Shown one piece after another: positions 1 through 64,000 of a stretch of 64,000 nucleotides of DNA. The notes beneath the pieces were generated by a model. That model was not told where the DNA came from, made no database searches, and saw nothing but the letters and a program-made list of their open reading frames with translations. Position 1 is the stretch's first letter. Every line of letters begins with the position of its first letter. This DNA comes from Rhodothermales bacterium (GTDB lineage: Bacteria > Bacteroidota > Rhodothermia > Rhodothermales > JANQRZ01), in the NCBI GenBank assembly GCA_039944855.1, contig JBDUXZ010000005.1, positions 564,676-628,675 on the forward strand, written 5' to 3'. The position numbers and the translations under genes were made by a program.

Positions 1-1252
1 AGACCGAGCCGCACGACGTGCCGGCGGCGCACGCGTCGCTCTGGGCGCCGACGAAGAGGGCGTCGCCGTCGAGGGCGAGGGAGATCCCGAACTGGTCTTC
101 GGTGTCGTTGTCGGAGCTCGTGAACGGGACCGGCTCGGCCCACCGTCCGTCGGTCTGCCGGGCAAAGCGGTAGGCGGTGCCGCAGTCGATCCCGCTCGCG
201 CAGCTATCGAAGTGGTCGCCGACGACGAGGTAGTCCTCGGAGAGCGCGAGCGAGATGCCGAAGGCGGACACCGCCTCGGCGTCCGGGATCGTGAGGCGCT
301 GGGTCTCGACGAAGGTGCCGCCGTAGTTGCCGCCGGGCTGGTTCTCGAAACCGTAGGCCGCTCCGCATCGGCCTCCGTCCTCGCACTCGCGGAAGGGGGC
401 CCCGACCACGAGCTCGGCCCCGAGGCTCTCGACTTTAGAGCCGAACCGGGCGCCTGCTTCCGGGTCGGACGGCGTCACCTTCTGTATCTGCCCGAATGAG
501 CCGTCGAGCAGGCGCGTGAAGTAGTAGACCGCGCCGCAGTCGTTCCCGGCCGCGCAGTCGTCGAAGTCAGCGCCGACGTATGCGTCCAGCCCGCCGGCGA
601 CGTCGATGCCGAACGCGTCGCCCGCGCCGGGGTCGTCCGGGGTGAGCTTCTGGAACTCGGACCAGGTGCCGAGGAAGCCGCGCACGAAGCGGTAGGCCGC
701 GCCGCAGTCGGGCCCCGCCGCGCAGTTGTCGCCCGGCGCGCCGATGGTGAGCCACCCGCCGCCGGTCGAGAGCGCGATGCCGAAGCGGTCGCCGGGGCTG
801 GCGTCGGACGCCACGAGCCGCTGGCTCTGTGCGAAGGAGCCGTTGGGCTGGGGGTCGAAGACGTAGGCCGCCCCGCATTGGGTGCTGCCCGCGCAGCCGT
901 CGAAATACGAGCCGACGACGATCTGGCGGGGGACGTTGCCGAAGGAGAGCGCGTCGGTGATGACCACGTCGATGCCGAAGGACCGGGCGCCGGGCGCGGT
1001 CAGCTTCTGCGTCTGAGCCCACGAGCCGTCGGGCTGCTTCCTGAACACGTACGCCGCGCCGCACGTCGGTCCCACGTTGCAGTTCTCGCGGGGGGCGCCG
1101 ACGACGGCGAGGTCGTCGTCGAGCGCGACGCGGGTGCCGAAGTTGTCGAGCGCGCCGATGTCGGAGGAGGTGATTTTCTGGACCTCGGTCTGGGCGAGGG
1201 CCGCCGGAGGGAGGAGGAGGCAGACGCCGAGCAGGAGGGAGAGGACACGCAT
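1..1252 (-). CDS. Secreted FG-GAP repeat (integrin-alpha-like beta-propeller) protein, 3' end beyond window
   Basis: Reading the minus strand from the ATG at 1252 gives one open frame to the window edge (417 residues, no stop), so the gene is cut by the boundary. It starts with a signal peptide (MRVLSLLLGVCLLLPPAALA) and then has about seven repeats of roughly 55-60 residues. Each repeat carries an FG-GAP-like core (DxFGxxVAL..D..VVGAP) followed by a Cys pair in a C-x(4-6)-CGAAYVF context. The regularly spaced cysteines suggest disulfides in an exported beta-propeller. A TGAGGT sequence sits about 10 bases before the ATG. Known: FG-GAP propellers mediate adhesion or protein contacts. Inferred: cell-surface or secreted protein. 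It lies downstream of the sigma factor-kinase pair, 161 bases after the kinase stop. Whether a sorting domain follows cannot be seen. Confidence 0.8.
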   Translation of the reverse strand, partial: MRVLSLLLGVCLLLPPAALAQTEVQKITSSDIGALDNFGTRVALDDDLAVVGAPRENCNVGPTCGAAYVFRKQPDGSWAQTQKLTAPGARSFGIDVVITDALSFGNVPRQIVVGSYFDGCAGSTQCGAAYVFDPQPNGSFAQSQRLVASDASPGDRFGIALSTGGGWLTIGAPGDNCAAGPDCGAAYRFVRGFLGTWSEFQKLTPDDPGAGDAFGIDVAGGLDAYVGADFDDCAAGNDCGAVYYFTRLLDGSFGQIQKVTPSDPEAGARFGSKVESLGAELVVGAPFRECEDGGRCGAAYGFENQPGGNYGGTFVETQRLTIPDAEAVSAFGISLALSEDYLVVGDHFDSCASGIDCGTAYRFARQTDGRWAEPVPFTSSDNDTEDQFGISLALDGDALFVGAQSDACAAGTSCGSV

Positions 1253-1413
1253 GATTAGTACCTCACGGGAAGTTGAAGGAAAGGCGAGGCGTAGCGTGGG
1301 AGAGCGGCCTCTATCCCTGAAGGCGCAACCCCTCGCCGAACAGGTTCATTCCTCACCCAATAATTCCTTCCCCAGACCCGCCCCCGTACCAGCGCGAGCC
1401 GCAGCAGCTCCGT

Positions 1414-4176
1414 TCAATCGAGGTCGAGCGCGGCGTCGCCGGGTCGTCCCCATGCCTCGTAGAGCGCCGCGAGGGCTTCGCGCGTTTCGCGGAGGTGAGG
1501 GCTGCCCGGTCCGTAACGGGCCTCCCGAAGCCGGAGCGCCTCCCCCAAGAGCTGCTCTGCTTCCTCGTACTGCCCGCGAGCCGTCGCCGCACGACCGAGC
1601 CCTTCGAGCGCGGCGGCCAGCCCCATCGGGTCGGTGTCGGTGGTCCGGCGCAGGGGAGCGAGGGCGGCGCGGAGGAGGGCGTCGGCCTCGTCGTAGCGGC
1701 GCTGCGCGATGAGGGCTTCGCCGATGCGGACGGACCCCGCCGCGAGCTTCGGGTGGTCGGCCTCGTGCAACGCGGCGTCGATCGCATGGCCTTCGCGGTA
1801 GGCGCGCTCGGCGCCTCGGGCGTCGCCGCGGGCCAGGAGCACGTCGCCTAGAGCGCTCAGCATGTTGGCGACGCGGGGGTGGGTCTCGCCGTGGTGGCGC
1901 CGCGCGGTCGCGAGCGCCTCACGCTGGAGGACGAGGGCCGTGTCGAGGCGGCCCTGCTCGCGGGCTACGCGGACGAGGTGGCTGAGCGCGCTGGCGGTGT
2001 GGGGGTGGTCCTCCCGCTGCCAGACGGCGAGGGCCTCCCGGAGCAGCGGCTCGGCCTCGCCGTAGCGGGCCTGGTCGACGAGGACGGCGCCGAGGTTGCT
2101 CGCCACGCTCGCCACACCCATGTCGCCGTCGCCGCCGAGCGCCCGCTCCATCGCGAGCGCGTCGCGGTAGTAGGCCTCCGCCTCGGCGTAGCGGGCGCGC
2201 CGTTTCTCGAGGAAGCCGAGGTCGTTGAGCGCCTTGGCGATGGTCGGGTGCGCGTCTCCGTAGATCCGGCGGTAGCCGGCGAGCGTGAGGACCGCGTAGC
2301 GGAGCGCCGCCTCCGTATCCCCTCGGGCGAAGGCGACGTGGCCGAGGTCGCGGAGGCCCGTGACGGTCTCCGTAGCGTCGGGGCCGAGCAGGGCGAGGTT
2401 GAGGGCGTAGCCCATCTTGTAGAGCGAGTCGGCCGCAGCGTAGTCGGCGAGGAAATAGCGGGTGCTGGCGGCGAGCACGAGCGCCGCCGCCAGGCCGACC
2501 GTGCGCTCTCCGTCCCGCTCGTAAAGGGCGAGGCTCTGGCGTCCGAGCGAGTCGGCGGTGGCGTAGTCGCCGCGCTGGACGTGGAGCCAGGCGAGGTCGT
2601 GGAGGCTCTCGGCCACGTCGAGCGCGGCGGGGCCGAGGGCGTCGCGGCGAACGGCGAGGGCGCGTTCGAGGAGGGGTTGCGCCCGGTCGTAGAGGCCGAG
2701 CCGGTAGTACACGTCGCCGAGGACGCGGAGCATCGCCGCCTGCACCTCGGGCTCGTCCGCCAACTCGGCGTCGACGCGCGCCGCGCCGCGGTCGAGGAGG
2801 TCGCGGGCGCGGAGCGTGTCGCCTCCGACCTCGGCGAAGGGGTTCGAGGCGCCGAAGAGGTCGGCGAGGAATGCCGAAACGCGCTCGGCCTTCCGCGCCT
2901 CGGTGAGCGCGCGGTCGCGCTCGGCCTGGAGGCGGACCGTGTAGAGCCCGGTGACGAGGGCGAGGACGAGGACGCCGAGGACGGCCGCGGCGATCCCCTG
3001 CCGGTGGCGGCGGGCGAACTTCCGCAGCCGGTAGCCCACGGAGTCCCGCCGCGCGGTGACAGGGAGCCCGGCGAGGTGCCGCTTGATGTCCTCGACGAAC
3101 GCTTCGGCGCTCGCGTACCGGCGTTCCGGTTCGGGCTGGAGCGCCTTGAGACAGACGACGTCGAGGTCGCCGCGTAGCCGGCGGGCGAGGCGCTTCGTCG
3201 TCGTCTGCCGCGCGAGGGCGGCCTCCTCGCTCGTCGCGTCGGCCTCGGTCACGGCCGTCGAGGGGCGGTCGGGCTCGCGCGTCGGGTCGGCGCTCGTGTC
3301 GGGGCGCTTGCCGGTGAGGAGCTCGAAGAGGACGACGCCGAGGCTGTACACGTCCGTGGCCGCCGTCGCCGGTCCGCCGGTGCGCTGCTCGGGGGCGGCG
3401 TACGCTGGCGTGAGCACACGGCGGCCCGTGACGGTGAGCGCGCCGCTCTCTTCGCCGGCCTCGTCGAGCGCCTTCGCAATGCCGAAGTCGAGGAGCTTGA
3501 CCGTGCCGTCCTCCGTGACGAGGATGTTCGACGGCTTGAGGTCGCGGTGGACGATGAACTGCTGGTGGGCGTGCTGCACGGCCCGGCCCACCTGCCCGAC
3601 GAGGCGGAGGCGGGCGTCGAGGCCGAGCCGCTCGCGGTCGCAGTACTCCGTCAGCGGCACGCCGTCCACGAGCTCCATCGCGAAGTACGGCGTGCCGTCA
3701 TCGGCCACGCCTGCGTCGTAGAGCCGGGCGATGTGGGGGTGCTCGAGCCGCGCCAGCATCCGGCGCTCGAGCTCGAAGCGCCGCCGTGCGGCCGGGTCGG
3801 CGAGGTCGCCCCGGACGACCTTGAGCGCGACCTGCCGGCCGACGTCCTCGCGCTCGGCGAGGTAGACGGTCCCCATCCCGCCGCGCCCGAGCAGGCGACG
3901 CAGACGGTACGGCCCGATGGGGCGGCCTTCGACGGCGTCGGGTTCCTCACCCTCTACCGCGTCGAGCGCCTCCTCCGTTGGCTCGTAGAGGCGGACGAGC
4001 GGCTCGTCGAGCAGGAACGCCGCCTCGTCGGTGTCGGCAGCGAGGTACGCCTCGACGGCGCGGCGGAGCTCGGCGTCGTCGCAGGCGGCGTCGAGGAAGC
4101 CGGCCCGCGTCTCGGAGGGGTGCTCCAAAGCGGCGAAGAAGAGGTGCTGGATGCGGTCGAGGCGGTCGGCGTCCAT
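1414..4176 (-). CDS. Membrane-anchored Ser/Thr protein kinase with C-terminal TPR sensor region
   Basis: 920 residues. The N-terminal half is a Hanks-type kinase of the PknB group: glycine loop GRGGMGTVYLAE (about 97-108), lysine in ALKV (119), catalytic loop HRDLKPSNIL (about 210-219), DFG (230-232) and APEQ (261-264) are all present, so it should be active. One hydrophobic segment (about 394-414) separates the cytoplasmic kinase from about 500 residues of tandem TPRs (for example RRDALGPAALDVAESLHDLA), which would be periplasmic and could bind peptides or partners. The gene follows the ECF sigma factor gene by 64 bases on the same strand. Kinase-TPR proteins next to ECF sigma factors are a recurrent arrangement in Bacteroidota, Acidobacteriota and Planctomycetota, where the kinase is thought to control the sigma factor. 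That link is inferred here. Confidence 0.93.
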   Translation of the reverse strand: MDADRLDRIQHLFFAALEHPSETRAGFLDAACDDAELRRAVEAYLAADTDEAAFLLDEPLVRLYEPTEEALDAVEGEEPDAVEGRPIGPYRLRRLLGRGGMGTVYLAEREDVGRQVALKVVRGDLADPAARRRFELERRMLARLEHPHIARLYDAGVADDGTPYFAMELVDGVPLTEYCDRERLGLDARLRLVGQVGRAVQHAHQQFIVHRDLKPSNILVTEDGTVKLLDFGIAKALDEAGEESGALTVTGRRVLTPAYAAPEQRTGGPATAATDVYSLGVVLFELLTGKRPDTSADPTREPDRPSTAVTEADATSEEAALARQTTTKRLARRLRGDLDVVCLKALQPEPERRYASAEAFVEDIKRHLAGLPVTARRDSVGYRLRKFARRHRQGIAAAVLGVLVLALVTGLYTVRLQAERDRALTEARKAERVSAFLADLFGASNPFAEVGGDTLRARDLLDRGAARVDAELADEPEVQAAMLRVLGDVYYRLGLYDRAQPLLERALAVRRDALGPAALDVAESLHDLAWLHVQRGDYATADSLGRQSLALYERDGERTVGLAAALVLAASTRYFLADYAAADSLYKMGYALNLALLGPDATETVTGLRDLGHVAFARGDTEAALRYAVLTLAGYRRIYGDAHPTIAKALNDLGFLEKRRARYAEAEAYYRDALAMERALGGDGDMGVASVASNLGAVLVDQARYGEAEPLLREALAVWQREDHPHTASALSHLVRVAREQGRLDTALVLQREALATARRHHGETHPRVANMLSALGDVLLARGDARGAERAYREGHAIDAALHEADHPKLAAGSVRIGEALIAQRRYDEADALLRAALAPLRRTTDTDPMGLAAALEGLGRAATARGQYEEAEQLLGEALRLREARYGPGSPHLRETREALAALYEAWGRPGDAALDLD

Positions 4177-4240
4177 CGCGTGACGTGCTCGGAGAACAGG
4201 AGACTGTACGAGGGATAGCGCGAAACGGGCGGGGCCGGAG

Positions 4241-4834
4241 TCATCCTGTCCCCGGCTCCCCCCCGGATTCGAGGGCGTGGCGGAGCCACGCCCGCGCCAT
4301 CCGCCAGTCCCGGACGACGGTGACGCGCGCGACGCCGAGCGCCTCGGCGGTCTCCGTCACCGTGAGGCCCGCGAAGAACCGGCACTCCACGATGCGCACG
4401 TGCCGGGGGTTGATCCGCTCTAGCTGCTCCATCGCCTGGTCGAGCGCGATGAGCTCCTCGACCTGGGGGCCGGCGAGGGGCGGACTGTTCTCGTCGATGG
4501 TGATGTGAACGGCTCCCCCGCCTCGCTTGTCTGCGTTACGTGCGCGGGCGTAGCTGACGAGGACGTGCCGCATCGCCCGCGACGCCACGGCGAAGAAGTG
4601 CGCCCTGTTCTCCCAGTCTTTGCGGTCGTTCCCGACGAGCTTGAGGTACGCTTCGTTGACGAGGGCCGTCGTGTTGAGCGTGTGCCCCGGGCGCTCCCGT
4701 CGGAGCTGGCGGTGGGCGATCGACCGGAGCGTGCCGATCACCTCGGGCAGCAACTCGTCGAAGGCCTCGGCTCGCCCGGCGCCGAGCTCCTGGAGGAGCC
4801 GCGTGACGGAAGGGTCGGGATCCGCAGAGTTCAT
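4241..4834 (-). CDS. ECF-type RNA polymerase sigma factor (Ser/Thr-kinase-associated type)
   Basis: 197 residues from the ATG at 4834. I prefer this start (MNSADPDPSVTRLLQE) because the 44 residues upstream look like read-through of untranslated DNA. Sigma region 2 is seen as LNTTALVNEAYLKLV and FFAVASRAMRHVLVSYARAR. Region 4 is the helix-turn-helix FFAGLTVTETAEALGVARVTVVRDWRMAR. The protein resembles the ECF subfamily that carries the LVNEAYLKL signature and is usually encoded beside Hanks kinases. No anti-sigma factor is encoded next to it, so control by phosphorylation from the downstream kinase is plausible (inference). On the minus strand a TACCTTGC sequence about 50 bases upstream is a weak match to a Bacteroidota -7 box. 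Confidence 0.9.
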   Translation of the reverse strand: MNSADPDPSVTRLLQELGAGRAEAFDELLPEVIGTLRSIAHRQLRRERPGHTLNTTALVNEAYLKLVGNDRKDWENRAHFFAVASRAMRHVLVSYARARNADKRGGGAVHITIDENSPPLAGPQVEELIALDQAMEQLERINPRHVRIVECRFFAGLTVTETAEALGVARVTVVRDWRMARAWLRHALESGGEPGTG

Positions 4835-5064
4835 AGCGCGCGAGGCATGAAGGGGGGACCGTGCGGCGGGCTCGGGGCCGTTACCGCAAGGTACGCATCG
4901 GAGCGTCATCCTAGAGGCAGCGCGGCGGGTCGGTCGCGCCCGGGAGCAGGCATCCAAGGCTCGCAAACTAAGTGGACGTTTTGAACGTTTTCGTGAAACT
5001 TCCCCCTGCTCGCCTCGTTAGCGGGTTAGATCTGAACAAACAGGTCCCATTTGAAGAGAGCATC

Positions 5065-6663
5065 ATGAGCTGGATGTCCCGGCTATCGCGTCGCGCCGAC
5101 GCCCGACTGAATGTCCGCACCGCCCCCGTATCGCTGGGGCCGGACGCCCCCCACGTCGTCGTGGTCGGGGCAGGGTTCGGGGGGCTCGCGGCGGCCGTCC
5201 GACTCCTCGTGCGCGGCTACCGCGTCACCGTCGTGGACCGGCTCGATCAGCCCGGCGGGCGCGCCCGCGTCTTCGAGCAGGACGGCTACACGTTCGATGC
5301 GGGCCCGACACTCATCACCGCGCCGTTCCTCTTCGCCGAACTGTGGAAGCTGGCCGGGCGGCGGATGGAGGACGATGTCGAGTTCGTCCCAATCTCCCCG
5401 TTCTACCGCATCCGGTTCGACGATGGCGAGGTCTTCGACTACACCGGCGATGCAGCCGCGATGCGCCGCGAGATCGCCCGGTTTAACCCGGACGACGTGG
5501 CAGGCTACGACCGCTTCCTCAAGAAGAGCGAGCAGATCTACGATGTCGGCTTCGAAGAGCTCGGGCACGTCCCGTTCGGGCGCGTGATGGATATGGCACG
5601 GATCGCCCCGGCGATGGCGGCGCTCGAAAGCTACCGGACGGTCTACGGCCTCGTGTCGAAGTACATCAAAGACGAGCGGCTGCGGCAGGTCTTCTCGTTC
5701 CACCCCCTCCTCGTCGGCGGCAACCCGTTTTCGACGACGAGCATCTACACGCTCATCGCCTTCCTCGAACGGAAGTGGGGCGTGTGGTACGCGATGGGCG
5801 GGACGGGCGCGCTCGTCCGCGGCATCGCCGACCTGGTCGAAGATCTCGGCGGGACGTTCCGCCTCGGCGAGACGGTCGAGGAGATCACCGTCGAGCAGGA
5901 CGGTCGCCGTCCGCGCGCAACCGGCGTTCGGCTCGCCACCGGCGAGCACCTCGCGTCCGACCTGGTCGTCTCGAACGCCGATGCGGCGTGGACCTACCGC
6001 CACCTCATCGCTCCCGAGCACCGGACGACGTGGACCGACGACCGCGTGGACCGGGCGAAGCTCTCGATGAGCCTCTTCGTGTGGTATTTCGGCACCGACA
6101 AGCAGTACGAGGACGTCGCCCACCACACGATCCTCCTAGGCCCGCGCTACCGCGAACTCCTCGACGACATCTTCCACAAGAAGCACCTCGCCGACGACTT
6201 CTCGCTCTACCTCCACCGCCCCACGGCGACGGACCCGTCGATGGCCCCGCCCGGGCACGACAGCTTCTACGTCCTCTCGCCCGTGCCGCACCTCGACAGC
6301 GGGACCGACTGGAGCACCGAGACCGAGAAGTACCGCAAAGCCATCGCGCAGTCGCTCTCCGAGTCCGTGCTGCCGGGGCTCGAAGACCACCTCACGGCCA
6401 GCCTCACGCTGACGCCGCAGGGCTTCCTCGACGACTACCTCTCGGTGCGCGGCGCGGCGTTCTCCTTCGAGCCCGTGCTGACGCAGAGCGCCTACTTTCG
6501 CCCGCACAACGCGAGCGAAGACGTCGACGGGCTCTACCTCGTCGGCGCGGGGACGCACCCCGGCGCGGGCATGCCCGGCGTGCTCTCCTCGGCCCGCGTG
6601 CTCGACACCGTCGTGCCCGACCCCGCCGATCTCCCTGTTTCCCGAACCCTCCAAACCGCCTGA
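5065..6663 (+). CDS. crtI: Phytoene desaturase (carotenoid biosynthesis)
   Basis: 532 residues. FAD-dependent oxidoreductase of the CrtI family, which introduces double bases into phytoene on the way to lycopene, at the cytoplasmic membrane. Visible: dinucleotide-binding VVVGAGFGGLAAA (32-44) ending with the acidic residue of VTVVDR, the CrtI signature RARVFEQDGYTFDAGPTLIT, and the C-terminal FAD motif YLVGAGTHPGAGMPGVLSSA. The ATG at 5065 is chosen because it follows a GAAGAGAG purine stretch and begins just before the conserved core; a longer GTG-type frame to 4972 adds 31 unlikely residues. It is transcribed divergently from the sigma factor gene across 230 bases. No phytoene synthase gene is adjacent. 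A related CrtI-family activity (CrtD, CrtN) cannot be excluded from sequence alone. Confidence 0.9.
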   Translation: MSWMSRLSRRADARLNVRTAPVSLGPDAPHVVVVGAGFGGLAAAVRLLVRGYRVTVVDRLDQPGGRARVFEQDGYTFDAGPTLITAPFLFAELWKLAGRRMEDDVEFVPISPFYRIRFDDGEVFDYTGDAAAMRREIARFNPDDVAGYDRFLKKSEQIYDVGFEELGHVPFGRVMDMARIAPAMAALESYRTVYGLVSKYIKDERLRQVFSFHPLLVGGNPFSTTSIYTLIAFLERKWGVWYAMGGTGALVRGIADLVEDLGGTFRLGETVEEITVEQDGRRPRATGVRLATGEHLASDLVVSNADAAWTYRHLIAPEHRTTWTDDRVDRAKLSMSLFVWYFGTDKQYEDVAHHTILLGPRYRELLDDIFHKKHLADDFSLYLHRPTATDPSMAPPGHDSFYVLSPVPHLDSGTDWSTETEKYRKAIAQSLSESVLPGLEDHLTASLTLTPQGFLDDYLSVRGAAFSFEPVLTQSAYFRPHNASEDVDGLYLVGAGTHPGAGMPGVLSSARVLDTVVPDPADLPVSRTLQTA

Positions 6664-6702
6664 ACCGTCGCTTCCATCGGCGTTTCGCAGACTCCCCCGA
6701 TT

Positions 6703-7302
6703 ATGTCGAAGCATCATCACGTCGTCCGCATCGACATCGAGCCGTCCGAGGACAGCCCGCGCCGTAGCTCTACGCACGGTTGGCAGGTCCGCGTGAGCCA
6801 CGATGGGACGCGCAAGACCAAGTTTTTCGCCGATCGCAAGTACGGCGGGCGCGAGGCCGCGCTCCAACTCGCCATCGACCACCGCGATGAGTTGCTCGAA
6901 GCCCGCCCCGAGCCGAGCGGTCCCGTGGAGCGCCGCGCGCAGAAGCGGAGCACGTCCGGTGTGGCCGGCGTCCGCCTCGCGTTCAAGAACGAGACGGCGT
7001 ACATCGAAGCCAACTGGGTGGGGGACGACGGGCGCTCCGTGACCTCGTTCTCGGTGGGCCGGTGGGGCCTGCGTAAGGCGACGTGGCAGGCGTGCAAGAG
7101 CCGCGCCGTCGGCCTAGGCGTGCGCAATCCCGAACGGATTCAGACCATGTTCGAGACGGCATATCCGAACCTGCAGGAGAGCCTTGCCGCCGCGCTCGCG
7201 GAGCGCAACCAAGAGGCGTTGCCGACGCTCGGTGCTGGCGAAGTCGGCGGGGACGGGGCGATGCACCGCTCGGTGCAGGAGCCGAAGCAGCAGGAAGCGT
7301 AG
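6703..7302 (+). CDS. Protein with two AP2/ERF-like DNA-binding domains
   Basis: 199 residues, starting 39 bases after crtI. Two segments look like bacterial AP2 domains. The first (about 25-66) has HGWQVRVSHDGTRKTKFFAD followed by KYGGREAALQLAI and a basic helix. The second (about 83-131) begins SGVAGVRLAFKNETAYIEAN and continues with FSVGRWGLRKATWQACKSR. This is the three-strand-plus-helix pattern of AP2: a GV or W strand, a second strand with aromatic residues, then FxxxKYG and an Ala-rich helix. In bacteria AP2 domains are mostly found with HNH homing endonucleases; here no nuclease motif is visible. About 60 C-terminal residues are low-complexity and rich in Gln, Glu and Ala. Likely a DNA-binding protein; target and role unknown. 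A strong hairpin terminator follows at 7344-7372. Confidence 0.72.
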   Translation: MSKHHHVVRIDIEPSEDSPRRSSTHGWQVRVSHDGTRKTKFFADRKYGGREAALQLAIDHRDELLEARPEPSGPVERRAQKRSTSGVAGVRLAFKNETAYIEANWVGDDGRSVTSFSVGRWGLRKATWQACKSRAVGLGVRNPERIQTMFETAYPNLQESLAAALAERNQEALPTLGAGEVGGDGAMHRSVQEPKQQEA

Positions 7303-7343
7303 CGGCGTCGGCGCGCCGATTAGCGAGCACGTCGTTTATTCAG

Positions 7344-7372
7344 CGGCCCCGTCTGAGCGTCAGGCGGGGCCG
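7344..7372 (+). terminator. Hairpin terminator after the AP2-domain gene
   Basis: CGGCCCCGTCTGA pairs with TCAGGCGGGGCCG over 13 positions (one G-U pair) with a GCG loop. The downstream bases (TTGGCGTTCG) are only weakly T-rich, so it may act with Rho or simply protect the 3' end. It lies about 40 bases after the stop at 7302. Confidence 0.7.
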
Positions 7373-7503
7373 TTGGCGTTCGATAGTGCCGTGGGAATGA
7401 CGAGAGGTTGACTTGGCAGCGCCGTCCTCGTACCGTTTCAGGAGCGATAACTTAATCCTGACAGCGGCTTCGCCTTCTGCCTGCCCCCCTGATCTCTGCT
7501 TTC

Positions 7504-8901
7504 ATGTCCACTTCTGGAACGCTGTCGCTTGCTGTACTGTCGCTCGCTTTAATCCTGCCGTTCGCCGCTCCGGCTCCGTGTGCGCAACCCGAAGCAGATT
7601 CTCTCGCGTGGGAACTCGTCGGACAGCCCCTTGAAGCACACGGCCTTCTCGCCGCCGGAATAGCCGACGATCTGCCGCTGTCGGTCTATGCCAACGGGCC
7701 GGATGGCCTCTTCGTCATCCACTCCGGCGAGGAGGACTGGACGCTCGTCGCCCTGCGTAACGATGGCGGCTTCCGCACGAACGATGATACCTTCGTCTCA
7801 CGCGAGGGCACCCTGTTCGGGGTCGGGTTCAGCAGCCTTCAGCGCTCCCCCGACGGCGGGCAGACGTGGGTGTACGTCCTCGATGGCTGCGGCATCGCGC
7901 CCATCTATACGTCCGCTGGTGCCCTCATCTGTAATCTCGACGGCCATCCCTCGGACACGATTGCCCGGAGCACCGATGACGGGCTCACTTGGGAGCCGAT
8001 CGACATGTGGCCGACGCTCGAAGGCCGCATCCTCCCGCTTACCTTCGCCACGCTCCCGGTCTCGGCTGACCTCTCCAGCGGGCGGATCGTCGCCGGCGGC
8101 AACGACGCCATCGTCTACTCCGACGATGACGGCTTCTCGTGGGAGCCGACGAATCTCTACGCCGGTTTTCGCTACCGAATCAACTCCATTGTCCGCGCGC
8201 CGTGGGGCCTGATCTACGCCGCTGTGAACGACTTCGCCGAGGACGACATCGGCGGGATGTGGGAGAGCTTCGACGGGGCGGTGTGGACACGGGTAGGGCA
8301 GATTTCGGCTCCTCCCGACAACGGAGGGGCGCAGATCATTGCTCTCGGTGACTCGATGCTCTGCTCGATCAACCCCGGCGAGACGCAGGATATCCAGGTG
8401 TACTGCTCGGGGGACCGTGGGCGGACGTGGGCGGGGACAGGCGTGATCGCGGCAGAGGAGGCGGTCGGGAACGCGGTGCGGAAGGAGGAACTCATCGTGG
8501 GACCAGAGGGGCGGTTGTGGCTGGGGGTGACGGGGGTGGGGCCTGGCACGGAGGGTGGAGTGTTCCGCACGGTGGAGCCGGTGGTTCCGGTGAGTGCAGA
8601 GGACGGGCCGGAGCCGGGAAAGCCGGGCGTTGAACTTGGCGCGGCGTATCCGAACCCGTCGAGCGGGGCGGTGACGGTGCCGCTTGTGCTATCGGAAGTA
8701 GCCGAGGTCTCGGTCGTGGTCTACGACGTGCTCGGGCGGCAGGTGGCCGTGCTCGCGGACGGGCGCGTGGAGGCGGGGCGTCACGCATTCGCGCTCGACG
8801 GCGGCACGCTACCGGCCGGGCTCTACATCGTGCGTGCCACGGTGCGGACGGACGATGGCACGGAGCGGGCGTTCTCGCAGCGGGTGAGCATCGTCCGCTG
8901 A
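7504..8901 (+). CDS. Secreted BNR/sialidase-fold beta-propeller with T9SS type A sorting domain
   Basis: 465 residues. A signal peptide (about 1-27, ending PAPCAQ) is followed by a propeller with four Asp-box (BNR) motifs: SPDGGQTW, STDDGLTW, SDDDGFSW and SGDRGRTW. The last ~85 residues form a typical type IX secretion sorting domain: AAYPNPSSGAVTVPL, VVYDVLGRQVAVL, GRHAFALDG, LPAGLYIVRATV. Known: Asp boxes stabilise propellers of sialidases, photosystem assembly factors and many non-enzymatic proteins; no sialidase Arg triad is evident, so I do not call an enzyme. Expected to be exported by Sec, moved across the outer membrane by T9SS, and released or surface-attached. A TAACTTAA sequence at 7448 could be its -7 box. 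Convergent with the ABC permease gene, 7 bases away. Confidence 0.85.
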   Translation: MSTSGTLSLAVLSLALILPFAAPAPCAQPEADSLAWELVGQPLEAHGLLAAGIADDLPLSVYANGPDGLFVIHSGEEDWTLVALRNDGGFRTNDDTFVSREGTLFGVGFSSLQRSPDGGQTWVYVLDGCGIAPIYTSAGALICNLDGHPSDTIARSTDDGLTWEPIDMWPTLEGRILPLTFATLPVSADLSSGRIVAGGNDAIVYSDDDGFSWEPTNLYAGFRYRINSIVRAPWGLIYAAVNDFAEDDIGGMWESFDGAVWTRVGQISAPPDNGGAQIIALGDSMLCSINPGETQDIQVYCSGDRGRTWAGTGVIAAEEAVGNAVRKEELIVGPEGRLWLGVTGVGPGTEGGVFRTVEPVVPVSAEDGPEPGKPGVELGAAYPNPSSGAVTVPLVLSEVAEVSVVVYDVLGRQVAVLADGRVEAGRHAFALDGGTLPAGLYIVRATVRTDDGTERAFSQRVSIVR

Positions 8902-8908
8902 GCAGGCG

Positions 8909-10276
8909 TCAGACGTGGCGGAGCGCGTCGATGGGCTCGACGCGGGCGGCGCGGCGCGCGGGCAGAAACCCGGCCGACACGCTCACGACGAGCGTCACCG
9001 CGACGATCGCAGCGACGAGCCCGAGCGGCGTGTGGAACACGTCCACCGGCGGAATCCCGATCCGGTCGAGGTACGCGATCACGCCCGCCGACAGCCCTGC
9101 GGTGAGGAGCCACCCGAAGACGATCCCGAGCGCGCCGCCCGCGATCCCGAGCAGCAGGCTCTCGGCGACGAACAGCCGCTGCACGTCGCCGTCCTCGCCG
9201 CCGATTGCCTTCATCACGCCGATCTCGCGCGTCCGCTCGACGACGTTCATCATCATCGTGTTCGCGATCCCGATCGTGGCGACGAAGAGCGCGATGAGGC
9301 CGACGATCGCGAGCGTGCCGTTGAGGATCGCGAAGAGCCGGTCGAGCTGGGCGAACTGGTCGCGGAAGCCGGTGGCGAAGAGGCCCTGCCGTTCGATGGC
9401 CGTTTTGACCTCGGCATAGGCGTCCTCGCTGCGGAGCTGGACGCGTGCCGCCGTGTAGCCGCCCGTGTCGTCGCCGCGCGTGACGAGGTCGAGCGTCGAA
9501 AAGAACGTCACCTTTTGGAGCGAGGCGGCGAAGTCGAGCGGGACGAGGAGGCGGACGAAGCCGGAGAGCGCCTGCCCTTCTTCGGGCAGCACGCCCGCCA
9601 CGCGCAGGAGGTGCTTCTTCTCCTTCAAGGGAAGCGTTCGCATCCCGAGCCCGAACGAGAACATCGCCTGCTGGAGCTTCGCGTAGTCGAGCGTGGCCGT
9701 GATCACTTTCACCGTCTGCCCGACGGCCGTTTCGGCAGGCACGAAGCCGAGCCGCTCCGCCATCGACGGCGGGATCAGCACGGCCGAGTCCGCGGGCGTG
9801 GCGAAGAACGCGCCGGCGGCGGGCTGGTACGCGGGGAGCGACTGGAACTGCATCGGCACGGCCTCGGCCCCGGCGAAGACTTCGCGGCTGCCCACGCGCA
9901 CGCGGACGGGGAACGCGACCTCGGGATACGCCGCGAGCACGTCCGGGAGCGCCGCGATCTCGGCGAGCACGCTGTCAGTGAGCGGGACGAGGTCGAGCTT
10001 TTCAGCGCGGGCGCCGACTTCGTCGAGCGAGCGGACCGACACATCGCTGAACGAGTCGATGGGGTTCGGCGTCGAGGTGACGCGGAGGGTGTTGTAGAGT
10101 TCGAGCGTGGCGAACTCCTCGTCGGCGAGGCGCTGGAGGCCGGTGCCGTACGAAAGCAGCGCGTAGAGCGCCGCCACGCCGACGGCGACGCCGACGAGCG
10201 TCAGCGCGCTGCGCGTCCGGTTGCGGAGGAGGTTGCCCGCGGCGAGGCGGAAGAGGTCGGCGAGCTGCACGGGCAT
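8909..10276 (-). CDS. ABC transporter permease, MacB/FtsX type
   Basis: 455 residues from the ATG at 10276. The N-terminus (LFRLAAGNLLRNRTRSALTLVGVAVGVAAL) has the amphipathic helix and first membrane helix of MacB/LolC-type permeases. A ~220-residue periplasmic domain follows, then three C-terminal membrane helices beginning at ILNGTLAIVGLIALFVATIG, including the FtsX signature NTMMMNVVERTREIGVMKAIG. It ends in LPARRAARVEPIDALRHV, the usual end of these proteins. Its ATG overlaps the TAA stop of the ATPase gene (TAATG), so the two are translationally coupled. Such pairs extrude lipoproteins, peptides or drugs or transmit mechanical force; the substrate is unknown. No membrane fusion protein gene is adjacent. 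Confidence 0.92.
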   Translation of the reverse strand: MPVQLADLFRLAAGNLLRNRTRSALTLVGVAVGVAALYALLSYGTGLQRLADEEFATLELYNTLRVTSTPNPIDSFSDVSVRSLDEVGARAEKLDLVPLTDSVLAEIAALPDVLAAYPEVAFPVRVRVGSREVFAGAEAVPMQFQSLPAYQPAAGAFFATPADSAVLIPPSMAERLGFVPAETAVGQTVKVITATLDYAKLQQAMFSFGLGMRTLPLKEKKHLLRVAGVLPEEGQALSGFVRLLVPLDFAASLQKVTFFSTLDLVTRGDDTGGYTAARVQLRSEDAYAEVKTAIERQGLFATGFRDQFAQLDRLFAILNGTLAIVGLIALFVATIGIANTMMMNVVERTREIGVMKAIGGEDGDVQRLFVAESLLLGIAGGALGIVFGWLLTAGLSAGVIAYLDRIGIPPVDVFHTPLGLVAAIVAVTLVVSVSAGFLPARRAARVEPIDALRHV

Positions 10277-11019
10277 TACGCGAAGGCGAGGGACGAGTCG
10301 GCGAGCGGGCCGGCTTCGGCGACGGCGCCGTCGTCGAGCCGGACGACCCACTCGGCGGCGTCGCGGAACTCGGCGAGGTTGTGGGTCACGACGAGGACCG
10401 AGCGGCCCTCGCGGTGGATCGCCCGCAGCAAGTCGACGATCTCCTCAGCCGTCTGCGAGTCGAGGTTGCCCGTCGGCTCGTCGGCGAGGAGGAGCGGCGG
10501 GTCGTGGACGAGCGCCCGCGCGACGGCGACGCGCTGCTGCTCGCCGCCGGACAGCTCATCCGGCCGGTGCTCGATCCGCTGCGCGAGCCCGACCTGGGCG
10601 AGCGCCGCCTCGGCCCTGGCCCGCCGCTCGGCCCGACCCACGCCCGCCATCATGAGCGGCAGCTCGACGTTCCCGAGCGCCGTCATCGACGGGACGAGGT
10701 TGAAGCGCTGGAAGATCATTCCGACGGCCTCGCGCCGGTACCGCGCCCGCTCCGCCCGGTCGAGGTCTGTCACCGCCCACGGGCCCACCGTGATGCGCCC
10801 CGCCGTCGGCTGCTCCATCGCCGCGAGCACGTGCATCAGCGTCGACTTGCCCGAGCCGCTGCGGCCGACGACGGCCGTGAACGTGTTGGGCGGCAGCGCG
10901 AGGTCCACGTCGCGGAGCGCGTGCACGGCGGTGGGGCCGCGCTGGTACGAGCGCGAGACGCCTTCGAAGCGGATGAACGAGTCGGGAGATTCCATGGGGA
11001 GCGAGAAGAGGGTGGGCAT
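10276..11019 (-). CDS. ABC transporter ATP-binding protein, MacB/LolD type
   Basis: 247 residues. Walker A GRSGSGKST, Q-loop GMIFQRFNLVPSMTALGNVELPL, signature LSGGEQQRVAVARAL, Walker B LLLADEPTGNLDS and the H-loop VVTHN are all intact. This is the LolD/MacB subclass that works with FtsX-type permeases, here the gene immediately downstream (1-base overlap, TAATG). I choose the ATG at 11019 because GGGGGT lies about 6 bases before it; the second ATG at 10995 has no ribosome site. Function inferred: ATP-driven partner for the downstream permease in an export or lipoprotein-handling system. Confidence 0.93.
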   Translation of the reverse strand: MPTLFSLPMESPDSFIRFEGVSRSYQRGPTAVHALRDVDLALPPNTFTAVVGRSGSGKSTLMHVLAAMEQPTAGRITVGPWAVTDLDRAERARYRREAVGMIFQRFNLVPSMTALGNVELPLMMAGVGRAERRARAEAALAQVGLAQRIEHRPDELSGGEQQRVAVARALVHDPPLLLADEPTGNLDSQTAEEIVDLLRAIHREGRSVLVVTHNLAEFRDAAEWVVRLDDGAVAEAGPLADSSLAFA

Positions 11020-11066
11020 ACTGACCCCCAATCCCTTTGTTCGCCTAACCCGGCCGTGTTTTGCAG

Positions 11067-11891
11067 TTATCCGCCTTCGAGGTCGCCGAGGAGAAACTGC
11101 CCGTCGATCTCCATGAACGAGGCGTAGATCGCCCCCGTCTCGCCGGACCCGTCGGGGCGGAGGAAGTCGATCTGGAGGACGTGCCACGTGCCCTCGGACT
11201 CGGTGTCGGTGAAGTAGCGGGCGAAGCCGTAGCCGGTCGGGCCAACGTGCTCGACGAAGGCGTAGAGCCGCTGGGCGAAGTCGTCGGCGCGGGCGCGGTC
11301 GGCGGGCGCGGCCGGGTCGCAGGGCCAGACGCGGAACGAGCCGTCCTTCTCTTCGGCGTAGCACCCGATGAGCGGCGCGACGGCCTCGACATTCGGAGCG
11401 TGCCGGAGGAGCGCCTCCATCCGCGCTTTCACACGCGCCTCGTCGGCGGGCGATGGCGACGGGAGCGGCGGCGGCATCCCCGATACGTCGGCGAGGAGCA
11501 TCTGCCCGTCTACCTCGATGAACGTCAGCGTCGGGAGGTCGGGCGCGTCCGGGCGGCGACGGACTTTGACCTGGACGAAGTGCAGTGTCAGGTCGCCCTC
11601 GCGCTCCGTGCGGTACGAGTCGGCGACGTAGGGAATCGCTTCGCCGAACGTGGTGCGGAGGTGGTCAAGGAGGGGATTGATGCGCTCCGCGTGAGACGCC
11701 GCATCGCACGGGAAGAACTCGCGGTCGTCGGTGAAGCAGACGACGAGCGGGGCGAGTGTCGCTGCATCGCCCGCGCGGGCGGCTGCCACCGCCGCGTCGA
11801 GCGTCGCGACGGCGCGCGCCTCGTCCGACCGCGCCTCAGGTTGTGCGGCGGCGGCGGCGGCGAGGAGCAGAAACAGGAAAGGGTAGCGCAT
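11067..11891 (-). CDS. Secreted protein with two copies of an NTF2-like/uncharacterised domain
   Basis: 274 residues. Signal peptide MRYPFLFLLLAAAAAAQP is chosen as the start; an upstream ATG adds only ten residues. The mature protein is an internal duplication. Copy 1 has PLVVCFTDDREFFPCD, then a long helix, then THFVQVKV-like strands and EVDGQMLLADVSG. Copy 2 has PLIGCYAEEKDGSFRVWPCD, a helix, HVLQIDFLRPDG and EIDGQFLLGDLEGG. Each copy has two Cys about 11-13 residues apart, probably a disulfide. The layout (helix, then antiparallel strands) is reminiscent of NTF2-like folds, but I do not recognise the family. It is upstream of the ABC pair on the same strand (47 bases), so it could be a periplasmic accessory; this is inference. 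Confidence 0.7.
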   Translation of the reverse strand: MRYPFLFLLLAAAAAAQPEARSDEARAVATLDAAVAAARAGDAATLAPLVVCFTDDREFFPCDAASHAERINPLLDHLRTTFGEAIPYVADSYRTEREGDLTLHFVQVKVRRRPDAPDLPTLTFIEVDGQMLLADVSGMPPPLPSPSPADEARVKARMEALLRHAPNVEAVAPLIGCYAEEKDGSFRVWPCDPAAPADRARADDFAQRLYAFVEHVGPTGYGFARYFTDTESEGTWHVLQIDFLRPDGSGETGAIYASFMEIDGQFLLGDLEGG

Positions 11892-11932
11892 CGCAGCAGG
11901 AAGGTTTAAAGTCCCTAACAAAACCCAGGCTT

Positions 11933-12014
11933 GTCATTGCGAGCGCAGCGAAGCAATCTCCTCGCACCAGCAGTCCGAAGGAGATTGCCGCGTCGCTACG
12001 CTCCTCGCAATGAC
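11933..12014. repeat. 82-bp inverted repeat element, GTCATTGCGAG type
   Basis: Outer arms GTCATTGCGAG (11933-11943) and CTCGCAATGAC (12004-12014) are exact complements. The inner parts AGCGAAGCAATCTCCT and AGGAGATTGCCGCGTCGCT also pair imperfectly, giving one long hairpin. Elements with this core are known as dispersed non-coding repeats in many bacteria. It sits between the start of the gene at 11891 (minus) and methionine synthase (plus), so it lies in the leader or promoter region of both. The rest of the 11892-12187 interval shows no convincing riboswitch. Confidence 0.75.
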
Positions 12015-12187
12015 ATCATTCTTTGATCAGCCTGCTTTGAAATAGTACGATACGAGGAGATTCTATGCCCACGCTAGCCGTCCATGTCGGCCCCGCTGAA
12101 CCCTTCGAGACTTCGTTCGTTCTGCTCGCTCGGGAAGATCGACCCCTCTATCGAGGTGGTACCTTTGCTCAGACCAACACTCGTCCT

Positions 12188-15940
<3,753 letters not shown>

Positions 15941-16054
15941 CGAATGGGTTTGGACAGGGGCGCGCGTCACCCAATCGGCCCGAAATGCCGACGGTGATTC
16001 GGAAGCTCGTGTGAAGGGCGATAACGACCGGGAGTGATTCTACGCCCCGGTCAC

Positions 16055-16948
16055 ATGCGCGCCTCCGTCGTCCTCTTTTGCTGCCTGCTGCTGACGCTCG
16101 CTCCTCACACAGCGCGGGCGCAGGGCAACCCCTTCGTGCAGATGGCGGGCGTGATGGATGTCTACGCCGGGCTCCCGATCGTCGGCTCCATGCTGGGACG
16201 CTCTGCCCTCGACCGTGCGGGCGGCGGCGTGTCCGCAGTCCGCGCTGCTGAAGCGGACCTGGCTTGGAAGGCTCCGGCGCGAGCCCCCATCGCGCTACCG
16301 ACGCCGGAATTAGCCCTCTCCGATGGGGCGTCGCTGCGCCCGGCTGCCACGACGCTCCCGGTAGCTGAGCCCGTGACCGACGCAGTGATGGAGTCGGCGG
16401 CGACGAGCGTGGCCGGGTCGGTTGCGAGCGCCGGCATCGTGCGGGCCCGGTCGGAGACGACGTATTACGACGTGCGGGGTGCGAGTCGGGAAGACCTCGC
16501 GGCGGCGTTGCGAAAGCACGGACCGCGCATCCAGGGCTCACGCTTTTTTGGGTTGACCGAGTGGGAAGTCAGCGCGGAGTACCGTCCGGCTCAGGCTGTG
16601 GCCGGCTGCGCGATCAGCGACCTCACGGTCCACATCGCCGTCGAGACGCATCTTCCTCGGTGGACGCCATCGGGCCGGGCGTCGTCGGATCTCCACGGGG
16701 CGTGGGACCGGTTCGTCACCGCGCTCGACGAGCACGAAGAGGGCCACCGGGCGCTCGCCGAAGAGGCGGCCGACACGATCCGCCGCCGCCTCGCCTCCGT
16801 GCGTGTCGCGGGCTGCGATCAACTCGATCCGGTGGCGCAGCGGGCGATGATGGAGGTGATGAATGCGTACGAATCGCGCAATCTCGCCTACGATGCGGAG
16901 ACGGGCCACGGCCGCACGCAGGGCGCTGTCTGGCCGCCGAGCGAGTAG
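16055..16948 (+). CDS. Secreted DUF922 putative zinc protease (first of two tandem copies)
   Basis: 297 residues. The signal peptide (MRASVVLFCCLLLTLAPHTA) starts at ATG 16055; a GTG 21 bases earlier is possible and has a better ribosome site. After an Ala/Pro-rich spacer of about 110 residues comes a DUF922 domain: TTYYDVRGASREDLAAALR, RFFGLTEWEVSAEYR, a Cys pair, LPRW, then HEEGHRALAEEAADTIRRRL, and the C-terminal YDAETGHGRTQGAVWP. HEEGH fits the HExxH zinc motif and the final HG..QG motif could supply a further ligand. The family is annotated as predicted secreted Zn-dependent proteases, but activity is unproven. The next gene is a shorter paralog. A role in cell-envelope protein turnover would be inference. 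Confidence 0.82.
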   Translation: MRASVVLFCCLLLTLAPHTARAQGNPFVQMAGVMDVYAGLPIVGSMLGRSALDRAGGGVSAVRAAEADLAWKAPARAPIALPTPELALSDGASLRPAATTLPVAEPVTDAVMESAATSVAGSVASAGIVRARSETTYYDVRGASREDLAAALRKHGPRIQGSRFFGLTEWEVSAEYRPAQAVAGCAISDLTVHIAVETHLPRWTPSGRASSDLHGAWDRFVTALDEHEEGHRALAEEAADTIRRRLASVRVAGCDQLDPVAQRAMMEVMNAYESRNLAYDAETGHGRTQGAVWPPSE

Positions 16949-17060
16949 GTCGGCCGCCGGAGACGTTGACCTTACTGTTCGTGGATGGGGTGACCTCAAC
17001 TAATACTTGAAGGTTTCTCACGAACGGGCGATATTGAAGGAGCCACCTCTCATCGTCGTT

Positions 17061-17678
17061 GTGCGCGTCCTTCCCACCGTTCTCCTCCTTGCGTTGCTGA
17101 GCCCCTCGCTGGCGCGTGCGCAATCCCACGCACAGGCCGACGTGGGTGTGGTGCGCAGCTACGCGGAGAAGGTCTACTACGATATCGAAGGCGATACCCC
17201 TCACGCCCTCGCCGTCCAACTCGGCAAGCGGGGCCCGCAGGCGCGGGGGCGGCGCTTTTTCGGGATGACGGAGTGGGAGGTCAACGCGGAGTACCGGTGG
17301 CGCGAGCGGCCGAGCGGCTGCTCCATCGACGAACTAACCGTTCACGTAGCCGTGCAGACGCATCTCCCACGCTGGCGGCGTCCCGCCCACGCTTCGCCCT
17401 CGTTGCGGGGCGCGTGGAGCCAGTTCCTCGCTGCGCTCGACGGGCACGAGGACGGGCACCGCGCGCTCGCTGAAGAAGCCGCCGAGTCGATCCGGCGTCG
17501 GCTCGGCGCTCTGCGGGCGAGGACGTGTGGGCGCATCGAGGCCCAGGCTCACCGCGAGATGGTGGCCCTCCTCAACGAGTACGAGCGGCGCAATCTCGCC
17601 TACGACGCCGAAACCGGCCACGGCCGCACGCAGGGCGCCGTCTGGCCTCCCGGTCCGTGGCCGCGCGGCACGAATTGA
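17061..17678 (+). CDS. Secreted DUF922 putative zinc protease (second tandem copy)
   Basis: 205 residues from a GTG at 17061, which begins a signal peptide (MRVLPTVLLLALLSPSLARA). An AAGGAG lies 18 bases before it, rather far; a TTG at 17007 would add an implausible N-terminus. The DUF922 domain follows directly: KVYYDIEGDTPHALAVQLG, RFFGMTEWEVNAEYR, LPRWRRP, HEDGHRALAEEAAESIRRRL and YDAETGHGRTQGAVWPP. It lacks the ~110-residue spacer of the upstream copy. Nearly the same coding sequence in the HExxH and C-terminal regions shows the two genes arose by tandem duplication. Both keep the HExxH motif, so neither looks dead. Substrate unknown. Confidence 0.8.
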   Translation: MRVLPTVLLLALLSPSLARAQSHAQADVGVVRSYAEKVYYDIEGDTPHALAVQLGKRGPQARGRRFFGMTEWEVNAEYRWRERPSGCSIDELTVHVAVQTHLPRWRRPAHASPSLRGAWSQFLAALDGHEDGHRALAEEAAESIRRRLGALRARTCGRIEAQAHREMVALLNEYERRNLAYDAETGHGRTQGAVWPPGPWPRGTN

Positions 17679-17720
17679 AGCGCACCCGCTGACGCGCGCC
17701 GATGAAGCGCCGCCGCTCGG

Positions 17721-18371
17721 TCAGATTTCGACGCCGACGCGGATCTGCATCACCTGATTCTTCGTGGCGTCGGGGCGTCCCGCGAGCCCGTCGTACGCCT
17801 CCGTGAGGTCCCCGCTGAACCGGACTTCGACGAGGAGCGGGACCGGCAGCACTGTGCCGAAGCGGAGCCCCGCGCCCACGTCGTATCCCCACACGGTAGA
17901 CGCATGCTCTTCGATGTTGAAGCGCACATCCTCCTCGTCGCCCGAAAAGAGGAGCTTCTCGTTGAGCAGCACGTCGAGGCGGGGTCCTGCTACGGCGTAG
18001 ACCGAGGAGCCGAGGGGGCCGAGGGGGAGGGAGGGCTTGACGGCGAGGCCGAGCGAGAGGTAGTCGAGGGCGAGGGTGAACGTGCCCTGATCGATCACGA
18101 CGATGTCGCCGTTGTCATCGGGCTGCGTGAGCGGGCCGTCGAAGGTCTGCCCCTTCTGCACGTACGCCACTTCCAGCGCCGCCGCCGCGTACGGGATCGG
18201 CGTGACCTCGACGAAGCCGGCGAGGTTGAAGCCCGTGCGCGCGTCGTCCCCCGGCGACTGCCGCGCGGCAGAGAAGCCGACGAATGTGCCGTAGTCGATC
18301 TGGACTTGGGCCTGCGCATCGAGGCCGACGAGGAGGGGGAGGAGGAGGAGGAGGAGACGGAGCGGTTTCAT
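17721..18371 (-). CDS. Outer-membrane beta-barrel protein, PorT-like
   Basis: 216 residues with a signal peptide (MKPLRLLLLLLPLLVGLDAQA). The rest alternates in strands with aromatic girdle residues, including a GTFTLALDYLSLGLAVKPSL segment typical of the small beta-barrel family found with PorT in Bacteroidota, and ends in hydrophobic strand MQIRVGVEI. The length suggests an 8-stranded barrel. No enzyme motif. The ATG at 18371 is favoured over one nine bases upstream because it begins the signal peptide directly. It ends convergently with the DUF922 gene and follows the DUF6483 gene on the same strand. Confidence 0.78.
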   Translation of the reverse strand: MKPLRLLLLLLPLLVGLDAQAQVQIDYGTFVGFSAARQSPGDDARTGFNLAGFVEVTPIPYAAAALEVAYVQKGQTFDGPLTQPDDNGDIVVIDQGTFTLALDYLSLGLAVKPSLPLGPLGSSVYAVAGPRLDVLLNEKLLFSGDEEDVRFNIEEHASTVWGYDVGAGLRFGTVLPVPLLVEVRFSGDLTEAYDGLAGRPDATKNQVMQIRVGVEI

Positions 18372-18404
18372 AGGAAGCATCGGAAACAGGGTAGGACGGA
18401 GCGA

Positions 18405-18782
18405 CTACTCCGCCAGCGATGCGCGCAGCGCAGCGAGGCGATCGTGGATATCGAGTGGGACTGCGCCGCCCGCGTCGAGCGCGGCGTCATAAAGCCACAA
18501 CGCCCGTTCGCGGCCGGCTGCCGCCGCATCTTCGTAGAGCAAGTCGGCGAGGGCGACGGCGTGGTCGGGAAGCAACGTGCCGCCGGCGGAGCAGACGGCG
18601 AGGAGGTCGGGCCGGGTGAGCCGGCGCAGCGCTTCCGGGTCGAGGTCGGTCGCGACGGCGAGGGCTTCGTCAAGCGCGACCTGCGCCTCGTCGGGCCGCG
18701 CAGCTTTTTTATGGAACAGCACGACGGCGAGCGCCTGCGTGAGCTGCTGAATCTGGCGGATGATGAAGTCGCGGGAGAACAT
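18405..18782 (-). CDS. DUF6483 family protein
   Basis: 125 residues, all helical by appearance. The N-terminus FSRDFIIRQIQQLTQALAVVL matches the start of the DUF6483 family, small cytosolic proteins of unknown function with a conserved RQIxQLTQAL helix followed by TPR-like helices. No signal peptide or catalytic residues. Transcribed 8 bases after the enoyl-CoA hydratase/isomerase gene, probably in the same operon. I cannot assign a role. Confidence 0.72.
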   Translation of the reverse strand: MFSRDFIIRQIQQLTQALAVVLFHKKAARPDEAQVALDEALAVATDLDPEALRRLTRPDLLAVCSAGGTLLPDHAVALADLLYEDAAAAGRERALWLYDAALDAGGAVPLDIHDRLAALRASLAE

Positions 18783-18790
18783 GGGGCGGG

Positions 18791-19561
18791 CTAGCTGAAA
18801 GCCGAGAAGTCCGGCGCACGCTTCTCGAAAAAGGCCGTGAACGCCTCGGCGGCCTCGGGGCTCTGGAGCCGGTCGAGGAAGGCGGCGGCCTCGTCGCGGA
18901 TCGTCGCCTGCACGGCCTCGCCGTGGGCGCGGCGGAGGAACTCCTTCGTCAGCCGAACGGACGCCGGCGGGCGGGCGGCGAGGGCGAGGGCGCGCTCCAT
19001 CGCTACGTCGAGCAGCTTGTCCTCAGAGACGACCTCATTGACGAGGCCCCAATCGCGGGCCTGCTCGCCTGTGAACGGGTCGCCGAACAGTAGTAGCTCG
19101 GCGGCGCGCTGTGGCCCGACGACGAGCGGCAACAGGTAGCTCGACGCCGCCTCGGGGCAGAGGCCGAGCGTGACGAACGGCATCTGGAGGCGGGCGTCGC
19201 GCGTGGCGTAGACGAGGTCGCAGTGCAGCAGCAGCGTCGTCCCGATTCCGATCGCGGGGCCGTGGACGGCGGCCACGACGGGCTTCGTCGCCGTGCTGAT
19301 CGCGTCGAGGAACTGGAAGACGGGGCTGGACTCGTCGGTGGGCGGGTGCTGGACGAAGTCGGCGAGGTCGTTGCCGGCGGTGAAGGCGTCGCCGGAGCCG
19401 TGGAGGAGGATCACGCGGACCGACGGGTCGGTCTCGGCCTGCCGGAAGGCGTCGGCGAGGGCGGCGTACATCGCAACCGTGAGCGCGTTCTTCTTCTCCG
19501 GCCGGTTGATCGTAATGCGGAGGATGCCGCCGTCGGCGGTCGTCAGGATGGGGGCGGACAT
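18791..19561 (-). CDS. Enoyl-CoA hydratase/isomerase family protein
   Basis: 256 residues, crotonase fold. The two oxyanion-hole segments are visible: SGDAFTAGNDLADF (about 60-73) and HGPAIGIGTTLLLHCDLVYA (about 98-117). The catalytic region reads MPFVTLGLCPEAASSYLLP: the Glu of classic hydratases (PE in the first turn) is replaced by PF, while the later PEAASS is kept. That pattern is usual in delta3-delta2 enoyl-CoA isomerases rather than hydratases, so double-bond isomerisation in fatty-acid oxidation is more likely (inference). A TAGCTTTC on the minus strand (19609-19602) is a plausible -7 box. Divergent from bioY. Confidence 0.9.
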   Translation of the reverse strand: MSAPILTTADGGILRITINRPEKKNALTVAMYAALADAFRQAETDPSVRVILLHGSGDAFTAGNDLADFVQHPPTDESSPVFQFLDAISTATKPVVAAVHGPAIGIGTTLLLHCDLVYATRDARLQMPFVTLGLCPEAASSYLLPLVVGPQRAAELLLFGDPFTGEQARDWGLVNEVVSEDKLLDVAMERALALAARPPASVRLTKEFLRRAHGEAVQATIRDEAAAFLDRLQSPEAAEAFTAFFEKRAPDFSAFS

Positions 19562-19601
19562 GGAGCGGGGGACGGGTGAGCGAGAGCGGGGCGAGCGTCA
19601 C

Positions 19602-19609
19602 GAAAGCTA
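19602..19609 (-). promoter_or_regulatory. Candidate -7 box for the enoyl-CoA isomerase-like gene
   Basis: Minus-strand TAGCTTTC fits the Bacteroidota TAnnTTTG -7 box at 7 of 8 positions, 40 bases upstream of the ATG at 19561. No clear TTG -33 element was found, so this is tentative. Confidence 0.4.
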
Positions 19610-19611
19610 CG

Positions 19612-19642
19612 TTCGGGGCAAAGCCGGGATGGTGTATCTTTG
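19612..19642 (+). promoter_or_regulatory. Candidate Bacteroidota-type promoter of bioY
   Basis: TATCTTTG (19635-19642) is an exact match to TAnnTTTG. A TTC in -33 position (19612-19614) lies 20 bases before it. The ATG is 32 bases downstream. Confidence 0.6.
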
Positions 19643-19674
19643 GTGACCCCTCCCGACCCGTCGACCCGATTGCC

Positions 19675-20256
19675 ATGTCCGCTCTCGCTCTCCGCTCCCC
19701 CCGTACCGCCTCCGTCGACCTCCTCCGCAGCGAGGACGCCTCGGCCCTCGTGCAAGTCGCCGGCATCGTCGGCTTCGCCCTCCTCGCCGTGCTCGGCGCG
19801 CAGGTGCGGATCTACCTCTGGGAGATCCCGATCACGCTGCAGACCGTCGCCGTCTACGGCAGCGGGCTCTTCCTCGGCTGGCGCAACGGGCTCCTCGCGA
19901 TGGGGCTCTATCTGCTCCTCGGCCTGTTCTTCCCCGTGTTCGCGGGCGAAGGCTTCGGCGCGACGTACCTCCTCGGCGCGCTCTCGGCGGGCTACCTCCT
20001 CGCGCTCCCGCTCGTTGCCGCCGTCGTCGGCGCGGCGTCGGCTCGGTGGAACTCGTTCGCGGGCTCCTTCCTCTCCGTGGCGCTCGGATCCGTCGTGCTC
20101 TTCACGTGCGGCGTCGTCTGGCTGCACGTCGCCGCTGGCCACGCGACCTGGGCCGAGTCGATCTATAAGGGCTGGCTGCTGTTCGTGCTGTGGGACCTCG
20201 CGAAGCTCCTGCTCGTCAGCGGCGCGTACACCGGCATCCGCCGGATGACCGCCTGA
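19675..20256 (+). CDS. bioY: Biotin transporter S component BioY
   Basis: 193 residues, about six membrane helices. The BioY core is clear: IPITLQTVAVYGSGLFLGWR, the following LLLGLFFPVFAGEGFGA loop and the C-terminal GWLLFVLWDLAKLLLVSGAY helix, where the Asp-x-x-Lys pattern of BioY is kept. Known: BioY binds biotin in the inner membrane and works with an ECF energising module, sometimes alone. No ecfA or ecfT genes are next to it. Start at ATG 19675, 32 bases after the candidate promoter box; the longer frame from 19576 overlaps the promoter and is rejected. Confidence 0.93.
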   Translation: MSALALRSPRTASVDLLRSEDASALVQVAGIVGFALLAVLGAQVRIYLWEIPITLQTVAVYGSGLFLGWRNGLLAMGLYLLLGLFFPVFAGEGFGATYLLGALSAGYLLALPLVAAVVGAASARWNSFAGSFLSVALGSVVLFTCGVVWLHVAAGHATWAESIYKGWLLFVLWDLAKLLLVSGAYTGIRRMTA

Positions 20257-20263
20257 TCCGGCG

Positions 20264-21439
20264 TCACTCCACGGTTTGGCGCAGCGCCTCGGCGGCTTCT
20301 TCGGCACCGGGGATGCCGCTCTCGGCGAGGCCGTACTCGCGCGGCAGGTCGTCGGCGAAGCGCTCGTAGGCCATGTAGCCCGAGAGCACGATCGAGCGCG
20401 GGTCGAGCTCTTCGCCGAAGCGGTCGAGCTCGGCCGCGTCCTGGGCGATGGGGAAGCGCAGCTCTGACGTTTGTACCAGGCTCGGCGCGCGCTGCTCGCG
20501 GCTCCACTCGCGGTCGAGGAACGCCGCCTCTTCGGGCTCGCCGGTGTAGATCGTCTGTAGGACGCCGTGGTAGGTCAGCTTCCAGTCGCCCGCGCCGCCG
20601 CGCTTGAGGATCTCGCCGGGCGTCGTCGGAAAACGGCTGCTGGCGCGGTTGCCGCCGCCGAGGCCGCCAAAGCCGCCGGTTCCTTGCGCGGGCAGGAGGT
20701 AGAGCTTGAACCCTTGCTCCTCCGTATCGCCTGCGATGAGGGAGCGGATCAGGTGGCGCGGCGAGCCGAGGTACGCCTTCCGCCGGTTCGCCTGCCAGCG
20801 CACCCACTCGACTTCGTCGGCGGGCTCCAACTCTTCGAAGAGCGGCTCGCCGTCGTAGAAATTGGAGTTCGACTGCGCCTCGAACGCGGTGAGCGCGTAG
20901 CGGACGCGGTAGCCGAGCGCCCGGTTCTCGATGATGAGCGGCTCGGCGGCCCGCGCCGTGAGCGTGCCCCGCTTGTCCTCGAAGTCGAGCACGTACGGGT
21001 TGAGGATCTCCGTCTCCGCCGCGTTCTCGGTCTCCCCGATGAAGCGCCGCTCGAAGCGCTTGTACCGCTCCTGCCACTTCGCGTCTTGTGTGGACTCGAC
21101 CGTCACCTCGCCGAGCTCGAACTCGGCCTCCTTCAGCCGGAAATTGACGGTGCGAACCTCGCCGGGCTCGAGGAGGACGAGGTCTTCGGATTTCGTCTCG
21201 TACCCGATGACGGAGGCCACGAGGCGATACGCGCCGAGCGGCACGTTCGCCAGCCAGAACTGCCCCTCCGCGTTCGAGATCGTCCCGCGCTGTGACTGCG
21301 TGAGGAACACGTTCGCGCCGGGGATCGGCTGGCCGTCGGTGTCGGTGACGGTGCCGGTGAGGACGGCGGTGGCGGGCTGCGCAGCGGCGGGGAAGGCGGT
21401 GGTGAGGAGTAGGACGAGCCAGCAGGCGGAGCGGAGCAT
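20264..21439 (-). CDS. Exported protein with carboxypeptidase-like regulatory domain
   Basis: 391 residues from ATG 21439. After a signal peptide (MLRSACWLVLLLTTAFPAAA) residues about 25-115 form a CarboxypepD_reg-like beta-sandwich: GTVTDTDGQPIPGANVFL, GTISNAEGQFWLANVPLGAY, RLVASVIGYETKSEDLVLL. This domain is often the N-terminal part of TonB receptors and DUF5686-type proteins in Bacteroidota. The remaining ~270 residues are strand-rich (NPYVLDFEDKRGTL, ALGYRVRYALTAF, GWKLTYHG-like segments) and match no enzyme I recognise. It is much shorter than a TonB receptor and lacks a plug, so probably a periplasmic or outer-membrane-associated protein. Convergent with bioY (7 bases). Upstream 286 bases are non-coding. 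Confidence 0.8.
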   Translation of the reverse strand: MLRSACWLVLLLTTAFPAAAQPATAVLTGTVTDTDGQPIPGANVFLTQSQRGTISNAEGQFWLANVPLGAYRLVASVIGYETKSEDLVLLEPGEVRTVNFRLKEAEFELGEVTVESTQDAKWQERYKRFERRFIGETENAAETEILNPYVLDFEDKRGTLTARAAEPLIIENRALGYRVRYALTAFEAQSNSNFYDGEPLFEELEPADEVEWVRWQANRRKAYLGSPRHLIRSLIAGDTEEQGFKLYLLPAQGTGGFGGLGGGNRASSRFPTTPGEILKRGGAGDWKLTYHGVLQTIYTGEPEEAAFLDREWSREQRAPSLVQTSELRFPIAQDAAELDRFGEELDPRSIVLSGYMAYERFADDLPREYGLAESGIPGAEEAAEALRQTVE

Positions 21440-21569
21440 GGGGCGCAGGGTAGGGCGGAGGATGGGGCGCCGTGAGAACGAGCGGCCGGGGACGGATAGT
21501 GTACGCGCGGCGGGGCCCTTCGGCGTGCCGCGCTCGGCGCGATCCGTATCCAGTTCGTCGGACCGCTGC

Positions 21570-21581
21570 CCACGATCGTGG
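21570..21581. promoter_or_regulatory. 12-bp perfect palindrome in the divergent intergenic region
   Basis: CCACGATCGTGG lies in the 286-base gap between the gene at 21439 (minus) and the lipoprotein gene at 21726 (plus). It could be an operator for a dimeric regulator. At this length in GC-rich DNA it could also be chance. Confidence 0.25.
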
Positions 21582-21725
21582 ACGGATGAGCCGCGCCGTA
21601 CTGTGTCAGAGGCCACGAACGGCGTTGGACCCGACCTTGCGTGGGCGACGTACGCGCCGCGTTACTCCGCCCCACACGACGGCGGCTCTTTGCCTGAACC
21701 CGCTCCACACGAACCCGCAATCGCT

Positions 21726-22367
21726 ATGACCTCCGCCCGCCACCTCACGCTCTTCGCCCTCGGCCTCCTCGGGCTGCTCTTCGTCCTCGCCGGCTGCGAC
21801 AGCGACAGCCTCGACGACCGCGACCCCGATGTCATCGTCGAGAACGACGTCCGCGTGATCCAGTTTACCCTTAACGACACGGACAGCCAGGGCGATTTTC
21901 GGTTTGACCGCACGTTCAGTACCGATAGTTCGGAGGTACAGTACGAGACGGACAACCAGTTCTACCCACAACTCGCGGCCCTTCTCACGGAGCGGACGGT
22001 GGACGAAGGCGTCGTGCTGCTCTACGTTTCCGACGTGCTCAACGAGAACGGCCTCCGCCGCAGCGGGTGGACGGCGCTCCCGCTCGCCCTCGGCTTCGAC
22101 GTGGACTCGCCGACGGGGAACGAGCCCGATGGCTTCGTCGATTACGTCCTCACAACGACGTACACCTTCGACGTGAACCAGCTGTTCGTGAACCTCGTGG
22201 CCTCAGACACGGCGACGATCGGCTTCCTCCAGGACACGCAGGAGTTTCTCTCGAACCTCGAAGACATCCGATTCCGGCTCGTCGCGATCCCCGGTGGTGG
22301 GTTGAACCGGGGCCTCGACTACTCCGACTACGAAGCGGTGAAGCAGGCGTACAACCTGCCCGACTGA
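21726..22367 (+). CDS. Lipoprotein of unknown function
   Basis: 213 residues. Lipobox LFVLAGC at about residue 17-23 followed by DSDSLDDRD, an acidic tether usual for Bacteroidota lipoproteins. The rest is soluble and strand-rich (RVIQFTLNDTDSQGDFRF, EGVVLLYVSDV, RFRLVAIPGG). A shared pattern with other lipoproteins in these genomes is likely but I recognise no named domain. A strong terminator hairpin follows 20 bases after the stop, so it is probably transcribed alone. Start at ATG 21726 before the signal sequence; longer frames upstream are not credible. Confidence 0.8.
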   Translation: MTSARHLTLFALGLLGLLFVLAGCDSDSLDDRDPDVIVENDVRVIQFTLNDTDSQGDFRFDRTFSTDSSEVQYETDNQFYPQLAALLTERTVDEGVVLLYVSDVLNENGLRRSGWTALPLALGFDVDSPTGNEPDGFVDYVLTTTYTFDVNQLFVNLVASDTATIGFLQDTQEFLSNLEDIRFRLVAIPGGGLNRGLDYSDYEAVKQAYNLPD

Positions 22368-22387
22368 CCGCGCTGCGGGACGAACAC

Positions 22388-22422
22388 GAGAGCGCCGCCT
22401 CCGCTTCGGGGGCGGCGCTCTC
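22388..22422 (+). terminator. Strong hairpin after the lipoprotein gene
   Basis: GAGAGCGCCGCC pairs exactly with GGCGGCGCTCTC (12 bp), extended inside by a G-U pair and CCG/CGG with a CTT loop. The bases after it (TGTACG) are not T-rich. Confidence 0.75.
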
Positions 22423-22514
22423 TGTACGAACGGCCGTCGTCCCGGCGTTCGTTCTAACAGAGGAACAGCGATTTGTACCCCCTGTACCAGCCCTGTCGAA
22501 TGACCGTGAGCCCT

Positions 22515-23702
22515 ATGCCCGTCCGCCTCCTCGTCCGCCGCGTCGCCCTCCTGCTCGTGCTGTGCGCCGCCGGCATGGCGCCTGCTTCGGCGCAGCGCGC
22601 GGTCCTCGAAGACCCCGTCTTCAAAGCCGAGGCCCGGCGCGGGCTCGACCACCTCTACAACATGGAGTTCGACGAGGCCGAGCGCGTCTTCGACCGGCTC
22701 GCGGCGCGGACGCCGGACCACCCCGTTGCCCCGTTCCTCCAGGCCCTCGTCCCGTGGTGGCAGATCCTCATGGACCTCTCTGACACGAGCCACGACGACG
22801 CCTTCTTCGACGCGATGGACGAGGTGATCGACCGCTCCGATCGCCTGCTCCGCCGCGACGGCGACAACCTCGACGCGAAGTTCTTCAAGGGCGCCGCGCT
22901 CGGCTTCCGGGGCCGGCTCCAGTCCAACCGCCGCCGCTGGCTCAAAGCCGCCCTCGATGGGAAGCGCGCGATGGACTACGTGCTCGACGTGGCCGACGAG
23001 GACCCGCGCAACGCCGACTTCGTCTTCGGCAAGGGGATCTACGACTACTACGCCGCCGCCGTGCCCGAGCGGTATTCGTGGAGCAAGCCGTTCGTGGCGA
23101 TGTTTCCGTCCGGCAGCAAGCCGCGTGGGCTCGCCGCGATGCACCGGACGTTCCGCGAGGGCAGCTACCTCCAGGCCGAAGCCGCGTACTTCCTCCTCCA
23201 GATCTACTACCTCTACGAGAGCGACTACGCCAAGAGCCAGCAGTTCATCCGTTGGCTCCGCACCAACTACCCGGACAATGCGTTCTTCCACGCGATGGAG
23301 GGCCGCATCTACGCCCGCTTCGGCGATCTCGAACGGTCCGACGACGTGTTCAAGACGGTGATGCGGCGGTACGGGCTCCGCGACACCGGTTACAACGACG
23401 CCATCGCCGAGCAGGCGCTCTACTACCTCGGCCGTGCCGAGCAGACGCGGCAGAACTACGGGCAGTCGCTCGCCCATTTCTACCGGCTGGAGCAGATCGC
23501 TGATGCGCGCCCGCAGCAGAGCGCGTTCAAAACGCTCGGCCGTCTCCGGCAGGGGATGTCGCACGACGCGCGCGGCGAGCGGCAGAAGGCGTTGCAGCGC
23601 TACCGTGAAGTGCTCCGGCTCAACGATTTCTCCGGATCGCACGACCGCGCCCGCCGTTACATCGAGACGCCGTACGGACGGGGCTCCGTGGACAGCGGGT
23701 GA
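22515..23702 (+). CDS. Exported TPR-like protein (DUF3808/IML2-like helical repeats)
   Basis: 395 residues from ATG 22515, with a signal peptide (MPVRLLVRRVALLLVLCAAGMAPASA); ATGs at 22473 and 22500 are also in frame. The mature part is all-helical. Motifs LYNMEFDEAERVFDRLAARTPDHP and FFKGAALGFRGRLQSNRRRW, then SYLQAEAAYFLLQIYYLYE and HAMEGRIYARFGDLERSDDVF, fit tetratricopeptide-type repeats like those grouped as DUF3808. Likely a periplasmic scaffold. It precedes the VWA gene by 71 bases on the same strand; the gap shows no terminator, so co-transcription is possible. Confidence 0.78.
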   Translation: MPVRLLVRRVALLLVLCAAGMAPASAQRAVLEDPVFKAEARRGLDHLYNMEFDEAERVFDRLAARTPDHPVAPFLQALVPWWQILMDLSDTSHDDAFFDAMDEVIDRSDRLLRRDGDNLDAKFFKGAALGFRGRLQSNRRRWLKAALDGKRAMDYVLDVADEDPRNADFVFGKGIYDYYAAAVPERYSWSKPFVAMFPSGSKPRGLAAMHRTFREGSYLQAEAAYFLLQIYYLYESDYAKSQQFIRWLRTNYPDNAFFHAMEGRIYARFGDLERSDDVFKTVMRRYGLRDTGYNDAIAEQALYYLGRAEQTRQNYGQSLAHFYRLEQIADARPQQSAFKTLGRLRQGMSHDARGERQKALQRYREVLRLNDFSGSHDRARRYIETPYGRGSVDSG

Positions 23703-23773
23703 CCCAAAGGATCGAAAGAGCCGACGAGCGGAAGGGATCATAGACCACTGACGACAGACAACGGACCGCCACC

Positions 23774-24874
23774 ATGTTCTTCCGCTATTCCGAGTGGGAC
23801 GAGAGCCGCCACGGGCAGAACCAGCCCACGTTCGATAAGCTTTTCGATCTCTTCCAGCAGCTCCTCTATCACACCGGCGGCGACGCCGACGAAGCCCTCC
23901 GCTGGCTCACCCAGCTCGACAACAAGTACGGGCTCGGCGACAATGAGATGGGCATCGGCGACTTCATCGAGGAGTTGCAGAACCGCGGCATCATCGAGCG
24001 CGACGAGCAGACGGGCGTCACGCAGATCACGGCGAAGGGGGAGCGCGGGCTGCGGCAGCGTTCGCTCGAAGACATCTTCTCCCACCTCCGCAAGAGCGGG
24101 CGCGGCGGCCACAAAACGCCCCACGCCGGGGCCGGCGACGAACGCCTCCCCGAGACCCGACCCTATTCGTTCGGCGACGACATCCAGAGCCTCGACGTCA
24201 CCGGCACGCTCTCGAACGCCTTCCGCCGCTCCGGCCTCGGCGATTTCTCCCTCTCCGAAGACGACTTCCAGGTCTACGAGACCGACCACCACACGAGCGT
24301 GGCGACCGTCCTGATGATCGACCTCTCGCACTCGATGGTGCTCTACGGCGAGGACCGGATCACGCCCGCGCGCAAGACCGCGATGGCGCTCGCCGAGCTC
24401 ATCATGACGCGCTATCCGAAGGACACGCTCGACATCGTCGCGTTCGGGAATGAGGCGTGGGAAGTGGCGGTGAAGGACCTGCCGTACCTCCAGGTCGGCC
24501 CATTCCACACGAACACGCGGGCCGGGTTGGAGCGCGCCCGCACGATCCTCCGCCGCCGGAAGAACCGGAACAAGCAGATCTTCATGATCACCGACGGCAA
24601 GCCGAGCGCGCACTTCGAGGCGGGCCGGCTCTACAAGAACTCGTACGGGCTCGACCGGAAGATCGTGAACAAGGTGCTGGACGAGGCCGCCATCTGCCGC
24701 CGCGAGCGGATCACGATCACGACGTTTATGATCGCGCGCGATCCGTATCTCCAGAACTTCGTCCGCGAGATGACCGAGACGAACCAGGGCCGCGCCTACT
24801 ACGCCGGGCTCGACGACCTCGGCGGGTTCATCTTCGAGGACTACGTCCGCAACCGCCGCAAATTCACGCGGTGA
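23774..24874 (+). CDS. Cytoplasmic VWA-domain protein (CoxE/YehP-like)
   Basis: 366 residues, no signal peptide. Residues 1-150 are a helical N-terminal region ([44 protein letters not shown]) of the kind found in VWA proteins paired with MoxR/Mg-chelatase AAA ATPases. The VWA domain follows with an intact metal site: DLSHSM (DxSxS), a later Thr in AALAEL-flanking helix, and the Asp of ITDGKPSAH. Known relatives act as chaperone-like metal or protein insertion partners of AAA ATPases. No AAA gene is adjacent here, so the partner must be elsewhere or absent. Start ATG 23774. Confidence 0.88.
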   Translation: MFFRYSEWDESRHGQNQPTFDKLFDLFQQLLYHTGGDADEALRWLTQLDNKYGLGDNEMGIGDFIEELQNRGIIERDEQTGVTQITAKGERGLRQRSLEDIFSHLRKSGRGGHKTPHAGAGDERLPETRPYSFGDDIQSLDVTGTLSNAFRRSGLGDFSLSEDDFQVYETDHHTSVATVLMIDLSHSMVLYGEDRITPARKTAMALAELIMTRYPKDTLDIVAFGNEAWEVAVKDLPYLQVGPFHTNTRAGLERARTILRRRKNRNKQIFMITDGKPSAHFEAGRLYKNSYGLDRKIVNKVLDEAAICRRERITITTFMIARDPYLQNFVREMTETNQGRAYYAGLDDLGGFIFEDYVRNRRKFTR

Positions 24875-24908
24875 GACGTCTCCGAGTCGAGGCCGCTGGA
24901 GGATTCCT

Positions 24909-25418
24909 ATGAGACCGGACATCCGTCCCGAGCGAGCCGAGGACGCCGCCGCCGTCCGGCGCGTCAACGATGCAGCGTTCGCCCGACCGGACGAGGCTGA
25001 CCTCGTAGACCGGCTCCGCGAGCGGGTGCCGTCGTACCTCGCCCTCGTCGCCGTGCTCGACGGGGAGGTCGTCGGCCACATCGCGTTCACGCCCGTTACT
25101 CTCGACCCCGCGAGGCCCGGCCTCGACGTGCGTGGGCTTGCTCCGATGGCGGTTCTCCCGCCGCACCAACGTTCCGGCATCGGCGCGGCGCTCGTGCACG
25201 CAGGACTCGACGCCTGCCGGCGGGACGGAGCAGATGGGGTCGTCGTGCTCGGCCACCCGGACTACTACCCCCGATTCGGGTTCGAACCCGCCGCTGCCTC
25301 CGGCCTCGCGTCGGAGTACGACGTGCCGCCGGAAGCGTTCATGGTGCAGGCGCTGAGGCAGGGTGCGCTCGACGGCGTCGAAGGGCTCGTTCGTTACGAC
25401 GCGGTCTTCGCATCCTGA
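24909..25418 (+). CDS. GNAT N-acetyltransferase (YhbS-like)
   Basis: 169 residues. GNAT fold: N-terminal RPERAEDAAAVRRVNDAAF, central strand DGEVVGHIAFTPV, then acetyl-CoA loop LPPHQRSGIGAALVHAGLDA (Q/RxxGxG/A pattern) and the YhbS-type segment VVVLGHPDYYPRFGFEPAAASGL. Known: transfers an acetyl group from acetyl-CoA to an amine; the substrate of this subgroup is undefined. Followed by a 28-bp hairpin that probably ends the transcript. Starts 34 bases after the VWA gene. Confidence 0.9.
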   Translation: MRPDIRPERAEDAAAVRRVNDAAFARPDEADLVDRLRERVPSYLALVAVLDGEVVGHIAFTPVTLDPARPGLDVRGLAPMAVLPPHQRSGIGAALVHAGLDACRRDGADGVVVLGHPDYYPRFGFEPAAASGLASEYDVPPEAFMVQALRQGALDGVEGLVRYDAVFAS

Positions 25419-25471
25419 CGCGACACAGGGACCGGTCGGTTCTGCAGCGGTCCTCACCTCGCCTGTTCTTC

Positions 25472-25499
25472 GTAGGGTCGCGCGGCCGTGCGACCCTAT
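25472..25499. repeat. 28-bp GTAG palindrome (copy 1), also a likely terminator of the GNAT gene
   Basis: TAGGGTCGC (25473-25481) pairs with GCGACCCTA (25490-25498), with a GTAG foot at 25472. The hairpin is followed by TCTTTTTG, so it can serve as an intrinsic terminator for the GNAT gene. It is the most diverged member of the palindrome family described under findings. The ksgA ATG is only 11 bases beyond it. Confidence 0.65.
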
Positions 25500-25509
25500 C
25501 TTTTTGCCC

Positions 25510-26289
25510 ATGAGCATCCGCCCGAAGAAGAGCCTCGGCCAGAACTTCCTCCGCGACCCCAACACGATCCGAAAGATCGCGGCGTCGGTGGGGGCGCCGG
25601 AGGGCGCAGCGGTCGTCGAGATCGGGCCGGGGACGGGGGCGCTGACGGAGGAACTGCTGCGGCACTACCCCGACCTCACGGCCGTCGAGGTGGACGAGCG
25701 GGCGGTCGAGCATCTGCACGAAGCGTTGCCCGCCCTCGACGTGCGGCAGCAGGACGTGCTGGAGACGGATTGGGCGGCGCTCGCCGAAGAGAAGGGGGAG
25801 CAGCTGTGGGTCGTCGGCAACCTCCCGTATTACATCACCTCGCCGATTCTTTTCTCGCTCCTCGACGCGCGGCAGCATCTTCGGCGGGCCGTCGTGATGA
25901 TGCAGAAGGAGGTCGCCGAGCGGCTCGTCGCCGTGCCGAGCACGAAGGCGTACGGGATCCTCAGCGTGCAGACGCAACTGCTGGCGCGGCCGACGCTGCT
26001 CTTCGACGTGAGTCGCCACGTCTTCCACCCTGTGCCAAATGTCACGAGTGCCGTCGTCGCCCTCGACTTCGACGCGCCTGAGCCGGGCGTGGATGTGGAG
26101 CGACTGCGGCGGACGGTGCGGACGGCGTTCAACCAGCGCCGGAAGACGCTCCGCAACAGCCTCAAGCCCATCACGTCATCGACGGGACACAACGTGCCCG
26201 ATGCGCTCGCGGGGCGGCGGCCCGAGGCCCTCGAGCCGCACGAGTTCGTCGGGCTGGCGGATGCCATTTTCGGTGGCGACGGCGCGTAG
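25510..26289 (+). CDS. rsmA: 16S rRNA (adenine1518/1519-N6)-dimethyltransferase
   Basis: 259 residues (KsgA/RsmA). It dimethylates two adenines near the 3' end of 16S rRNA in late ribosome assembly, using AdoMet. Motifs: RPKKSLGQNFLRDPNTIRKI at the N-terminus, AdoMet site VVEIGPGTGALTEELL, acidic VEVDER, and the catalytic NLPYYITSPI. The C-terminal helical domain contains RTAFNQRRKTLRNSLKP. Start at ATG 25510, directly before the conserved RPKKSLGQ; the longer frame to 25363 overlaps the GNAT gene. A TATCTTTT sequence at 25497-25504 is a possible -7 box but is too close to the start for a normal leader. Confidence 0.96.
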   Translation: MSIRPKKSLGQNFLRDPNTIRKIAASVGAPEGAAVVEIGPGTGALTEELLRHYPDLTAVEVDERAVEHLHEALPALDVRQQDVLETDWAALAEEKGEQLWVVGNLPYYITSPILFSLLDARQHLRRAVVMMQKEVAERLVAVPSTKAYGILSVQTQLLARPTLLFDVSRHVFHPVPNVTSAVVALDFDAPEPGVDVERLRRTVRTAFNQRRKTLRNSLKPITSSTGHNVPDALAGRRPEALEPHEFVGLADAIFGGDGA

Positions 26290-26304
26290 CGGTCCTTCTG
26301 CCTC

Positions 26305-26312
26305 TATCTTCG
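26305..26312 (+). promoter_or_regulatory. Candidate -7 box upstream of mgtE
   Basis: TATCTTCG fits TAnnTTTG at 7 of 8 positions, 64 bases before the mgtE GTG and just after the rsmA stop. No clear TTG at -33. Confidence 0.4.
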
Positions 26313-26376
26313 GGCGCTCTCCGTCTCCGAAGCGGGCGCCGCGTGTGGCGCCCCATCCCCTCGCCGTCCGAACACC

Positions 26377-27777
26377 GTGGAACCCACTCCCCCCGAGCTA
26401 GAGCGCGTCCCCGCGCCCGTCGCCGTCGACGAGGTCTTCGTCGATGACGTGGCGGCGTTGCTCCGGGACGGGCAGCAGGGGATGGTGCTGCTCCTCGTGG
26501 CCGAGCTGCACCCGGCCGACGTCGCGCAGCTCCTCCGCCGCCTCCCGCCTGACGCGGCCGACGAGCTCTTCGGCTGGCTTCCCGAGGAGCAGGCCGGCGC
26601 GGCGCTCCCCGAGATGGAGAGCGCGCAGCGCTCCGACCTCCTCGACGAGATGGAGACGCACGCGATCGTCTCGCTTCTCGACGAGATCGACACCGACGAC
26701 GCGGCCGACGTGCTCGCCGACCTCCGCCCCGATGTGGCCGAGCGCGTGCTGCCCCGGCTCGAAGACGCCGACGAGATCGAGGCGCTCCTCCGCTACGAGG
26801 ACGACACGGCCGGCGGCCTCATGGAGACGGACTACGTCGCCGTTCCCCAGACCGTGACCGTCGCCGAAGCGACGGAGGAGCTGCGCCGCTGTGCCGAGGA
26901 GGTGGACCCCGTCTACGTCGTCTACGTCCTCGACGCTGAGGACCGGCTCGTCGGCCTCGTGGACCTCAAGACGCTCGTGCTCGCCCGCAGTGATGCGCCG
27001 ATCACGTCGATCATGGACACCGATCTCGTGACGGTCGAGCCGGACCTCGATCAGGAGGAGGTCGCGCGGATCATGGAACGGTATGACCTCGTGATCCTGC
27101 CCGTCGTCAGCAGCAGCGGGCACTTCCTCGGGCGCATCACGATCGACGACATCGTGGACGTGATCCGCGACGAGGCCGAGGAGGACTTGCAGCGCGCGAG
27201 CGGCATCGCGGGCGACGAGGAGTTCTCGGCGTCGGTATTCGCGATCTCGCGCGGCCGGCTCGTGTGGCTGCTGATCGGGCTCGTCGGCGCCTACGGTTCG
27301 GGCCTCGTGATCCGCGGGTTCGAGGGCGCGCTCGAAGCCGCCGCCGTGCTCGCCATGTTCATCCCGATCGTGATGGCGATGGCGGGGAACGCGGGGATCC
27401 AGAGCTCGGCGATCGCCGTGCAGGGCCTCGCCTCGGGCGACCTGTGGAACTCCGACGTGCCGCGCCGCCTCGCCAAAGAACTCGCCGTCGCGCTCATCAA
27501 CGGCGTCGCCCTCGCCCTCGCCCTCGGCCTGATCGTCGTGGCGATGGGCTCGCTCGGCGGGCTCGGCGACGTCGACACGCCGCGGCTCGCCCTCACGTCC
27601 GCCCTCTCGCTCCTCATCGTGATCGTGATCGCGACCGTGCTCGGCGCGACGATCCCGCTCCTGCTCGACCGCGTCGGCATCGACCCCGCGCTCGCCACCG
27701 GCCCGTTCATCACGACGTCGAACGACATCATCGGGCTGGCCGTGTTCTTCACCGTCGCGTCGCTGCTCTACCTGTAA
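26377..27777 (+). CDS. mgtE: MgtE-type magnesium channel
   Basis: 466 residues from a GTG at 26377. Layout follows MgtE exactly: an acidic helical N domain (about 15-130; LHPADVAQLLRRLPPDAADEL, IDTDDAADVLADL), a CBS pair (about 135-255) and a membrane domain of five helices (about 290-466) with GNAGIQSSAIAVQGLA, the pore-forming segment containing the MgtE signature, and TSNDIIGLAVFF near the end. Known: a homodimeric Mg2+ channel of the inner membrane, closed by Mg2+ binding at the acidic N/CBS interface. Not clearly in an operon with neighbours; convergent with the DUF1499 gene 19 bases later. Confidence 0.95.
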   Translation: MEPTPPELERVPAPVAVDEVFVDDVAALLRDGQQGMVLLLVAELHPADVAQLLRRLPPDAADELFGWLPEEQAGAALPEMESAQRSDLLDEMETHAIVSLLDEIDTDDAADVLADLRPDVAERVLPRLEDADEIEALLRYEDDTAGGLMETDYVAVPQTVTVAEATEELRRCAEEVDPVYVVYVLDAEDRLVGLVDLKTLVLARSDAPITSIMDTDLVTVEPDLDQEEVARIMERYDLVILPVVSSSGHFLGRITIDDIVDVIRDEAEEDLQRASGIAGDEEFSASVFAISRGRLVWLLIGLVGAYGSGLVIRGFEGALEAAAVLAMFIPIVMAMAGNAGIQSSAIAVQGLASGDLWNSDVPRRLAKELAVALINGVALALALGLIVVAMGSLGGLGDVDTPRLALTSALSLLIVIVIATVLGATIPLLLDRVGIDPALATGPFITTSNDIIGLAVFFTVASLLYL

Positions 27778-27796
27778 CCGACGCGACGAGCAGGCG

Positions 27797-28156
27797 CTAC
27801 GCGAGGCCGTCGAGGAAGGCGCGGACGCGGCGGCGGTTCGTCCCGAGGTCGCCCGCGCCGACGCGGCTGGCGCTGCGAACGTGGACCACGGCACCGCCCG
27901 CATGCGGCGCGACGCGGAGGTCGAAGTCGTCGGTGAAGAAGAGCACTTTGAACGTGGCGTGGAGGCTGAGGCGGTCGCCGTCGCGCTCGATCTCGACGGC
28001 GTGGCCGATCGTGAGCCCGCTGAGTTCACGGAGGCGGGCGAGCGCGTCGGTGAAGAGCTTGGCCGGGGGCCGATCGAACGTGCGGCTCTCCCGGTAGCAG
28101 TTCGGCGTGGCGGGGCAGGGCGGCAGCGGGCTTTCGGGAAGGGCGGGAGCAGCCAT
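27797..28156 (-). CDS. DUF1499 family protein
   Basis: 119 residues from ATG 28156; a GTG at 28177 seven codons upstream has a somewhat better purine stretch and could be used. The DUF1499 pattern is clear: PPCPATPNCYRE near the start, then VLFFTDDFDLRVAP and the C-terminal VVHVRSASRVGAGDLGTNRRRVRAFLDGL. The family is small, of unknown function, sometimes with a membrane anchor that is absent here. It is the last gene of the ccm cluster on the minus strand, 72 bases after ccmE, which may or may not be meaningful. Confidence 0.85.
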   Translation of the reverse strand: MAAPALPESPLPPCPATPNCYRESRTFDRPPAKLFTDALARLRELSGLTIGHAVEIERDGDRLSLHATFKVLFFTDDFDLRVAPHAGGAVVHVRSASRVGAGDLGTNRRRVRAFLDGLA

Positions 28157-28228
28157 CAGGGAGAGGGGAAACGACACGCGCAGCCCCGGATCGGTCGGAG
28201 CTGCGCGCGAGAGAGGAGGGGGCGCTGG

Positions 28229-28651
28229 CTAGAGCGCGGTCGGCTGCGTAGTGGGCGCAGTCGGCGGGGCGGCATCTTGAAACTCGCGTTCGTCGTTGTA
28301 CTTCGACGGGCACTTGATGAGGATGTGCTCGGCGGCAAACACGTCGCCGTCCATCTGGCCCTCGACGACGACCTGCATGGCGTCCTCGAAGTTGGCCGGC
28401 TTCGGGTTGGGGTAGTAGACCTGGCGGACGGCGCCGGCCTCGTCCTTCATGAAGAAGGAGAACGTGTTCGAGTTGCGGTCGTAGGTGGTCGGCTGGGCCT
28501 TGACCCACTCGCCGACGACGTGGGCGCGGGACTGCGATTCCGTCGCCTCGGCGAAGTCCATGTACCCGCCGACGTTCTCGCCGAAGGAGCGCATCACCAG
28601 GAACGTGAACGCGGCCAGCATGACCACGCCGATGATCGTTTTAGGCTTCAT
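28229..28651 (-). CDS. ccmE: Cytochrome c maturation heme chaperone CcmE, Cys-type
   Basis: 140 residues. An N-terminal membrane anchor (about 4-20) is followed by the OB-fold domain with AHVVGEWVKAQPTTYDRNSN and VYYPNPKPANFEDAMQVVVEG. The heme-attachment site normally reads HDEKY; here it reads KCPSKYND, so Cys114 and Tyr118 form a CxxxY motif in place of HxxxY. CxxxY CcmE proteins are known from Desulfovibrio-type and some archaeal systems, where heme is carried on Cys and CcmH may be absent. CcmE passes heme from CcmC to the CcmF ligase in the periplasm. It lies 23 bases after ccmD. Confidence 0.92.
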   Translation of the reverse strand: MKPKTIIGVVMLAAFTFLVMRSFGENVGGYMDFAEATESQSRAHVVGEWVKAQPTTYDRNSNTFSFFMKDEAGAVRQVYYPNPKPANFEDAMQVVVEGQMDGDVFAAEHILIKCPSKYNDEREFQDAAPPTAPTTQPTAL

Positions 28652-28674
28652 GACTGCAGAGGTTGAGCGGGTGG

Positions 28675-28977
28675 TTACGCGATGATCTCATCGTCCCGTG
28701 CGGGTACGCGCGTGTCGACGGCTTGTTCGAGCGCGGCGAGGCGGCGGTCCGTACGGAAGAGGAAGAACAGGATCCCGAACCAGATGATGAGCACGACGGC
28801 GAGGACGACGTAGAGCTTGTCCTGCTGAAGCATCACCGTTTCGAGCCCGACCGGCGCCGCTTCGGGCATCTCGGTCCCGGCCCACACGCTGTCGTAGACG
28901 GCGGAGCCGTGGGCCACGCCGTCGGAGGCGGTCGTGTCGATCTGGAACGCCTGCGGCGGGCTCGCTGGGGTCTGCAT
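28675..28977 (-). CDS. ccmD: CcmD-like small membrane protein
   Basis: 100 residues. A soluble N-terminus of about 50 residues precedes one membrane helix, DKLYVVLAVVLIIWFGILFF, ending in LFRTDRRLAALE. The helix followed by a basic R-x-x-RRLxxLE tail is the CcmD signature. In other systems CcmD stabilises the CcmC-CcmE contact and helps release holo-CcmE. The position between ccmC and ccmE agrees. The N-terminal 50 residues are longer than in E. coli CcmD and show no domain. Confidence 0.85.
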   Translation of the reverse strand: MQTPASPPQAFQIDTTASDGVAHGSAVYDSVWAGTEMPEAAPVGLETVMLQQDKLYVVLAVVLIIWFGILFFLFRTDRRLAALEQAVDTRVPARDDEIIA

Positions 28978-28999
28978 GCGGGGCGGTTCGGGTTCGGGG

Positions 29000-29007
29000 C
29001 TAAGCTA
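29000..29007 (-). promoter_or_regulatory. Candidate internal -7 box before ccmD
   Basis: Minus-strand TAGCTTAG, 22 bases before the ccmD ATG, fits the TAkCTT form seen in front of several genes here. No -33 match, so an internal ccmDE promoter is only a possibility. Confidence 0.3.
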
Positions 29008-29065
29008 CGCAGGAGCAACGGGCTCCAGTGTGGGCAAGGGGGAAATTACGTCCTTCTTCGCCGGC

Positions 29066-29770
29066 TCAGACCGTCTCGTCCAACCGCCGCTCGGCGAGGC
29101 GGACGCGGACACGTTGCGTGTAGATCCACCAGAAGAGCGCGATGAACCCGATCACGGCGGGGTAGAACACCATCCTCATGATCGGCGCGAGGTCGGTCTG
29201 GCTGAAGGCGGGGCTGCCCTCGCCGCCGGGGTGGAGGCTCTCCATCTGGCGCGGGAGGACGTAGAGCAGGAACGGAGCCGTGACGACGGCGAACAGGTTG
29301 TACACCGCCGCGATCCGCCCGCGCTTGCGTGGCTCGTCGATCGAGGAGCGGAGGACGAAATACGCCCCGAGGATCAGCAGCTCGACGGCCGCCATCGACT
29401 GCTTCGGGTCGAAGTTCCACCACTTCCCCGTGCCGACATACCACGTGAACCGCGCCCACACCATCCCCGTCACGAGCCCGAGCACGCCGAAGACGACGGC
29501 CACGAGCGCGGCCTGCTCGGCCCGCACGTCGTAGATCACGCGGTCGTTCGCGAGGAAGCGCGCCGAGTAGTACGCCGAGACGATCATCCCGATCATCATC
29601 ACGAACCACATCGGGACGTGGAAATAGAGGTTCCGCGCCGACTCTTCGAGGATGTTGAGCCGGGGGATCGTGAGGAGGAAGCCGGCGAGGATGACGGCCG
29701 TCATCCACAGCGCGATCACGACGGTGATGACGCGGTGCGTGCGGCCGTACGGGAGGCGGGCAGTGCTCAT
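29066..29770 (-). CDS. ccmC: Cytochrome c assembly protein CcmC/CcsA family
   Basis: 234 residues, six membrane helices. The heme-handling loop reads YVGTGKWWNFDPKQSMAAVE, a form of the tryptophan-rich WWD motif, with conserved His in RNLYFHVPMWF as a candidate axial ligand. Length and the ccmB/D/E neighbours identify CcmC rather than CcsA. It loads heme onto CcmE at the periplasmic face. On the minus strand it follows the small lipoprotein gene by 15 bases and precedes ccmD by 88. Confidence 0.92.
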   Translation of the reverse strand: MSTARLPYGRTHRVITVVIALWMTAVILAGFLLTIPRLNILEESARNLYFHVPMWFVMMIGMIVSAYYSARFLANDRVIYDVRAEQAALVAVVFGVLGLVTGMVWARFTWYVGTGKWWNFDPKQSMAAVELLILGAYFVLRSSIDEPRKRGRIAAVYNLFAVVTAPFLLYVLPRQMESLHPGGEGSPAFSQTDLAPIMRMVFYPAVIGFIALFWWIYTQRVRVRLAERRLDETV

Positions 29771-29785
29771 AGGTAGGGGCGTCGA

Positions 29786-30220
29786 CTATTGCTTGCTCAG
29801 TATAACCGAGATCTCGTCGGTTTCCGCACGGAGGGTTCCGTCGTGGAACGTCCAGACAGCGTCTCGGACAAAAGTATCCGCCTCGTGGTCAAACGTCACC
29901 TCGCCCCCGGAGAGAGCATAGGTGCCGCCGAACAAGAGCCGCACATCACCCTCCCCTTCTTCGTTCAACTCTTCCGGGATGGCGAGCGTCCCCGAGGCCG
30001 TTCCATCTTCGCGCAGCGTGATGTCGAGGCCGCCACCCATAGCTAGCACGTCCACGGCTCGCCCTTCGATCTCCACAGTGAAGAGGGTCGTTTCGTAAGC
30101 ACCGGCGACGTCAGCCAGGGTAGGTTCGTCGTTGGAATCGGAGTCGCAGCCGGTGAGCGAGAGGGCGGCGGCGAGCACGCCGACGAGCAGGAAAGCGGGA
30201 GCAACACGGGGAATACGCAT
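29786..30220 (-). CDS. Small lipoprotein encoded between ccmB and ccmC
   Basis: 144 residues from ATG 30220. Lipobox SLTGC at about 22-26, then DSDSNDEP. The mature domain is a compact beta protein: AGAYETTLFTVEIEG, LAMGGGLDITLREDGTASGT, LFGGTYALSGGEVTFDHE, and WTFHDGTLRAETDEISVIL. The repeated strand-turn-strand layout with LxITLxxDGTxSG resembles lipocalin-like lipoproteins seen in Bacteroidota and Gemmatimonadota, for which no function is known. It is 15 bases before ccmC and 183 after ccmB, so it is probably co-transcribed with at least ccmC. A heme-related role is only suggested by position. The 183-base gap to ccmB holds nothing I recognise. Confidence 0.78.
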   Translation of the reverse strand: MRIPRVAPAFLLVGVLAAALSLTGCDSDSNDEPTLADVAGAYETTLFTVEIEGRAVDVLAMGGGLDITLREDGTASGTLAIPEELNEEGEGDVRLLFGGTYALSGGEVTFDHEADTFVRDAVWTFHDGTLRAETDEISVILSKQ

Positions 30221-30403
30221 GAGGGAAAGAAAGGGGGTTGAGAATGAGCGTTCGGGGAGAGAGACGCGGCTCGGATCGGAAAGGCAACACGCCGTACGGA
30301 AACGGAGGCCGATTGCACACCGTCCGGCAGCGAGGGTTCGGGAGGAGTTGGTGAAGCGCGTGTGATGCGCGAGGCCGAGCGCCATCGTTGAGTTTGACCC
30401 CAG

Positions 30404-31084
30404 TCAATCGTTCCAGACGAAGTCGAAGAGCAGGACCGAGGCGGTGATGACGGCGCCGGCGTAGCCGCCGAGCGTGATGAGGTCGTTGAGCGAAGCGGCC
30501 CACGGGCCGGCGCTCGCGCCGAGGAGGAGCGTCCGCTGCGTGACGCGGATGACGGTGAGCAGGAGCGGGATCAGCAGGGGAAACGCGAGCACGGGGAGGA
30601 GCGGGCCCTGGCTCGACGCCCGCGCGATCAGGGCCGAGAGCAACGTCGTCGCCCCCGCGAGCCCGAGCGCGCCGAGCCCGAGCGTCGCGGCCAGCAGCCC
30701 GGCGGACTCGACCTCCAGCCCGAGCACGATCACGAAGCCGACGGCCGCGAGGACGTTCATCCCCCCGACGAGCAGCACGTTGAAGAGGAGCTTGCCCGCG
30801 TAGACCATGCTCCCGCGCAGGTGGAGTTGTAGCAGCAAGACCGTCCCGCGCTCCTCCTCCGCCACGAACCCGCGCCCGAGCCCGACCGCCGCCGCGAACA
30901 CGATCACGATCCACAGCAGCGCCGACGCCACGCGCTCGCTCACCTGCCCCGTCCCGACCGAGAACGCCACGAGCAGGAGGGATGACGCCACGAAGAGGGC
31001 GAGCGCGTTGACGCCGTAGCGCGTCCGCACCTCCAGCCGGAGGTCTTTCAGGAAAACGGCCCAGGCACCGTGCAGCCAGTCCAT
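30404..31084 (-). CDS. ccmB: Heme exporter membrane protein CcmB
   Basis: 226 residues, six membrane helices. The N-terminus (FLKDLRLEVRTRYGVNALALF) and the loop GLGRGFVAEEERGTVLLLQL are typical CcmB features; SALIARASSQGPLLPVLAFPLLIPLLL near the C-terminus completes the match. CcmB forms an ABC complex with CcmA and CcmC that releases holo-CcmE. No ccmA lies beside it: the next gene upstream is the divergent ADP-ribosylglycohydrolase. Start ATG 31084; no Shine-Dalgarno is visible. Confidence 0.92.
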   Translation of the reverse strand: MDWLHGAWAVFLKDLRLEVRTRYGVNALALFVASSLLLVAFSVGTGQVSERVASALLWIVIVFAAAVGLGRGFVAEEERGTVLLLQLHLRGSMVYAGKLLFNVLLVGGMNVLAAVGFVIVLGLEVESAGLLAATLGLGALGLAGATTLLSALIARASSQGPLLPVLAFPLLIPLLLTVIRVTQRTLLLGASAGPWAASLNDLITLGGYAGAVITASVLLFDFVWND

Positions 31085-31176
31085 GCGGTCGGGAGGAAAA
31101 GAGGGAGGCGTTGGAAGATCGCAGAGGACGGGCAGATTGTCTATCCTTCGGCCGCTCTTCTCCATCCGCCCGCTCT

Positions 31177-32064
31177 ATGCTCGAACCTGACCGCATCCTC
31201 GGCACCCTCCTCGGCACCGCCGTCGGCGACGCCCTCGGCATGCCCATCGACGGGCTCAGCCACCAGAACGTCCGCACGTACTACAAAGGCATCAAAGCCT
31301 ACCGCGCCGACGAGCACCGTCGCGACCTCGGCGCCGGGCAGTGGACCGGACTAACGCAACGCACGTTCGCCCTCGCCCATGCGCTACGCCGATCCGACGG
31401 TAGCGACGCAGCATGCTGCGTCTCTACGCCAGCGAGGAGGCGGTGGCAAGAGTCGAGCGCGCCGACGGCCACAGCGGCCGCATCGGCAGCCCCGCTCGGT
31501 GTATGGTGGGCAGGGAATGGCATGACGAAGGAGGAAGCCTTCGATACGAGCACGACCCTGTTTGCCGGGACGAGCGAGCACCCGGCGGCGCTCGCGGCAG
31601 CGTTCGGGCAGGCCTCTGCTGTCCGCGCGCTACTCACGCACACGCCCGACGATCTCGACGGACCCGCGTTCTTCCGAACCGTCACCGACGCGACGCGGTG
31701 GGCGGAGGATCAACTCGACAGCGGGCACGTCGTCTCCGACCGCCTCCGCCTGCTCGCTGGCCACCTCGACGATTTCCCGCTCGACCTGCAAGACCTCTGC
31801 GCCGGCACCGGCCCGGCGGCCGACGAGGCGTGGCCCTTCGCCGTGGCGATGGTCGCCCGCAACCCGCTTCTGCTCGAAGCGACGCTGTTGCCCGCGATCA
31901 ATGTCGGCGGGGCGGCGAGTGCCATCGGTGCGCTCGTCGGGTCGCTCGTCGGGGCGCTGCACGGGTGGGCGGCGTTCCCGGCGTGGGCGCGCGAAGGACT
32001 CGAAGACGTGGAGCGGTTGGAGGCCGAGGCCCGGGCTTTCGCTGGCGCGTTGTCGTCACGGTAG
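31177..32064 (+). CDS. Degenerate ADP-ribosylglycohydrolase family protein carrying a palindrome insertion
   Basis: 295 residues. The N-terminus (ILGTLLGTAVGDALGMPIDG) and helices such as APLGVWWAGNGMTKEEAFD and EAWPFAVAMVARNP place it in the ADP-ribosyl-GH family. The two metal-binding motifs are changed: the TDDT position reads WTGLTQRT and the GGDTDT position reads VGGAASAIGAL. Without these aspartates it probably does not hydrolyse ADP-ribose; it may bind it. Residues 75-85 (GSDAACCVSTP) are encoded by a 28-bp palindrome at 31400-31427. The stop TAG at 32062-32064 lies inside a second copy of the palindrome, so the C-terminus was probably set by its arrival. Start ATG 31177 precedes the conserved core. 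Divergent from ccmB. Confidence 0.8.
   Translation: MLEPDRILGTLLGTAVGDALGMPIDGLSHQNVRTYYKGIKAYRADEHRRDLGAGQWTGLTQRTFALAHALRRSDGSDAACCVSTPARRRWQESSAPTATAAASAAPLGVWWAGNGMTKEEAFDTSTTLFAGTSEHPAALAAAFGQASAVRALLTHTPDDLDGPAFFRTVTDATRWAEDQLDSGHVVSDRLRLLAGHLDDFPLDLQDLCAGTGPAADEAWPFAVAMVARNPLLLEATLLPAINVGGAASAIGALVGSLVGALHGWAAFPAWAREGLEDVERLEAEARAFAGALSSR
31400..31427. repeat. 28-bp GTAG palindrome (copy 2), inside a coding region
   Basis: GTAGCGACGCAGCA and its partner TGCTGCGTCTCTAC pair over 14 positions with one mismatch. It is read in frame in the ADP-ribosylglycohydrolase gene and adds a CysCys-containing peptide. Confidence 0.85.
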
Positions 32065-32088
32065 AGACGCAACATGTTGCGTCTCTAC
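32061..32088. repeat. 28-bp GTAG palindrome (copy 3), supplies a stop codon
   Basis: GTAGAGACGCAACA followed by its exact reverse complement: a perfect 28-bp palindrome. Bases 2-4 are the TAG stop of the ADP-ribosylglycohydrolase gene. Confidence 0.9.
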
Positions 32089-32140
32089 GGTTGGGCAGGC
32101 GTGGCGATCGAGAGAGCGATGCGTGGATTCCATCGCTGGC

Positions 32141-32169
32141 GTAGAGGCGCCCCGGCGGGGCGTCTCTAC
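32141..32169. repeat. 29-bp GTAG palindrome (copy 4)
   Basis: GTAGAGGCGCCCCG pairs with CGGGGCGTCTCTAC (one G-U pair) around a single central G. It lies between the stops of the ADP-ribosylglycohydrolase (plus) and murB (minus), 52 bases after copy 3, and may serve both as a terminator. Confidence 0.85.
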
Positions 32170-32191
32170 CGTCGGGTTGGCGGTTCGCTGA

Positions 32192-33271
32192 TTACCGCCG
32201 TTCGGCGTCGCGGTGGGCTTCGGGGTGGCCGCCGGGCGGGACGCCGTTTGTGAAGCCGTCCTCGTTCTCCCAGCCCTTGTGTGGCACGTCCGGGAGCGCG
32301 CCGAAGTCGCCGATGAAGCCGATCTCGGGTGAGAGCCGGTAGCCCTGCTCGCGCTCGACGGTTTTCTGCACGTACGCGATGAGGTGGCGCACGTCCGCCG
32401 CCGTCGCGCCGCCCGCGTTGATGAGGATGTTGGCGTGGCGGTGCGTCACCTCCGCCCCACCGAAGCGCGTCCCCTTCAGCCCAGTCCAGTCGATGAGCCG
32501 GCCCGCGCCGACGCCCTCGATCTTCTTGAAAATCGACCCCGCGCTCGGCTCGGTGTCGAGCGGAGGATGGCGCTCGTGCCGCCATGCGAGGTTCGCGGCC
32601 ATGATCTCGCGCATCCGTGTCTCATCACCCGGTTCGAGCTGGAACGTAGCCGAGAGCACGCGATCGGCGCGGTCGTGGAGGATGGAGTAGTCGTAGTCGA
32701 ACTTGAAGTAGTCGTGGTCGACGGTCTTGCGCTCGCCCTCGGCGGAGAGGATCTCGGCGGAGTGGACGACCTCCTCGATGAACATCGTCCGCTCGCGCTC
32801 GGGCGGCGGCGAGAGGAAGTGGAGGTTCTGCCACAGCGCGCCGCCGACGCTCGACGGAATCCCGACGTAGTGCTCCAGCCCCGACAGCCCCGCCGAGACG
32901 GCCTGCTCGATGAGGTCGGGGTAGACAATCGTCCCGCTCTCGGCCCAGACCCGCCCGGTGGCGCGGTCGATGCGGACGTGGTCGGCGCAGTTGCGGATCA
33001 CGAAGCCGCGGAAGCCGAGGTCGCCGACGAGGATGTTGGCGCCGAGCCCGAGGAGGAAGAACGGCATCTCCAGCTCACGGGCGAGGAGGAGCGCGTCGGC
33101 GAGTTCGTCGGCGGTGTGCGCTTCGTAGAAGAAGTCGGCCGGGCCGCCGATCTTGAACGTGGTGTACGGCGCGAGGACTTCGCCGGTGCGGAGGCGGTCG
33201 CCGAAGGCAGCGCGGAGGCGGTCGGCGTGAGCGGCGTAGGGCGAGGCAACGACGGGAGCGGGGAGGGGCAC
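32192..33271 (-). CDS. murB: UDP-N-acetylenolpyruvoylglucosamine reductase
   Basis: 359 residues if started at the GTG at 33271; a TTG at 33370 gives a Pro-rich extension of 33 residues, and neither has a ribosome site. The enzyme reduces UDP-GlcNAc-enolpyruvate to UDP-MurNAc with NADPH in peptidoglycan synthesis. Seen: APYTTFKIGGPADFFYEA, FAD-binding LGLGANILVGDLGFRGFVI, HYVGIPSSVGGALWQN, the catalytic Ser in PSAGSIFKKI and the C-terminal THRHANILINAGGATAADV. The loop after the FAD site carries an insert (about 150-180) with FDYDYS that is typical of type I proteins. Convergent with the preceding gene. Confidence 0.93.
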   Translation of the reverse strand: MPLPAPVVASPYAAHADRLRAAFGDRLRTGEVLAPYTTFKIGGPADFFYEAHTADELADALLLARELEMPFFLLGLGANILVGDLGFRGFVIRNCADHVRIDRATGRVWAESGTIVYPDLIEQAVSAGLSGLEHYVGIPSSVGGALWQNLHFLSPPPERERTMFIEEVVHSAEILSAEGERKTVDHDYFKFDYDYSILHDRADRVLSATFQLEPGDETRMREIMAANLAWRHERHPPLDTEPSAGSIFKKIEGVGAGRLIDWTGLKGTRFGGAEVTHRHANILINAGGATAADVRHLIAYVQKTVEREQGYRLSPEIGFIGDFGALPDVPHKGWENEDGFTNGVPPGGHPEAHRDAERR

Positions 33272-33466
33272 GGGGAGGGCGGTGGGTGAGGGGGCGGGTG
33301 GTACCGATAGGGGGGCGGGCTGTTCTCGGCCGGGCTGCCGAGCCGGGCCGCGTGAGGAGATTACGCACAATCCTCAAACGGCAGCAGGCGGCGGGGATAC
33401 GCTCGCATCTCACAAGGTCGTTACACGTATCCTACGCCCATCCACCCAGTCTGAGCGAGCATTCCT

Positions 33467-34300
33467 ATGGCGAATACGTATCCCAACCTGACCCGCGCCG
33501 CCGGCCGCTTCGGCGTCATCTTCGGCGGCGTCCTGCTGCTGCTCCTCATCGCGGCCGGCTGCATGACGAAGTCGATCGGCGCGGGCGAGCAGGGCGTGAA
33601 GTACAGCTACTTCAGCGGCACCGACCTCGACGACAACTACGGCGAGGGCTTCCACGTCTTCATGCCGTGGGAGCAGATCATCGACTACGACGTCCGCGTC
33701 AACAACGCCGACGAGGAGATCGAAGTCCTCGCCTCGAACGGGCTCACGATCGGGATGGACCTCTCGGTCCGGTACCGGCCCGTCAACGATCAACTGCCCC
33801 AACTCCACACGACGTACGGGCAGGAGTACTACGAGCGCCTCGTGCGGCCTGAACTGCGGAGCGTCGCCCGCGAGGTCGTCGGGCAGTTCACGCCGGAGGA
33901 GCTGTACTCGACGCGGCGGGCCGAGCTGCAGGAGCAAATCGAGGAGCGGCTCTCGGCGGCCGTCGAGCAGGGCTACGTCGAGCTCGAAGCCGTGCTGATC
34001 CGCGACATCGAGTTGCCCGAGCAGATCCGCCGCGCGATTGAGAACAAGCTCGAAGAGCAGCAGCTCGTCGAGCAGGCACGGCTCTCGATCCAGCGCGCCG
34101 AGCAGGAGGCCGAGCGCAAGCGCGTCGAGGCCAGCGGCGACGCGGACCGCGCGCAGATCATCGCGCAGAGCCTGACGCCGGCGTTCCTCCAGTTCCAGGG
34201 CATCCAGGCGACCCGCGAGCTCGCGCAGTCCAACAACTCGAAAGTCGTGATCATCGGAGCCGGCGAAGGCGGGCTGCCCGTCATCCTCGGCGATCAGTAG
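33467..34300 (+). CDS. Prohibitin family (SPFH/Band 7) membrane protein
   Basis: 277 residues. One N-terminal membrane helix (about 16-33, GVIFGGVLLLLLIAAGC) is followed by the SPFH domain (IGAGEQGVKYSYFSGTDLDDNY, YGEGFHVFMPWEQIIDYDVR, DLSVRYRP) and a long coiled coil (about 170-235, rich in EEQQLVEQARLSIQRAEQEAE). The end, QFQGIQATRELAQSNNSKVV, is characteristic of bacterial prohibitins. LIAAGC could pass as a lipobox, but in this family the same segment is a membrane anchor. Known relatives form large rings in the membrane and modulate proteases such as FtsH. One base separates its stop from the next GTG, so the two are probably co-translated. Confidence 0.92.
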   Translation: MANTYPNLTRAAGRFGVIFGGVLLLLLIAAGCMTKSIGAGEQGVKYSYFSGTDLDDNYGEGFHVFMPWEQIIDYDVRVNNADEEIEVLASNGLTIGMDLSVRYRPVNDQLPQLHTTYGQEYYERLVRPELRSVAREVVGQFTPEELYSTRRAELQEQIEERLSAAVEQGYVELEAVLIRDIELPEQIRRAIENKLEEQQLVEQARLSIQRAEQEAERKRVEASGDADRAQIIAQSLTPAFLQFQGIQATRELAQSNNSKVVIIGAGEGGLPVILGDQ

Positions 34301-34301
34301 C

Positions 34302-34640
34302 GTGCCCGCGCCGAGCCCCGACCGGAGCGACTTTTTCCAGCGCGTGTGGGACGTGGTCGCCGAGATCCCGCTCGGCCGGGTGACGACCTACGGCCACATC
34401 GCCGAGCACCTCGGCGCGAAGCGGTCGGCGCGGGTCGTGGGGTGGGCGATGAAGGCGGCGGCGGAGACGCCGCTGCCGTGCCACCGCGTCGTCAACCGGC
34501 GCGGCGCGCTCACCGGCCGTCTCCACTTCGAGACGCCGACGGTGATGGAGGAGCGCCTCCGCAGCGAGGGCGTCGCTTTCACCGACGAGGGCGAGGTCGA
34601 CCTCCGCCTCCACCTTTGGATTCCCGGCGAGGCGTCTTGA
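34302..34640 (+). CDS. MGMT-family alkyltransferase-like protein
   Basis: 112 residues from a GTG, one base after the prohibitin stop. It consists only of the C-terminal DNA-binding domain of O6-methylguanine methyltransferases: FFQRVWDVVAEIPLGRVTTYG, a helix-turn-helix with SARVVGWAMKAA, and the active site PLPCHRVVNRRG. The Cys of PCHRV is present, unlike alkyltransferase-like ATL proteins where it is Trp. Because the N-terminal domain is absent, it may act as a small alkyl-lesion sensor or methyltransferase. Why it is coupled to a prohibitin gene is unknown. Confidence 0.85.
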   Translation: MPAPSPDRSDFFQRVWDVVAEIPLGRVTTYGHIAEHLGAKRSARVVGWAMKAAAETPLPCHRVVNRRGALTGRLHFETPTVMEERLRSEGVAFTDEGEVDLRLHLWIPGEAS

Positions 34641-34647
34641 GCCGAAC

Positions 34648-34675
34648 GTAGAGACGCAACATGTTGCGTCTCCAT
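34648..34675. repeat. 28-bp GTAG palindrome (copy 5)
   Basis: GTAGAGACGCAACA is identical to copy 3; the other arm reads TGTTGCGTCTCCAT, so the CTAC foot has decayed to CCAT. It lies between the convergent MGMT-like gene and aroA and can fold as a terminator for both. Confidence 0.8.
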
Positions 34676-34689
34676 GCATGACATCGGGC

Positions 34690-36069
34690 TCAGTCGGCCG
34701 CGCCGGTGAGCCGGTCGAACTCGTCCCAGAAGGCGGGGAACGAGACGGCCACGCAGTCTGCGTCGCGGATCGTCGCCTCGCCCGTCGCGGTGAGGGCGGC
34801 GACGGCGGCGGCCATCGCGATCCGGTGGTCGCCCTCGCTCTCGACGGTGGCGCCGTGGAGTGGGCGTCCGCCCTCGATGATGAGGCCGTCTTCGAGCTCT
34901 TCGACGTCGGCGCCCATCGCGGTGAGGAAGGCGGCGGTCGCGGCGAGGCGGTCCGTCTCTTTCACGCGGAGCTCGGCCGCATCGCGGATCTCGGTCCGTC
35001 CTTCGGCACACGCCGCCGCGACGGCGAGGATCGGGATCTCGTCAATCAAGTTTGGGATGAGATTGCCGCTGACGGACACGCCGTGGAGCCGGCCGCCATC
35101 GTTCTGCACCGTGAGATCGGCGAGGGGCTCGCGGTGGCGCGTCCGCTCGTTGCTGACGGTAACGGTCGCGCCCATGGCGCGGAGCACATCGAGGAACGCG
35201 CTGCGCGTCGGGTTCAGGCCGACGCTCTTCACCTCGATGTGGCTGTGCGCATTCGTCGCCCCGGCGACGAGGAAGAACGCCGCCGCCGAGAAGTCGCGCG
35301 GGACGATCCACGCGCCCGGCTTCACCACGCGCCCACCCTCGACGGTGACGGTACGCTGCCCGCCGAGTTCGAGCACGTCGAGCCCGAGCATCCGCTCCGT
35401 GTGGTCACGCGAGGGGATGGGCTCGATGACCGTCGTCGTGCCCTCGGCGAGGAGGCCGGCGAGGAGGACGCAGCTCTTCACCTGTGCCGACGCGACGGGC
35501 AACTCGTACTCGATCCCTCGGAGCTGGCGGCCGGCGATGTGGATCGGGGCGTGGCCGTCGGTCAACTCGATGTGAGCGCCCATCTGGCGGAGCGGGTCCG
35601 CGATGCGGGCCATCGGGCGGCCACGGAGCGAGGCGTCGCCGGTGAGGACGGAGTCGAACGGCTGGCCGGCGAGGAGGCCCGCGAGGAGGCGCATCGTCGT
35701 GCCCGAGTTGCCGCAGTCGAGCGGGGCGGTGGGCGGCGTGAAGCGCCCGCCGCGCCCGTGGACGACGAGGCTGTCGGGGCCAAACGTGCACGCGACGCCG
35801 AGTGCCTGGAGGCACGCGAGCGTCGCGTGGGGGTCGGCGGCGTCGGAGAAGCCTACGATCTCAGAATCACCGTCGGCGAGCGCGGCGAGGAGCGCGGCGC
35901 GGTGGGAGACGGATTTGTCAGCCGGTAACAGGACGCGGCTCGCCAGCCCCGTCGCCGGACGGATCGTGCGGCTCGTCGGAGAGGGTGACGGGCTCGAAGT
36001 CGGAGTCGAAGTCCGATTCGAATTCGGAGTCGAACTCGGATTCGAACTCGGCGGCAGGGGTGGGCTCAA
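34690..36069 (-). CDS. aroA: 3-phosphoshikimate 1-carboxyvinyltransferase (EPSP synthase)
   Basis: 459 residues if begun at the TTG at 36069. The enzyme joins shikimate-3-phosphate and PEP in aromatic amino-acid synthesis. Motifs: LLPADKSVSHRAALLA (PADKS in place of the usual PGDKS), CGNSGTTMRLLAGLLAG, TGDASLRGRPMARI, SAQVKSCVLLAGL and AAELRVKETDRLAA. The conserved protein seems to begin only near TIRPATGLASR (about residue 35). The first ~34 residues are a Ser/Pro/Thr-rich shadow of the acidic tail of the upstream kinase gene, with which it overlaps by 152 bases. No ATG or GTG occurs in frame in that stretch, so the true start is unclear (TTG 36069, or a non-standard codon). Confidence 0.9.
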   Translation of the reverse strand: MSPPLPPSSNPSSTPNSNRTSTPTSSPSPSPTSRTIRPATGLASRVLLPADKSVSHRAALLAALADGDSEIVGFSDAADPHATLACLQALGVACTFGPDSLVVHGRGGRFTPPTAPLDCGNSGTTMRLLAGLLAGQPFDSVLTGDASLRGRPMARIADPLRQMGAHIELTDGHAPIHIAGRQLRGIEYELPVASAQVKSCVLLAGLLAEGTTTVIEPIPSRDHTERMLGLDVLELGGQRTVTVEGGRVVKPGAWIVPRDFSAAAFFLVAGATNAHSHIEVKSVGLNPTRSAFLDVLRAMGATVTVSNERTRHREPLADLTVQNDGGRLHGVSVSGNLIPNLIDEIPILAVAAACAEGRTEIRDAAELRVKETDRLAATAAFLTAMGADVEELEDGLIIEGGRPLHGATVESEGDHRIAMAAAVAALTATGEATIRDADCVAVSFPAFWDEFDRLTGAAD

Positions 36070-38545
36070 GGCTGGCGTGGGGTTCTTCGAAGATCAGCGC
36101 GTCGTGGTCGTCGAAGCTACCATCCAAAATCGCTTCGAGGTTGGTCCCGTCGTCGGGCTTCTCGGCGGCGGCGAAGGCTTCTTCCACCGCGGCGATGAGC
36201 GTCTCCTTGCGGAAGGGCTTGGCGACGTAGTCGTCGAACCCCTCGTTGAGGAAGCGGTCTTCGTCGCCGGGGAGGGCGTAGGCCGTCACGGCGACGGCGG
36301 GCACGAGCTCGTAGCCCTCAATCCCCCGGATCTCGTGCAGGAGGTCGATACCGGAGCGGTCGGCGCCGAGGTTGATGTCGACGAGGAGGAGGCGGTACTG
36401 GTTGTGGCGGGCCTGCTCGATGGCCTCCTCCGGGGTCGTCGCGATGTCGGCCTCGTAGTCCTGGAGCATGAACTTCGCCATGTAGGCGTTCTGCGCGTTG
36501 TCCTCGATGAGGAGGATGTCGCGGGGCGTGCGGTCCTCGGCGGCCGGCGGCGGCACGAACGTCGGCTCCTCGGCGACGAGGGACTCCTCGGTCTCCCACG
36601 GGTAGCGCGCGGCGGCGGGCTTCTTCGGGGCCGGCTTGGCCGCGCTCCCGTTCTGGGGGAGCGCCTCCGGCACCTGCTCGACGGGGACGCGGGGGAACGT
36701 GACGGAGAAGGCGCTGCCGATGCCTTTGATGCTCTCGACCGAGATCTTCCCGCCCATCATCTCGACGAGCTTCTTCGTGATCGCGAGGCCGAGCCCGCTG
36801 CCCTCGTGGCTCCGCTTGAGCCCGGTCGACTCCTGCTTGAAGTCGTCGAAGAGGTGGGGGAGGAACTGCTTCGAGATGCCGACGCCGGTGTCGCGGACGG
36901 TGATGATGGCGTCGTCGGCCGTCGCCTCGATCTCGACCGAGACGGCGCCCTCGCGGGTGAACTTGACGGCGTTGCCGAGGAGGTTGTTGAGGATGCGGTG
37001 GAGGCAGCTCCGGTCGATCTGGGCGTAGACGGCCTCGGTGGGCGGCTGCACGCGGAGGAGCAGGCAGCGCTTGTCGGCGACGGGTTGGAGCACGCGGGCC
37101 GACGCCTCGGCCTCGTCGAGGAGGTTGAGGACCTCGACTTCGGGCTGCACCTCGCCCGCTTCGATCCGCGCCATCTCGAGCACGGAGTTGATCGTGTCGA
37201 GCAGGCGCGTCCCGGCGTCCTCGATGATCTTGGCGAGGTTGCGCTGGTCGCCCTCGGCGACGACTTCAGCGAGCACCTGCGCCGAGCCGAGGATGCCGGT
37301 GAGCGGCGTGCGGATCTCGTGGCTCATGTTCGCGAGGAAGGCGTCGCGGAGGTGGACCATCTGCTCGGCCTTGTCTTTGGCCTCGATCAGCTCGGTCTCG
37401 AACTGCTTCTGCACCGTGATGTCCTTCGCCACGATCACGAGCCCGAGCACGTCGTTCCCTTCGCGGACGAGGGCCGACGAGAGCGAGACGGGGATCTCGC
37501 CATCGGGCCGCACGCGGAACTTCGTCTCGACGTTCCCGGCTAGCGCCTGCTCGATCGTCTGCTTGATGGCGGCGCCGCGGTTGCGCCCGGCGTGCGCGAA
37601 GATCGTCATCACCGGCTTGCCGAGGAGCTCCTCGCGTTCGTAGCCGAGGAGGTCGAGCGCCGCCTGGTTCACCATGGCAATCTTGACGTGGGGGTCGACC
37701 ACGACGAGCGGGTCGGCCATCGACTGCACGATGTTCTCGACGTAGCTCTTCGAGACGGTCGTGCTCGAGAGCTGGTCGATCATCCCGTTGATGGCGTGGC
37801 CGAGCAGGCCGATCTCGTCGGCCGATTCGATCTCGACGCGGTCGTCGAGGCGGCCTTCGCCGATGGCGTGGGCCGCGTCGGTGAGGGCGCGGAGCGAGCG
37901 GGCGATGAACCGGATGAGGAAGAAGCCGAGCACGAGGGTGATCAGGAGCACGAGCCCCGCCGCGCCGGCTCCGATTCGGCCGACCCACTGCGCCGCTGCG
38001 CTGACGCTGGCTGCGCGTTCGGCGAGGGCTGTGTTCGCATCGGCCACGTGCTTCTCGAGCAGGGGCGCGAACGTTTCGAAGTAGAACGGCTCGATCTCGG
38101 CGTCGAGCATGGCCGCGGCATTGGCGGGCACCGTCTCACTCATCTCCGAGAGCCGGAGGGCGAGCGCGGTGTAGGTCCCGAACGCCTGCTGGATTTCCTG
38201 GAGCCGGCTCGAACCTCCGTCGGCCGAGAGCTGCTCCGTGAGGTGCCGGTCGAATACGGCGAGCTGGCCGGAGAGCGTCTCCCGCGCCGTCGCCGCCGCC
38301 TCCGAGGCGGGGTCCGACGCGGGCACGGCGGCGATCTCCTGCATGGAGGTCTGGGTCGCCTGCGCCGCACGGGCCATGCCGTTGGCGACGGCTACCGCTT
38401 CGAGCGCGCCCTCGTCGAGGGCGTCCGTGCTGCGCTCGATCCACGCTCCGGTGGTGAGGGCGAGATAGCCGAGACCTCCGACGAGGAGGGCAATGAGGAA
38501 GAAGCTCAGCGAGAGCTTGTGCGTGACTTTCAAAGAAAGAGCCAT
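35918..38545 (-). CDS. Hybrid sensor histidine kinase with HAMP, PAS and receiver domains
   Basis: 875 residues. Two membrane helices (about 9-31 and 192-214) flank a helical periplasmic sensor of ~160 residues. Then come HAMP (about 215-265), PAS (about 275-385; DPLVVVDPHVKIAMVNQAALDLLGY), HisKA with phospho-acceptor His in FLANMSHEIRTPL, an ATPase domain (LLGNAVKFTREG, DTGVGI, GSGLGLAITKKLV) and a receiver (DILLIEDNAQNAYMAKF; phospho-acceptor Asp in LLLVDINL). No output domain follows; instead a ~90-residue acidic tail contains a phenylalanine/Glu/Asp/Ser repeat (DNA 35992-36050). The 3' end overlaps aroA. Known: such kinases phosphorylate an external regulator through a phosphotransfer protein, not encoded here. 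Confidence 0.93.
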   Translation of the reverse strand: MALSLKVTHKLSLSFFLIALLVGGLGYLALTTGAWIERSTDALDEGALEAVAVANGMARAAQATQTSMQEIAAVPASDPASEAAATARETLSGQLAVFDRHLTEQLSADGGSSRLQEIQQAFGTYTALALRLSEMSETVPANAAAMLDAEIEPFYFETFAPLLEKHVADANTALAERAASVSAAAQWVGRIGAGAAGLVLLITLVLGFFLIRFIARSLRALTDAAHAIGEGRLDDRVEIESADEIGLLGHAINGMIDQLSSTTVSKSYVENIVQSMADPLVVVDPHVKIAMVNQAALDLLGYEREELLGKPVMTIFAHAGRNRGAAIKQTIEQALAGNVETKFRVRPDGEIPVSLSSALVREGNDVLGLVIVAKDITVQKQFETELIEAKDKAEQMVHLRDAFLANMSHEIRTPLTGILGSAQVLAEVVAEGDQRNLAKIIEDAGTRLLDTINSVLEMARIEAGEVQPEVEVLNLLDEAEASARVLQPVADKRCLLLRVQPPTEAVYAQIDRSCLHRILNNLLGNAVKFTREGAVSVEIEATADDAIITVRDTGVGISKQFLPHLFDDFKQESTGLKRSHEGSGLGLAITKKLVEMMGGKISVESIKGIGSAFSVTFPRVPVEQVPEALPQNGSAAKPAPKKPAAARYPWETEESLVAEEPTFVPPPAAEDRTPRDILLIEDNAQNAYMAKFMLQDYEADIATTPEEAIEQARHNQYRLLLVDINLGADRSGIDLLHEIRGIEGYELVPAVAVTAYALPGDEDRFLNEGFDDYVAKPFRKETLIAAVEEAFAAAEKPDDGTNLEAILDGSFDDHDALIFEEPHASLEPTPAAEFESEFDSEFESDFDSDFEPVTLSDEPHDPSGDGAGEPRPVTG
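35992..36050. repeat. Short tandem repeat coding the kinase acidic tail
   Basis: About five copies of an imperfect 12-bp unit (minus strand TTCGANTCCGAN) encode alternating Phe-Glu/Asp-Ser-Glu/Asp in the kinase. Copy number could vary by slippage; a change by one 12-bp unit would keep both overlapping frames open. Confidence 0.7.
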
Positions 38546-38742
38546 GGCGTAGGCGAAGCGCGCGGGTCAGGCGGACGGGCCTGCGACGGCCCGATTCAGA
38601 AGGAGGTTCACGGCGAGACCGAACCTGAGAGCGCGGCCTCTACGCGTAGTGTCGGCAGTGATTCCGTCTCCCTTAAGCCCGCATAACTCCAACTAAAGGC
38701 CCTTTTTAAAGCGCGCCGCCCGTGTGGCACGCGCGACCCGTC

Positions 38743-39786
38743 TCACCCGACCGGCACGGCGAGGGCCGTCGCGACCTCCGCGAGCAGCGCCTCCTTCTCT
38801 TCCCATGGGAGGAACGCATGGCGGAAGCCGTTGAGCACGATCTCGCGGACGTGCTCGGCGCTCACCCCGCATCGCTCGTGCACGAGCCACAACTCGTCCG
38901 TCACCGTCGTGTGGCTGAACAGCCGGTTGTCCGTGTTGACCGTCACGGCCACGCCCGCCTCGACGTACTCCCGGATCGGATGCGTCTCGTACCCCGTCAC
39001 GACGTGGGTCTGCACATTACTCGTCGGGCACATCTCGAGCGGGATCTGGTGGTCGATCACGTACTCCATCAGGTCGGGGTCCTGCCGCAGCGTGACGCCG
39101 TGGCCGATCCGGTGGGCGCCGCACTTGAAGAGCGCCTGCCGGATCGACGCCGGGCCGAACGACTCGCCCGCGTGGAGCGTGATGGCGAGGAGGTGCTTGC
39201 GGGCGTGGTAGAACGCCGCGCCGTGCATCTCGGACGGGTTGCCCGCCTCGCCGCCCGCGAGGTCGAAGGCGACGACGCCGCGCCCGCGGTAGCGCGAGGC
39301 GAGCTCGGCCTGCGCGAGCGAGGCGCTCTCGAACCGGTCGCGCAGGCCGCAAACGATGAGGCCCGTGCGGATGCCGAAGTCGCGCTCGGCGTCGCGCAGC
39401 CCGGCGAGCACGGCGTCGTTCACCTCGTCGAGCGTGAGGCCTTCGTCGGTGTGGAGGACGGGGCCGTAGCGGACTTCGAGGTAGCGGACGTTCTCCTTCG
39501 CGTTGTCCTCGGCGAGTTCGTACGCGATCCGGCGCAACGCTTCGGCCGACTGCATCAGCGGGATCGTGTAGCCGAACCACGAGAGGTATTCCTCCAGCGT
39601 TTCGGCGTCGTCGATCTGCAGCAGCTTCTGCCCAAGGGCTTCTTCGTCGGTGGCGGGGAGGAGGGCCAGCTTGCCCTGCTGCTCGGCCAGGTCGAGCATC
39701 GTCGAGAGCCGGAGCGAGCCGTCGAGGTGGCAGTGGAGTTCGGCTTTGGGCCAGGCGAGGAGGTCGGCGCGGGAGAGCTCGGGCAT
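38743..39786 (-). CDS. add: Adenosine deaminase
   Basis: 347 residues. Hydrolyses adenosine to inosine; zinc enzyme of the amidohydrolase fold. Motifs: AELHCHLDGSL (two zinc His), ITLHAGESFGP (third zinc His and catalytic Glu region), GAHRIGHGVTL, CPTSNVQTHVV and the VNTDNRLFS zinc Asp. The ATG at 39786 starts just before the first motif; a frame open to 40293 overlaps tatA and is rejected. A minus-strand TATTTTGC box lies 18 bases upstream. Divergent from tatA. After the stop, a weak GC hairpin followed by TTTAAAAAG (38700-38740) may terminate it. Confidence 0.94.
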   Translation of the reverse strand: MPELSRADLLAWPKAELHCHLDGSLRLSTMLDLAEQQGKLALLPATDEEALGQKLLQIDDAETLEEYLSWFGYTIPLMQSAEALRRIAYELAEDNAKENVRYLEVRYGPVLHTDEGLTLDEVNDAVLAGLRDAERDFGIRTGLIVCGLRDRFESASLAQAELASRYRGRGVVAFDLAGGEAGNPSEMHGAAFYHARKHLLAITLHAGESFGPASIRQALFKCGAHRIGHGVTLRQDPDLMEYVIDHQIPLEMCPTSNVQTHVVTGYETHPIREYVEAGVAVTVNTDNRLFSHTTVTDELWLVHERCGVSAEHVREIVLNGFRHAFLPWEEKEALLAEVATALAVPVG

Positions 39787-39803
39787 GGGGCGAAGTTTTC
39801 GTC

Positions 39804-39811
39804 GCAAAATA
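39804..39811 (-). promoter_or_regulatory. Candidate -7 box of add
   Basis: Minus-strand TATTTTGC, 18 bases before the add ATG, fits TAnnTTTG at 7 of 8 positions. No TTG at -33 was seen. Confidence 0.4.
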
Positions 39812-39893
39812 CGCCGCCCGGCTCGTACTGCGCGCCGCCGCCGCGCGGAGATCGGGCGGAACACTTCGTTTCGGCGACGCTTCAAGCGCCCTG

Positions 39894-39924
39894 TTGCTCC
39901 TCGCTCGGGAGGACGGTAGCTTAC
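39894..39924 (+). promoter_or_regulatory. Candidate Bacteroidota-type promoter of tatA
   Basis: TTG (39894-39896), 20-base spacer, TAGCTTAC (39917-39924). Spacing matches the Bacteroidota TTG/TAnnTTTG arrangement. The tatA ATG is 37 bases downstream. Confidence 0.6.
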
Positions 39925-39961
39925 GCCTCCCACCTTTTCCATTTGCCGCATAGGTTCTGTC

Positions 39962-40261
39962 ATGGGCTCCCTCGGCGTCCCTGAACTACTGATCATCTTC
40001 CTCGTGATCCTCCTCGTCTTCGGCGCGAAGCGCATCCCCGAGATCGCGCGCGGCATGGGCAAGGGCATTCGCGAATTCAAAGACGCGACCACGGACATCA
40101 AGCGCGAACTGTCGATCGACGACGAGCCGCCGCGCCGGAACATCCAGGCCCCGCGCCAGCCCGCCGTCGGGGCGCCGGAGCCGCGCCGCGAGTCCCCCGC
40201 GCAGCGCGCCAAGCCGGACGCGGAGCCCCGCACGGTGAAGCCCGACATCGAAGAGCTGTAG
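39962..40261 (+). CDS. tatA: Twin-arginine translocase TatA/E family protein
   Basis: 99 residues. One N-terminal membrane helix with the family hallmark [27 protein letters not shown], then the amphipathic helix [19 protein letters not shown] and a Pro/Arg-rich soluble tail. TatA forms the variable pore for export of folded proteins. TatB and TatC are not adjacent. Transcribed alone, with a 12-bp hairpin 35 bases after the stop. Confidence 0.93.
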
Positions 40262-40295
40262 TCGCCGCGCACGATTCCGCCGTCCGTTTTCACCT

Positions 40296-40323
40296 GCAGG
40301 GGCGACGTGCGCGTCGCCCCTGC
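40296..40323. repeat. 28-bp palindrome (copy 6), likely terminator of tatA
   Basis: GCAGGGGCGACG pairs exactly with CGTCGCCCCTGC over 12 bp with a TGCG loop. It is followed by GGTCGTTTAAG. The foot reads GCAG rather than GTAG; length and layout otherwise match the palindrome family. Confidence 0.75.
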
Positions 40324-40344
40324 GGTCGTTTAAGTCCGCTCCCC

Positions 40345-41871
40345 ATGCCTCACCCCACGTTCGCCGACGCCCGCCGGGCGCTCGCCCACGACGAGACGAC
40401 CTGCGCTGCCCTCGTCGCGTCGTTTCTGGAGCGGATCGACGCGGAGAACGACGCGCTCAACCTCTTCCTCTCCGTCGACCGCGACGGCGCGATGCAGCGG
40501 GCGCGCGCCCTCGACGCTGGGGGCGACGACCTCCCGCTGAAGGGGCTCGTGCTCGGGGTGAAAGACACGATCGCGGTGGCGGGCCGGCCGCTGACGTGCG
40601 GCTCGAAGATGCTCGCGGACTTCACCTCGCTCTACGACGCGACCGCCGTCCGCCGGCTCCGCGACGCCGGCGCCATCATCCTCGGCAAGCTCAACTGCGA
40701 CGAGTTCGCAATGGGCTCGTCGAACGAGACGAGCTATTTCGGCCCCGCCCGGAATCCGCGCAACCCCGACTACGTCCCCGGCGGCTCGTCGGGCGGGAGC
40801 GCCGCCGCCGTTGCGGCCGGGTTCTGCCACGCCGCGCTCGGCTCCGACACCGGCGGTTCGGTCCGCCTGCCCGCCGCGTTCACCGGCGTCGTCGGGCTCA
40901 AGCCGACGTACGGCCGCGTAAGCCGCTACGGTCTCGTCGCCTTCGCCTCGTCGCTCGACGTGATCGGCCCGCTCGCGCACACCGTCGAAGACGCCGCCGC
41001 GATCCTCCGCGTGATGGCCGGCGCGGACCCGAGCGATGCGACCTCGGCGCCCGTCGACGTGCCGGACTTCGGTGCGGAACTGAACGGCGACGTGCGCGGG
41101 CTGAAGGTCGGGATGCCGACGGAGTATTTCGCCGACGGGCTCGATGCGGACGTTCGCGCTGCCGTCGAGGACCGGGCCGAGGCGCTGCGGGCGGCGGGGG
41201 CGGAGGTCCGCGAGGTCTCGCTTCCGCACACGCGCTACGGCGTCGCCGTCTACTACATCCTCGCCACCGCTGAGGCGTCGAGCAACCTCGGTCGCTACGA
41301 CGGCGTCCGCTACGGCCACCGCGCCGACGCGAACGCCGTCCGTCGCACGCTCGCCGACGAGCGCGCCGCGCTCGAAACCGCCCTCGCCGAAGCTCAGAGC
41401 GACGAGCAACGCGATGCGACGCAGCGGCTGCTCGACCGACAGGACTCCGTGCTGCACCGGCTCTACGCGCAGACCCGCACCGAGGGCTTCGGCGACGAGG
41501 TCAAACGCCGCATCATGCTCGGCACCTACGTCCTCTCGTCGGGCTACTACGACGCGTACTACGCGAAGGCGCAGCGCGTCCGCACCCTCATTCGCCGCGA
41601 CTTCGAGCGCGCGTTCGAGGATGTCGATGTGCTGTTGACGCCGGCCGCGCCCGCGCCCGCGTTCCGCCTCGGCGAGAAGAGCGACGACCCGCTGCAGATG
41701 TACCTCTCCGACGTGTACACCGTCACGGCGAACCTCGCCGGGATTCCCGGCCTCGTCGTGCCCGCGCCGACGCCGCACCCGAGCGGGCTCCCGATTGGCG
41801 TCCAACTCCTCGCGCCCGCCTTCGACGAGGCGACGCTGCTGCGCGCGGGCGACGCAATCACGCGATTTTAG
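40345..41871 (+). CDS. gatA: Aspartyl/glutamyl-tRNA amidotransferase subunit A
   Basis: 508 residues, amidase-signature enzyme. The Ser-cisSer-Lys triad is visible: Lys in [11 protein letters not shown] (about 73), cis-Ser in [15 protein letters not shown] (about 150) and nucleophile Ser in [16 protein letters not shown] (about 175). The channel and C-terminal segments [17 protein letters not shown] and [24 protein letters not shown] are typical of GatA. It amidates Glu-tRNA(Gln) or Asp-tRNA(Asn) using glutamine. gatB and gatC are not next to it, which is common outside the Firmicutes. An 8-bp inverted repeat separates it from sucD. Confidence 0.95.
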
Positions 41872-41872
41872 A

Positions 41873-41907
41873 TGTTCGATTCCGTCGTTTGAAGTATCTA
41901 TCGAACA
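41873..41907. promoter_or_regulatory. Inverted repeat between gatA and sucD
   Basis: TGTTCGAT (41873-41880) and ATCGAACA (41900-41907) are exact complements with a 19-base spacer. It may be an operator or a weak hairpin in the sucD leader; no poly-T follows. Confidence 0.35.
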
Positions 41908-41943
41908 GCCACTCCGCTTTCCCCATCCCCAATCCGCGATCGA

Positions 41944-42822
41944 ATGAGCATCCTCGTTGACAAAAACACCCGGCTCGTCGTGCAGGGCCTGACCGGAAAA
42001 GAAGGCTCCTTCCACGCCGAGCAGATGATCGAGTACGGCACGAACGTCGTCGCCGGCGTCGTCCCCGGCAAGGGCGGGCAGACCCACCTCGACCGGCCGG
42101 TCTACGACTCGGTGCGCGAGGCCGTCGAGCGCGAGGGGGCGAACGCGACGTGCATCTTCGTCCCGCCGCCGTACGCGGGCGGCGCCATCATCGAGGCGGC
42201 CGAGGCCGGCGTCGAGGTCATCATCTGCATCACCGAAGGCATCCCCGTCGCCGACATGATCCCGGCGTATGCCTACGTGCAGAAGCAGGGCGTCCGGCTC
42301 ATCGGGCCGAACTGCCCCGGCGTCCTCACCCCCGGCGAGTGCAAGGTCGGCATCATGCCGACGATGATCTTCTCCGAAGGCCCCATCGGCGTGATCTCGC
42401 GCTCGGGCACGCTGACGTACGAGGCCGTGGACCAACTCACTCGGCAGGGGCTCGGGCAGACGACGGCCGTCGGCATCGGCGGCGACCCGATCGTCGGCAC
42501 GCAGTTCATCGACGCGCTCCGCCTCTTCGAGGCCGACGACGCGACCGAGGCGGTCGTGATGATCGGCGAGATCGGCGGCGCGGCAGAGGAGGAGGGCGCG
42601 GCGTACGTGAAAGAGCACATGACGAAGCCGGTCTTCGGGTTCATCGCGGGCCGCACCGCACCTCCCGGCCGTCGGATGGGCCACGCGGGCGCGATCGTCT
42701 CCGGCGGCAAAGGCACGGCCGACGCCAAGCTCGACGCGATGCGCGAGGCGGGGATCACGGTCATCCTCAACCCCGCCGAGATCGGCGAGACGGTGAAGGC
42801 GCACTTCGAGCAGGTCGCGTAA
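41944..42822 (+). CDS. sucD: Succinate-CoA ligase subunit alpha
   Basis: 292 residues. TCA-cycle enzyme that makes succinate and ATP/GTP from succinyl-CoA. CoA-binding N-terminal domain with [21 protein letters not shown], CoA contact [35 protein letters not shown] and the phosphohistidine in [18 protein letters not shown] (His about 247). The partner beta subunit sucC is not adjacent, unlike most Proteobacteria. Start ATG 41944. The hairpin at 42844-42871 follows after 21 bases. Confidence 0.97.
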
Positions 42823-42843
42823 ACGGACCGTTCTCTGGCTCCG

Positions 42844-42871
42844 GTAGGGGCGAGGCTTGCCTCGCCCCTAC
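42844..42871. repeat. 28-bp GTAG palindrome (copy 7), likely terminator of sucD
   Basis: GTAGGGGCGAGGC pairs exactly with GCCTCGCCCCTAC (13 bp, loop TT). It begins 21 bases after the sucD stop and ends 20 bases before the engB ATG. Confidence 0.85.
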
Positions 42872-42891
42872 GTCATATATAGAGGCTGCCC

Positions 42892-43503
42892 ATGAAGATC
42901 AAACACGTCGACTTCGCGACCGCCGCCGGGACGTGGGCCTCACTCCCGGACGACGGGCGGACGGAACTCGCCTTCGTCGGCCGCTCGAACGTCGGAAAAA
43001 GCTCGCTCCTCAACTACCTCATCGGGCGGAAGGCGCTCGCGCGGACGAGCAACACGCCGGGCAAGACGACGACGCTCAACTTCTACCTCGCCAACGCCGA
43101 CCAGCAGGGGCAGGGCGGGTTTTACTTCGTCGACCTCCCCGGCTACGGCTACGCGAAGGTTTCGAAGACGCAGCGCGAGAAGTGGATGCAGCTCATCGGC
43201 CGCTACGTCACCGAGCGCGAGCCGCTCGGCGTGATCTTCCACCTTATAGATAGTCGCCACCCGCCGACGAAGCTCGACGAGGAACTCCTCGACCTTCTGA
43301 GGGGCGGGCCGATCCCGTACGTCATCCTGCTGACGAAGGCAGACAAGCTGGGCAAGAACCAGCAGCGCAGCCGCGTCGCCGAACTCAAGCGCCGGCTCAA
43401 AGGGATGGGCCTCGACCTCCCCGTCGTTCTCACATCGGCGGAGAAGAAAGAGGGCGCCGACGAGATCTGGCAGTGGGTCGAACTGCTGACGGACGTACGG
43501 TGA
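42892..43503 (+). CDS. engB: Ribosome biogenesis GTPase YsxC/EngB
   Basis: 203 residues. G1 VGRSNVGKSSLLN, G2 TSNTPGKTTTLNFY, G3 DLPGYGYAKVS, G4 LLTKADKLGKN and G5 LTSAEKKEG are all present. The family is needed for assembly of the large ribosomal subunit. An AGAGG six bases before the ATG at 42892 is one of the few clear ribosome sites in the window. A long inverted-repeat element starts 11 bases after its stop. Confidence 0.96.
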   Translation: MKIKHVDFATAAGTWASLPDDGRTELAFVGRSNVGKSSLLNYLIGRKALARTSNTPGKTTTLNFYLANADQQGQGGFYFVDLPGYGYAKVSKTQREKWMQLIGRYVTEREPLGVIFHLIDSRHPPTKLDEELLDLLRGGPIPYVILLTKADKLGKNQQRSRVAELKRRLKGMGLDLPVVLTSAEKKEGADEIWQWVELLTDVR

Positions 43504-43514
43504 AGGCAGGCCGG

Positions 43515-43711
43515 TTGCTCTGTTGAGAAGCTCACCACGTTGTCATCCCGAGCGAAACGGAGTGGAGCCGAGGGATCTCTGCTGGCACGGTTTCAACAGT
43601 CTGTTGCAGGCTTCCCCGGAGAGATGGGCTTCGCCGAGCCTTCGGATTCTTCGTCTCCGGCCTGCGACCTCCGCTCAGGATGACATCCATTCGAACTTCT
43701 CAACAGAGCAA
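43515..43711. mobile_element. 197-bp MITE-like element with nested inverted repeats
   Basis: Outer arms TTGCTCTGTTGAGAAG (43515-43530) and CTTCTCAACAGAGCAA (43696-43711) are exact complements. Inside, GTCATCCCGAGCG (43542-43554) and CGCTCAGGATGAC (43672-43684) pair with one mismatch. No reading frame of note and no transposase. The inner core is like the dispersed TCATCC(C/T)GAGCG repeats of many genomes. No clear target-site duplication was found. It fills most of the 300-base gap between engB and the first TonB receptor. Confidence 0.72.
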
Positions 43712-43762
43712 GGCCGGTCTACGAAAATCGGACAGCGGGATGATCAACTGAGTGCGGAGCGT

Positions 43763-43770
43763 TAGCTTCG
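43763..43770 (+). promoter_or_regulatory. Candidate -7 box of the first TonB receptor gene
   Basis: TAGCTTCG, 33 bases before the GTG at 43804, fits TAnnTTTG at 7 of 8 positions; just downstream of the MITE-like element. Confidence 0.45.
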
Positions 43771-43803
43771 GCGCTTTCATCTTCCCGCTTTCGCTCCCAC
43801 ATC

Positions 43804-46800
43804 GTGATCCGCTTCGCTCTGCTCTGCGCCCTGCTGGCTGCCCCCGTCGCCGCGCAACCCGCGCTTGACTCCCCGTTCCGTAGCTCGCTGGACCTCGACT
43901 CGCTCGACGCCGCACGCTGGTCGCGGACGGATAGGGGAGGGCCGGGGTTCGGCGGCCTGCCCGTCCGCTCGCTGCAGGAGGTGGGGACGCTGCTGCCGGG
44001 GATGATGAGCGATCCCGAGACGGGCGACCTCGTCCTCCGGGCCCATCCCGGCGTCGCGCCGCCCCTCACGTCAGGCGTGTTCGACGCGGCGCGCGTCGGG
44101 CAGGGGCCGGTCTACGTAATCGACGGCGTCCGCGTCGTCGGTGAGCCCGTGGTGCCGTTCGGGGCGGTAGACGAGGTGGCGGTGCTGACGGGGTTCGTGC
44201 CGGCGCGGTTCGGCGAGGCGGGAGCCGGGCTCGTGCTCGTAGAGACGCGGGAGGGCGGCGACCGCTACGGCGCCCGCGCCGAGGGCATCACCTCGCAGGG
44301 GCTCGACGCGTTCGGCTACAACCTCGGCGCGTTCTCCGTCGAAGGCCCGATCGGCAACGCCCGGCTCGGCCGGTTCGCGTTCACCGGCGAAGCCCGCAGC
44401 CTGAGCGACGCGACGCCGTACGGCATCGACACGTACCAGCTTTCCGATGAGGCGTACGCCGACCTCGTCGCCAACCCGCAGGTCGTCCGGCTCAGCGACA
44501 GCGCGGGCGAGACGCAGTACGTCCCCTTCCCGACAGAGGCGGCGCAGGCCGCCGTCGCCGCCGGGCAGCCGTTCACCGAAGCCGACCTCCGCGCCGCCCT
44601 CGGTCTTCCCAACGACGCCGAGATTTCGGGCCCGATCAACGCGGCGCAGACGTACACCGCCGACCGCTTCGAGCGTGTCCGCGCCAAAGACGACCCGTTG
44701 CGCGACCTCGCCCTCAGCGGAAACGCCACGCTCCACGTCGCCCCGACCGTCCGGCTCCGCCTCGGCGGCACGGTCGGCCGCGAGCACTACGACCAGACTG
44801 CCGCGTTGGCCGAGCGCTACGCGAGCCAGCTCTACAACCGCGACCGGCTCTACGAAGCCGAGCGCAGCGCGGGCCGTTACGTCGCCACGCTCCGGCACCG
44901 AATCACCGACGCCGCCTCGTACGACCTCCAAGCGAGCTATCAGCGGTGGCGCGCCGTCCAGTATCCGCAGGGGTTCTCCGACGACCCCGCCGACGCCCTG
45001 TTCTACGGCGACATCGACGCGGACTTCAACGCCGTCGCGCGGCGCTACTTCGTCCGGCGCCAGGACACGTACGAATCGTTGTACACGGCGGACGGCGGCG
45101 CGCGGCCGGACCGGGCGGCGGGGACGTTCTTCCTGCCCGGCCGCTCCGCCACGACGTATCGCAAACAGGAAGGCTCCGCGTTCCGACTCTCCGGCGACGC
45201 ATCGGTCCGGCTCGGCGCGCACGCCGTCACGTTCGGGGGTGAATTCGAGCGGCAAACGCATCGCCGCTTCGAGCTCGCCGGTGCGTCGCTAGCGCGCTAC
45301 TACAGCGACGGCGACGGCGCTATTGCGCCAAGCCCAGCCTTCCCGAACGGCGTGCAGTCTTACGGCCAACTCCCCTTCGACGTCGTCGAGGAGCAGATCA
45401 TCACGCGCTACGGCTACGACTACCTCGGGACCGAGACGGTCGACGACGAAGACGTGAGCGGGTACTTCGAGGGCTCGAACACCGACGTCGCCCCGTACCG
45501 TCCGACGTATATCGCCGGGTATGTGCAGGACCAATTCGCGTGGGACGCGCTAACCTTCGACATGGGGCTCCGCGTCGAAGCCTTCGGGAGCGACGCGACG
45601 GTGCCGCTCGACCTCTTCGCCCCGTTCCCGATCGTGCGCGCTGGCTCGCTCGACGCCCGGCCGAACGGCATCGGCTCCGACTACGCCGTGTACTTCGACG
45701 ATGGCGGAACGGTCGTCGGCTACCGTGACCTCGACGGCACCTTCTTCGATGCGGGAGGACAGGAATCGTCAGCCGATGAGATCACCGGGCGTCGCTCGGG
45801 GCAGGTCGAGACGACCGATGCGCCACGCGCGACGGCGTTCGAGACGGCCCCGACGCACGTCGTATGGCAACCGCGCGTGGGGATTCAGTTCGCCGTGTCG
45901 GAGCAGGCGAGCCTGCGTGCCTACTACAACCGGACGGCTCGGCGCGCGTCGGCCGCGCTGTACACACCGTTTACCGCGTACCAGACCGTCACCGGGCAGA
46001 GCCTCGTCGGCAACGCCGCGCTCCGCCCCGAAGTCACCGACGAGTTCGGCGCCGGTGTCCGCGTCCAGCCGACCGGGAGCCTGCGGGCCGATGCCGCCGC
46101 GTTTTACCGCCGCTACAGCGACGTGATCGAGCGCAGAGTACTAGGCGGTGGTTTTCCGAACTACGGTACGTATCGGAACGCCGGCACGGTGTCGAGTTAC
46201 GGCCTAGACCTCGCCGTGGCGATGGCCCGCACGCAAGGCCTCGCCTTCCGTGCGAACTACACGCTCGCCTTTGCCGACGGCACGGGCTCTGATGCCGCAG
46301 CGACGAGCACTATCGTGCGGCAGGGGAGCTTCTTCGCGGACCTCACGAGCCCGGCCGATTACGACACGCGCCACGCGCTCGACGTCGTCGCTGACGTACG
46401 GCTCGGCAGCGGGACGGGCCTGGACGTGGGGGGCTCCTCGTTGCTCGACGGGTTCGGGTTCGGAGCCGTCTTCTCTGCCCAGAGCGGTCGCCCGTACACG
46501 CCGCTCTCTGCGGCGTCGTTCGCGGTGGGGGACACGTTCACAAGCCCAACCAGCGGTACTATCAACAGCGCCCGGCTCCCGTGGACGCATCGACTCGACC
46601 TCCGCGTGGACAAGCAGTTCGGCGCCGGACCGGGCACCGTGACGGCGTTTCTGTGGGTCGAGAACGTGTTCGACTGGCAGAACGTCTTCGCCGTCTACCG
46701 AGCGACGGGGAAGGCGGGGAACGACGGGTACCTCGACACGCCGGGCGGGCAGAGCTACGTGAGCAATCAGCCCGATCCGGAGGGAGGGGCGTTTAATTAC

Positions 46801-46911
46801 CTTGCCTATGTCGGCGGCCCGGTTAATATTGGGGGAGTGCAGAGTTCCAGCGCCCCGCTTTTCTACGGCCCGCCTCGCCGGGTCCGGCTCGGAGTGAGGC
46901 TGGACTTCTGA
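43804..46911 (+). CDS. TonB-dependent outer-membrane receptor (short N-terminus)
   Basis: 1035 residues from a GTG. A signal peptide (MIRFALLCALLAAPVAA) leads into a plug region (GLPVRSLQEVGTLLPGM, GPVYVIDGVRVVGEP, VLTGFVPARFGEAGAGLVLV) and a 22-strand-type barrel ending PPRRVRLGVRLDF. It lacks the carboxypeptidase-like domain of its neighbour and I see no obvious TonB box. Long segments are nearly identical to the next receptor, including AFPNGVQSYGQLPFDVVEEQ and YVGGPVNIGGVQSS near the end. Known: energy-coupled uptake of large or scarce ligands, or a scaffold for surface complexes; the substrate is unknown. Preceded by a MITE-like element and a candidate -7 box. Confidence 0.9.
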   Translation: MIRFALLCALLAAPVAAQPALDSPFRSSLDLDSLDAARWSRTDRGGPGFGGLPVRSLQEVGTLLPGMMSDPETGDLVLRAHPGVAPPLTSGVFDAARVGQGPVYVIDGVRVVGEPVVPFGAVDEVAVLTGFVPARFGEAGAGLVLVETREGGDRYGARAEGITSQGLDAFGYNLGAFSVEGPIGNARLGRFAFTGEARSLSDATPYGIDTYQLSDEAYADLVANPQVVRLSDSAGETQYVPFPTEAAQAAVAAGQPFTEADLRAALGLPNDAEISGPINAAQTYTADRFERVRAKDDPLRDLALSGNATLHVAPTVRLRLGGTVGREHYDQTAALAERYASQLYNRDRLYEAERSAGRYVATLRHRITDAASYDLQASYQRWRAVQYPQGFSDDPADALFYGDIDADFNAVARRYFVRRQDTYESLYTADGGARPDRAAGTFFLPGRSATTYRKQEGSAFRLSGDASVRLGAHAVTFGGEFERQTHRRFELAGASLARYYSDGDGAIAPSPAFPNGVQSYGQLPFDVVEEQIITRYGYDYLGTETVDDEDVSGYFEGSNTDVAPYRPTYIAGYVQDQFAWDALTFDMGLRVEAFGSDATVPLDLFAPFPIVRAGSLDARPNGIGSDYAVYFDDGGTVVGYRDLDGTFFDAGGQESSADEITGRRSGQVETTDAPRATAFETAPTHVVWQPRVGIQFAVSEQASLRAYYNRTARRASAALYTPFTAYQTVTGQSLVGNAALRPEVTDEFGAGVRVQPTGSLRADAAAFYRRYSDVIERRVLGGGFPNYGTYRNAGTVSSYGLDLAVAMARTQGLAFRANYTLAFADGTGSDAAATSTIVRQGSFFADLTSPADYDTRHALDVVADVRLGSGTGLDVGGSSLLDGFGFGAVFSAQSGRPYTPLSAASFAVGDTFTSPTSGTINSARLPWTHRLDLRVDKQFGAGPGTVTAFLWVENVFDWQNVFAVYRATGKAGNDGYLDTPGGQSYVSNQPDPEGGAFNYLAYVGGPVNIGGVQSSSAPLFYGPPRRVRLGVRLDF

Positions 46912-47403
46912 CGGAACGATGCGTGGGGCAGCGGCTCTGCCGGGTAAAAAAGGAGGACCAACCATCGATAACGGCGGCTGGGACCTATTTAGTATCCGTT
47001 CAGGGAGCAGGGCATTGTGAATGCCTTGACAACTTCCAAAGCCCCCGCATATATTCGCAACCGCGTTACGGAACGATTACGACCCACCAGATCGAACCGC
47101 CCAACCCAGGGGACTCACCTATTGTCGTTGCTACGGCTCTTCTACTATCCCACATGCTCGGCCACACCGTCGGGCAGCATACGAGAGGCATCGCGCTCTC
47201 GGCACTTCGGACCCGTACCGGGTCGTCGTGGGAGCCGTCGCTTGCAAGGGGCCCCGCACGTGCAACCCGTCTGGTTGCATCTAGCTCGTCGCAACCACGG
47301 GTGCTGGCGGTAGCTCCAACGCAATCCCCAATCCAAACTTGAGCGGTGGCCCTCAGCCCTGCTCAATCTCAACACAGCACTACCATTTCGGAGGAGGTAG
47401 CAT
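46912..47403 (+). promoter_or_regulatory. 492-base region with promoter and long leader of the second TonB receptor
   Basis: Contains TTG (47026-47028) and TATATTCG (47050-47057) with 21-base spacing, a good Bacteroidota-type promoter, which leaves a leader of about 340 bases. In the leader GGTTGC (47273-47278) can pair either with the preceding TGCAACC (47261-47267, loop CGTCT) or with the following GCAACCA (47291-47297). A strong GGAGGAGG ribosome site lies just before the ATG at 47404. Small frames inside are not convincing genes. Confidence 0.5.
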
Positions 47404-50400
47404 ATGCTTCGCAACCTGGGTACACTCGTGCTCATGCTGCTGCTAGCTACGCCGCTAGCAGCAGTGGCGCAGAACACCGGCAGGCTCGCCGGCGTCGTCG
47501 TCGATGACCTCGGTGACCCACTGCCGGGCGCCAACGTCATCTTGGAAGGCACGCAGCTCGGTGCCGCCACAGACATCGACGGTAACTATTTCATCATCGG
47601 TGTCCCCGTCGGCACGTACGACGTCACGGCGTCGTTCGTCGGGTACCAGACCCAGACGGTCGAGGCGGTGCAGATCTCCTCGGGCTACACGACCGAGCAG
47701 AGCTTCGAGCTCGGCCCGCAGTCGCTGGGCGAGGTGACCGTCACCTACGAGCGCCCCATCATCCAGAAGGACGCCATCGGCGCGCCTCGGGTGGTCACGG
47801 GCGAGGAGATCTCGAACCTGCCGATCCGCGGCGTGGCCAGCGTGGCCTCGATCCAGAACGGCGTGGTGAACAACGGGCGTGACGACGACCTCTTCGTCCG
47901 TGGCGGCCGTGAGCAGGAGATCGCCTACTACGTGGACGGCGTGAAGGTGACCGGGAGCGCGCCCATCGGCGTGAACCAGGGCGCGATCGCAGAGCAGGAG
48001 CTCCTCATTGGAACGATTCCGGCTCGCTACGGCGACGTGCAGAGCGGCGTCATCTCGATTACGACGAAGACGGGTCGCTCCGACTTCTTCGGCTCCGCCG
48101 AGTTCATCACGAGCGAAGTGCTCGACGCCTTCGGATATAACCTCGGATCCCTCGCGATCGGTGGTCCTATCGTTCCGGGCCGGGCTAGCTTCTTCCTCTC
48201 CGGGCAGGGCACGTTCGAGTCGGACTACAACACGTACAGTGTCGACACGTACCGCCTCTCGGACGACGACTTCGCCGCCTTGCAGCAGAACCCGCAGGTG
48301 GTTCGGCTCGTGTGCCAAGCCGGGTTCAACTGCGGCGAAGGCGTGGCAGCGGGGGACGAGATGTTCATCCCACTCAGCTCCGACCTCTTCTTCGACGAGA
48401 ACGGCGGCTTCCGCGACGGCATCGACAACGACAGCCTCGTGACGCTCCTCGGTGGGAGCATCCCGGCCGGGTTTGGGGTGGCGGAGAACAACTTCCTCGT
48501 CTTCGCGCCGGAGACCTACACGGCCGACCGCTTCGACTTCGAGCGCGGCAAGGACGCGCCCCGGGAGAACTTCACGTTCAACGGGAACGTCAACTTCAAC
48601 ATCTCGAGCGCGCTCAGCCTCCGCCTCGGCGGCGGCTACGATCGCCAGTCCACGGACGAGTTCACGTTCGGCAACTCGCTCTACAACCGCGACCGGTTCT
48701 ACAACGACGAGCGGGATAGCTGGCGTGCCTACGGCACCTTCCGCCAGCGCCTCTCGGACAACGCGTTCTACCAGATCCAGGGCGAGTACCAGGACTACAA
48801 GTTCGTCCAGTACCCCAACGGCTTCTCGGATCAGGTCGAGGACGCGCTGTTCTACGGCGACATCGACGCGGCGTACAGCGACATCGCGCGCCGCTATCTC
48901 GTCTTCCGCAACGGGGAATACCAGCAGCTCTTCACGACCGACGGCGGCGGACGGCCGACCTCAGTGGGCGGCACGTTCAACCTCCCCGGCGCGCAGCTGA
49001 CGCGGTTCCAGCAGCAGCACGACCAGCAGTTCCGCTTCTCGGGTAGCGCGACTACGCAGCTCGGCGTCCACCAGATCGAGTTCGGTGGCGAGTTCGAGCA
49101 GCAGACGCGGCGGTTCTTCGACATCGCAGGCGGCGCCCTCGCGCGCTACTACAACGACCTCGATGGGGCCATCGCGCCGAGCGCCGCCTTCCCGAACGGC
49201 GTTCAGTCCTACGACCAGCTCCCCTTCGACGTCGTCGAGGAGCAGATCGTGACGCGCTACGGGTACAACTACCTCGGGACCGAAGAAGTGGACGACCAGG
49301 ACATTCAGGCATACTTCGACGGCACGAGCACGGACGTCGCCCCGCACAAGCCGATCTACTACGCCGGCTATGTGCAGGACAAAATCGAGTTCCGGGACCT
49401 CGTGATCAACCTCGGGCTCCGGGTGGACGTGTTCGACAACAACACGCCCGTCCTCCTCGATGCGTTCGCGCCGTTCCCGATCGCCCGCCCGAGCAACTTC
49501 GTAGGCGAGCTGACGAACCCGGAGTCGAACTTCTTCCAGGGTGATGGCTTCAGCATCCCTGGCTCGATTGGCTCGGACTACGCCCTCTACTTCAACGACG
49601 GCGGCGAGATCGTTGGCTACCGCGACCTCGATGGCAACTTCTTCGACGCGGAAGGCATCTCCACGACGCAGGACAACGTCACGGGTGCCGCGTCCGGCCA
49701 GGTCGAAGAGGTGGAAGCCCCGCTCTCGACGATCTTCACGGACTACGAGCCGCAGGTGACGTTCATGCCCCGTGTCGGCGTCAGCTTCCCCGTGACCGAC
49801 CGCGCGCTGTTCTTCGCGAGCTACAACGTCACGAGCCAGCGCCCGACCGAGCAGTCCTTCACGCCGTTCACCACCTACGAGGTGCTGACGGGCCAGAACT
49901 CGCGGACGTCGAATCCGAACCTCGAGCCGGAGAAGACGACGCAGTACGAGCTCGGCTTCCGTCAGCGCGTCGGGGAGCGGGCCGCCCTCACGCTGTCCGG
50001 CTTCTATCGGACGCAGGAGAACAAGATCTCGAACCGGACGCTCTTCGGGGCCAACCCCGAGTACGGGACCTACCTCAACGCCGACTTCACCACGACGAAG
50101 GGCGTCGAGCTCGGCTTCGACCTGCGCCGGACGAGCAACCTCTCGATCAACGCGAACTACACCCTCTCCTTCGCGAGCGGGACGGGTTCGGACGCCTCCT
50201 CCACCGGCACCGTCGTGTGGCGTGGGACGTACTTCCCGAACTTCATCAGCCCGGCGGACTTCGACCAGCGGCACACCGGGAACGTCTCGCTGGACTACCG
50301 TTTCGGCTCCGACGAAGGCCCGATGTTGGGTGGCGCGCGGATCCTCGAGAACTTCGGGGTGAACGTCCTCGGCTCGTTCGGGAGCGGCCAGCGCTACACG

Positions 50401-50817
50401 CCGCTCTCCGCCGCCGCCTTCAGCGTGAACGACTCGTTCACGTCGCCGGTGGCGGGGCAGATCAACAGCCTCACGCTGCCTGCCACGACGCGGATCGACC
50501 TGCGCATCGACCGGAGCTTCGACCTCGGCCTCGGGAACTCGCGGCTGAAGGCGTACCTCTGGGTCCAGAATCTCCTGGACACGGAGAACATCGTGGCGGT
50601 GTACCGCGCGACTGGGCTGGCCGATCAGGACGGCTACCTGTTCACGCCCGGTGGGACGTCGTTCTTGACGAACGCGCCGGATGAGACCGGCCGTACGTTC
50701 AACTACAACACGTACATCAGCGGCCCCGTGAACGTCGGCGGCTCCCAGTCCTCGGGTGGCGGCTTCTTCTACGGCCCGCCCCGGCGTATCCGCCTCGGCT
50801 TCTTGCTCGACTTCTAA
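47404..50817 (+). CDS. TonB-dependent receptor with carboxypeptidase-like domain
   Basis: 1137 residues. A signal peptide (MLRNLGTLVLMLLLATPLAAVA) is followed by a CarboxypepD_reg-like domain (about 25-110; GVVVDDLGDPLPGANVILEG, FIIGVPVGTYDVTASFVGY), the plug (VVTGEEISNLPIRGVASVAS, DLFVRGGREQEIAYYVDGV, TIPARYGDVQSGVISITTK) and a barrel ending PPRRIRLGFLLDF. GGAGGAGG lies about 8 bases before the ATG, the best ribosome site in the window. It is followed by the 1239-residue secreted protein and a PorV-family barrel on the same strand with short gaps, a combination seen in Rhodothermota and related phyla and probably one functional unit. Strongly similar to the preceding receptor in the middle and C-terminus. 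Confidence 0.93.
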   Translation: MLRNLGTLVLMLLLATPLAAVAQNTGRLAGVVVDDLGDPLPGANVILEGTQLGAATDIDGNYFIIGVPVGTYDVTASFVGYQTQTVEAVQISSGYTTEQSFELGPQSLGEVTVTYERPIIQKDAIGAPRVVTGEEISNLPIRGVASVASIQNGVVNNGRDDDLFVRGGREQEIAYYVDGVKVTGSAPIGVNQGAIAEQELLIGTIPARYGDVQSGVISITTKTGRSDFFGSAEFITSEVLDAFGYNLGSLAIGGPIVPGRASFFLSGQGTFESDYNTYSVDTYRLSDDDFAALQQNPQVVRLVCQAGFNCGEGVAAGDEMFIPLSSDLFFDENGGFRDGIDNDSLVTLLGGSIPAGFGVAENNFLVFAPETYTADRFDFERGKDAPRENFTFNGNVNFNISSALSLRLGGGYDRQSTDEFTFGNSLYNRDRFYNDERDSWRAYGTFRQRLSDNAFYQIQGEYQDYKFVQYPNGFSDQVEDALFYGDIDAAYSDIARRYLVFRNGEYQQLFTTDGGGRPTSVGGTFNLPGAQLTRFQQQHDQQFRFSGSATTQLGVHQIEFGGEFEQQTRRFFDIAGGALARYYNDLDGAIAPSAAFPNGVQSYDQLPFDVVEEQIVTRYGYNYLGTEEVDDQDIQAYFDGTSTDVAPHKPIYYAGYVQDKIEFRDLVINLGLRVDVFDNNTPVLLDAFAPFPIARPSNFVGELTNPESNFFQGDGFSIPGSIGSDYALYFNDGGEIVGYRDLDGNFFDAEGISTTQDNVTGAASGQVEEVEAPLSTIFTDYEPQVTFMPRVGVSFPVTDRALFFASYNVTSQRPTEQSFTPFTTYEVLTGQNSRTSNPNLEPEKTTQYELGFRQRVGERAALTLSGFYRTQENKISNRTLFGANPEYGTYLNADFTTTKGVELGFDLRRTSNLSINANYTLSFASGTGSDASSTGTVVWRGTYFPNFISPADFDQRHTGNVSLDYRFGSDEGPMLGGARILENFGVNVLGSFGSGQRYTPLSAAAFSVNDSFTSPVAGQINSLTLPATTRIDLRIDRSFDLGLGNSRLKAYLWVQNLLDTENIVAVYRATGLADQDGYLFTPGGTSFLTNAPDETGRTFNYNTYISGPVNVGGSQSSGGGFFYGPPRRIRLGFLLDF

Positions 50818-50928
50818 GCGCGCCCTGCATCTGGGTGCGGCGGAGAGATGCTCCGCCGCACCCGGCCTATACAGCGCTTCACCTCCCCAGTTAGACTACC
50901 CACTCCATCAAACACGGAGATGGCTCGC

Positions 50929-53900
50929 ATGCGATCCTACACCACTACCCTCCTCTTGCTCTTCGCCCTCGCGGCGGGGACGTCGCCCCTGGCCTACGGT
51001 CAGGCTCCGCTTCCCGGAGACTGCCAGCCGGGGCGGGCTGAGAAAGACCTCGACGTTAATAACGTGCTCGCCCGCATGTTCAACACGGGCAGCCTCTTCT
51101 TCGGGAACACCACGGTGGCCGGCGACGGCTACCTCGTTCCTCAGTCTTCGGGGCGCTCCCCCGTCTTCGCGACCGGCATCTGGATCGGAGGCCAGGTCGA
51201 CGGCGAGATCCGCGTGGCCGGCGCCACCTACGCCGACTTCGAATTCTGGCCGGGACCACTCAACGACGACGGGACGCTCCCGAACCCGTCGGACTGCGGG
51301 GAATTCGACCGGATCTACAAAGTCAGCCGAGCCGACATCCTCGCGTTTGAGGGCGGCCAGCCCGCCGCTGCCGACCTCGCGGCGTGGCCCGCTGAACTCG
51401 GCGCTCCCGTGATCGCCGCCCCCGGCAACAACTTCGACGACGATGGCGATGGCCTCGTTGATGAAGGCACCGATGGTGTGGACAACGACGGCGACGGGTT
51501 CGCCGACGAGCGCGACGAGCAAGAGCGCGTCGTGGCGTCAATCCGTCAGGGCGCCGGCCTCCCGATCTACAACCTCGCAGGTGGGGACCGGCCGGAAATC
51601 GTCGGTGATCAGGGGCTCTGGTGGATCATGAACGATCTCGGCAACACGCACACCAACACGCTCACGCCGCCGATCGGTGTGGAGGTGCAGGTGCTGGCGT
51701 TCTCGTTCGCTCGTGCCGACGCCCTCAACGACGTCACGTTCTACCGCTACACCGTCATCAAGAAGTCGCCTGGTACGCTCAGCGAGACGTACTTCTCGAT
51801 CTTCTCCGACCCCGACCTCGGCGATCCTGCCGACGACTACGTCGGAGCGGACACGACGCTCAGCCTCGGGTTCGTCTACAACGCCGACAACGCCGATGAT
51901 GGTGGACTGAACGGCGGCTACGGAGCGACGCCGCCCGCCCTCGGCTATGACTTCTTCCAGGGCCCGATCGTCGATGCCGACGGCGATGGCGAAGTGGACG
52001 ACACGCTTGGCGTGACGCGCTTCAGCTACTTCTCGAACGTCGGTGGAACGCCGACCTCCGACCCCAACAACGGGGAGGAGATCTACAACTACATGCAGGC
52101 TCAGTGGCGCGACGGCGTCCCGATGACGGAGGGCGGCGACGGGTACCAGACCACCGGCCCGCTTACCAACTTCGCCTTCCCCGGTGACCCCGTTACGGAG
52201 CAGTTCTGGAGCGAAGTCAACATCGATGGGACCGGCGCTGACACCGCGCCGGGCGACCGTCGTTTCCTCGTGACCACGGGCCCCTTCGAGCTTGAGCAGG
52301 GCGACACGCAGACCATCGTGTTCGGGATGGTGTTCGCGCAGGGTTCGAACAACTTGGACTCGATCACGCAGCTCCGCCTCGCGGACGACATCGCGCAGAC
52401 GGCGTACGACATCGACTTCGAGCTGGCCGCGGCGCCGCCGCCGCCGCCGCGCTGTAACCCGCGCAGCACGAACGCCCAACTCCTCCCTGGCTCCGGCAAT
52501 TGCCTCGAAGCCATCGAGACGGATGGGCGGGCTGCCCTCGTGTGGGGCTACCCCACCAACAGCCCGAACTACCTCGGCCGCTACGAGACCTTCGATCGCC
52601 TGCTGAGCGGGATTGGCGCTTCGGACTCCACGTACAACTTCGAGGCGTTCAAGATCTACCGGTACCCGACGAGCAGCTTCGCAACCGATCAGCGTGAACT
52701 GCTCGCCACGTACGACGTCATCAACGACGTCACGACGGTGATCGATACGGCGTTCAGCGCGGAGATCGGTCAGTTCGTGGCCTTCCTCGCCCTCGACGCC
52801 GACAACACGGGGATCGAGTACAGCTTCGACCTCACGCCCCTCGGGCTGACCAACTACACGGACTACTACTTCGGGATCACCGCGCTGGCGTACAGCGAGC
52901 TTTCGATTCCGAAAGTGATCGAGAGCGCGGCCACGACGATCACCGTGCGGCCGTCCAACCTGATCGCAGGGAATGGCGGTTCGGTTGCTCCGTCGAACAT
53001 CGGCCAGATTTTGGACGGCGTTCGCTCCGGCGGCGTCGGGGCGGGCACGCTGCAAGCGCGCGTGGTCGATCCGACCCAGATCACCGGGGCCACGTACTCC
53101 GTTGAAGTAGTGGAATTCGACACGGGCCGAGGCGGAGCCGACTCGCTCGCTACGACGTTCCGCATCCTCCGTGACGGGGAGCCAGTCTTCAGCGGGGTCG
53201 ACGTGTTCGACATGGTGCGGACTTCGGTCGACTCGACGGGCGTCCTCATCATGCCGGGCGATCAGCGCATCGTGATCGACGGCCTCGAGTTCTTCCAGGT
53301 CGAGCCGCTCGCCATCCCCGCCGCATTCGCCGCGACGGACGACGATGAGATCGCCAACTTCGCCGGCAACAACGCTGGGATCATAGAGGTGGCTAACCCG
53401 AGTGGCGAAGTGTGCCCCCAGGGCGCGCTCGACACGGGCTGCCAGTTCCCGTCCTACCTCGGTGGCAACACCGTGTGGCGGAGCCCGAACAGCACGAACT
53501 CCTACGTTCTCACGAACCCGTCTAACACTATCGGAGACCTCGAACGCGACCTCGGCTCGGCAGCTCCGGAGGACTACGAGATTCGGTTCACCGAAGCGTG
53601 CGCGACGCCGAATACCTGCTTCGCGGTATACGCTACCCCGCCGATCGCTCCCCCCGGCGGTGATAACGTCATCGCCAGCGTACCGTTCGAGCTATGGAAC
53701 GTTGGCAATGCCCGGGCTGGCTTCGCGGAGGATGATGTCCGGATGATTCCCATTCTCCGGGTATTGGACGATACCGAACCGGTTGCGAACTGGGCCGACT
53801 CGTATCCCGGCACCCAAGACGTCATCGTTACGACGCGCCGGGAGGTGAACAACACCACCGTCACCCGGACCGACACGCTCGATCTGCCGGTCACGAGTCG

Positions 53901-54648
53901 GGTCATCGGGGTTATGCCTGATCGCCTCCCTGTGGTGGTCGATGGGGATACCCTCGCCCTCGGTGGGTATGACCTGTTCGCTCAGGCCGCCCGCGACTTC
54001 GGCGGAGCTGGCGCGACGTACGATCCCGACAATGACGGCGACGAGCAGGTCGACCCCAACCCGGCGAGTGGCAACGATTGCCGAAGCCAGAACTACTACG
54101 CGGACTTCTGCTTCCGCGCCAGCAGTACGGCTGCCCGTATCGTCGCGCCGATCGGCGGCCTCGAAGGCTTGGTCTTCGCGGATCTCGATACGGACGGCGC
54201 CACGCCGCCCGCCGGTACCACGGTCCGCTTCCTGACCTCTCCGAAGACCGACCTCCTCATTGGGGACCGGGCGGACTTCGACACGTCCACGCTGCAGTTC
54301 CAGACGCAGCAGGCTGCGGTCGCGGAAGAAGCGCTCGACTTGATCGGGATCGTGCCGAACCCCTACATGGGCGTCTCGGCCTACGAAACCAACAACCTCG
54401 ACCGCGTCGTCCGCTTCATCAACCTGCCGGACCAGGCGACGATCAGCATCTACACCGTGGCGGGCACGCTCATCCGGACGATCCAGAAGGATGGGCCGAG
54501 CCGGTCGCTGGACTGGGACCTCAACACCCACAACCAGCTTCCCGTCGCTAGCGGCATGTACCTGATCCACGTCGATGTTCCCGGCGTCGGTGAGAAGGTC
54601 CTGAAGTTTGGGGTCGTCAACCGCCGCAACCGAATCACGATCTTCTAG
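50929..54648 (+). CDS. Large secreted protein with Ca-binding-like repeats and T9SS-like C-terminal domain
   Basis: 1239 residues from ATG 50929, which has GGAG nine bases upstream; an ATG at 50920 is also possible. Signal peptide MRSYTTTLLLLFALAAGTSP. Residues about 166-195 carry thrombospondin type 3-like D-x-D-G-D-G repeats (DDDGDGLVDEGTDGVDNDGD), with more at DADGDGEVDD and DPDNDGDEQVD. A Pro run (PPPPPR) lies near 505. The C-terminal ~100 residues (GIVPNPYMGVSAYE, RFINLPDQATISIYTVAGT, WDLNTHNQLPVASGMYLIHV) are the variant sorting domain found in Ignavibacteria/Rhodothermota T9SS cargo. Likely exported and held at the surface with the receptor upstream and the barrel downstream. No enzymatic domain recognised. 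Confidence 0.85.
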   Translation: MRSYTTTLLLLFALAAGTSPLAYGQAPLPGDCQPGRAEKDLDVNNVLARMFNTGSLFFGNTTVAGDGYLVPQSSGRSPVFATGIWIGGQVDGEIRVAGATYADFEFWPGPLNDDGTLPNPSDCGEFDRIYKVSRADILAFEGGQPAAADLAAWPAELGAPVIAAPGNNFDDDGDGLVDEGTDGVDNDGDGFADERDEQERVVASIRQGAGLPIYNLAGGDRPEIVGDQGLWWIMNDLGNTHTNTLTPPIGVEVQVLAFSFARADALNDVTFYRYTVIKKSPGTLSETYFSIFSDPDLGDPADDYVGADTTLSLGFVYNADNADDGGLNGGYGATPPALGYDFFQGPIVDADGDGEVDDTLGVTRFSYFSNVGGTPTSDPNNGEEIYNYMQAQWRDGVPMTEGGDGYQTTGPLTNFAFPGDPVTEQFWSEVNIDGTGADTAPGDRRFLVTTGPFELEQGDTQTIVFGMVFAQGSNNLDSITQLRLADDIAQTAYDIDFELAAAPPPPPRCNPRSTNAQLLPGSGNCLEAIETDGRAALVWGYPTNSPNYLGRYETFDRLLSGIGASDSTYNFEAFKIYRYPTSSFATDQRELLATYDVINDVTTVIDTAFSAEIGQFVAFLALDADNTGIEYSFDLTPLGLTNYTDYYFGITALAYSELSIPKVIESAATTITVRPSNLIAGNGGSVAPSNIGQILDGVRSGGVGAGTLQARVVDPTQITGATYSVEVVEFDTGRGGADSLATTFRILRDGEPVFSGVDVFDMVRTSVDSTGVLIMPGDQRIVIDGLEFFQVEPLAIPAAFAATDDDEIANFAGNNAGIIEVANPSGEVCPQGALDTGCQFPSYLGGNTVWRSPNSTNSYVLTNPSNTIGDLERDLGSAAPEDYEIRFTEACATPNTCFAVYATPPIAPPGGDNVIASVPFELWNVGNARAGFAEDDVRMIPILRVLDDTEPVANWADSYPGTQDVIVTTRREVNNTTVTRTDTLDLPVTSRVIGVMPDRLPVVVDGDTLALGGYDLFAQAARDFGGAGATYDPDNDGDEQVDPNPASGNDCRSQNYYADFCFRASSTAARIVAPIGGLEGLVFADLDTDGATPPAGTTVRFLTSPKTDLLIGDRADFDTSTLQFQTQQAAVAEEALDLIGIVPNPYMGVSAYETNNLDRVVRFINLPDQATISIYTVAGTLIRTIQKDGPSRSLDWDLNTHNQLPVASGMYLIHVDVPGVGEKVLKFGVVNRRNRITIF

Positions 54649-54693
54649 ATCGATCGAGACGCGCCTAAGTCATCCCAAACCTGGAATCCTGAT

Positions 54694-55731
54694 ATGAAAA
54701 CGAAACTCCTCACAGCCAGCGTCTTGGTCGCATCCCTCTTCGGGCTCTGCGTGGCCGACGCGCATGCGCAGGGAGACGACCGGTCCGGTACGGCGGCGAT
54801 GGAAGAGCTGCTCGTCCCGATCACGCCACGTACCGTGGCCCTCGGCTCCGCACTCACCAGCGGTATGAGCAACATGAGCGGGGTAGAAGCGCTCCAGAGC
54901 AACCCCGCCGCGCTCATGGTCAATACCAGCACGAACGCGATGTTCAGCCGCACCGAGTACGTGGCCGACATCGGCATCAATTACTTCGGCGTCGCCCAGC
55001 GCTTCGGTAACAACAACATCGGGCTCACGCTGACGTCGTGGGACTACGGGGACATCCCGCGCCAGACGGCGGCCAACCCGGAGATCGACCCGTCCCTCAC
55101 GTGGGACGCGTCGGTGACGGTGCTCGGTGCCACGTTCGCGCGGCAGTTCACCGACCGCATCGCGGCGGGCTTCACGATGAAGGGCCTCAGCCGCCGCATC
55201 GACAACGTCAACTCCAGCGGCATCGCGTTCGACGCTGGGATGACGTACGTCGTCGGTGAGAGCGGCCTCCGCTTCGGCGTCAGCCTGAAGAACTTCGGCC
55301 CGCAGATGGAGTTCAGCGGCGACGGCCTCAACACGCCGATCACGCAGAACGGCCCGAACGGGACCGGTTCGATCGCCGGTAGCGTCGACGACCTCGGGTC
55401 GGAGCTCCCCTCGCTCCTGAACTTCGGGGTGGCCTACACGCGCCAGTTCGCCGGAGACCTCTCGGCGACGGTGCTCGGCAACTTCCGGTCGAATTCGTAC
55501 GACCTCGATCACTACGCGGCGGGTGTGGAGGTGGGGTATCAGAACCTCTTCTTCGTGCGCGGCGGTCTCAACCTCACGGCCGACCCGGACGTGACGGCGT
55601 GGGAAGTGTGGAACATCGGGGCCGGCGTCAACCTCAACATGGTCGGCAATGGGCTCGCGGTGGATTACTCCTACCGCCCCTCCGACGTGTTCAGCGGCGT
55701 CAACATGTTCTCGGTGGGCTTCACGCTCTAA
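54694..55731 (+). CDS. PorV/PorQ-family outer-membrane barrel protein
   Basis: 345 residues with a signal peptide (MKTKLLTASVLVASLFGLCVADAHA). The start of the mature part (ELLVPITPRTVALGSALTSGMSNM, then GVEALQSNPAALMV) is the PorV/PorQ (UPF0164) signature, followed by barrel strands (NYFGVAQRFGNNNIGLTLTS, FTDRIAAGFTMKGLS, LNFGVAYTRQFAGDLSATVL) and a C-terminal FSVGFTL ending in Leu after aromatic strands. Known: PorV shuttles type IX cargo from the translocon to attachment sites. A dedicated copy next to a sorting-domain protein suggests it serves that cargo (inference). Ends 30 bases before a strong terminator. Confidence 0.88.
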   Translation: MKTKLLTASVLVASLFGLCVADAHAQGDDRSGTAAMEELLVPITPRTVALGSALTSGMSNMSGVEALQSNPAALMVNTSTNAMFSRTEYVADIGINYFGVAQRFGNNNIGLTLTSWDYGDIPRQTAANPEIDPSLTWDASVTVLGATFARQFTDRIAAGFTMKGLSRRIDNVNSSGIAFDAGMTYVVGESGLRFGVSLKNFGPQMEFSGDGLNTPITQNGPNGTGSIAGSVDDLGSELPSLLNFGVAYTRQFAGDLSATVLGNFRSNSYDLDHYAAGVEVGYQNLFFVRGGLNLTADPDVTAWEVWNIGAGVNLNMVGNGLAVDYSYRPSDVFSGVNMFSVGFTL

Positions 55732-55761
55732 ACGAACATTCGCCTTCGCGGCGAGCTAGGG

Positions 55762-55795
55762 CAACGGGGTGGGCCTTGACGGGCCCACCCCGTTG
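55762..55795 (+). terminator. Strong intrinsic terminator after the PorV-family gene
   Basis: CAACGGGGTGGGCC pairs exactly with GGCCCACCCCGTTG (14 bp, loop TTGACG), followed by TTTACTTTC. It closes the receptor-cargo-PorV operon. Confidence 0.9.
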
Positions 55796-55854
55796 TTTAC
55801 TTTCTGGCCCTCGCCAATCTCTCTGCCCGGGCTGTTTTTGCTGCTCGACCGTGT

Positions 55855-58002
55855 ATGCGCTGGAGCTTCTACCTTGTCTTTTTCAGCGTGCTACTCATCG
55901 CAGCATGCCACGCGCCTTCAGGCCCGGCCGATGAGCCCACCGTGGAGGACGCATCGCCGTTTCAAAACGTGGCGGACGGCGTGGCCTACGTGGGGGACGC
56001 CTCGTGTGCGACCTGTCATGAAGACCTTTACGCGAGTTACCAGCAGCACGGGATGGCGCAGTCGCTATATCCGCTCACGCCGGAGAACGCGGTGGAACGG
56101 TACGACGGCGTCGTGATCCGCCACGAGGCCAGCGGTTTCAACTACACGGTCTACGCCCGAGACGGAGTGTTCTTTCAAGAGGAGTACCGCCTCGATGCGC
56201 AGGGCGAGAAGACCCACCGCCTCGTCCGCCGCATGGACTTCGTAGTGGGGAGCGGGACGGCGGCGCGGACCTACCTGACGGAAGAAGCAAACCATTACTA
56301 TGAGTTGCCGCTGACGTGGTACACGCAGGCCGAGCGCTGGGACTTCAGCCCCGGCTATCGCGTCTCGAACGGCCGGTTCGACCGGGCGATTCCCGCGCGG
56401 TGCATGTCCTGCCACAACGGCTTCTCCGAGCCCGTCCCGTTCGTCGAGGGCGCGTACACGGCCATCGCCGAAGGCATCGGGTGCGAGCGCTGCCACGGGC
56501 CCGGCGCGCTCCACGTCGAAGCCCGCCTCGCCGATCCGGAGCCCGCCGACTCCATCGATTACACGATCGTCAACCCGGCGCACCTGTCGCTCGATGCCCA
56601 GCTCGACGTGTGCCAGCAGTGCCACCTCAACGGGACGGTCTCCATCCTCCGCGAAGGCGAAGAGGCGTTCGGGTATCGTACCTCACAGCCGCTCGCGGCC
56701 CACGTTGCCATCTTCGACCTCGACGACGAGCGGCCCGGTACGATCGGCGTCATCTCCCACGCCGACCGGATGAAGAAGAGCGCGTGCTTCATCGAGTCGG
56801 CGTCGATGAACTGCGTGACGTGCCACAACCCGCACGAGGGGTTCCGCACGTCGGGGCCGAGTTATTTCAACGCGACGTGTCTGGACTGCCACGCCTCCGC
56901 GCCGCTACAGGAAGCGATGCCGACGGCGGAACTCCGTGAGCAGCACGCGCCCGACGCCAACTGCTTCGCCTGCCACATGCCGAAGGTGGAGGCGGACGAT
57001 GCGCCGCACTCGTCGTTTACGGACCATTTCATCCGCGTCGTCCGCGCCGAAGACCGGGTGACCGGGCAGACGGCGGAGACGGAGGGCGAGGTCGAACTCG
57101 CCAGCTATTTCCCGCGTGACGAGGAGGGCGCAGAGGGCGACGTGTACGCGGCGATGGCGTACGTCATCTACGGTCGGCAACAGATGCGGACGGACGTGAT
57201 CGAGAAAGGCGTCGCTCGGCTGGAAGAGGCGTTGCCAAAAGCGCCGCACATCAGCGAAGGGCACTATCTGCTCGGCTTCGCGCGGATGCAACTCGGCCGC
57301 GTGCAGCAGGCGATCCCCGCGCTCCGCGAATCGATCCGGCTGAAACCCGGCGTGCCGGAGCGGCTGAACACGCTCGCACAGGCGTACGAGGCGACGGGCG
57401 GCCCGCCGTCCGATATCGACCGGCTCTACCGCGAAGCGCTCGACGTGCAGCCGGCGCTCGCTGACGTGCGGGTGAACTACGGCCGGTTCCTCGAAGCACA
57501 GGGGCGGATGGCGGAGGCCGAGCGGCAATACCGTGCAGCCGTAGAGCACGAACCGTGGCTGGCGACGGCGCACTACAACCTCGGCACTGCCCTCCTGCGG
57601 ACGGGCGGCGATGGGGCCGAGGCCGTGCAGCATCTAGAGGAGGCCGTCACCTTGCAGCCCGACTACGTGGACGCGCTCGTCAACCTCGGGATCGTACGGG
57701 CGGGCGATCCCGATGCGGCGGGCGCGCTCTTCCAGCGAGCCGTCGATGCCGAACCGAACCATGCGAACGCGCTCACGAACCTGGGCACGTACCACCTCCA
57801 ACGCGGGGCGTATCGCGAAGCCGTCGATGTGCTCGGGCGCGCCGCCCGCGTCGCGCCCGGCCGTGCCGACGTGGCGGCGAATCTCGCGGCGGCATACTTC
57901 CAACTCGGCAACGCTGCCGAGGCGCGGCGCTACGCCCAGCAGGCGCTCAGCCTCGACCCCGGTCAGGCCACCGCGCGGCAGGTGCTCAGCGCCCTCCCGT
58001 AG
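55855..58002 (+). CDS. Seven-heme cytochrome c lipoprotein with C-terminal TPR domain
   Basis: 715 residues. A signal with lipobox LLIAAC (Cys about 18) anchors it to a membrane. Residues about 45-380 hold seven CxxCH heme-binding motifs: CATCH, CMSCH, CERCH, CQQCH, CVTCH, CLDCH and CFACH, in a cytochrome c554/NrfA-like layout. From about 420 to the end are eight or more TPRs (GHYLLGFARMQLGRVQQAI, LVNLGIVRAGDPDAAGALF, ALTNLGTYHLQRGAYREAV). Multi-heme plus TPR proteins occur in Planctomycetota, Acidobacteriota and Bacteroidota; their redox partners are not established. The ccm genes at 28-31 kb could mature it. It is downstream of a terminator and thus separate from the PorV operon. Convergent with ypdA, 3 bases apart. 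Confidence 0.93.
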   Translation: MRWSFYLVFFSVLLIAACHAPSGPADEPTVEDASPFQNVADGVAYVGDASCATCHEDLYASYQQHGMAQSLYPLTPENAVERYDGVVIRHEASGFNYTVYARDGVFFQEEYRLDAQGEKTHRLVRRMDFVVGSGTAARTYLTEEANHYYELPLTWYTQAERWDFSPGYRVSNGRFDRAIPARCMSCHNGFSEPVPFVEGAYTAIAEGIGCERCHGPGALHVEARLADPEPADSIDYTIVNPAHLSLDAQLDVCQQCHLNGTVSILREGEEAFGYRTSQPLAAHVAIFDLDDERPGTIGVISHADRMKKSACFIESASMNCVTCHNPHEGFRTSGPSYFNATCLDCHASAPLQEAMPTAELREQHAPDANCFACHMPKVEADDAPHSSFTDHFIRVVRAEDRVTGQTAETEGEVELASYFPRDEEGAEGDVYAAMAYVIYGRQQMRTDVIEKGVARLEEALPKAPHISEGHYLLGFARMQLGRVQQAIPALRESIRLKPGVPERLNTLAQAYEATGGPPSDIDRLYREALDVQPALADVRVNYGRFLEAQGRMAEAERQYRAAVEHEPWLATAHYNLGTALLRTGGDGAEAVQHLEEAVTLQPDYVDALVNLGIVRAGDPDAAGALFQRAVDAEPNHANALTNLGTYHLQRGAYREAVDVLGRAARVAPGRADVAANLAAAYFQLGNAAEARRYAQQALSLDPGQATARQVLSALP

Positions 58003-58005
58003 CCG

Positions 58006-58974
58006 CTACGCCGCGACGGGCTCTTGCGCTGTGATGTGCGCCATGATCTGCCGGGCGTGGATGCGGCCGTTCTCAATGAACCACTCGCTCGTGTCCATCC
58101 CGCCGCAGACGGTCCCGGCGAGGTAGAGCCCCGGCCGGTTCGTCTCGTACGTCTCCGGGTCGTGGACGGGCTTCCGCGCCGGGCCTTCGAAATCCACGCC
58201 GAGCCGTTCGAGCAGGGGGTAATTCGGCCGGTAGCCGGTGAGGGCGAGGACCCAATCGTTCGCGATCTCACGCTCGCCGTCCGGCGTCGCGAGCAGGAGG
58301 GAGTCCGCGCGGATCTCTTCGACGGTGGTGTCGAAATAGGCGGTGATCTGCCCGTCTTTGATCCGGTTCAAAAGGTTGGGGCGGATCCAATACTTCACGC
58401 TCTGCGACACGTCGGGGCCACGCACGATGAGCGTCACGTCGGCGCCGTGGCGGAGACAGTCGAGCGCCGCCTTCGCCGCCGAGTTCTTCGCGCCGACGAC
58501 GGCGACCTTCTGCCCGCTGTAGGGATACGGCTCTTTGTAGTAGTGCGTGACCTTCGGCAACTCCTCGCCCGGCACGCCCATCAGGTTCGGCACGTCGTAG
58601 AATCCCGTCGCGGTGACGATGAAGCGGCAGGCGTACGAGGCCTTCTCCGTTTCGACGGTGAAGTTGCCCGCCTCGCCTTCGGCGCGGATGACGCGCTCGT
58701 AGAGGTGGACGTCGAGCTCCTCGACCTCGGCCACGCGGCGATAGTAATCGAGTGCCTCCTCGCGGATCGGTTTGTAGCCGCGCGAGATGAGCGGGTAGCC
58801 GCCGATCTCCAGCAGGTCCGGCGTCGAGAAGAACTCCATCCCCGTCGGGTACCCGAGGAACGAGTTGATGAGCGCGCCTTTCTCGATGACGAGCGCGTCG
58901 AGCCCGGCGCGCTGCGCCTCGATGGCGCAGGCGAGCCCGATGGGACCGGCGCCGATGATGATTACGTCCCGCAT
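58006..58974 (-). CDS. ypdA: YpdA-type bacillithiol disulfide reductase
   Basis: 322 residues. Thioredoxin-reductase-like flavoprotein with two nucleotide sites: FAD VIIIGAGPIGLACAIEA (4-20) and NADPH VAVVGAKNSAAKAALDCL (about 155-172). It lacks the CxxC of thioredoxin reductase. Features of YpdA: SFLGYPTGMEFFSTPDLLEIG, TATGFYDVPNLMGVPGEELP, HYYKEPYPYSGQKVAVVG and LYLAGTVCGGMDTSEWFIENGR. Known: YpdA reduces oxidised bacillithiol with NADPH. This fits Bacteroidota and Rhodothermota, which use bacillithiol-type thiols. Start ATG 58974. Confidence 0.92.
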   Translation of the reverse strand: MRDVIIIGAGPIGLACAIEAQRAGLDALVIEKGALINSFLGYPTGMEFFSTPDLLEIGGYPLISRGYKPIREEALDYYRRVAEVEELDVHLYERVIRAEGEAGNFTVETEKASYACRFIVTATGFYDVPNLMGVPGEELPKVTHYYKEPYPYSGQKVAVVGAKNSAAKAALDCLRHGADVTLIVRGPDVSQSVKYWIRPNLLNRIKDGQITAYFDTTVEEIRADSLLLATPDGEREIANDWVLALTGYRPNYPLLERLGVDFEGPARKPVHDPETYETNRPGLYLAGTVCGGMDTSEWFIENGRIHARQIMAHITAQEPVAA

Positions 58975-59038
58975 GGGGAAGCCTCGGTGGAATTCGTGGA
59001 GCGCGTTGAACGGGCGGGGAAAGCCGCCTGTTTCTACT

Positions 59039-59533
59039 TCACGTGCGCTTCCCGTTGCCGGGCCGCGGGGCGCGCCGCTGCTGAAAAAACCCCCGAAGGA
59101 GGTCCGCCGCCGCGTCCGCCTCGACGCCGGAGACGACCTCGACCTGGTGGTTCAGGCGCGGGTCCTGCGGGATCGTGTAGAGCGTGGACGACGCGCCGAA
59201 CTTCTCGTCGAACGCGCCGAAGACGAGCTTTTGCAAGCGAGCGAGCACGAGTGCGCCCGAGCACATCGGGCACGGTTCGAGCGTGACATAGAGCGTGCAC
59301 CCGTCGAGGAACTTGGAACCGACGGTCTCGCACGCGGCCGAGAGCGCGAGCATCTCCGCGTGCGCCGTCGGGTCGCCGAGCCGCTCGACAGCGTTGCGCC
59401 CGCGCCCGACGAGCACGCCGTCGCGCACGACGACGGCACCGACGGGGACTTCGCCCTCTTCGAACGCGCGCTCGGCTTCGCGGAGCGCCTGCTTCATCCA
59501 GCGCCGGTCCGGATCGAGGAGGGAGTTCAGCAT
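59039..59533 (-). CDS. tadA: tRNA adenosine(34) deaminase
   Basis: 164 residues. Converts A34 to inosine in tRNA(Arg). Zinc/proton-shuttle motif DPTAHAEMLAL (His58, Glu60) and PCPMCSGAL (Cys88, Cys91) are intact, and FGAFDEKFGASSTLY and FFQQRR at the C-terminus are typical of TadA rather than guanine deaminase. Start at ATG 59533 before SLLDPDRRWMKQAL; Met13 is an alternative. 64 bases downstream lies ypdA on the opposite... same strand order, with no terminator between them visible. Confidence 0.92.
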   Translation of the reverse strand: MLNSLLDPDRRWMKQALREAERAFEEGEVPVGAVVVRDGVLVGRGRNAVERLGDPTAHAEMLALSAACETVGSKFLDGCTLYVTLEPCPMCSGALVLARLQKLVFGAFDEKFGASSTLYTIPQDPRLNHQVEVVSGVEADAAADLLRGFFQQRRAPRPGNGKRT

Positions 59534-59581
59534 GAGATACAGACGGCGTAGTGCGCAGGGGCAGCGGACAGCGAAGGACCC

Positions 59582-59968
59582 TCAGAACAGCGTGTTGTCG
59601 TTGGCCGAGGTTTCGGGGATGACCTGAAGCACGTCCCAGTGTTCGACGATCTTCCCGTTCGCGTCGAAGCGGAAGATGTCGATCCCGGCATAGTCATCGT
59701 CTCCGGGCCACTCCTGCAAGCAGTGGAGCACGACGTAGTCGTCCTCGGCGATTGCCCGCTTAAAGTGCACCCGCTTCCCGGGGTACTCCCGCGCCATCCG
59801 CTCGAAGTAGGCGACGAACGCCTCTTTCCCGTCACCGACGTGGGGGTTGTGCTGGATATACGTGTCCCCGACGAAGCGCTCAACGGCTTCCCGAGGATGG
59901 GATTCGTTGAACATCAGCGCGTAGAAATCCTGCGCGTTCTGCTTGTTCTGCTCCAGCCGGTCGGTCAT
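59582..59968 (-). CDS. SnoaL-like/NTF2-like protein
   Basis: 128 residues. A cone-shaped alpha+beta fold of the SnoaL group is suggested by [40 protein letters not shown] and [20 protein letters not shown]. The YIQHNP and HWD pieces are the conserved pocket residues of this family. Members are isomerases, cyclases or ligand-binding proteins; a function cannot be given. No signal peptide. It lies between tadA and arginine deiminase on the same strand with gaps of about 50 bases. Confidence 0.85.
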
Positions 59969-60014
59969 ACGTCGAATCGGTAGAGTTAGGCCAAGAACAG
60001 CGTCGTGCCATTCC

Positions 60015-61298
60015 TCACGAGGTGCCGCGCAGGATGGGCATCGTCATGCAGCGCGGGCCGCCGCGACCGCGCGAGAGCTCGTGCCCCCGGAGCCGGATCG
60101 CGATCTTCTGATTCCCGTTCAGTGGATTCCCCGCGTGGTACGCGAGAAAGGCCTCGGCCTCGACGACGTGGTAGCCGTGGTCGCGGAGCGCGTCGTACGT
60201 CACCTGGTTCCGCTCGTAGCCGACGACGACGCCGGGGGCAAGGGCGAAGAGGTTCGCGCCGTCGGTCCACTGCTCGCGGCGCTGGCTGATCGGGTCGTCG
60301 CCGCCGCAGTGGATGAAGGTGTACGAGCGCCCGGTGAGCGCTTCGAGCGGGACGTGGAGGTTCGGCCACACCTTCATGTGGAACTCGTCGGGCGCGTCGG
60401 TTCCGGTGAGGTGCATCACGTTGTGGGGGTCCGCTTCGATGATCGGCGGGAACACCACGCACTCGTCCTCGCTGGCGAACGTGAACACGGTGTCGAGGTG
60501 CATGCAGTAGCGCGCCTTCGGGAGGTTCACCATCAGCACGTGCTCCACGGAGGTACGCTCCATCAACTCGCGCGTGACGGCCATCACCCCGCCCAGCGAC
60601 GTCCGCTCCGACTGCCCGATCAGCACCAGCTTCTCGTTGACGACGAGGAGGTCGCCGCCCTCGAACGACACGTCGGCCGGCAGCTCGATGATGCGGTCCT
60701 GCACCTCGGCGAAGCGCGGGTGGTAGCGGAAGATGACCCGAATGATGATGCTCTCGCGCGCCCGGGCGAGCGTGGCGGCGTGCGAGAGGATGACGTGCCC
60801 GCCGACGACGGCCGAGAGGTCCCGCGTAAACATCAGGTTCGGGAGCGGGCTCGTCGTGAGCCGCAGGCTGGACTGCCCGGTGAGGGCGAAGCGGTGCAAC
60901 TCGTCCGGCGAGAGCTTCTTCAGCTCGGCCTCGTAGGCGTCGAAGTTGCGCTCGGGCAGCCGCTTCGCCAGCAACTCGATGAACTCGTGCCGGGCGTCCT
61001 CCGCATCGAACGTCTCGCGGAGGAGGGCCGAAACCTGCAGGACGGCGTCGGGCCGGTCGACGAACGCCTCGAACAGGCGGCACATCACGTCGTGCTCCTC
61101 CTGCGCTCGCTCGGTGAAGAGGAGGTCGTCGAAGAGGAGGTCGAGCTTGTTCTCCGGCGAAACGAGCTGCATCTCCTCGCCCGGCGTGTGGACGACGACC
61201 TGCCGCAGCGGGGCCGTTTCGGAGTGGACGTGGAGGAGACGCGGGGCCTCGTCCGGGGGCGTACCCGCTGCGTCAGTCGTGGGGAGATCCGTCGGCAC
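60015..61298 (-). CDS. arcA: Arginine deiminase
   Basis: 427 residues. Converts arginine to citrulline and ammonia. Guanidino-modifying family signature: [33 protein letters not shown], catalytic His in [11 protein letters not shown], and the C-terminal nucleophile Cys in [14 protein letters not shown]. Ornithine carbamoyltransferase and carbamate kinase genes, its usual partners for ATP production, are not adjacent. A minus-strand TATTTTCC at about 61370-61363 may be its -7 box, though a terminator lies between that box and the ATG. Start ATG 61298, before the Dx[11 protein letters not shown] core. Confidence 0.93.
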
Positions 61299-61325
61299 AG
61301 TCAGCGTGGTTTATATCCAGCAGGC

Positions 61326-61360
61326 AAAAAAAGGGCAGCCGCTGCACAGGCGCGGCTGCC
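61326..61360 (-). terminator. Intrinsic terminator of the small membrane protein gene
   Basis: On the minus strand GGCAGCCGC and GCGGCTGCC pair over 9 bp around a 9-base loop and are followed by seven T residues (61332-61326): a classic intrinsic terminator, 31 bases after the stop at 61391. Confidence 0.88.
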
Positions 61361-61390
61361 GGAAAATACGGGAAGGGCGGCGGCGTGCGG

Positions 61391-61585
61391 TCAATACCGC
61401 CTGCGCTTGTTGGCGAGCAGCTCGATGAACCGCAGGATCGCCGCGACGACGAGCAGCAGCAGCAGCAGTTTCAGCCCCATCCCCAGCAGCACCGTGCCGA
61501 TGCGGAGGAGCAGCACCAACAGCGAAAACGCCACCATCAGCACGATGGCGACGAGGATGAACTGCAGGATGCGTTGAATCGTCAT
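61391..61585 (-). CDS. Small membrane protein of unknown function
   Basis: 64 residues. Two hydrophobic helices (about 5-27, ILQFILVAIVLMVAFSLLVL, and 34-55, LGMGLKLLLLLLVVAAILRF) with a basic tail NKRRRY. Not recognised. Bracketed by a perfect intrinsic terminator downstream and the kelch-like gene 23 bases upstream, so it is likely translated in that transcript. Confidence 0.6.
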   Translation of the reverse strand: MTIQRILQFILVAIVLMVAFSLLVLLLRIGTVLLGMGLKLLLLLLVVAAILRFIELLANKRRRY

Positions 61586-61608
61586 CGGGAGGCGATCGGT
61601 CTGGGAAA

Positions 61609-62970
61609 TCAGGGGGTGCCGACGAACAGCTCGGTCCGGGCGAGGGCTTGGCCCGCGGCGGAAAACCCGCCCACGAGCAGTATTCGGTCTGCTCCGACAT
61701 TTGTTGCAGTGTGTCCCCAGCGCGGAATGGCGAGGCGCACGTCTTCTGCGAACTGGAAGAATACACCCGCTTCGCTTGTGAAAACTTCACCGGAGGGCCG
61801 AACGGTTCCCGACTCCGGTCCGGCCCCGCCCGTGACGAGCACGAGGCCGTCCGCGAGGGGAGCCGAGGCGGCGTCCGTCCGGGGCTCCTGCAGCGGCCCG
61901 ACGGCGAGGGCGTCGAGGAAGCTCCGCGCAAACACGAGTTCGAACGGCGCAGCGACGTCCGGATCGCTGGGGTCCGATGCGCCCGCGACGAGGTAGCGGC
62001 CGAACCCGTCGGCGCCGATGTCGGAGACGGGCGTCTGCGTGTGGCGCGCGATCGCGGTGAAGCGGAAGCCCTCGCTCCGGTCCGGCACCACGAGCCGGGG
62101 CCCAGCGGGGCCCTCCTCGAACCGAAGCCGCCGCATGAACGGGAGTGCGCCGATCACCGGCTCGCTGAGCGTGCCGAGGTTGCCGATCCCGCCGTAGAGG
62201 TAGACCGAGATTTGCCCGTTGTCGCCCTGCAACACGGTCACCGTGTGTTCGGTCCGGCGGATGGGTGCTACCGTCCCGCTGTCCGCCGCCACGACGGGCA
62301 CGGTGGAAAACGTGTTCGTCGCCGGGTCGAAGAGTTCGACCTCCGTCACGAACGCGTCGAGGTCGGCGGGGTCGAGGCGGCGGCTGCCGCCGGTGATGAG
62401 CACGCGCCCGTCCGGCAGCCGCGATGCCACGTGGCCGACGCGGGCTTGTGCCATGCCCTCGGGCAGTGTGGCGAACGAGAAGTCCCTCGGGTCGAACAGG
62501 AGGGCGCCGTCTTGCGCGGTGTCGGTGACGGACGCCGCGCCGCCAGTGAGGAGCGTCGTCCCATCGAGCAGCGTCGCGGCGGCGTGCCCTCCGAGCGGAG
62601 TCGGGAGTTGCGCGGCCACGCTAGCGAAGCGCGCCGGGAGGTAGACGGCGAAGAGTGTATCGCCGCCGACGGTGCCGGCCTCCGTGAACGCCTCGACGAC
62701 AATCCGATTCAGCCCCGCCGCGAGTTGGAGCGTGTCGAGGTAGAGGTCCTCGTCGCGGAGGAACGTGGCAGCAATGCCGTTGACCTCGATGCGGTCGATC
62801 GCGCCGAACACCGTCGTGGCGCGGAACGCGAGGGGGAGCGTGGGCTGCGAGCGGACGACCGACAGGTCCACTGGGCTGACCACCTCGACCGTCGGCGAGG
62901 CGGGCTCGATGAAGGGGCGCTCGCAGCCAATGAGCACGGCGAGCAGCGGGAGCAGGAGGAGGAGACGCAT
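61609..62970 (-). CDS. Kelch-like beta-propeller lipoprotein
   Basis: 453 residues from ATG 62970; the longer frame to 63396 overlaps truA. Signal with lipobox LAVLIGC at about 11-17. A short beta domain (VEVVSPVDLSVVRSQPTLPL, ..GIAATFLRDEDLYLDTLQL) comes first, then five or six Kelch-type blades with the GG doublet: AAATLLDGTTLLTGGAASV, HVASRLPDGRVLITGGSRR, TVTVLQGDNGQISVYLYGG, DGLVLVTGGAGPESGTV, HTATNVGADRILLVGGFS. Kelch propellers mediate contacts and some are oxidases; no active-site motif is seen. Surface or periplasmic location is inferred. Confidence 0.85.
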   Translation of the reverse strand: MRLLLLLPLLAVLIGCERPFIEPASPTVEVVSPVDLSVVRSQPTLPLAFRATTVFGAIDRIEVNGIAATFLRDEDLYLDTLQLAAGLNRIVVEAFTEAGTVGGDTLFAVYLPARFASVAAQLPTPLGGHAAATLLDGTTLLTGGAASVTDTAQDGALLFDPRDFSFATLPEGMAQARVGHVASRLPDGRVLITGGSRRLDPADLDAFVTEVELFDPATNTFSTVPVVAADSGTVAPIRRTEHTVTVLQGDNGQISVYLYGGIGNLGTLSEPVIGALPFMRRLRFEEGPAGPRLVVPDRSEGFRFTAIARHTQTPVSDIGADGFGRYLVAGASDPSDPDVAAPFELVFARSFLDALAVGPLQEPRTDAASAPLADGLVLVTGGAGPESGTVRPSGEVFTSEAGVFFQFAEDVRLAIPRWGHTATNVGADRILLVGGFSAAGQALARTELFVGTP

Positions 62971-63029
62971 GGAGCGGATGAAGCAGGCAGAGAGCAGCGT
63001 TGAATGACGGACTCGGCGACGAGTTCGCG

Positions 63030-63773
63030 TCAGGCGTCGGGGTAGGTAACGTGCTGGAGCACGAGTCCGTGTGCGGGCGCCGCCGGCCCCGCCTCCCGCC
63101 GATCGCGCGAGGCGATTATGTCCGGCAGCGACGCACCCTCGCGCTTCCCGAGGCCAACCTCCACGAGCGTCCCGACGATCGCGCGGACCATCCCGTGCAG
63201 AAACCGGTCCGCCGCGATCTCGAACTGCCAGTCGCCCGATCGCTTTTCCGGCACCCAGCAGGCGCGTTCGACGGCGCAGACGCGGTTCGTCGTCGCCGAT
63301 TGCGTGAGGCAAAAAGAGCCGAAGTGGTGGCGGCCGAGGAGGTGCTGCGCCGCGTCGTTCATCCGCTCCCAGTCCGGCTCTGGGCGGATCGTCCAACGCG
63401 TGCTTCGGTCGAGCGAGCGCGGTTGGCCGGTGGCGTGGTAGTGATAGAGCCGGCGGCGCGCGTCGTACCGAGCGTGGAAGCCGTCGGCCGCCAGGTCCAC
63501 GGCGAGCACGGCGACGGTGGGGGGGAGGATGCCGTTGAGCGAGCGCTTCAGGCGAAAGGCGTCGACCGGCTGCTCGGTGACGAAGTGGGCGACCTGCCCA
63601 CGCGCGTGGACGCCCGTGTCCGTGCGGCCGGACCCCACGACATCGATGGGCTCGCGGAGTGCAGTCGCGAGGGCGGCTTCTAGGGCAGCCTCAACGGAAG
63701 GCAGGCCCGGCTGTACCTGCCAGCCGTGGAAGCCGGCGCCGTCGTACTCGATCAGAAGTCGGTAGGTTGGCAC
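63030..63773 (-). CDS. truA: tRNA pseudouridine(38-40) synthase
   Basis: 247 residues from the GTG at 63773 (PTYRLLIEYDGAGFHGWQVQ). Catalytic Asp in VGSGRTDTGVHARGQVAHF; also RYDARRRLYHYHATGQP, HHFGSFC and FLHGMVRAIVGTLVEVGLGK. Modifies U38-U40 in the anticodon arm of tRNAs. The region upstream to 63929 is rejected as start because it overlaps the divergent aroK. Divergent gap of 78 bases. Confidence 0.95.
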   Translation of the reverse strand: MPTYRLLIEYDGAGFHGWQVQPGLPSVEAALEAALATALREPIDVVGSGRTDTGVHARGQVAHFVTEQPVDAFRLKRSLNGILPPTVAVLAVDLAADGFHARYDARRRLYHYHATGQPRSLDRSTRWTIRPEPDWERMNDAAQHLLGRHHFGSFCLTQSATTNRVCAVERACWVPEKRSGDWQFEIAADRFLHGMVRAIVGTLVEVGLGKREGASLPDIIASRDRREAGPAAPAHGLVLQHVTYPDA

Positions 63774-63851
63774 GGGAAGATGTGATACATTGACGCAGCG
63801 CACGGTGCTCCGTGCCCATCCTCGAAGGTTCTTACGGGCGGTCCCGAAGAT

Positions 63852-64000
63852 ATGCCTCCTCCCCGCGTCTACATCACCGGCTCCATGGGCAGCGGCAAGA
63901 GCACCGCCGGCCCCCTCGTCGCCGAGCAACTCGGCTATCGCTTCCTCGACCTCGACGCCGAGGTGGAGCGTGCCGCCGGAGCGACGATCTCCGAGCTGTT
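63852..64000 (+). CDS. aroK: Shikimate kinase, 3' end beyond window
   Basis: The first 49 residues are visible. P-loop ITGSMGSGKSTAGPLVAEQL and the shikimate-binding Asp in YRFLDLDAEVERAAGATISE identify AroK. The enzyme phosphorylates shikimate two steps before EPSP synthase (aroA at 34-36 kb, about 28 kb away, so not clustered). Start ATG 63852. Confidence 0.9.
   Translation, partial: MPPPRVYITGSMGSGKSTAGPLVAEQLGYRFLDLDAEVERAAGATISEL

Follow-up and report, generated by a model that had tools for sequence, protein, structure and literature searches.

The window analysed here, a stretch of 64,000 nucleotides from a Rhodothermales genome (4.6 Mb, 41 contigs), contains a gene in which one short palindromic repeat is read as coding sequence and another supplies the stop codon. 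This ADP-ribosylglycohydrolase-like gene lies at 31177..32064 on the forward strand, encodes 295 amino acids and shows homology to PF03747 (ADP_ribosyl_GH) in a profile match with E=3e-29. The internal repeat, copy 2 (GTAGCGACGCAGCATGCTGCGTCTCTAC), occupies 31400..31427 and the terminal one, copy 3 (GTAGAGACGCAACATGTTGCGTCTCTAC), 32061..32088; like the other palindromes discussed here, they are assigned no strand. A further repeat with another core type (CCCGGCGGG) lies at 32141..32169, forming a doublet with copy 3 in the junction with the convergent neighbour murB (UDP-N-acetylmuramate dehydrogenase; 32192..33370, reverse strand; TIGR00179, E=2e-51). A fourth copy, with the core AACATGTT, is found at 34648..34675, 8 bp past the stop codon of an ogt-like gene (34302-34640). 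Copies 2 and 3 are real, non-chance features; their patterns appeared in 0 of 100 dinucleotide shuffles.

These copies belong to a REP family of 28-29 nt elements, counted here by pattern searches and in about 70 stretches of the genome. The exact pattern GTAGAGACGC-N6-10-GCGTCTCTAC has 26 perfect copies in the genome, and a genome pattern search for a single arm of the REP returned 63 and 64 occurrences on the two strands. Within the stretches 83 copies were scored, one or two of them possibly by chance. The main cores are AGCATGCT, AACATGTT, GACATGTC and CCCGGCGGG. Of the 166 element ends, read inward, 116 bear GTAG and 20 bear GTAC. Both full feet, GTAG with CTAC opposite, are present in both window copies and in 35 of the 83, the remainder having mostly one foot; about half of the copies are tagged with GTAG at one end only, so the "double foot" is not uniform. 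Several copies occur in doublets some 23-33 bp apart, mostly of two different core types, and REPIN/BIME-like doublets of the cores AGCATGCT and CCCGGCGGG recur at six loci (L117, L119, L188, L193, L206 and L209).

Most copies (60 of 83) are intergenic by a simple codon-based gene caller, usually no more than tens of bases from the nearest gene. Another 13 seem to overlap a gene start, largely because an ATG in the core was mistaken for a start codon; five copies overlap a stop codon and five were scored as intragenic, of which two are clear, namely copy 2 and one in a transposase gene. One REP at L209 (3095-3123) was counted as intragenic because a gene was called at 2721-4181, a call that may be wrong. 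Across the order the distribution is patchy: 8 of 114 genomes have perfect copies, with genome-specific cores, and both of the two nearest genomes lack them. Inspection of the flanks of the 83 elements by eye revealed no consistent flanking direct repeat of the kind that a target-site duplication would leave around the terminal inverted repeats of a MITE. The REP has no match in Rfam, and a literature search for the literal repeat returned just primers and unrelated papers.

A transposase is associated with the family. In another genome of the order (G011, contig C28), a Y1_Tnp match lies between two identical family palindromes, and the gene between them encodes a REP-associated tyrosine transposase (RAYT). 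A search of the genome under study with this protein gave three RAYT matches. One of these, on contig C15 (16284-16832; L158:3716-4333), contains the element GTAGAGACGCAGCACACTGCGTCTCTAC in frame between the HUH motif and the tyrosine helix, and the predicted model of its product has as its best match 4ER8, the complex of a RAYT with a REP hairpin; in the model, the residues encoded by the REP lie in a low-confidence linker. Across the order, 31 of 61 RAYT frames carry a tagged palindrome in this segment, as against 0 of 1220 codon-shuffled segments. The RAYT scores 50.7 bits against NF047646, under the curated cut-off of 80, and a PDB sequence search with it returned no match; its motifs DHVH, WQ and YIAENP agree with the table of Quentin et al. 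(PMC6006769). The only PF01797 match in this genome, on contig C8, was also considered as the cognate transposase and was rejected, having no family palindromes around it.

The RAYT on contig C2 (L159:3112-3855) contains, in frame and at the same place, a member of a second family (GTAGGGGCGACCGGCCGGTCGCCCCTAC). That two RAYT genes hold different REP families at one position fits the coexistence of two RAYT/REP pairs in this genome. The second family is also of the double-foot type; its pattern, GTAGGGG-N13-15-CCCCTAC, has 39 copies in the genome, including a perfect palindrome in the window at 42844-42871 (GTAGGGGCGAGGCTTGCCTCGCCCCTAC). In a complete genome of 3.4 Mb (G004), GTAGGGG palindromes number just three, located within two RAYT genes and on the 5' side of a third (L226, L248, L249), and RAYT-embedded REPs there persist without dispersed copies of the pattern. 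REPs in frame inside RAYT genes have been described before (Quentin et al. 2018, PMC6006769); that they persist where dispersed copies are lacking may merit study.

The protein that carries copy 2 is predicted to adopt the ARH/DraG fold in an otherwise confident model, with ADP-ribosylglycohydrolases as its closest structures. In fold and most of its sequence it resembles the PF03747 enzymes ARH3 and DraG, but it differs from them in lacking the acidic residues of the WTDDT and GGDADT motifs, which hold the active-site metal ions in this family. Where full-length orthologs have these motifs it has WTGLT and GGAASAI; similar replacements are seen in its nearest relatives (WTSLT/GGAAST, WTRHT/GGAASA and WTAHT/GGEASA). 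Because the acidic metal-binding residues are gone, this branch is probably inactive as a hydrolase and catalytically degenerate. Relatives without the REP have lost the motifs as well, so the loss probably preceded the arrival of the repeat, and it may explain why the REP was tolerated.

Copy 2 is a 28-nt palindrome with one mismatch to the commonest form in the genome. As the sequence-only reading had proposed, it is read in frame, as codons 75-84 (GGT AGC GAC GCA GCA TGC TGC GTC TCT ACG), giving GSDAACCVST; the TGCTGC of its core encodes the Cys-Cys pair. The proline that the same reading had appended to this peptide is the first codon past the palindrome. Neither the peptide nor a palindrome at this site is present in any of the aligned orthologs, which were taken from relatives and of which the nearest are 60-66% identical. 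The repeat had been thought to add its residues to the protein, and here ortholog lengths give a different answer. From the TQ at residue 61 to the APLG anchor the protein has 42 residues, compared with 45-77 in all 37 orthologs measured, and about 33 once the REP is subtracted. Since the span is shorter than in every one of these orthologs, copy 2 makes no net addition and occupies the place of a missing native stretch: judged by these alignments, it replaces native sequence and leaves the protein no longer than before. A deletion at the site, in addition to the insertion, would have to be assumed. We consider it unlikely that insertion and loss of the native segment were a single event, with REPs in this order moving as frame-keeping replacements, and we know of no published case of such movement.

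The coding frame downstream of copy 2 deserves comment, for the insertion could have shifted it, with a second indel about 35 nt further on restoring it and leaving about a dozen residues read out of frame. Codon usage favours frame 2 at about 31400-31480, and the frame-2 peptide YASEEAVARVERAD is similar to RYADEVARLDLRRPSAD of the nearest syntenic relative (L002). Codon usage, however, also favours frame 2 across 31460-31496, a segment with plain homology in frame 0 (SAPTATAAASAAPLG), and is therefore unreliable in this region. A second relative (L033) has RRDGEDSTAPT aligned with RRRWQESSAPT of frame 0, and shuffled-peptide tests against seven orthologs gave frame 0 a summed z of 12.1 through the anchor, against 2.2 for frame 2; restricted to the part before the anchor, the margin is modest (4.6 against 1.6). 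In a frame-aware alignment, two frameshifts raised the score with L002 by just 3 points. A profile of all full-length orthologs set against the three frames was uninformative on the short-type loop. We regard a compensated frameshift as quite improbable; by these comparisons the frame after copy 2 is most likely the ancestral one, with no frameshift needed.

An in-frame repeat encoding two adjacent cysteines also raises the question of selection, all the more as proteins tagged by Rickettsia palindromic elements (RPEs) are known to be expressed (PMC3733652). Copy 2 could then be a selected module of the RPE type with a new function, for example through the Cys-Cys pair that the open element introduces. 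Several features speak against this and make it very unlikely: the stretch is non-conserved and modelled with low confidence, the metal-binding motifs of the host protein are lost also in relatives free of the REP, and clear intragenic copies number only two of the 83. We infer instead that the effect of copy 2 on the protein is near neutral.

Copy 3 does begin with the stop codon of the gene, the TAG at 32062-32064, as had been noted. The further suggestion that this donated stop shaped the protein is contradicted by the orthologs. The tail beyond the HGW..FP anchor has 27 residues here and 24-42 in orthologs, and L002 ends AESR-TAG where our protein ends SSR-TAG; the L033 ortholog ends EALG-TAG. 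With a tail in the ortholog range and a relative that also ends SR-TAG, the stop in copy 3 did not reshape the protein: to judge from these endings, the TAG is now owned by the REP yet sits at the earlier end of the gene. In L002 and (by eye) L033 the stop codons of murB and of the ortholog overlap or adjoin each other, leaving no intergenic gap, whereas here 127 bp containing the REP doublet separate the TAG from the murB stop. An ortholog lacking the insert and having a longer tail, which the sequence-only reading had predicted, was not found as such among the relatives; the orthologs do lack the palindrome, but they are longer at the site of copy 2, and most of their tails are about equal to ours. 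Of the idea that the repeat family shaped this protein twice, what stands is the presence of mobile-type repeats in frame and at the stop, and what falls is the net addition and the altered C-terminus.

Based on these observations, we propose, with a probability of roughly 0.8, that copies 2 and 3 are double-foot GTAG REPs dispersed by a RAYT, one a near-neutral copy within a gene and the other providing a stop at the old gene end. Our analysis established the family, how many copies it has and in what context they lie, its RAYT association, the lengths of the orthologs and the ancestral ending of the gene. Such REPs are palindromes of about 20-40 nt with a GTAG foot and CTAC at the other end, dispersed mainly as intergenic copies, and have a cognate RAYT flanked by or containing the REP; we found all of this, the last in the G011 gene on C28 and in our own RAYT on C15. 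They are short non-autonomous elements, probably dispersed by a genome-encoded single-strand transposase (TnpA_REP/RAYT) of the subclass 2.4 type. Their feet, GTAG ... CTAC, keep two reading frames free of stops and place TAG in the third, so that an intragenic REP can be translated and a REP at a gene end can donate a stop. Copy 2 lies in a part of a degenerate ADP-ribosylglycohydrolase homolog that is not conserved, and copy 3 is one half of the REP doublet at the junction with convergent murB. Both the mobilisation by a RAYT and the order of insertion and deletion are what we infer from the present arrangement of sequences.

The alternative of a non-mobile regulatory role for the palindromes, for example as terminators or mRNA-stability hairpins, with copy 2 a chance or decayed instance, draws on the many copies located directly past gene ends and the several between convergent genes, and on the roles of this kind ascribed to REPs generally (PMC3733652, PMC6006769). 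It is difficult to square with the patchy presence of the family, its genome-specific cores, its doublets and RAYT association, and the lack of a match in Rfam, and we find it highly improbable. A regulatory by-role beside mobility is possible.

The double-foot REPs (GT[AG]G ...) of TnpA_REP/RAYT subclass 2.4 (Quentin et al. 2018, PMC6006769) likewise occur in Bacteroidetes-type hosts; they differ from the present family in that about half of the copies here have one full GTAG foot, often with GTAC opposite. The main text of that paper does not describe this gene or genome. GTAG REPs located mostly past genes, with some inside ORFs and with ends that often give a TAG stop to flanking ORFs, were reported by Di Nocera et al. 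(2013, PMC3733652), and our copies share all three features; in their elements GTAG is a single-ended tag without a pairing partner, whereas many copies of the present family pair it with CTAC. The comparison with Rickettsia palindromic elements made in the sequence-only reading is a fair one in the sense of working alike, as those too are palindromic repeats translated within proteins. As an identification it fails: RPE-4/6, which Di Nocera et al. treat as tagged REPs as well, carry a CGTC tag and have no dedicated transposase, and RPE-1 is longer (PMC3733652), in contrast to the 28-nt, GTAG-footed, RAYT-associated and mostly intergenic elements described here.

The phenomenon itself, intragenic REPs and REP-supplied TAG stops, was thus already described in 2013 (PMC3733652), and the present case adds one more Rhodothermales genome and RAYT to the known double-foot REPs. 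It also illustrates in detail how an intragenic REP affects its host protein: in this enzyme, degenerate already, the REP sits in a non-conserved stretch and apparently changes little. In-frame reading of a palindrome does not by itself imply a longer protein, nor does a REP-borne stop imply truncation; both questions are settled by ortholog lengths. Apart from its repeats, the host gene (31177-32064) and its relatives in L002, L003 and L033 form a branch of the ADP-ribosylglycohydrolase family in which the motifs are lost and the gene is kept, a candidate pseudoenzyme lineage. The gene of this degenerate branch adjoins murB in at least the present genome, L002 and, by eye, L033.
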